Below the pieces are notes generated by a model. It searched no databases and was not told the origin of the DNA. It was given only the letters and a program-made list of their open reading frames with translations. Positions 1 through 21,962 of a DNA stretch of 21,962 bases are shown piece by piece (within the stretch, counting starts at the first letter, position 1; every line of letters starts with the position of its first letter). A program made the translations under genes and the position numbers. This DNA comes from a virus: positions 1-21,962 of IMG/VR virus record IMGVR_UViG_3300031510_000042; one strand, given 5' to 3'.

Positions 1-1427
1 CTGGTACATTAGACGGTATTCTTGGGTCTGGCGCTGCTGCTACTGCGTCTGTAACAACTCTTGATACAAGCGGTGCTGTTAACTTAAATCTTGCTACTGA
101 CTCAACTAGCTCAACTTCAGGTGCTTTGATTGTTGACGGCGGTGTTGGCATAGCTAAGAAGCTGTTTGTTGGTACAGACTTAGATGTATCTGGCAACGCT
201 GTAATTGATGGTACAGCCCTAGTAACAGGCGTCCTGACCACCACGGCTGCGACTGTGTTTAACGGTGGGTTTGCTGCTAATCAAGAATCTACTATTATTG
301 CTGCTGATGGTGCGGCTGACAATGGCTTTGTTCTCACAGTTAAAAACCAAGAAGCAACAAATGATCGTTCTTTTGGGCTTAGAATAGAAGCAGGTTCTAC
401 TGCAACTGATTTACCCTTAAACATAGAAACGCATGACGGTGGAACAGCTTTATTTCAACTAGCAGGTAATGGTCAAGCAAGGTTTGTTGACGGAACAGCA
501 TCTTTGCCTTCAATATCAAACCTTAATGGTCCTGACCTCAACACAGGTATATTCTTCCCTGCGGCAGACACAATTGCGTTTACTGAAGGTGGTGCAGAAC
601 GTATGCGCATCACCAGCGGCGGTAACTTGCTGGTGGGTAAGACGAGTTCTAGTGCTTCGGATGCTGGATTTATGATTGAGCCAGAAGGCGATACCTACAT
701 AACTGTAGAAGGCGTTGAAGGTCGTGTATTGTATCTAAATAGACTGTCATCTGATGGTGACATTATACAGTTAGCCAAAGCTGGTGCTACGGTGGGGGGT
801 ATTGCTACCAGTGGAAGCCGAGTACATATTGGTTCAACTGAAGGTGACGACTGTTTTATAGGCTTTGGAAATTCTATTGTTCGCCCCACTAACTCAGCAG
901 GGTCAAGCAGGGATAATAACACTGACCTTGGATTTGATGGGATGCGTTTCAAAGACCTCTACCTATCAGGCGGCGCTTTCATTGGCGGGGTGGGGGCGGC
1001 TAACAAGCTGGATGACTATGAAGAAGGCACATGGACTCCAATATTTGGTGCTACTGATTTTGTTGCAGGTAGTGGCGGAGGTGAAACCTCTATAGCTTAT
1101 GCACAACAGACAGGACTTTATACTAAGGTAGGTGATACTGTTTTTGTAACGTGTAATATCCGAACTAACGGGCGTTCGGGTACAGAACGGTCAGTCTTAA
1201 CAGTTGATGGATTACCTTTTACAGTTAACAACTCCGCTGGTGGCGCTATGGCTATTAGTTTTGCTTTTAATTTTCCATCAGCCGCACCTCTAGCTGCTAT
1301 AGCTCAACAGAACACCACTCACTTACTTTTATATACAAGTGAAACTAGTAATACTCATCTTACTACGAGCAATATTGTTGCAAGTGGTAATTCTTTCTTC
1401 AATTTTTCAGGGTTTTACAGAATATAA
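1..1427 (+). CDS. Tail fibre / receptor-binding protein, C-terminal part (5' end outside window)
   Basis: The frame is open from base 3, so the gene is cut by the window edge; 474 residues are visible and the TTG at 126 is not a real start. Near residues 35-65 is a Gly/Val/Asp-rich unit (SGALIVDGGVGIAKKLFVG) typical of the repeated shaft units of marine phage fibres. Around residue 200 is GGAERMRITSGGNLLVG, a common fibre motif. FKDLYLSGG and then YEEGTWTP at about residue 339 mark the start of a C-terminal beta-rich tip domain, likely the host-recognition part. GC is high in places (36 of 60 bases at 961-1020), unlike the genes that follow. As in T7, small genes including a one-TM protein follow the fibre. 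The family call rests on recalled motifs; the receptor cannot be inferred. Confidence 0.8.
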   Translation, partial: GTLDGILGSGAAATASVTTLDTSGAVNLNLATDSTSSTSGALIVDGGVGIAKKLFVGTDLDVSGNAVIDGTALVTGVLTTTAATVFNGGFAANQESTIIAADGAADNGFVLTVKNQEATNDRSFGLRIEAGSTATDLPLNIETHDGGTALFQLAGNGQARFVDGTASLPSISNLNGPDLNTGIFFPAADTIAFTEGGAERMRITSGGNLLVGKTSSSASDAGFMIEPEGDTYITVEGVEGRVLYLNRLSSDGDIIQLAKAGATVGGIATSGSRVHIGSTEGDDCFIGFGNSIVRPTNSAGSSRDNNTDLGFDGMRFKDLYLSGGAFIGGVGAANKLDDYEEGTWTPIFGATDFVAGSGGGETSIAYAQQTGLYTKVGDTVFVTCNIRTNGRSGTERSVLTVDGLPFTVNNSAGGAMAISFAFNFPSAAPLAAIAQQNTTHLLLYTSETSNTHLTTSNIVASGNSFFNFSGFYRI

Positions 1428-1481
1428 TAGCCCACTGCATAGCTTTGGGTCGGACAGTCCAAACCATAAAGGAGATAAAAT

Positions 1482-1847
1482 ATGGCAAATGGCGATATAA
1501 CAAAAGTAGACGAATACGACAAAATAGAAGTCGTGCGATCTTGGAACATACAGGTTCGTAAGGCTACAAAGATCATGGAAGAAAACTCAGACGGCTCATT
1601 AACTGAGCTTAGTCGTGCGTTCCAGAGGCACGTTATTATGCCTTTCAACTCAGTCTACACGGCTGCTGTTGAAGAAGTAAAAGACTCTGATGGCAACGTA
1701 ACAACAGCCGCTGCTGATGCAAGCTGGGCGCATAATGCCACAGACATCTCAGGTGAAGCTGCAAGTGTACAGGCCATAACTAATGCAGCTTGGACTGACG
1801 CAGTTAAGAACGCATACAAAGCAATGCGTGAAGCAGAAGGAAGTTAA
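1482..1847 (+). CDS. Hypothetical virion-module protein, 121 aa
   Basis: I do not recognise this gene. It starts at an ATG with a good ribosome site (AAAGGAG, 7 nt upstream) after a 54-base gap from the fibre gene. The product is soluble-looking, has no signal peptide or membrane segment, and is mixed acidic/basic with an alanine-rich second half (TTAAADASWAHN, then ASVQAITNAAWTDAVKNAYKAMREAEGS), which suggests helices. Only one base separates its stop from the next ATG at 1849, so the two genes are probably co-translated. The position between fibre and lysis-like genes would fit a fibre chaperone or minor virion protein, but nothing in the sequence proves either. Confidence 0.6.
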   Translation: MANGDITKVDEYDKIEVVRSWNIQVRKATKIMEENSDGSLTELSRAFQRHVIMPFNSVYTAAVEEVKDSDGNVTTAAADASWAHNATDISGEAASVQAITNAAWTDAVKNAYKAMREAEGS

Positions 1848-1848
1848 T

Positions 1849-2118
1849 ATGGCTCAAGGATGGCATCTATCTAAGTCAGTACCAGCTACATTTGTACTAG
1901 CTATACTTGTACAGACTGTAGGTCTTGTGTGGTATATGTCATCCCTTGACGCAAACGTAACTACCAATGCCCGTGAAATAGCTAGGCAAGAGATACGTAT
2001 CAATGAGATAGAGAAGACGGCACAGATACAGGCTGTAATGCTAGGTCGCATAGATGAAAACATAAAGGCAATACGGGATGCTGTAGAGCAGATGCGGAAT
2101 ATTAATTCTGCTAAATAG
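1849..2118 (+). CDS. One-TM coiled-coil protein, candidate holin or inner-membrane spanin, 89 aa
   Basis: The start at 1849 is chosen because the ATG lies just after the upstream stop and has an AGAAGGAAG ribosome site; an upstream in-frame ATG at 1783 lies inside the preceding gene. After a short N-terminus (MAQGWHLSKS) comes one hydrophobic helix at about residues 12-33 (ATFVLAILVQTVGLVWYMSSL). The remainder is a charged heptad-like helix (EIARQEIRINEIEKTAQ, then IDENIKAIRDAVEQM). This one-helix-plus-coiled-coil plan is seen in spanin-like and some holin-like phage proteins. T7 also places its holin gene 17.5 right after its fibre gene. No overlapping lipoprotein (outer spanin) is visible. 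The lysis role is inferred from topology and position. Confidence 0.6.
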   Translation: MAQGWHLSKSVPATFVLAILVQTVGLVWYMSSLDANVTTNAREIARQEIRINEIEKTAQIQAVMLGRIDENIKAIRDAVEQMRNINSAK

Positions 2119-2132
2119 TAAGGTAGTTTAAT

Positions 2133-2603
2133 ATGGACCCTTTTACAGCAATGGCTGCAGCTACGGCTGCTTTCAAAGGAATAAAGAAGGCTGTCGAGGT
2201 AGGTAAAGACATCTCATCTATAGGTGGTACACTATCTAGTTGGTCTAAAGCAGTAAGTGACATGGACTTCCTTGATGAGAAGGCTAAGAAGCCTCCGATG
2301 TACAAGATGTTCACTAACAATCAAGCTAATGCTCTGGATGTGTGGACAAAGAAACAGAAGCTCAAGGAGATGAGGACAGAACTAAAAGAGTATATCTCTT
2401 TTGTATACGGCCCGTCAGCTTGGAAAGAGATAGTAAGGATAGAGGCAGAGCAACGTAAGGCACAACGTGATGCAGTCTATGCCAAGCAAGAGTTTGTAGA
2501 TAATTGTATTAATGGTGTACTAATAACTGTAATGATACTAGCAGGTATAGGAGCTACAATTGCTCTTCTATATATAATAGGTTCACAACAAGGTAAATGG
2601 TAG
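2133..2603 (+). CDS. Virion-module protein with C-terminal membrane helix, 156 aa (gp14-position)
   Basis: It opens with the hydrophobic, alanine-rich MDPFTAMAAATAAFKGIKKAVEVG. A charged helical middle follows (KKQKLKEMRTELKEY, then RIEAEQRKAQRDAVYAKQEF), and one strong membrane segment lies at about residues 127-149 (INGVLITVMILAGIGATIAL) just before the C-terminus. I recall similar uncharacterised proteins in other marine phages. By order (small membrane-associated protein, very large helical protein, lysozyme, giant protein) it occupies the place of T7 gp14, a small ejected protein that enters the outer membrane. That equivalence is positional only; no sequence relation to gp14 is claimed. 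A strong promoter lies directly downstream. Confidence 0.6.
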   Translation: MDPFTAMAAATAAFKGIKKAVEVGKDISSIGGTLSSWSKAVSDMDFLDEKAKKPPMYKMFTNNQANALDVWTKKQKLKEMRTELKEYISFVYGPSAWKEIVRIEAEQRKAQRDAVYAKQEFVDNCINGVLITVMILAGIGATIALLYIIGSQQGKW

Positions 2604-2606
2604 TGC

Positions 2607-2635
2607 TTGATAGCTAATACTCAATATGTTATACT
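2607..2635 (+). promoter_or_regulatory. Sigma70-like extended -10 promoter
   Basis: The -35 box is TTGATA at 2607-2612 (5 of 6 consensus), the spacer is 17 nt, and the -10 box is TATACT at 2630-2635 (5 of 6). TG one base before the -10 box (2627-2628) makes it an extended -10 promoter. It lies in the 59-base gap before the 1039-residue gene, with an expected RNA start near 2642 and the ribosome site AAAGGTAAAGG downstream of that, before the ATG at 2663. It would give the internal virion genes their own host-RNA-polymerase transcript. Confidence 0.6.
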
Positions 2636-2662
2636 ACTAATAAGTAAAGGTAAAGGTAAGTA

Positions 2663-5600
2663 ATGGCACTAAGTTCTTCAGTACCGTCTATAGCAACAAC
2701 CCCAACTGCAAAGAGTGGTATGGCAGGTTCATTGTTGCCGAAACAACAACATGCGATACTTAAGAAAATTGGTTTTACAGGTCCAGTAAATACAAATTCT
2801 ATGAACCAGTTTATGCAATCTACACCTGGTGCTGCTTCATTAGTTCTAAAGTTAACAAAAGCTGCTAAGGGAATAAAGAATTTAAATGCTGGTGGTGTCG
2901 TAAGTAGTGGTTACGACACTGGTGGTCTTGTCACTTATACATTTACTTACCCTAACGGTTACAATACAATTCAAGCTACGGGCGCAACAATAGATGAAGC
3001 TAAAACCAAAGCGGCTTCTCAGTATCGTAGCAGTGAACAACATAGGGCTAAGGGTGGTGAACCAATAAACTTTATAAATAGTCTTACAGTTACTGAAAAA
3101 CCAGCAAATGCCCAAGCATATATTTTGGCTGACTTACCAGTACCTGTAGGTGCGACTATGCTTAATGTTGATCGTAGAACTAAATCTATACTTAAAAGCA
3201 AAGGCTACACAGTAGAAGGTGGAGTAATTGCAACTGCACCTGCAGTACAAGACACCTTTGTTCCACAAGAACAAACACAAACTGCAGTTACTCCTTCTGC
3301 AGACCCTGATCCTAGAAATGAGATAAGTGCTGCTGCTGCTAATACTACTACAGATTCAAGTGCTGCTGCCAGTACAACAACAGGAAATGAGAACACTATG
3401 GCTGAAGAAACAAGAGAAGATTCAGCAGAAGCTAAAAAAATAAAAAATCTTAATGATCGTTTAACAATTAAAAAACAAAATCTTATTGATAAACAAGCAT
3501 TATTAGCTGCTGAACAAGCTAAAGTAACTACAGAAAATCCTAATACTTCTGGCATACAAACAGCCACAGCTAAAGTAACAACAGCTCAAAATGAAGTTAA
3601 TACACTTGTAGGAGAGCTTAGTACTTTAGCCACAGGAAAACAATCAGAGACATCTTTATTAGCTGTAGCTGATCCAGCTTCTTTAGTTAAAAAATCTACT
3701 ATAGCTAAATTAGATTCAACTACTGCGGGAACTACTATAGCTGCAGGTACAGGACAACTTAGTACAGCAGACCCTAAAGCAACTGTAACTACAGTTGATA
3801 CTCAAGCTATGGTTGATGCACCTTCTGAAATTACAGCAGAAAAAGCAGCGGTAACTACAACTAAAGATGATGTTGATGCAGCTTTAAAAGATGTCACTGC
3901 TATTCAAGGTACTGTATCAGATGAGGCACAAGTAACTGCTGAACAAGGTGAGTTATCTGAAGGAGCTACAGCAGCTGCTGTAAAAGTAGATCCAACTAAA
4001 GTTGTAGAAGTTATTGCTGGTGAAAGAACTGTAACCTCTGATGAAATGGCTGTGGCTCAAGGCTTAGATGAAGATGCTGTTAAAGCAAATATTGCAGAAG
4101 CTAATGTACCTGACAATATTAAAGCAGCACAGACAAGCGTATCACCAGAAGAAATTCCAAAGCCAGCACAGATTTTAGAATCTGATATGGCTTCAGCTAA
4201 AGCAATTACGGATGCTGGATTAACTGCTGATGCTACTGCTACTGCAGCTAAACTAGCAAAGTTTACTGTTGATGCTCAAACATTAGTAGAGTTTAAAGAA
4301 GGTAAGATTGAAGCAGAAGATACAGTACAAGGTCAACTTGCTTCATTGATGCAGGACTTTGATGATGGTACACCTGCATGGGCTGCTGGTGCTATGAGAG
4401 CAGCACGGGCTGCTATGGCAGCAAGAGGTCTAGGTGGTAGCTCTATGGCAATGTCAGCCATTGTACAAGCCTCTATGGAGTCAGCTATACCTATTGCATC
4501 TGCTGATGCTAATGCATTCCGTGAGATGAAGTTAAACAATCTTGGTCGTCAACAACAGGTTGCACTGAGTAATGCTGCTGCTCAACAAGGAGTTGAGATA
4601 GCTAACTTTAGTGCTGAACAACAGACAGCCTTACAAAACTCTCAAAATTCTTTTTCACTACAGTCACAGAACCTAAGTAATAAACAGGCTGTTGTATTAG
4701 CTAATGCACAGATTAAAGCTTCTTTGCAGGGTCAGAACCTGTCGAATCAACAGCAAGCTAACATTGCAGAGGCAGCACGTTATGCAGAGGTAAGCAATCT
4801 TAATTTAAATAATAGACAGCAAGGCATCTTGCAAGACAATGCTAATGAGATGCAAGTTAACTTGGCTAACTTATCTGCTAAACAACAAGCTTACATAGCT
4901 AATGCTCAACTAGAAGCTGCACTCCAAGGTAAAAAGATTGACAATAAACAACAGGTGGCTTTGACTAATGCTGCTCGTTTTGCTGAAGCTAACAACCTTA
5001 CGTTTACAGCAGCAGAGCAAGCTAAGATTCATAACTCCGATTTAATGAAAACAATTGGACTGGCAGAACTTAACGCAGAGCAAGCGGCAACACTACAAAA
5101 TGCAGCGTCTATAGCATCTATGGATATGACTAACTTGACTAATAGGCAGCAAGCAGCTGTAGTTAATGCTCAAGCTTTCTTACAAATGGATATAACTAAT
5201 TTATCTAACCAACAACAAGTTGCAATATTTAAAGGTCAAGCTATACAGCAGTCATTGCTAACAGATGCCGCTGCAGTTAATGCTGCTGCTCAGTTTAATG
5301 CTTCATCTGAAAATCAAACTAATCAATTCATGGCAACATTAAGCTCAAACGTCTCACAATTTAATGCTAACCAATCAAATGCAATTGCACAATACAATGC
5401 TGGTGCAGAAAATGCAGCCTCTCAATTTGATGTAAGCATTCAAAATCAACGTGATATATTTGAGGCTGGTAATACTCTTGTCGTAGCTCAAGCAAATGCA
5501 ACGTGGAAACAAAACTGTTCTACATTAGATACCGCTGCTACAAATCAAGCTAATAGTGCTTTTGCTTTAGAAGTAAATAACATGACTCAAAAAGTTATAG

Positions 5601-5782
5601 ATACTATATGGCAACGTGAACGTGACCTAATGGACTTTGCATACAAAGGTTCTGAGTCTGCAAAAGAACGTGGACTTCAGTTATTACTTGGTGATAAAAA
5701 ATATGAAGAGTATCAAAAAGCTAGAGATGATAAAGAAGATGATAATAGGTACAAGACAATCTGGGATGCGATATTAGAATAA
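2663..5782 (+). CDS. Large repeat-containing virion protein, putative ejection/internal protein, 1039 aa
   Basis: Three parts are visible. Residues 1 to about 200 are mixed and contain a beta-like stretch (YDTGGLVTYTFTYPNGY). Residues about 200-560 are low-complexity, rich in Ala/Thr/Asp/Glu. From about 565 a conserved-looking block (PAWAAGAMRAARAAMAARG) leads into a long repeat region: eleven 22-residue repeats (626-867), then seven 11-residue repeats (876-952). A charged tail follows (WQRERDLMDFAYKG). There is no signal peptide or membrane segment. I recall related NLxNxQQ-repeat proteins in marine phages, usually labelled virion structural protein. Its place between a small membrane protein and a lysozyme plus giant protein matches T7 gp15, which forms part of the helical DNA-ejection tube; that role is inference. 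Base composition is very A/T-rich (12 of 60 G+C at 3421-3480). Confidence 0.75.
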   Translation: MALSSSVPSIATTPTAKSGMAGSLLPKQQHAILKKIGFTGPVNTNSMNQFMQSTPGAASLVLKLTKAAKGIKNLNAGGVVSSGYDTGGLVTYTFTYPNGYNTIQATGATIDEAKTKAASQYRSSEQHRAKGGEPINFINSLTVTEKPANAQAYILADLPVPVGATMLNVDRRTKSILKSKGYTVEGGVIATAPAVQDTFVPQEQTQTAVTPSADPDPRNEISAAAANTTTDSSAAASTTTGNENTMAEETREDSAEAKKIKNLNDRLTIKKQNLIDKQALLAAEQAKVTTENPNTSGIQTATAKVTTAQNEVNTLVGELSTLATGKQSETSLLAVADPASLVKKSTIAKLDSTTAGTTIAAGTGQLSTADPKATVTTVDTQAMVDAPSEITAEKAAVTTTKDDVDAALKDVTAIQGTVSDEAQVTAEQGELSEGATAAAVKVDPTKVVEVIAGERTVTSDEMAVAQGLDEDAVKANIAEANVPDNIKAAQTSVSPEEIPKPAQILESDMASAKAITDAGLTADATATAAKLAKFTVDAQTLVEFKEGKIEAEDTVQGQLASLMQDFDDGTPAWAAGAMRAARAAMAARGLGGSSMAMSAIVQASMESAIPIASADANAFREMKLNNLGRQQQVALSNAAAQQGVEIANFSAEQQTALQNSQNSFSLQSQNLSNKQAVVLANAQIKASLQGQNLSNQQQANIAEAARYAEVSNLNLNNRQQGILQDNANEMQVNLANLSAKQQAYIANAQLEAALQGKKIDNKQQVALTNAARFAEANNLTFTAAEQAKIHNSDLMKTIGLAELNAEQAATLQNAASIASMDMTNLTNRQQAAVVNAQAFLQMDITNLSNQQQVAIFKGQAIQQSLLTDAAAVNAAAQFNASSENQTNQFMATLSSNVSQFNANQSNAIAQYNAGAENAASQFDVSIQNQRDIFEAGNTLVVAQANATWKQNCSTLDTAATNQANSAFALEVNNMTQKVIDTIWQRERDLMDFAYKGSESAKERGLQLLLGDKKYEEYQKARDDKEDDNRYKTIWDAILE
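4538..5263 (+). repeat. Eleven tandem 66-bp units encoding gap-free 22-residue helical repeats
   Basis: Residues 626-867 of the 1039-residue protein split into exactly eleven 22-residue units with no insertion or deletion. Typical first halves are NLSNRQQ-like (NLSNKQAVVLA, NLTNRQQAAVV, NLSNQQQVAIF). Across the units position 2 is Leu/Ile/Phe in 11 of 11 and position 10 is Leu/Ile/Val in 11 of 11. Asn occupies position 1 in 8 of 11 and position 12 in 8 of 11; Gln occupies position 6 in 10 of 11 and position 7 in 9 of 11. Asn at both 1 and 12 suggests an older 11-residue unit doubled. The DNA has diverged, so the period is conserved at protein level. Confidence 0.92.
5288..5518 (+). repeat. 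Seven 33-bp units encoding 11-residue repeats (xQFNA...)
   Basis: Residues 876-952 fall into seven consecutive 11-residue units: AQFNASSENQT, NQFMATLSSNV, SQFNANQSNAI, AQYNAGAENAA, SQFDVSIQNQR, DIFEAGNTLVV and AQANATWKQNC. Phe/Tyr sits at position 3 in six of seven. The array begins 8 residues after the 22-residue array, that is a shift of -3 from the 11-residue register. The last unit is degenerate. Confidence 0.82.
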
Positions 5783-5808
5783 ACTATAATAAAACTAGGA
5801 CAGATTTA

Positions 5809-5835
5809 TTGACCTATATTAGTTACTGATATAAA
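5809..5835 (+). promoter_or_regulatory. Possible weak sigma70-like promoter before the lysozyme gene
   Basis: The 82-base A/T-rich gap between the 1039-residue gene and the lysozyme gene holds TTGACC at 5809-5814 (5 of 6) and TATAAA at 5830-5835 (5 of 6), but the spacer is only 15 nt. The region is so A/T-rich that a -10-like match by chance is likely. It is plausible as an internal promoter for the lysozyme-to-gp16-like genes. Confidence 0.3.
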
Positions 5836-5864
5836 AATATAGTTATAAAACAAATAGGAAAATC

Positions 5865-6656
5865 ATGGCACGTCAAGCATCATATAAAAAAGTATTACTA
5901 ACTGCAAGAGAAGAAGCACAACAAAGACTTGGGCCTGCTTATAAATTTAGAGGTGCTATTGTTGACAGAGATGATGATGTAGCTAAATTAGCTGGATCTG
6001 CATTAGTTCCAAGACGTGAACAAACTGAAGAAGAAATGGACGATGACTTTTTAGGTAGTACTTTTAATAGAATCTATGCTGATAATAGAACTCTTGCTGA
6101 GATGTTAAGTGATAGAGGTGCTAGTATAGAGGGAAGTAGTACTCGTGCTATGACAGGCCCAGATGGTAAGCCTCTTGATATATTAAACAAAGGTGATGAT
6201 GTTGGTATTAAGATTGATCCTAAATCTAAAGAAGGAATTAATAATTTTTATTCTGCTCTCTTAATGTCGGAGTCTTCTAATAACAGCCAAGCACGACGTA
6301 CTAATAAAGATGGTAAAGAGTTTGGTGGTGAAGGTCAGTTTGGATTAGAAAGACTTCAGGATTACATGAGAGAAACTGGAGCAGCGTTTGATATGGATGC
6401 ATTTGTAGATGATCCTCAGCTACAGAAAAAAGTTGGAGCTTGGCACATCAATAGTATTGATAAAGAAATTGCAAAGATTAAAAATATTCCAGCAAGTCTT
6501 AGTAACCAAAATGGTCTTAGGGCAGTAGCACATCTTGGTGGCATTGAGGGTATGAAAGAGTTTATCAGAACTAATGGTAAATATAATAAGAGAGATGAAC
6601 TTGGAACAAGATTAATGTCATATTATAAGAAATTTTCATCTGGAACGGAGGCGTAA
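5865..6656 (+). CDS. Virion-associated lytic transglycosylase-like lysozyme, 263 aa
   Basis: The C-terminal half has the goose-lysozyme/SLT pattern: helix FYSALLMSESSNNSQARR with likely catalytic Glu136, then GGEGQFGLERLQDY (155-166), matching the family's G-x-x-Q-F/M segment. A C-terminal stretch, AVAHLGGIEGMKEFI then YNKRDELGTRLMSYY, resembles the tail of phage peptidoglycan hydrolases that cut the wall during DNA entry. The first ~120 residues are charged and unrecognised. No signal peptide or membrane helix is present, as expected for a protein packaged in the capsid. In T7 this activity is the N-terminal domain of gp16; here it is a separate gene four positions upstream... of the module end, with two unrecognised genes between it and the giant protein. 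The start has an A/T-rich leader with TAGGAAAATC before the ATG. Confidence 0.75.
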   Translation: MARQASYKKVLLTAREEAQQRLGPAYKFRGAIVDRDDDVAKLAGSALVPRREQTEEEMDDDFLGSTFNRIYADNRTLAEMLSDRGASIEGSSTRAMTGPDGKPLDILNKGDDVGIKIDPKSKEGINNFYSALLMSESSNNSQARRTNKDGKEFGGEGQFGLERLQDYMRETGAAFDMDAFVDDPQLQKKVGAWHINSIDKEIAKIKNIPASLSNQNGLRAVAHLGGIEGMKEFIRTNGKYNKRDELGTRLMSYYKKFSSGTEA

Positions 6657-6659
6657 GTA

Positions 6660-7187
6660 ATGTTTAGTGCACCTATACCAGGTCAGTCCTTAACTTCTGA
6701 AGTTAAAAACTCAGCTTGGGAAAATCCACCAGAGATGTCTGCACCAGAAGATGCTGTAATGTGGCACATAACAAGACTGAACGATCCAGAAAAGTTTAAA
6801 GGTATTTTTGAATTACTTGAGTTAGGTATAGATGTTGTTACTTTAACGGAAGGTCTTCTTCGTACTGCTGTTGCAGATGGTCGTCATAGTATTGATGTTA
6901 GTTTAATTATTGCCCCTATTATACACGAGTTAATTGTAGGTAGGGCTACAGCTGCTAAGATTGATTTTAATGAAGGGCTTGATGAAGAAGATAAAGAATC
7001 TCAAAAAGATATAGACTATAAAATTGAAAGCATTAAAGCAGATAAGATTATTAAAGATATGGAAAAGACTGGAGAAATTAATTTGTCTCCCTTAAAAGAT
7101 ACAGAAGAAAAAATGTCCCCAGAAGAAACACCTCCAAAACAAATTGAAGAGAAACCAATGGGTCTTATGTCACGGAGGACTGCGTAA
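6660..7187 (+). CDS. Conserved-looking virion-module protein, 175 aa
   Basis: It begins MFSAPIPGQSLTSEVKNSAWE and contains a helical, mostly hydrophobic core (FELLELGIDVVTLTEGLLR, then SIDVSLIIAPIIHELIVG). A strongly charged tail (DEEDKESQKDIDYKIES) ends in GLMSRRTA. From memory, proteins with this opening and ending occur in cyanophages and other marine phages as structural or hypothetical proteins, but I cannot confirm that here. Its ATG follows a GGAGG site three bases after the lysozyme stop, and its stop shares a base with the next start, so it is tightly coupled in the operon. The function is unknown; a minor virion or assembly role is inferred from position. Confidence 0.65.
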   Translation: MFSAPIPGQSLTSEVKNSAWENPPEMSAPEDAVMWHITRLNDPEKFKGIFELLELGIDVVTLTEGLLRTAVADGRHSIDVSLIIAPIIHELIVGRATAAKIDFNEGLDEEDKESQKDIDYKIESIKADKIIKDMEKTGEINLSPLKDTEEKMSPEETPPKQIEEKPMGLMSRRTA

Positions 7188-8248
7188 TGGGTATTTGGAC
7201 AGGCTATCAAATGGCTAAAGCAGATAAAAATGAAAGAGAAAAAGATCAAGCTACACGAGATCTTGCAGAACGAAGACTAGAGTTGATGGAAGAACAGTTT
7301 GCTGAGGGTAAAAGACAGACAACATTAGATTGGATTTCTAAGTATCAAGATGCTAGTGGAGAAAGAGAAACAGGTGCAAAAGCTAAAGCAGCAACTTTAC
7401 AAAAACTTAGAGTTATGGGGTTAGATGCTAGAACTTCTAACTATCTTATTGATAGTGGTGAAGCTGGAAGTATTATAACAGTCTATGATGAACGAGTAGG
7501 TAAAACTTTATCTCAAGATTGGATTCCTAGTCTAATGAAAATGGTAAGTGCTAATTTAGATGACGAAACATCTGTTGCTGCAAAAGCTCTTGCTGTTAAA
7601 TCTGCATTGCTTAGTGCAGAAGATCAAACAACTGAGGAAGGACAACGTTCTGCTTTTCAAGAAGCTATATTTAATGTTATCTCTGGTGAAGAGTCAGGTA
7701 TAGAAAACTTTGATGAGGAATTAGCAAGATCTATTTTTAGTATGAATCAACCTCAAACAACTATTGGATTACCACCCATAGGAAATCTTACTACAGGTAG
7801 TAAAGCAATTAACTCTGATGAAACTAAAAAAATTAGACTGCAAATTATAGAAGGAGTAGCACCTATCCTTGGTGAAGTATTCATGAAAGATAGTGACGGT
7901 ATACTTACAGGTTTATTAGATCAATCACAAATAGAAGGTCCAGTGTCTGGTGAAAAAATAGAAAATTTAATTAGTAACACTGTACAAAAAATTATAGATA
8001 AACTTGAAAGAGTAGGTGAGTATAATCCTTCAGATGTTATTGAGGGAGGAAAAATCTATGCAATTGAAATGGCTCAAGCACTCAAAAAGAACGAAGGTAA
8101 AAATATAAAAGTTGATAATACACCAACAGGTGGGTTTGCTCCAATGAATAATAATCCTCCACCTTTTGTTACTGGCGGTGGATTAACGGAAGACAATAAT
8201 GCCTTTGATCCTTATGGGTCTATAGTAACTGAAAGAACTGTTCCATAA
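7187..8248 (+). CDS. Unrecognised virion-module protein, 353 aa
   Basis: The ATG overlaps the previous stop by one base and has a GGAGG site about 8 nt upstream. The N-terminus is a long charged helix (KADKNEREKDQATRDLAERR, then LELMEEQFAEGKRQ), likely a coiled coil over residues 12-50. A mainly helical body follows, and the C-terminus is Pro/Gly/Asn-rich and probably disordered (GFAPMNNNPPPFVTGGGL). No catalytic motif or membrane segment is seen. It sits between the 175-residue protein and the giant protein in an operon with one-base overlaps, so it probably acts with them in the virion or in its assembly. It is not recognised beyond that. Confidence 0.65.
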   Translation: MGIWTGYQMAKADKNEREKDQATRDLAERRLELMEEQFAEGKRQTTLDWISKYQDASGERETGAKAKAATLQKLRVMGLDARTSNYLIDSGEAGSIITVYDERVGKTLSQDWIPSLMKMVSANLDDETSVAAKALAVKSALLSAEDQTTEEGQRSAFQEAIFNVISGEESGIENFDEELARSIFSMNQPQTTIGLPPIGNLTTGSKAINSDETKKIRLQIIEGVAPILGEVFMKDSDGILTGLLDQSQIEGPVSGEKIENLISNTVQKIIDKLERVGEYNPSDVIEGGKIYAIEMAQALKKNEGKNIKVDNTPTGGFAPMNNNPPPFVTGGGLTEDNNAFDPYGSIVTERTVP

Positions 8249-11200
8249 TGACTAGTTATTTAGATAATGTTTCTGGCTCTACTATAGAAGACCTAAAAGA
8301 AAATAAAGATTTTCAAAAAGATTTAGTTCGTTTCCTATCTAGTGATAGAATAAATTTTAGTATTGATGAGCTACGTGAAGGTGGTGTTGACTTTATGGTT
8401 GACGAGTATGTAGAACATATGCGTGGTCAAGATGCTAATGAAGTTACTGCACTGAGAGATTTATCTTTTGCTAAAGATACAACTACTAGAGAATCAGATA
8501 GACTAGCCTTTGGTCGTCTCATGGAAACCTGGGATAAAGTAGATGGTGTAGGCACAGGTTTTATTAAAGGTACGTTTGATTATGGGGAAGCTATCCTTAC
8601 CTCACCTGCAACTTTAGCTTCTGTCTTCACAGGTGGATACTCTAAGTTAGGTGCTGTTGCTGCAACTAAGGCAACTCAACTGGCTACAAGGGCTGCAGTT
8701 AAAAGTATTATGTCTAAACAATTTGCTAAGGAAGCAGCAAAAGGATTTGTTAGAACAGCAGCTGTTGAGGGTGCATTAACAGCAGGTCAAGTTGAAGTAC
8801 AGGAAAGTGCTAGAGAAAATACAATTGAAGACTATCAAGGTATGTCTATAGGAGAAAAAGCTTTTACGGTTGGTATAGGTGCAGGGTTTGGTGGTACTCT
8901 AGGTGGATTTTCTAGAGGTTTAAGTATAAAACAAGCTGATCAAGTAGCTGAAAATTTAATGAAACAGTCTTCTAGTATTGCTGCTAACAAACAAAAGATT
9001 GCTAAGGTAGCAGTAAAAAAATTAAGTGAGGTTGGATCTACTGCTCAAGGCAGGAAAAAAGTTAATAACATACTGAATAAGATGAATGGTCTAGTAGATA
9101 TTCTAGCTAAAAGAGATGTTAAAAAGAATCCTCTCGATCCTAAAAAAGTTGCTGAAGGTTTAGATATAAAAAAAGATATTCTTACTGAAGGTCCAAACAT
9201 AGATGTTACTGCAGGACTTTCACGACATACCCTTCAAGGAATTGCTGCAGCTGCTCTTGAGGTTGCAGAAGTAATTAAACTAAAAGAGGGTGAAAGAATA
9301 AGCACTGCCTTAGCACAAGCTATGGACGATGGAATAATAAACACAAAAAGTATAGATAAAATAATTAATGACTATGGTCTTACTAGAGAAGAATTTGGAT
9401 ATGTATTTTTATCAGACCTATCTGAAGCAGGTAGAACTCTAGGTGCTGCTGGTCAAGTTGCTAAGTTAATTAAGAAGTCAGACTTAAGTGAGATACTAGA
9501 TAAGATAGAAGTGCTATCTGATCAAGGTGTTGGTGTATACAATGATAGGTTAGCTAAAGAAGTATCTGCTACTATAGGTGTTGAGAGAACTGCTTTTGGA
9601 ACAGCCGTAGAAGCATTGCGCCAGACAGACTCAGCACGTATTGCATTTATGACATCTCAAATAGGTACAACCGCAGCCAATGCTATGTTTTCTACAGCCC
9701 GTATGGGTATTGATGTAGTAGATGAAGTCTTTAGACAAACACTTCGTACTGGATATACCTTTGCGACTACAGGTAAAGTACCTATAAGTAATTTTCGTGC
9801 TGTTACTTCTGGTTTAAGAAGTATGTCTTGGAATAAACAAGATGCACTGATGGTAAAGGAAATGTATAAAAGAGATTTTCCAGAAGAATACCAGAAGATA
9901 TTCTACGACATCAACAGGGCTGAAGTTTCTGTTGGTTCTGATACTGTTGTTGGAAAGGTTGGATCTTTTGTAAACCTCTTAAACTCTGCTGTTGACTCAA
10001 GATTTAAACAAGCGGCATTCTATTCCTCAATAGATAGGCAGTTAATAGAAAGAGGAGAAGGTGGGTTAAAAGATTTTTTAAGTAAAAATGATAGCCTGTT
10101 AGACTTACCTGATCAAGCTATAAAAGATAAAGCTGTATATGATAGCTTAGACTTTGTGTTTCAAAAAGGATACAAGAAAGAAGATGCGATGGGTCTTCCT
10201 CGTTTCTTTATCAATGCCCACAAAAAAGCTCCGTTTGTTGTGTCGGGATTTTTAGGTATGCCTTTTCCAAGGTATGTAGCAAATCATATAGAGTTTATTA
10301 ATGACTATACTCCAATTGCTTTTGTTACTGGAGGAAAAAAGAACTTTGATAAAGTTTATGCAGGAACATTAAAAGATCCTACAGAAAGAATGGCACGTCA
10401 AATGACTGGCATATCTTTAATATCAGGTGCTGTGTATGCTCGTGCTTCTCAAGTTGAGTTTGATGATGATGGCAAAGCAATAGGAATGAAGACTGCTTTT
10501 TCTGATATGCAGTTTGGACAAGCAGGTGAGACTAAAAGATTAGGTCGTGTAGCAGGTGCATTAGCTGCACACCAATTACTTGGTGATCTTATTGTACGTT
10601 ATCACTATGGTTTACCTATGCCAAAAACATCTGAAACAATAAGAAATACTTTGGATGTTGCTGGTGGTTTAGGTAACATGGGTTTTGATAAAGGATTAGA
10701 ATCTGACATACGAAAAGCTTTTGATGAAGCTAGCTTTAAACCTATAGCTAGAAGATTAGCAGATGTCATGGCTACTTTTACATACCCTCTTACAGTATTT
10801 AAAGATTTACAGGGTCAAATAAATCCTGAAGCAAGTTATGTTCCTTACACAAGAGACTTAATGCTAGGTGATGGTAAACAAGAAGAATATAATCTTCTTA
10901 CTGCTATGTTTACAGACACTGAATCTATAAATAGACTTGTTCGTTTTTTACCTGAGACAGATCTAGTACAGTACACTCAATCTCTTGATGGTAGAAAATC
11001 AACAGTCCTTTATGACCCTATTGGTGGTGGGCCAGTAAGATCTAGGAACCCTATTACAAAACAATTACTAGGTATTGAAAGTAAGAAAGCTCCAAACACA
11101 TTACAAAAAAATATTAACAACCTTAATCTAAAAGAATTTTTACTCTATAGAAAAAGTCAGATTAGAAATCCAGCACTAGATATTTTAGTAAGGTTTGGTT

Positions 11201-11610
11201 TATCTAAAACTTTAAACAGTGACTTTGAAAAGTACATAGCTAAACCACTAAAAGAATATGATAATGCAATGATGTATAGTGAAGCTTCTCCAGATGAACA
11301 AGCTATGTTAGTAACACAATTTATAAAGGGTAAAGCTAGGGCTATGGAGGCCCGTATTGAAGTATACTTCGAAGAGCTTAGTAATAAAAGTCCAAGGGCT
11401 GCAGCTTCTTATATTAGAAATGCTTTTCAAATTGAGATGCAACAAGCAAAGCCAGGTGTTACTGAAAGATCTGTCAACCATGCTTCAGGCGGTAAGTTTA
11501 ATTCTAGTGACGAATATATTAACGACTCAGAAGATATAGATGAAGAGTTAAAAAGAAAACAAAGAATTATGCAGCTGAATGCAGTGCAAGAACAAAAGAT
11601 AAATATGTAG
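8248..11610 (+). CDS. Giant internal virion / ejection protein (gp16 position), 1120 aa
   Basis: It is the last gene of the rightward module and starts at an ATG overlapping the preceding stop by one base with no clear ribosome site, so translation is probably coupled. Mildly hydrophobic or glycine-rich stretches occur at about residues 110-150 (ILTSPATLASVFTGG) and 205-225 (FTVGIGAGFGGTLGGFSRG), and long amphipathic helices fill the rest. This fits proteins that leave the capsid and enter membranes during DNA injection. The opening (TSYLDNVSGSTIEDLKENKD, then VDEYVEHMRGQDANEVTALR) recalls large structural proteins of marine phages. Size and position match T7 gp16 (about 1300 residues), but the lysozyme part is encoded separately upstream. 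The ejection role is inferred; no enzymatic motif was seen. Confidence 0.7.
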   Translation: MTSYLDNVSGSTIEDLKENKDFQKDLVRFLSSDRINFSIDELREGGVDFMVDEYVEHMRGQDANEVTALRDLSFAKDTTTRESDRLAFGRLMETWDKVDGVGTGFIKGTFDYGEAILTSPATLASVFTGGYSKLGAVAATKATQLATRAAVKSIMSKQFAKEAAKGFVRTAAVEGALTAGQVEVQESARENTIEDYQGMSIGEKAFTVGIGAGFGGTLGGFSRGLSIKQADQVAENLMKQSSSIAANKQKIAKVAVKKLSEVGSTAQGRKKVNNILNKMNGLVDILAKRDVKKNPLDPKKVAEGLDIKKDILTEGPNIDVTAGLSRHTLQGIAAAALEVAEVIKLKEGERISTALAQAMDDGIINTKSIDKIINDYGLTREEFGYVFLSDLSEAGRTLGAAGQVAKLIKKSDLSEILDKIEVLSDQGVGVYNDRLAKEVSATIGVERTAFGTAVEALRQTDSARIAFMTSQIGTTAANAMFSTARMGIDVVDEVFRQTLRTGYTFATTGKVPISNFRAVTSGLRSMSWNKQDALMVKEMYKRDFPEEYQKIFYDINRAEVSVGSDTVVGKVGSFVNLLNSAVDSRFKQAAFYSSIDRQLIERGEGGLKDFLSKNDSLLDLPDQAIKDKAVYDSLDFVFQKGYKKEDAMGLPRFFINAHKKAPFVVSGFLGMPFPRYVANHIEFINDYTPIAFVTGGKKNFDKVYAGTLKDPTERMARQMTGISLISGAVYARASQVEFDDDGKAIGMKTAFSDMQFGQAGETKRLGRVAGALAAHQLLGDLIVRYHYGLPMPKTSETIRNTLDVAGGLGNMGFDKGLESDIRKAFDEASFKPIARRLADVMATFTYPLTVFKDLQGQINPEASYVPYTRDLMLGDGKQEEYNLLTAMFTDTESINRLVRFLPETDLVQYTQSLDGRKSTVLYDPIGGGPVRSRNPITKQLLGIESKKAPNTLQKNINNLNLKEFLLYRKSQIRNPALDILVRFGLSKTLNSDFEKYIAKPLKEYDNAMMYSEASPDEQAMLVTQFIKGKARAMEARIEVYFEELSNKSPRAAASYIRNAFQIEMQQAKPGVTERSVNHASGGKFNSSDEYINDSEDIDEELKRKQRIMQLNAVQEQKINM

Positions 11611-11612
11611 TA

Positions 11613-11631
11613 AGGGGGCTGTTAACCCCCT
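11613..11631. terminator. Bidirectional hairpin between convergent modules
   Basis: AGGGGG at 11613-11618 pairs with CCCCCT at 11626-11631 around a 7-base loop. It fills almost the whole 21-base gap between two convergent stop codons (11610 and 11632). The T-run after it is weak on both strands, so termination may be partial or help may be needed, but a G/C stem of this strength at a convergent junction is most simply a shared terminator. Confidence 0.65.
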
Positions 11632-11865
11632 CTAATCTTCTTCGTCATCATCCATGATGTCTGCCCAGTTATAGGCCTCTCTCTTTATATCTTCAACACG
11701 AACAGAACCCTTACCGTTTGCAAGTAGTCCAGCTAAGGCTTGTCCTGCTAGATACCTGCGACTGGTCAAGGGTTTTGCTCGTGGTCGTTTCTTCTTTACG
11801 TAAGCTTTTGCCTCTACTTCAAGAGGCGGTAAGTTATTCTTGGATCTTTTGGTTGGTCTGCCCAT
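11632..11865 (-). CDS. Small basic hypothetical protein, 77 aa
   Basis: This is the last gene of the leftward module. The N-terminal half is highly basic (MGRPTKRSKNN, then KKKRPRAKPLTSRR), suggesting nucleic-acid or acidic-partner binding. The second half (YLAGQALAGLLANGKGSVRV, then EDIKREAYNWADIM) resembles a short helical motif in many small phage proteins of unknown function. The end is a run of acidic residues (DDDEED). I see no helix-turn-helix and do not call it a terminase subunit. It starts 10 bases after the DUF3310 gene and shares the convergent hairpin as its terminator. Confidence 0.6.
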   Translation of the reverse strand: MGRPTKRSKNNLPPLEVEAKAYVKKKRPRAKPLTSRRYLAGQALAGLLANGKGSVRVEDIKREAYNWADIMDDDEED

Positions 11866-11874
11866 AGTTTACCC

Positions 11875-12108
11875 TTACTTATTTTTTTCTTCTAAAGCCT
11901 TAATCATTTTATTTAAGTACCATGCTGCCTTCTTCATGTCCTCCATAGGGTTATCTTTGTAGCGGTAACGGTGTTGATACTTAATCATGTTACCGTGGCA
12001 GTAGGAAATGAAACCATCAAGACCTACCACCTGTTTAATATAATCAATGCACTCTATCCCGCCCATGTTATAATGGGCAGGCTTGTCTACTGGATCAAAG
12101 TCACTCAT
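11875..12108 (-). CDS. DUF3310 protein (T7 gp1.7-type family), 77 aa
   Basis: The protein carries the DUF3310 signature almost throughout: PAHYNMGGIECIDYIKQ at residues 10-26, a CHGNMIKYQHRYRYKDN core, and MEDMKKAAWYLNKMIKAL at the end. In T7 the domain is part of gp1.7, a nucleotide kinase; most phage copies, like this one, are the stand-alone short domain of unproven activity. Its start overlaps the upstream gene's stop by four bases (ATGA). The neighbourhood of NrdJ, MazG and ThyX supports a part in nucleotide metabolism, but kinase activity is not shown. Confidence 0.8.
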   Translation of the reverse strand: MSDFDPVDKPAHYNMGGIECIDYIKQVVGLDGFISYCHGNMIKYQHRYRYKDNPMEDMKKAAWYLNKMIKALEEKNK

Positions 12109-12551
12109 GTGTTTACCAACTCAGCTGATGTGTAGGGTATGTGAAAGAACAACTCACCTTTCTGTATGTACCTACCCTTAGCCTCAGCCAGGCTTTCTTT
12201 AGTTAGTAGAGTATCTTTGATACGCCAGACTTGCTTTAAGTCTTCACGGAATACGTAGAAGTTTAACACACCATTAGTACCATCATACTTATCTAGTAGT
12301 CGTTGCTTGCGTTCAGGTATGCGAATCTCTGCCCAATGTGCAGGCCAGTCCTCTGTCCAAGCTACCTTAACCTCAGCCTCATTGAAGTATGTGTAGCCAT
12401 CCTTCTGAGATACTACATCTACAAAGTAGTTCTCTTCAGTGTTGACAATAGTGTGACCTTTACTTTCTAATAGACTAACCAAAGTGTCCTTAGCCTTCTT
12501 ATCATAAGCTTGATACAAGGCACGATTAAAACTTTTACGTACTGGCTTCAT
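12105..12551 (-). CDS. Possible PD-(D/E)XK-fold protein, 148 aa
   Basis: I do not recognise a named family. A basic N-terminal helix (KPVRKSFNRALYQAYDKKAK) is followed by a pattern like the PD-(D/E)XK nuclease core: VDVV with Asp45 in a predicted strand, then about 15 residues later E-x-K in NEAEVKVAW (Glu60, Lys62). After that come IRIPERKQRLL and a hydrophobic strand (GVLNFYVFRED). This order of Asp, Glu-x-Lys and helix is suggestive but short, and could be coincidence. It has a ribosome site (AAAGGAAC) 12 bases after nrdJ and overlaps the DUF3310 gene. It could alternatively be a small DNA-binding or inhibitor protein. Confidence 0.55.
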   Translation of the reverse strand: MKPVRKSFNRALYQAYDKKAKDTLVSLLESKGHTIVNTEENYFVDVVSQKDGYTYFNEAEVKVAWTEDWPAHWAEIRIPERKQRLLDKYDGTNGVLNFYVFREDLKQVWRIKDTLLTKESLAEAKGRYIQKGELFFHIPYTSAELVNT

Positions 12552-12563
12552 AGTTTAGTTCCT

Positions 12564-14489
12564 TTATACTAGGTCTACGATTTCACAGGAATCACCAGAA
12601 CATGCTAGTGTCTGACTGCCTGCTGTATTATCTTCTTTCTCATAGTTTGATAGTGATGTCCAGTCAATATTCTTAGGCATGAAAGATAATAAGGATATGT
12701 AATCTTCCTTAGAACAATCTTGATAAGGTGCTTGCTGGTAGGTATGCTCGTGGAATGGTAGGAAAGATACACCTGACATCTCATCGAAGTGTTTGTAAAC
12801 AAATGCACCTACCTCAAACCACTCATCTTTCTTGACGTTGATTGTCACCGATGGCTTATGCTCACACCACGATCTCTGATAAGCTAACCACATATTAAGT
12901 TGGTCTATCGCACTCATGTCAGCAGTAACCACTGCGTTGTCAGGAGACTTCTGAGGGAAACTAAACACAGTAGTCTGGTCTGGCTTCATTACATCTGGCT
13001 CACTAGGTACACCTTGGTCTTTCATAAACTTTGTTAGTGGGTCTTTATTATCACCACGAACAGTACGAATATAATAGGCTGAGTGACGAGCGTGTATTCC
13101 ACTAGCGGAGTCAACCAACTGCGATACCGTTCCGCTAGGTTTGACACAACTGATAGCAGTAGCAACAGGAATATCAAGCAGTTTAGCCCACTTAGCATTA
13201 GTAGCAATGGATATAGATTTAAGGTACTCAAGAGTTTTATCTAACCCCTCATTTTCTGTGGTCATTAAAGGGTTGTCCATGATACCAGTCAAAGACACAC
13301 CCAACAAACGTTCTTCTTCTGTATTCTTCTGCCATATCTTACGCAAGTAAGGAAACTTTGTGTAGGTAGATTGGATAGTACCAAGGATGGTAGCTATACG
13401 AACCTTCTCTGAAAGACTTTGGATGTCGTCAGTAGAACGTACTACAATCTCCGTAAGATTACAGAATTGATTTGGTCGTAAGATGATCTCACTGCAAGGG
13501 TTCGTACCGAACTCATAGTCAGCATCTCGTCTACCATTCTTAGCTGCTTGCTTCTTAGAAGCCTCACGATTGAAGACACCACGTTCACCACTGCCACTCT
13601 CTACTAGTGCTTGCCACTCACGTAAGAATGATACAGCATCTGGCTTCTCAGTATACGACACAGAGTTATTAGATAAGGCACGTTGTGGATTGTTCTCCCA
13701 CCAATTGCCTGACTTAGCATGACGCATACGATCATCAGATAGATTTGATAGGCTGATCATAGCTGACCTACGTACACCACCTACTACAACTACCTCACCA
13801 ATCTTACACATGATGTCGTGACACTCAAGGGATGATAGCTTACGGCCTTGTGATTCTTTAAACGTGTGACTGACAAAGTTAAACAGATCAATCAATGGCG
13901 CTGGGCCTGATGCCCTACCACCGAATGTTTTTAACCTTGCACCTGCAGGTCTAACTCTGCTAGTATCCCACTTAGGAATCTCACCACTGTATAGGAGTGC
14001 AATCACTTGACGAAGACCCTTAGCCCAACCTTCCTTACTGTCCCTGATGACTACTGTAGTATCGCTCTCAAAGAGCTTTGGCACATCTGGAAGTTGACTG
14101 ATGAATTGCCGTTCTACACTGAAGCCAACACCAGTACCACAGAGGAGGATAAACATAGCCTCATCGAATGATTTGATATCATCTACTGGTAGGTATGAGC
14201 AATTATAACCCGCTGTATTGTCACGAAAAAATGCTGGGCCAGCTGTCATCATTGCCCTCATAGAAGGCATTGCACCAAGACTTAGGATGGAATCCTCTAT
14301 CTCTTTTATTAGCTTAGTCATCTTAGGCACAGTAAAGTTAGCCTTCTCAAGAGCTGGCCTTACTATGTTATCAGTGTAACGTGTTACTGTCTCAGTCCAT
14401 GTCTCACGCCTGCCCTCTTCATCAAGCCATCGTGCGTAACGTGACTTGTGTATAAAAGATTGATAGTCTGTAGGTAGTAGGTTACTCAT
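12564..14489 (-). CDS. nrdJ: Class II (adenosylcobalamin-dependent) ribonucleotide reductase, 641 aa
   Basis: It reduces ribonucleotides, probably triphosphates, to deoxyribonucleotides using a cobalamin-generated thiyl radical. Residues match the monomeric Lactobacillus leichmannii-type enzyme. Cys97 (AGYNCSYL) and Cys343 (QFCNLTE) are the reducing pair. The motif TNPCSEI holds Asn330, radical Cys332 and Glu334, and the 332-to-343 spacing of 11 equals that of the family's Cys408/Cys419. The C-terminal shuttle pair is Cys630 and Cys635 (CSGDSC) seven residues from the end. CVKPSGTVSQ at 448-457 is a phosphate-binding loop. At 641 residues it is about 100 shorter than the Lactobacillus enzyme. 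The start overlaps the MazG-like stop (ATGA). It needs host B12, so it bears on host range. No class I subunits are present. Confidence 0.95.
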   Translation of the reverse strand: MSNLLPTDYQSFIHKSRYARWLDEEGRRETWTETVTRYTDNIVRPALEKANFTVPKMTKLIKEIEDSILSLGAMPSMRAMMTAGPAFFRDNTAGYNCSYLPVDDIKSFDEAMFILLCGTGVGFSVERQFISQLPDVPKLFESDTTVVIRDSKEGWAKGLRQVIALLYSGEIPKWDTSRVRPAGARLKTFGGRASGPAPLIDLFNFVSHTFKESQGRKLSSLECHDIMCKIGEVVVVGGVRRSAMISLSNLSDDRMRHAKSGNWWENNPQRALSNNSVSYTEKPDAVSFLREWQALVESGSGERGVFNREASKKQAAKNGRRDADYEFGTNPCSEIILRPNQFCNLTEIVVRSTDDIQSLSEKVRIATILGTIQSTYTKFPYLRKIWQKNTEEERLLGVSLTGIMDNPLMTTENEGLDKTLEYLKSISIATNAKWAKLLDIPVATAISCVKPSGTVSQLVDSASGIHARHSAYYIRTVRGDNKDPLTKFMKDQGVPSEPDVMKPDQTTVFSFPQKSPDNAVVTADMSAIDQLNMWLAYQRSWCEHKPSVTINVKKDEWFEVGAFVYKHFDEMSGVSFLPFHEHTYQQAPYQDCSKEDYISLLSFMPKNIDWTSLSNYEKEDNTAGSQTLACSGDSCEIVDLV

Positions 14490-14860
14490 CTATTATCTCC
14501 GCTTCCTTTTAATGTTCCTCTGGCTTCACGCCCGTCTAACTTAATTACGTTCCCCTCAATTACTTCTTGTAGATCAGACCCGTAGTAGTTGGCTAAGGCT
14601 GTGACATAAAACACTACATCCCCTAGCTCTTTAATAATATCTTCCTTGGTGAACCTGGACTTGTCTCTGATAAGCTTCTTAACTTTCTCAGCTACCTCTC
14701 CAGCTTCACCAACAAGACCTAGTGTATTTTCTACGAGACGTTCCTCACGTTTAGTAAAAATCTTATCTTCAACCCAAGTAGCATACGCCAACAAAAGATC
14801 TTTGTCTGAGTCTAATGAATCAAAGTATCCCATAGTTTTTAGATCCACTATGTTCATCAC
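14486..14860 (-). CDS. mazG: MazG-like nucleoside triphosphate pyrophosphohydrolase, 124 aa
   Basis: The all-alpha NTP pyrophosphatase pattern is clear: LGLVGEAGEVAEKVKKLI holds the E-x-x-E metal-binding residues (Glu52, Glu55), IIKELGDVVFYVTAL holds the E-x-x-D pair (Glu78, Asp81), and NVIKLDGREARG is the closing helix. It is a single-domain form of about half the length of cellular MazG. It would hydrolyse (d)NTPs to monophosphates, either for pool adjustment ahead of NrdJ or to remove non-canonical nucleotides; in marine phages a role in (p)ppGpp metabolism has also been suggested but is disputed. It overlaps its upstream neighbour and nrdJ by four bases at each end. Confidence 0.87.
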   Translation of the reverse strand: MMNIVDLKTMGYFDSLDSDKDLLLAYATWVEDKIFTKREERLVENTLGLVGEAGEVAEKVKKLIRDKSRFTKEDIIKELGDVVFYVTALANYYGSDLQEVIEGNVIKLDGREARGTLKGSGDNR

Positions 14861-15072
14861 AGATCTAACTCTTCCTGACTATCATCATCACCAACCAAAG
14901 ACTTTCTCAACTCATTTGTTTTCATTTGTTGAATAGCCTTTACGCATTGTAAGATATGATCCAACAAAGCAACAGAGTTTGTACCAACATTTAAAATGTT
15001 AAGATCATTGGTCTGTGTCTCATTAAAATCTTCGCTGTCATATTCTTTATCGTCAAGAAATACTTTAGTCAT
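14857..15072 (-). CDS. Small acidic hypothetical protein, 71 aa (DUF6447-like)
   Basis: It starts MTKVFLDDKEYDSEDFNETQ and continues with a helix (SVALLDHILQCVKAIQQMKT). The opening strand followed by an acidic turn and one helix resembles the DUF6447-type small proteins of T4-like cyanophages; that resemblance is from memory and weak. The ATG sits inside the end of the 54-residue GTG gene (8-base overlap), and its stop overlaps the MazG-like start (ATGA), so it is translationally linked to both. The C-terminus is acidic (GDDDSQEELDL). The function is unknown. Confidence 0.6.
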   Translation of the reverse strand: MTKVFLDDKEYDSEDFNETQTNDLNILNVGTNSVALLDHILQCVKAIQQMKTNELRKSLVGDDDSQEELDL

Positions 15073-15229
15073 TTTTTGTTACCTCACATTCAGTTACTTT
15101 TATATCATCTATATCATACAGATGATCTCGGATTACCTCACCTAGTACAGCAAGATTATAGTTAGGGTCAACCTCTAAGAAGTTTGCTTTAGGGTCAACG
15201 TCTATGGTTAGATTTAATTCAAATCTCAC
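15065..15229 (-). CDS. Small acidic protein with GTG start, 54 aa
   Basis: This short gene begins with GTG at 15229, preceded by AAGGA at an 8-base spacing. The product (MRFELNLTIDVDPKANFLEV, then DPNYNLAVLGEVIRDDLYDI, ending TECEVTKND) is acidic with alternating strand and helix character, and the sense frame contains no stop for 54 codons. It fills what would otherwise be the largest gap in the tightly packed leftward module and overlaps the next gene by eight bases, in keeping with its neighbours. A sigma70-like promoter ends immediately upstream, and its expected RNA start falls at or after the AAGGA, so transcripts from that promoter may translate this gene poorly. No family is recognised. 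Confidence 0.6.
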   Translation of the reverse strand: MRFELNLTIDVDPKANFLEVDPNYNLAVLGEVIRDHLYDIDDIKVTECEVTKND

Positions 15230-15243
15230 AGTGAAAGTCCTTA

Positions 15244-15271
15244 GTTATATTGAAACGATAAGTATAGTCAA
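15244..15271 (-). promoter_or_regulatory. Sigma70-like promoter ahead of the mazG-nrdJ segment
   Basis: On the minus strand TTGACT (15271-15266, 5 of 6) is followed by a 16-nt spacer and TATAAC (15249-15244, 5 of 6). The expected RNA start is near 15237. The -35 box overlaps the stop codon of the upstream 78-residue gene. It would drive the small genes, mazG and nrdJ as a separate transcript from the replication genes. Confidence 0.5.
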
Positions 15272-15504
15272 GTATGATTTATATCTGTATTAATTATTAT
15301 AGGATCAATGCTTGTTTCGAAGTGACTCTTCCAATCATATGCATCGTCGTACTCTTCAAAATAAAATTCACTGTTAAAGACTTCACCGTCTTCCTCTATT
15401 CGACAGAGGATACTGTAGTTAGAACCATCAGGCCACTCATCACTATGGGGACAATCATCCCTTGATATTGGACCTTCTAATACATCCCAAATTTTTAAAC
15501 TCAT
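15268..15504 (-). CDS. Acidic hypothetical protein, 78 aa
   Basis: The start at 15504 is chosen because it forms an ATGA overlap with the upstream nuclease stop and has GGAAGAA just before it; an in-frame ATG at 15561 lies inside the nuclease gene. The product (MSLKIWDVLEGPISRDDCPH, then DGSNYSILCRIEEDGEVFNS) is strongly acidic and rich in aromatic residues (EFYFEEYDDAYDWKSHF), with strand-like alternation. Small, very acidic phage proteins often bind host proteins or mimic DNA, but nothing specific supports that here. The function is unknown. Confidence 0.6.
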   Translation of the reverse strand: MSLKIWDVLEGPISRDDCPHSDEWPDGSNYSILCRIEEDGEVFNSEFYFEEYDDAYDWKSHFETSIDPIIINTDINHT

Positions 15505-15845
15505 TTCTTCCAGTTCCTTAGTAGCTCCATGTAATGATCCATGCTTACCATAATAATCCAAGGTTGTCTATCAGATCTGTAAAAAACTACTGGCTCACCT
15601 TTGCCGTGGTTGCCAGCTTGTTCTATGTAATCGTAGGCAGTTTTCATACCAGCCTTACGCCTCTTAACTTCAATGCTAATAGGCAATGTCTTTCTGGCTA
15701 AGGGAGATAGCTGGATGTCTTCACCTGTATCTCCCATAGTTGTAGACTTGATGTCATCAGCCTCGAACTCAGGGAATGTCTCAAGTAACTTATCCCTGAC
15801 CTCTTGCTGACCACCTCTGCCCTTGGCCTTGGCTGCTCTAGTCAT
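15501..15845 (-). CDS. PD-(D/E)XK nuclease, Holliday-junction-resolvase-like, 114 aa
   Basis: The N-terminal helix KGRGGQQEVRDKLLETF with Glu15 is followed by GEDIQLSPLA (Asp43) and a strand ISIEVKRRK holding E-x-K (Glu59, Lys61). A helix (TAYDYIEQAGNHGKGEP) and the strands VVFYRSDRQPWIIMVSM then HYMELL complete it. This order is the Hjc/VRR-type PD-(D/E)XK core and the length is right for a small resolvase. It follows the RecE-like exonuclease in the replication operon, the place where T7 has its resolving endonuclease I. A role in resolving branched replication or packaging intermediates is likely. It could also be a nicking or host-DNA-degrading enzyme. No clear ribosome site precedes it. 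Confidence 0.72.
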   Translation of the reverse strand: MTRAAKAKGRGGQQEVRDKLLETFPEFEADDIKSTTMGDTGEDIQLSPLARKTLPISIEVKRRKAGMKTAYDYIEQAGNHGKGEPVVFYRSDRQPWIIMVSMDHYMELLRNWKK

Positions 15846-15851
15846 GACTGA

Positions 15852-16622
15852 TCATAGCCATGAAGGTTTTTCCATGACAGTGTAGTCACCCCAACCTGTA
15901 CTGTAGTCTACTTCTTTATCTGCCTTTGCAATAACAGCTAGAGTTTTGTGAAGCTCAACAGTAGCCCACTTCATTACCTCTGCACCCATCACATGTAGAT
16001 GTGATATGAATGGGGCTGACTTCTCACAAGCAATGAATGCAAAATCAGTTACATCATAGCCAGCAAGCTTACATGTATAAACGTAATGGGCACCTTGAAG
16101 AAAGTAACCATACTTTACACACTCGCTTAGAAAACCTTTTGGACTAGCATCTTGTGTAGTCTTTACATCGTACACAGTTTTATTAGACTCAATCATTAGG
16201 TCTGGTCTTGTCTTAAGCATCAGCCCTGACACTGGATCTTTTACGAAAATACTAATCTCGTTTACTCTCTCAGGATGATTCAAAGCATCAGCACATATAG
16301 GATTACCTAATGCACCTCTAGTAATACAGTTAGCTACGTTGAACTCTACCTCAGTTAAGAGTACTTGATCTTCAGTTAAGTTTTCTTTCAGGTCTTTGAA
16401 GGCAGCACTAGCCTTAGTCTTTGGACCTTTGATTACTAATTTTCTATCAGCCTCCAACAAGTTTGCATGGACAGCATTACCCATTGCAAATGCTGCAGAC
16501 TGAGCAATCTTCTGTCCCTTCCAGTGGGCTAGAGATTTCTTATAGACTGCTTTCACAGCACTTGAAGATATACCATCTATTGAATGGTATCTTTCATTGG
16601 ACATATCTTTTATTTTTTGCAT
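15852..16622 (-). CDS. RecE-like PD-(D/E)XK exonuclease, 256 aa
   Basis: Motifs follow the RecE/Cas4-related exonuclease family: an N-terminal helix region with GNAVHANLLE (His52), RPDLM with metal-binding Asp141, YDVKTTQ with D-x-K (Asp152, Lys154), and a final helix motif QGAHYVY (Gln176, Tyr180). It should degrade duplex DNA ends processively, feeding recombination or replication, in the position of T7 gp6. The start has AGGAG at a 5-base spacing and lies downstream of a hairpin terminator, so its expression may be lower than that of ssb or need readthrough. No partner single-strand annealing protein of the RecT type is visible; the gp2.5-like protein upstream could fill that role. Confidence 0.85.
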   Translation of the reverse strand: MQKIKDMSNERYHSIDGISSSAVKAVYKKSLAHWKGQKIAQSAAFAMGNAVHANLLEADRKLVIKGPKTKASAAFKDLKENLTEDQVLLTEVEFNVANCITRGALGNPICADALNHPERVNEISIFVKDPVSGLMLKTRPDLMIESNKTVYDVKTTQDASPKGFLSECVKYGYFLQGAHYVYTCKLAGYDVTDFAFIACEKSAPFISHLHVMGAEVMKWATVELHKTLAVIAKADKEVDYSTGWGDYTVMEKPSWL

Positions 16623-16641
16623 AACAACTCCTAAATAAAAT

Positions 16642-16680
16642 GTGGGGCAGGTAGAAAAGGAAAGTAAATACCCACCCCAC
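16642..16680 (-). terminator. Rho-independent-type terminator after ssb
   Basis: On the minus strand a 12-base arm (16680-16669) pairs continuously with a second arm (16653-16642) around a 15-base loop, followed by ATTTTATTTAG. Ten pairs are Watson-Crick and two are G-U wobbles. In plus-strand RNA those two positions would be A-C mismatches, so the structure is best formed in the leftward transcript. It lies between ssb and the exonuclease gene. Confidence 0.75.
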
Positions 16681-16687
16681 TAGTAGG

Positions 16688-17191
16688 CTAGAACAATACC
16701 TCGTCCTTCGCCACAGTCTTAGACTCAGTTACAGGTGGAGGAGACTCACCTGTGTCAGGAACATACTCAACAAGTTCCATAACCTTAACCTTATCCAAAC
16801 GTGTTCCAACAATATCTTTTCTACTTGTATCGTAGACGCAGAGAGTTACCTCTACAATAGATCCGTTACCAATGGTGCCATCAGTATTGTAATCCCAAGG
16901 ACTATCATCAGCCTTAAGAACTACAGGCGCACCACTGTCCCAATCTTTTCCTGTAGCAAACTTACGCAGGAATTTAACCGTGTGTCCACGGCCTTCTAGG
17001 TCAGGCTTACCCTTCTTAATAGAACGAGAAGCCTTTAGCTTCGTAAGGTTATCTTCATCTAAGATAACATCAATGACACAGCCACCGCCATGTTCAGCAT
17101 AGGCACCCTCATAGCCAAGTAAGTCTCGATTCTCCTCAAAGACTTTAGCCCATTCCGCAATGCCTGTTAATTTTACTATCCGTGTAGCCAT
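16688..17191 (-). CDS. ssb: T7 gp2.5-like single-stranded DNA-binding protein, 167 aa
   Basis: The product has the features of a T7-type SSB: a compact beta-rich body (KLTGIAEWAKVFEENRDLLG, then GGGCVIDVILDEDNLTKLKA, and VEVTLCVYDTSRKDIVGTRL), followed by a Pro-rich linker and an acidic C-terminus ending in phenylalanine (AKDEVLF), the element that contacts polymerase and helicase in T7. The start at 17191 is preferred because GGAGGG lies 4 bases upstream. An in-frame ATG at 17203 would add MEGQ but has no ribosome site, and that stretch encodes the ribosome site itself. A promoter-like sequence sits in the end of the polymerase gene and a hairpin follows, so it may be transcribed on its own, fitting its need in bulk. 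Confidence 0.82.
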   Translation of the reverse strand: MATRIVKLTGIAEWAKVFEENRDLLGYEGAYAEHGGGCVIDVILDEDNLTKLKASRSIKKGKPDLEGRGHTVKFLRKFATGKDWDSGAPVVLKADDSPWDYNTDGTIGNGSIVEVTLCVYDTSRKDIVGTRLDKVKVMELVEYVPDTGESPPPVTESKTVAKDEVLF

Positions 17192-17206
17192 CTGGCCCTC
17201 CATATG

Positions 17207-19048
17207 TTAATGAATATTACTGTATGTTTTACCATACTGTATGTCAATACCTAAATCAACATTTAATTTAAGGTCTTGATTTACTTTTTCAATCGCCCAT
17301 TGGAGGATAGACGAATGTTCTTGCTCACTACCCTCCCTTACTTGGTTGATTGATTCGTCGTGGAATTGTCCTAAGATATTAGGACGTTTAGTTCTGTAGT
17401 ATGCAACCCACTTGTCAAAGCAGTAAGCCCCAGTCGATTGATTGAGGGTAGAGAATACATCCTTCTCATAACGAAGGCTGTGCCAGAACTTACTGACTGG
17501 GTTTTGTACCCACATCTCACCATTAATCTTCCGTATCTTCTGGGCCTCAGAGAAAGCTTTGACAGACCAGTTACGTTTCCAATACGCTTCAAGCAATGAA
17601 GACGCCTGAGGTATTGGCATTCCTGTAGTACGTGATAGCTTAGCTGCACCTACACCATAGGTAGCAGAGTAGTTCACTACCTTGTAGTTCTTACGCAAAG
17701 ACTTCAGAGATATTTCCCCTGAGTTATGTTTGTCTATCTGTAATTGGGTAACTGCACCAGCATGTTTAGCGAGGTCAAGGTGAGGATCGAATCCCTCCCT
17801 AGCCATCTCTTCTACATAGTCTGGATCATAAGGCTTCATGTAGTGACGCTTGGTAGTATCCTCTAGGGATGTCATGTCAGCACCACATAGTACAAAGCCT
17901 TCATCTGCAATCAGACAACCACGTACTTCCTTACCCCAAGGCTTATCAACCCCAGGTAGATTGACCAAGGGTTTCTTGTGCTTGAACCGTAGTGTATTAG
18001 TTAGGCCAGCAATACCTGCCTTAACGTAACCATTACGTTCACACTCAATAAATCCTTGGAAGATAGATAGCCTATGTTGTATAACAGTAAGACCATCAAG
18101 TACACCCACTGCTGGATGCTCATCGACAAGAAGCTTAACTGAACTAGTAAGCTCTCCATCGTTACGCACTTGAGGTATCGTTCTTTCTTTACCCTCCTCA
18201 TCTCTCTCATACTTGTGAGTACATGGCTCCCAACCTAATGAGAATAACCAATCCTTAACCTGTGGTGAGGACTTAGGGTTAGGATCTTTCCAACCCTTCA
18301 CGACAGTAATCTCTTTGTCGTAATGATTAGGCAAGTTCTTTTCTGCAAGCAGAGAGAACCATTTCTCACCATGTGCTGAAGCTGAGCCATCCTGTTTGAA
18401 ACAAGACTTAGGCTTACGCTTGACAGTAGTGACCTGTTGTCTAGGCATCACAGACTTAAGCTCTTCTATCTTATCTTCTTGTTGTTGTACTAGTGTGTTG
18501 ATACTAGCCTCAGCTAACTGCCTATCAAGACGCCAGCCAACCTGCTCCGCTGTTGCAGCACAAGACATTTTAAATTGTAAGTACCGAAAGAACTTATCCA
18601 GTAGCCTATCATCTTGATAGATGAACTTGAATCGTTGTAACAAGTTTTGCCACAAGGCCCAGTTAATCTTAACGTCCTCTTCACAACGATGTATATACAC
18701 TTGTATATCCTGATCAGACCAATCATCTACTACAGGTTTAGGTATGCCGAAGTCTTCGCCAAAGCTATCAAGCCCATGCTTAGCTCTGTTGTAGTTAAGA
18801 ACCCAAGACATAGACAGGGTATCAAATAGTCTGGCCTTGATCTCTATGCCTAGTATCTTCTCAAGTAGTGGTACATCATAGCTAACAATGTTGTGACCAA
18901 TCAAACCACGTTGAGATAAGATAAGCTCACGCATATCATCATAGTCTACTAGAGTAGTAAACTCCGAGCCATCGGCAGTATAGGATAGGCAATGTATTTT
19001 AGTAGCATCATCTAAGAGATTGTCTGCTTCTACATCGAATACTATCAT
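17207..19048 (-). CDS. polA: Family A DNA polymerase with 3'-5' exonuclease, T7 type, 613 aa
   Basis: It is the phage replicative polymerase. The proofreading domain is complete: Asp5 and Glu7 (VFDVEAD), GHNIVSYD with Asp58, and Tyr118/Asp125 (YIHRCEEDV). The polymerase domain has motif A at CGADMTSLED (Asp391, Glu396), motif B at RKNYKVVNYSATYG (Arg452, Lys456, Tyr460, Tyr464) and motif C at FHDES (His563, Asp564, Glu565). Motif A is unusual after the Glu (DTTKRHYM instead of LRxxAH). Tyr460 aligns with E. coli Phe762 and T7 Tyr526, the position governing dideoxynucleotide discrimination. There is no 5'-3' exonuclease domain. At 613 residues it is shorter than T7 gp5 (704). It overlaps the primase-helicase stop by four bases (ATGA). 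Confidence 0.95.
   Translation of the reverse strand: MIVFDVEADNLLDDATKIHCLSYTADGSEFTTLVDYDDMRELILSQRGLIGHNIVSYDVPLLEKILGIEIKARLFDTLSMSWVLNYNRAKHGLDSFGEDFGIPKPVVDDWSDQDIQVYIHRCEEDVKINWALWQNLLQRFKFIYQDDRLLDKFFRYLQFKMSCAATAEQVGWRLDRQLAEASINTLVQQQEDKIEELKSVMPRQQVTTVKRKPKSCFKQDGSASAHGEKWFSLLAEKNLPNHYDKEITVVKGWKDPNPKSSPQVKDWLFSLGWEPCTHKYERDEEGKERTIPQVRNDGELTSSVKLLVDEHPAVGVLDGLTVIQHRLSIFQGFIECERNGYVKAGIAGLTNTLRFKHKKPLVNLPGVDKPWGKEVRGCLIADEGFVLCGADMTSLEDTTKRHYMKPYDPDYVEEMAREGFDPHLDLAKHAGAVTQLQIDKHNSGEISLKSLRKNYKVVNYSATYGVGAAKLSRTTGMPIPQASSLLEAYWKRNWSVKAFSEAQKIRKINGEMWVQNPVSKFWHSLRYEKDVFSTLNQSTGAYCFDKWVAYYRTKRPNILGQFHDESINQVREGSEQEHSSILQWAIEKVNQDLKLNVDLGIDIQYGKTYSNIH
17219..17247 (-). promoter_or_regulatory. 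Sigma70-like promoter inside the 3' end of the polymerase gene, ahead of ssb
   Basis: On the minus strand a perfect TTGACA (17247-17242) is followed by a 17-nt spacer and TACAGT (17224-17219, 4 of 6 with the key A2 and T6). The expected RNA start near 17212 leaves about 20 bases before the ssb ATG at 17191, including its GGAGGG. It is embedded in coding sequence, so chance cannot be excluded. Confidence 0.45.
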
Positions 19049-20652
19049 GCTGCCATCTCACTCCTTACATAAGGTGCATCTTCAGAAAGGATCGTAGTGT
19101 CTGGATCGTAGTACACTGAACCTGCATTGCCTAGCTTAGCGAATGGCCTGTTCTTATCAACGATAAAGGTTGTAGTGTTCTTTAAGATCTCATCCTCAGT
19201 TTCTATGTCACGCTCTAGCTTAATACATATTATTGCTTCCTCTTCAAGGGAGGCAGCATACTTTGTACGTCCATCGTCATTGACCTGAGATATAAATACA
19301 ACACCTATGCTCAACTCCTTAGCAAGCTGTGCCATACGTGAGCCTAGTGTGGTCAACGTACTGGTAGCACCATCCACACCTGAGTTAGATAGGTAAGCCA
19401 AGCGTTGAACATGGTCAATGAAGATGAAGCTGGCACCATACACTGTAGCTGCAAGCCTTACATAGTCTAGCAACTTGAGTGGATCATCGTGTGACATCAT
19501 CTCAAAGATGATAGTACGTTCAGCTTTGGTAGCTTCCTTAGCAGCCTTGAGTACGTCAGCCTCAGAGACGTTGTTCTCTCTGGCATCATCCTTAGTCCTG
19601 ACGTTGATACCTAGATGGTATGTCGCCATTGAACGATAGGTAGTCGACTTCATTTCCTCCATGTGTAGCATAGCAACACGGCTATCTTCATCACGTAGTA
19701 GACCTGTCTCAAAGTATCGTATCACCTCTGTCTTACCCGTACCACGGGGTGCCTTGATGAATGTAAGGCCACCCTTAACCATACCCCTGATCTTATCGTC
19801 AAGTCCAGCATGTCCTGTTGGTACATACTCATAGGGGTTCTCATTAAGGATTGCATCCTCAACATCCTGATCAGAGCAGAAGAAGTTCTCTGGTGAGTAT
19901 CTCTGTGGCTTACGTGCCGCCCACATCAGATCATTAGCATCACCTGCCTCAAGGAACTCGTTGGCATCCTTGTACTTAGACATCGGTACATACCAGAACT
20001 TATCAGGGAAGGCTGAGTATAATTTGTCAGCTGCCCTACGTCCTGCCTCGTCTAGCTCACCAGCATATACTATCTCTTTGAATGATGACAGATAGAGGTG
20101 ATTGTGTTTGATAAACTTCTCACCGATAGATGCGCTGGGCAGTGACTTAACTGGATAAGTCTTACCTAGTATCTGATACAGTGAGGCAGCATCGAACTCA
20201 CCCTCAGTCAGGTAGATACGATTGCTTGTACCAGCATTGAACTCTGGGCCAAACAAATGGTTCATGCCCATGCCTCTGTCCTTAGTCCAAGACTTAGACT
20301 TGTCGGACACTAGCCTGTACTTGACTGTGTGTGGGTACTTGTAGGCATAGCGCACTGGCTCACCCTTAGCACCTGTCTGTAACTGTATGCCATACATCTC
20401 ACATACATCAGCATCAATAGACCTGATGTTCTCGTAAGTGCCACCCGTGATGGGTATCTCCATAGGCTTCTTCCTTTCCTTTAGCGGGTACTCACTCTGT
20501 ACCCATTCATATATCTCAGGCATACCCTTGGATGGGTAAGCCCTACTGCATGAATGACACTGACCAAAGCCATCATCATTCCAATTGAAAGCATCACTTG
20601 ATCCGCAATCAGTAAACGGGCAAGCTAAGTGTGGATTATCTCCTGTTGCCAT
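19045..20652 (-). CDS. Bifunctional DNA primase-helicase, T7 gp4 type, 535 aa
   Basis: One protein both primes and unwinds. An N-terminal zinc ribbon has Cys11, Cys16, Cys32 and Cys35 (CPFTDC, then CHSC). A TOPRIM domain follows with LTEGEFDAAS at 148-157 (catalytic Glu150) and GELDEAGRRAADKL at 198-211. The C-terminal RecA-fold helicase has Walker A APRGTGKT at 301-308 (Lys307), Walker B FIFIDHVQRL (Asp413), FISQVND at 453-459 and a late VDKNR motif at 498-502 near the expected arginine finger. Length and order match T7 gp4. The start overlaps the upstream small gene by 17 bases, with AAAGGGG 8 nt upstream of the ATG. It would work as a hexamer with the polymerase directly downstream and the gp2.5-like SSB. 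Confidence 0.93.
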   Translation of the reverse strand: MATGDNPHLACPFTDCGSSDAFNWNDDGFGQCHSCSRAYPSKGMPEIYEWVQSEYPLKERKKPMEIPITGGTYENIRSIDADVCEMYGIQLQTGAKGEPVRYAYKYPHTVKYRLVSDKSKSWTKDRGMGMNHLFGPEFNAGTSNRIYLTEGEFDAASLYQILGKTYPVKSLPSASIGEKFIKHNHLYLSSFKEIVYAGELDEAGRRAADKLYSAFPDKFWYVPMSKYKDANEFLEAGDANDLMWAARKPQRYSPENFFCSDQDVEDAILNENPYEYVPTGHAGLDDKIRGMVKGGLTFIKAPRGTGKTEVIRYFETGLLRDEDSRVAMLHMEEMKSTTYRSMATYHLGINVRTKDDARENNVSEADVLKAAKEATKAERTIIFEMMSHDDPLKLLDYVRLAATVYGASFIFIDHVQRLAYLSNSGVDGATSTLTTLGSRMAQLAKELSIGVVFISQVNDDGRTKYAASLEEEAIICIKLERDIETEDEILKNTTTFIVDKNRPFAKLGNAGSVYYDPDTTILSEDAPYVRSEMAA

Positions 20653-20899
20653 CTCCTCTATCCCCTTTCTTTTTCTGTGTCAAGTAGAACGAACCTTCAG
20701 GTGATCTATAACCTGCGATTAAATCCTGCCATTGCTGATGGCTCATGTATAGTAGTTGATACTCATCCATCAACTCATCGTACTGTCTGATATACACTGT
20801 GCCATTCTCTGCATAAACCATTTCAATATCTTCATGCATTTCTGTATGATCTATAGTTACTACTACTGATGCATCAGATTCAAATTCTACCGTATACAC
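20636..20899 (-). CDS. Small acidic hypothetical protein with GTG start, 87 aa
   Basis: It starts at a GTG (20899) with AGGGAG about 10 bases upstream, inside the end of the preceding gene. The first 60 residues are acidic and strand-like (MYTVEFESDASVVVTIDHTE, then DIEMVYAENGTVYIRQYDEL), while the C-terminus turns basic (TQKKKGDRGDGNRR). That basic tail is encoded by the stretch that also holds the ribosome site and start of the primase-helicase gene, so part of it may reflect the overlap rather than function. Not recognised. Confidence 0.6.
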   Translation of the reverse strand: MYTVEFESDASVVVTIDHTEMHEDIEMVYAENGTVYIRQYDELMDEYQLLYMSHQQWQDLIAGYRSPEGSFYLTQKKKGDRGDGNRR

Positions 20900-21113
20900 G
20901 ATTGATTATCTCCCTTTCCTTAGATCTGTTACGTTCATCATCTGTCATAGGACTGATGTAACCCACGACTATACCAGTATTCCATTTAGATGCTTGTACT
21001 TGAGCTTCCTCCTTTGTTTTAAACAATAGAGGTTTATCTTTATCTGTAAAGGTTTTCTTACCTGTGTCATAAACAAGCTCATCCTTCTCAATTTCAAACA
21101 TGACTGCCCACAT
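20880..21113 (-). CDS. Hypothetical protein, 77 aa
   Basis: The start at 21113 is set by a strong AGGAGG site 7 bases upstream; an in-frame ATG at 21203 lies within the cell-wall hydrolase gene. The sequence opens MWAVMFEIEKDELVYDTGKK, has the charged middle LLFKTKEEAQVQASKWNTG, then GIVVGYISPM and a basic end. The strand-helix-strand layout with KTKEEAQ-A resembles small phage proteins that read like a single alpha/beta repeat domain. No function is assigned. It overlaps the next gene by 20 bases. Confidence 0.62.
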   Translation of the reverse strand: MWAVMFEIEKDELVYDTGKKTFTDKDKPLLFKTKEEAQVQASKWNTGIVVGYISPMTDDERNRSKEREIINRVYGRI

Positions 21114-21123
21114 TGTATTCCTC

Positions 21124-21516
21124 CTACCTATAAAACTTGTGTGATCCATAAGTTGCAGTGGTATTAAGTGACGCACTCCAGTATGGTTTAACGTATCGTG
21201 CATGGTAATGAGTAGCTCCCTTAGTTAGATCAGCTACAGTACCACGTAGTACATTGTCAGCTACAACTAATGCTCTGGCCCAAGGCAACTCTTCATGTGC
21301 TTTGTCTGACTTGCCATCACAGTACCAGCTAAACTGGCATCGGTGTTTACCTTTGCTTAAACCTTGATGAACTACAGAACATATATCATCAGGCCACCTA
21401 GAACTTTCCACCCTGTTTATTACTACATGAGCTACTGCGTATTGTCCTACCATTGGTTCACTCCTAGCCTCATGGTAGACGTTCATTGCTAGGCACATCA
21501 ATGCTGCACTGATCAT
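21124..21516 (-). CDS. SleB-family (Hydrolase_2) cell-wall hydrolase, probable endolysin, 130 aa
   Basis: The protein is a single SleB-type domain: MNVYHEARSEPMVGQYAVAH with likely catalytic Glu16, VVINRVESSRWPDDICSVV, the conserved CQFSWYCDG (60-68), ATHYHARYVKPYWS (101-114) and a C-terminal GSHKFYR. Family members cleave peptidoglycan glycan strands (N-acetylglucosaminidase or transglycosylase type). The start at 21516 is chosen because it forms a TAATG overlap with the thyX stop and has GGAGG 7 bases upstream; an in-frame ATG at 21543 lies within thyX. With this start there is no added membrane anchor: the hydrophobic first helix belongs to the domain. It would lyse the host late, or modify the wall early; its site among replication genes is unusual for an endolysin. 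Confidence 0.83.
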   Translation of the reverse strand: MISAALMCLAMNVYHEARSEPMVGQYAVAHVVINRVESSRWPDDICSVVHQGLSKGKHRCQFSWYCDGKSDKAHEELPWARALVVADNVLRGTVADLTKGATHYHARYVKPYWSASLNTTATYGSHKFYR

Positions 21517-21962
21517 TAGTAAGCCTCCATTAATTCTTGCCATGACGCAGGGAATAGTTCTTCCATCTTAAAGCTGATGCCCCATGCAACTTCTTGTGTC
21601 TCTGCTTGTGTGTCATTGGCACACCGTAACTTACACATATCAGCGAAGGCGTCAAGGCTACCTGACCAGTACCATTCTGTCATAGTAGACTGAGGTAGTA
21701 TCATACGTGCTTGTTCAGGTGCTATCCCTGCAAATATCATGTCTCTGTATAACTCTATGCATCTGCCATTGTGAGCACCACTTCTTATAGGTACTGTTAA
21801 GCTACCAACATGAGTAATCTTTTTATCACTACTGCCTTGCTTCTTATCGTCTGCCTTGCCACGCCACTCGTCAGGCTCATAGAACTCAGGCTCACTGTCT
21901 ACATACCTACGACTGATCTCATTCCAACGTAGGAACTTATGCTTGACTAGTTGCCTAGCTAC
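21516..21962 (-). CDS. thyX: Flavin-dependent thymidylate synthase ThyX (5' end outside window)
   Basis: The visible 148 C-terminal residues make dTMP from dUMP using FAD/NADPH and methylene-tetrahydrofolate. The signature region reads RQLVKHKFLRWNEISRRY, aligning with the family motif R-H-R-x7-S with Lys at both Arg positions (visible residues 7 and 9) and the Ser kept (17). PEQARMILPQSTMTEWYWSG is the second conserved block, with the dUMP-binding Arg, and RCANDTQAETQEVAW is the final conserved helix. The open frame continues past the right edge, so the true start is not seen; the ATG at 21740 is internal. It lies upstream of the cell-wall hydrolase in the same operon and complements NrdJ in dNTP supply. 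Confidence 0.93.
   Translation of the reverse strand, partial: VARQLVKHKFLRWNEISRRYVDSEPEFYEPDEWRGKADDKKQGSSDKKITHVGSLTVPIRSGAHNGRCIELYRDMIFAGIAPEQARMILPQSTMTEWYWSGSLDAFADMCKLRCANDTQAETQEVAWGISFKMEELFPASWQELMEAY

Follow-up and report, generated by a model that had tools for sequence, protein, structure and literature searches.

The window, by which we mean the whole stretch of 21,962 nucleotides analysed here, carries on its plus strand a gene for a 1039-aa protein in which a variable N-terminal part, a helical head block, a long array of 11-residue repeats (hendecads) and a helical tail follow one another (Table 1). Among relatives, conservation is highest in the C-terminal part and variability in the N-terminal part, and the head block is recognized by the motif P.WA..A......MA.RGL..SS...A....A..SA.PIA. 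Searches of Pfam, PHROG and NCBIfam with the 1039-aa protein returned no family match. Tail-fibre genes lie directly upstream, and small proteins of membrane-spanning appearance adjoin the array gene; the upstream one, called a membrane protein in the earlier note, owes that description solely to the appearance of its sequence. An ORF at positions 1783-2118 overlaps the end of that at 1482-1847 and encodes a membrane-like N-terminal segment and a coiled-coil-like part, with a DUF7365 match below the cut-off.

Table 1. Parts of the array protein and genes of the downstream cassette, in window coordinates.
Feature	Residues	Positions	Strand	Remarks
Gene of the 1039-aa hendecad-array protein		2663..5782	+	Reading frame; relatives known
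Variable N-terminal part	1-550	2663..4312	+	146-1012 residues in relatives
Conserved helical head block	551-629	4313..4549	+	Helix pLDDT ~72-84
Array as first noted, eleven 22-residue units (22 hendecads)	626-867	4538..5263	+	
Array continuation in unchanged register, ten hendecads	868-977	5264..5593	+	Pattern ..QFNA..ENQ..QF..
C-terminal helical tail	978-1039	5594..5779	+	Followed by an S74 chaperone domain in some relatives
263-aa lysozyme-like protein, variable neighbour		5865..6656	+	PHROG endolysin match, 3.7e-6
175-aa protein, constant downstream partner		6660..7187	+	Relatives in 187 loci, and also in 23 of the phage records with the array protein
1120-aa giant protein, end of cassette, position of T7 gp16		8248..11610	+	

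The earlier note had divided residues 626-867 into eleven units of 22 residues with zero indel, and its coordinates and residue counts proved exact. Position 2 of the 22-mer is Leu, Phe or Ile and position 10 Leu, Ile or Val in all eleven units, position 6 is Gln in ten and Glu in one, and Asn stands at position 1 in eight units and likewise at position 12 in eight. The mean pairwise protein identity among the units is 0.29, as against 0.105 in shuffles of the same residues (maximum 0.134 in 2000 shuffles), and the self-identity at lags of 22, 44 and 66 residues is 0.27, 0.24 and 0.28, as against 0.158 at most in 500 shuffles. At the DNA level the units are 44% identical (0.44; 0.37 at third codon positions), and Tandem Repeats Finder does not detect the array. 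The 22-residue period is thus real, but it is not the basic one: hendecads run on in frame to residue 977, and therefore the unit is 11 residues and the array comprises ~32 hendecads in uninterrupted 11-residue periodicity.

The array is rich in Ala and Gln and has little Gly; over residues 615-978 there is zero proline, and Asn and Gln together make up ~0.29 of the residues. Averaged over 40 relatives, apolar residues occupy hendecad positions 2, 10, 8 and 11, Gln, Ser or Asn positions 3 and 7, Asn position 1, and Gln or Asn position 6, with charge concentrated at positions 5, 9 and 1. The apolar power is highest at 163.6 degrees, which corresponds to the second harmonic of 98.2 degrees per residue, and is weak at the first harmonic. 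This pattern is expected of a helix that carries apolar strips on two opposite sides, and we infer that such helices would pack into barrels or sheets more readily than into simple dimers. An extra hydrophobicity peak at 130.9 degrees has no explanation.

AlphaFold2 monomer models of residues 538-1039, from two runs with 39 and 90 sequences, contain only helix and zero strand, at low confidence (mean pLDDT 56 and 65, pTM 0.21 and 0.26), which agrees with the helices expected in the earlier note rather than with a beta-solenoid or disorder. The pLDDT reaches ~80 in the head and the C-terminal tail but stays under 57 over most of the middle of the array, where the helix breaks at ~22-residue steps between residues 754 and 849. 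As modelled, the array is likely helical, with uncertain continuity, and likely forms a helical rod of hendecads. Hendecads correspond to 11/3 = 3.67 residues per turn, from which a right-handed supercoil would follow. Because the array is longer than first noted, 32 hendecads as one straight helix would measure ~530 angstrom, in place of the roughly 360 angstrom proposed earlier. Foldseek against the PDB gave zero matches for the model, and VIA-align against eight chains gave Z below 5, with no solved relative. The structure search of BFVD returns relatives and uncharacterized phage proteins, and the sequence search of the PDB yields only weak matches, with leucine-rich repeats on top (E 8.7 and 0.19).

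The strictness of the 11-residue unit is clearest in the lengths of the array among relatives. The distance between two conserved flanking blocks (residues 551-629 and 867-949) was measured with HMMs in fetched loci and annotated phages. These anchors were preferred to MAFFT gap lengths within the array (50 of 89 exact multiples), because gap placement blurs the array edges. The 154 unique sequences gave 15 inter-block distances, every one 7 modulo 11; once bacterial-bin contigs were added, there were 165 unique relatives with 16 distances (18-568 residues), and 165/165 were 7 modulo 11. Outside the array the rule does not apply: between the second block and the stop codon, taken as a control, 43 different distances occur, spread across all remainders modulo 11. 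Therefore, selection on the 11-residue register is very well supported by these sequences, as the earlier note had argued from low DNA identity combined with a strict period: the relatives differ by whole hendecads only. Whole-unit variation of an 11-residue repeat is a feature that the array shares with tape measure proteins. A tree built from the flanks requires 24 or more changes of length class, and array size ranges from about 12 to 60 hendecads. Since 14 of the 16 distance classes are also 18 modulo 22, hendecads are gained or lost mostly in pairs, and the copying unit is usually 22 residues. Antiparallel stacks of 22-residue hairpins are unlikely, because length also shifts in steps of one hendecad or of an odd number of 22-residue units.

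The earlier note had further supposed that the array is suited in length to spanning a periplasm. Its length does not track the host: phages of FZCC0040 have 117 and 62 residues between the anchors, those of two SAR11 hosts 194 and 40, and the longest relative (568 residues) would reach ~1000 angstrom if straight. Array length thus varies even among phages that share a host, and we reject a simple periplasm ruler.

The closest relatives found by tblastn belong to HMO-2011-type podophages, namely Puniceispirillum phage HMO-2011, Roseobacter CRP phages and Pelagibacter HTVC phages, with phiM6 and phages of Rhizobium, Aeromonas, Vibrio and Pseudoalteromonas more distant. HMO-2011 has been described as a podovirus (PMC6256558), and the HMO-2011-type phages as a dominant, widely distributed marine group (PMC9038755). 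The literature searched yielded no virion proteomics of this group. In nearly every relative's record the array protein is hypothetical; the homologue in ctYwJ313 (L083:2856-5447) carries the GenBank label 'huntingtin', probably a misannotation. Phage contigs that agree in length and match (L210/L214 and L212/L213) were placed in two different bacterial MAGs, Neomarinimicrobiota MED589 and Flavobacteriales TMED123, which makes host labels from such bins unsafe.

The gene order of array gene, 175-aa protein, variable protein and giant protein, together with the partner itself, recurs in ~22 isolates. The layout of this cassette resembles the T7 gp14-15-16 block, and to that extent the context drawn in the earlier note, with the array gene before a lysozyme and a giant protein, stands; the constant neighbour is not the lysozyme but the 175-aa protein, which follows the array gene in almost all relatives, matches nothing in the family libraries and is probably a virion protein that co-assembles. 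The resemblance to T7 is limited by the giant protein, for which neither a PDB relative nor a recognizable relative beyond close phages was found. Between the two, positions 7187-8248 encode a 353-aa protein with just one relative among the loci compared, in a slot whose size varies between relatives.

An S74 chaperone domain occurs in 5 of 50 relatives, whereas the window protein lacks it. As an intramolecular chaperone it ends the array proteins of CRP-3, CRP-738, CRP-235 and CRP-212 (L093, L095, L100 and L101), and the CRP-235 protein (L100:2920-5451) also has an N-terminal LysM peptidoglycan-binding domain, the one LysM found among the relatives. CRP relatives match the PHROG families 'DNA ejection protein' and 'virion structural protein', but through the S74 end only, and the matches were gone after it was trimmed.

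To compare the array with known proteins, a hendecad profile was trained on the array family alone, and phage proteins were scored against composition-preserving shuffles, with a background of 236 proteins. The DNA pilot protein H of phiX174 (Microviridae) forms a decameric alpha-helical tube of 170 angstrom, built of three hendecads followed by heptads, with a lumen of mostly Gln, Asn and Arg (PMC7354561). The profile picks it at z 4.9 over residues 145-177, covering its known hendecads from residue 151 on. T7 gp14, an outer-membrane channel protein (PMC8954989), scores z 4.5 in this comparison, within a T7 range of 3.9-4.5, and the next best among the 236 background proteins z 3.8. Two H relatives score z ~4.5, and two gp14 relatives 5.2 and 2.8; T7 gp15 and gp16, P22 gp7, gp20, gp16 and gp26, P-SSP7 gp14 and DEV gp72 and gp73 gave no profile score. 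The register of the profile aligns the Gln residues of positions 1 and 8 in the phiX hendecads with positions 7 and 3 of the family. Compared position by position and without the profile, the two sets of hendecads are only weakly similar (permutation p 0.06). Homology to H was not found by hhalign (probability 0.4%, E 0.16), nor homology to T7 gp14 or P22 gp7 by profile or hhalign; an A3 profile placed gp14 first among six proteins (E 0.0007, six sequences), which fails to hold against the background. The array protein may thus work like H, by analogy, and membership of its family is not implied.

We tentatively favour, at somewhat less than an even chance, an ejection-cassette virion protein of HMO-2011-type podophages whose helices form an amide-rich tube or rod acting like phiX174 H. 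The protein would combine a helical head and a C-terminal part, both conserved, with the long alpha-helical array of 11-residue units between them. Copies of it would lie alongside one another in register, each helix in contact with its neighbours through the two opposite apolar strips (hendecad positions 2/10 and 8/11). One face would then present the Gln/Ser/Asn strip (positions 3 and 7) and the opposite face the charged strip (positions 5 and 9). DNA would pass along the amide strip, in the way that it passes along Gln in the H tube; which strip faces inward is a guess. A link to DNA delivery is plausible, and a conduit may follow from this arrangement, with the location in the virion, the side-by-side assembly and the passage of DNA all belonging to the proposal. 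What has been observed directly is the array with its strict 11-residue quantum, the pattern of strips and the conservation of the neighbourhood. The helix-only models, the repeated changes in length, the absence of proline and the Asn/Gln content, the second-harmonic apolar power, the profile matches, the constant partner gene and cassette order, and the LysM domain on one relative count in its favour. The missing homology to H, gp14 and gp7, the lack of a profile score for DEV gp72/gp73, T7 gp15/gp16, P22 gp7/gp20 and P-SSP7 gp14, the weak position-wise similarity to the phiX hendecads, the low pLDDT of the array with its breaks, the search for proteomics that found none, the 130.9-degree peak and the fibre-typical S74 domain on some relatives count against it.

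Some of the same observations would also suit other roles. An internal rod or scaffold in the core or tail interior, which sets or fills length in the virion and forms no DNA tube, would explain the strong length variation between relatives and has its nearest precedent in tape measure proteins, which gain or lose whole 11-residue repeats (PMC3271669). We consider it unlikely: these phages are described as podoviruses, HMO-2011 among them (PMC6256558), and so lack a long tail whose length could be set; the repeats of tape measure proteins carry Trp and Phe as markers but the array Asn, Gln and Leu; and the profile picks DNA-channel proteins, in a tested set that included no tape measure proteins. 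About as improbable is a trimeric helical shaft of an external fibre or spike on the tail or head, with a C-terminal folding chaperone in some relatives. S74 is a domain characteristic of fibres and spikes, genes for tail fibres are found immediately upstream, and array length is free to vary, up to ~60 hendecads; yet S74 is also found in proteins annotated as DNA injection proteins, the LysM of one relative points to peptidoglycan, the distribution of conservation between the N- and C-terminal parts is the opposite of that in usual tail fibres, and two apolar strips do not suit a simple trimer.

Apolipoproteins and synuclein have 11-residue repeats that form an amphipathic helix on lipid. A long membrane-active helix of this kind would accord with the 11-residue repeats, the few charges and the adjoining small proteins that look membrane-spanning, but is quite improbable here, as the weak first harmonic speaks against a single amphipathic face and the strict Asn and Gln positions are atypical. 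Least probable is a beta-solenoid or leucine-rich-repeat fold with coils of 11 or 22 residues; hydrophobicity does alternate in part within the unit, and leucine-rich repeats top the weak PDB sequence matches, but neither AlphaFold2 run has a strand, the composition is that of an Ala/Gln-rich array with little Gly and no Pro, and the leucine-rich-repeat consensus is absent.

The 11-residue quantum, kept across 165 relatives, provides an exact rule that a rod or tube in a phage can be tested against. Beyond the favoured ejection-cassette reading, it is possible, though doubtful, that podophages have a DNA-delivery tube with a wall of one helix type made of whole 11-residue units, so that evolution could vary its length between about 12 and 60 units and still keep the register; it would be a counterpart of the phiX174 H tube in tailed phages, with an independent origin.

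Each of the known systems shares part of these features. As in the array, tape measure proteins have a variable number of gap-free 11-residue units with gain and loss of whole blocks, and such whole-unit variation is already known there (PMC3271669); they belong to long-tailed phages and carry Trp/Phe markers, whereas the array belongs to a podophage and has an Asn/Gln/Leu pattern. The T7 ejection proteins gp14, gp15 and gp16 (and P22 gp7, gp20 and gp16) are alike in layout, with array, small, variable and giant (1100-1300 aa) proteins, and a short stretch of gp14 fits the profile, but none of them has an array. In the Schitoviridae, DEV gp72:gp73 is a long alpha-helical tube beside a giant virion protein and is thought to carry DNA across the envelope (PMC10925440), although the hendecad profile does not match it. 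The likeness to phiX174 H (PDB 4JPP) lies in its Gln-rich hendecad helices, the Gln positions of which match the Gln/Ser strip of the array in the register of the profile; H comes from a tailless ssDNA phage and has three hendecads and then heptads, in contrast to the ~32 hendecads of the array. If the array does line a DNA passage, tailless ssDNA phages and tailed dsDNA phages would both have arrived at helices lined with amides for this purpose.
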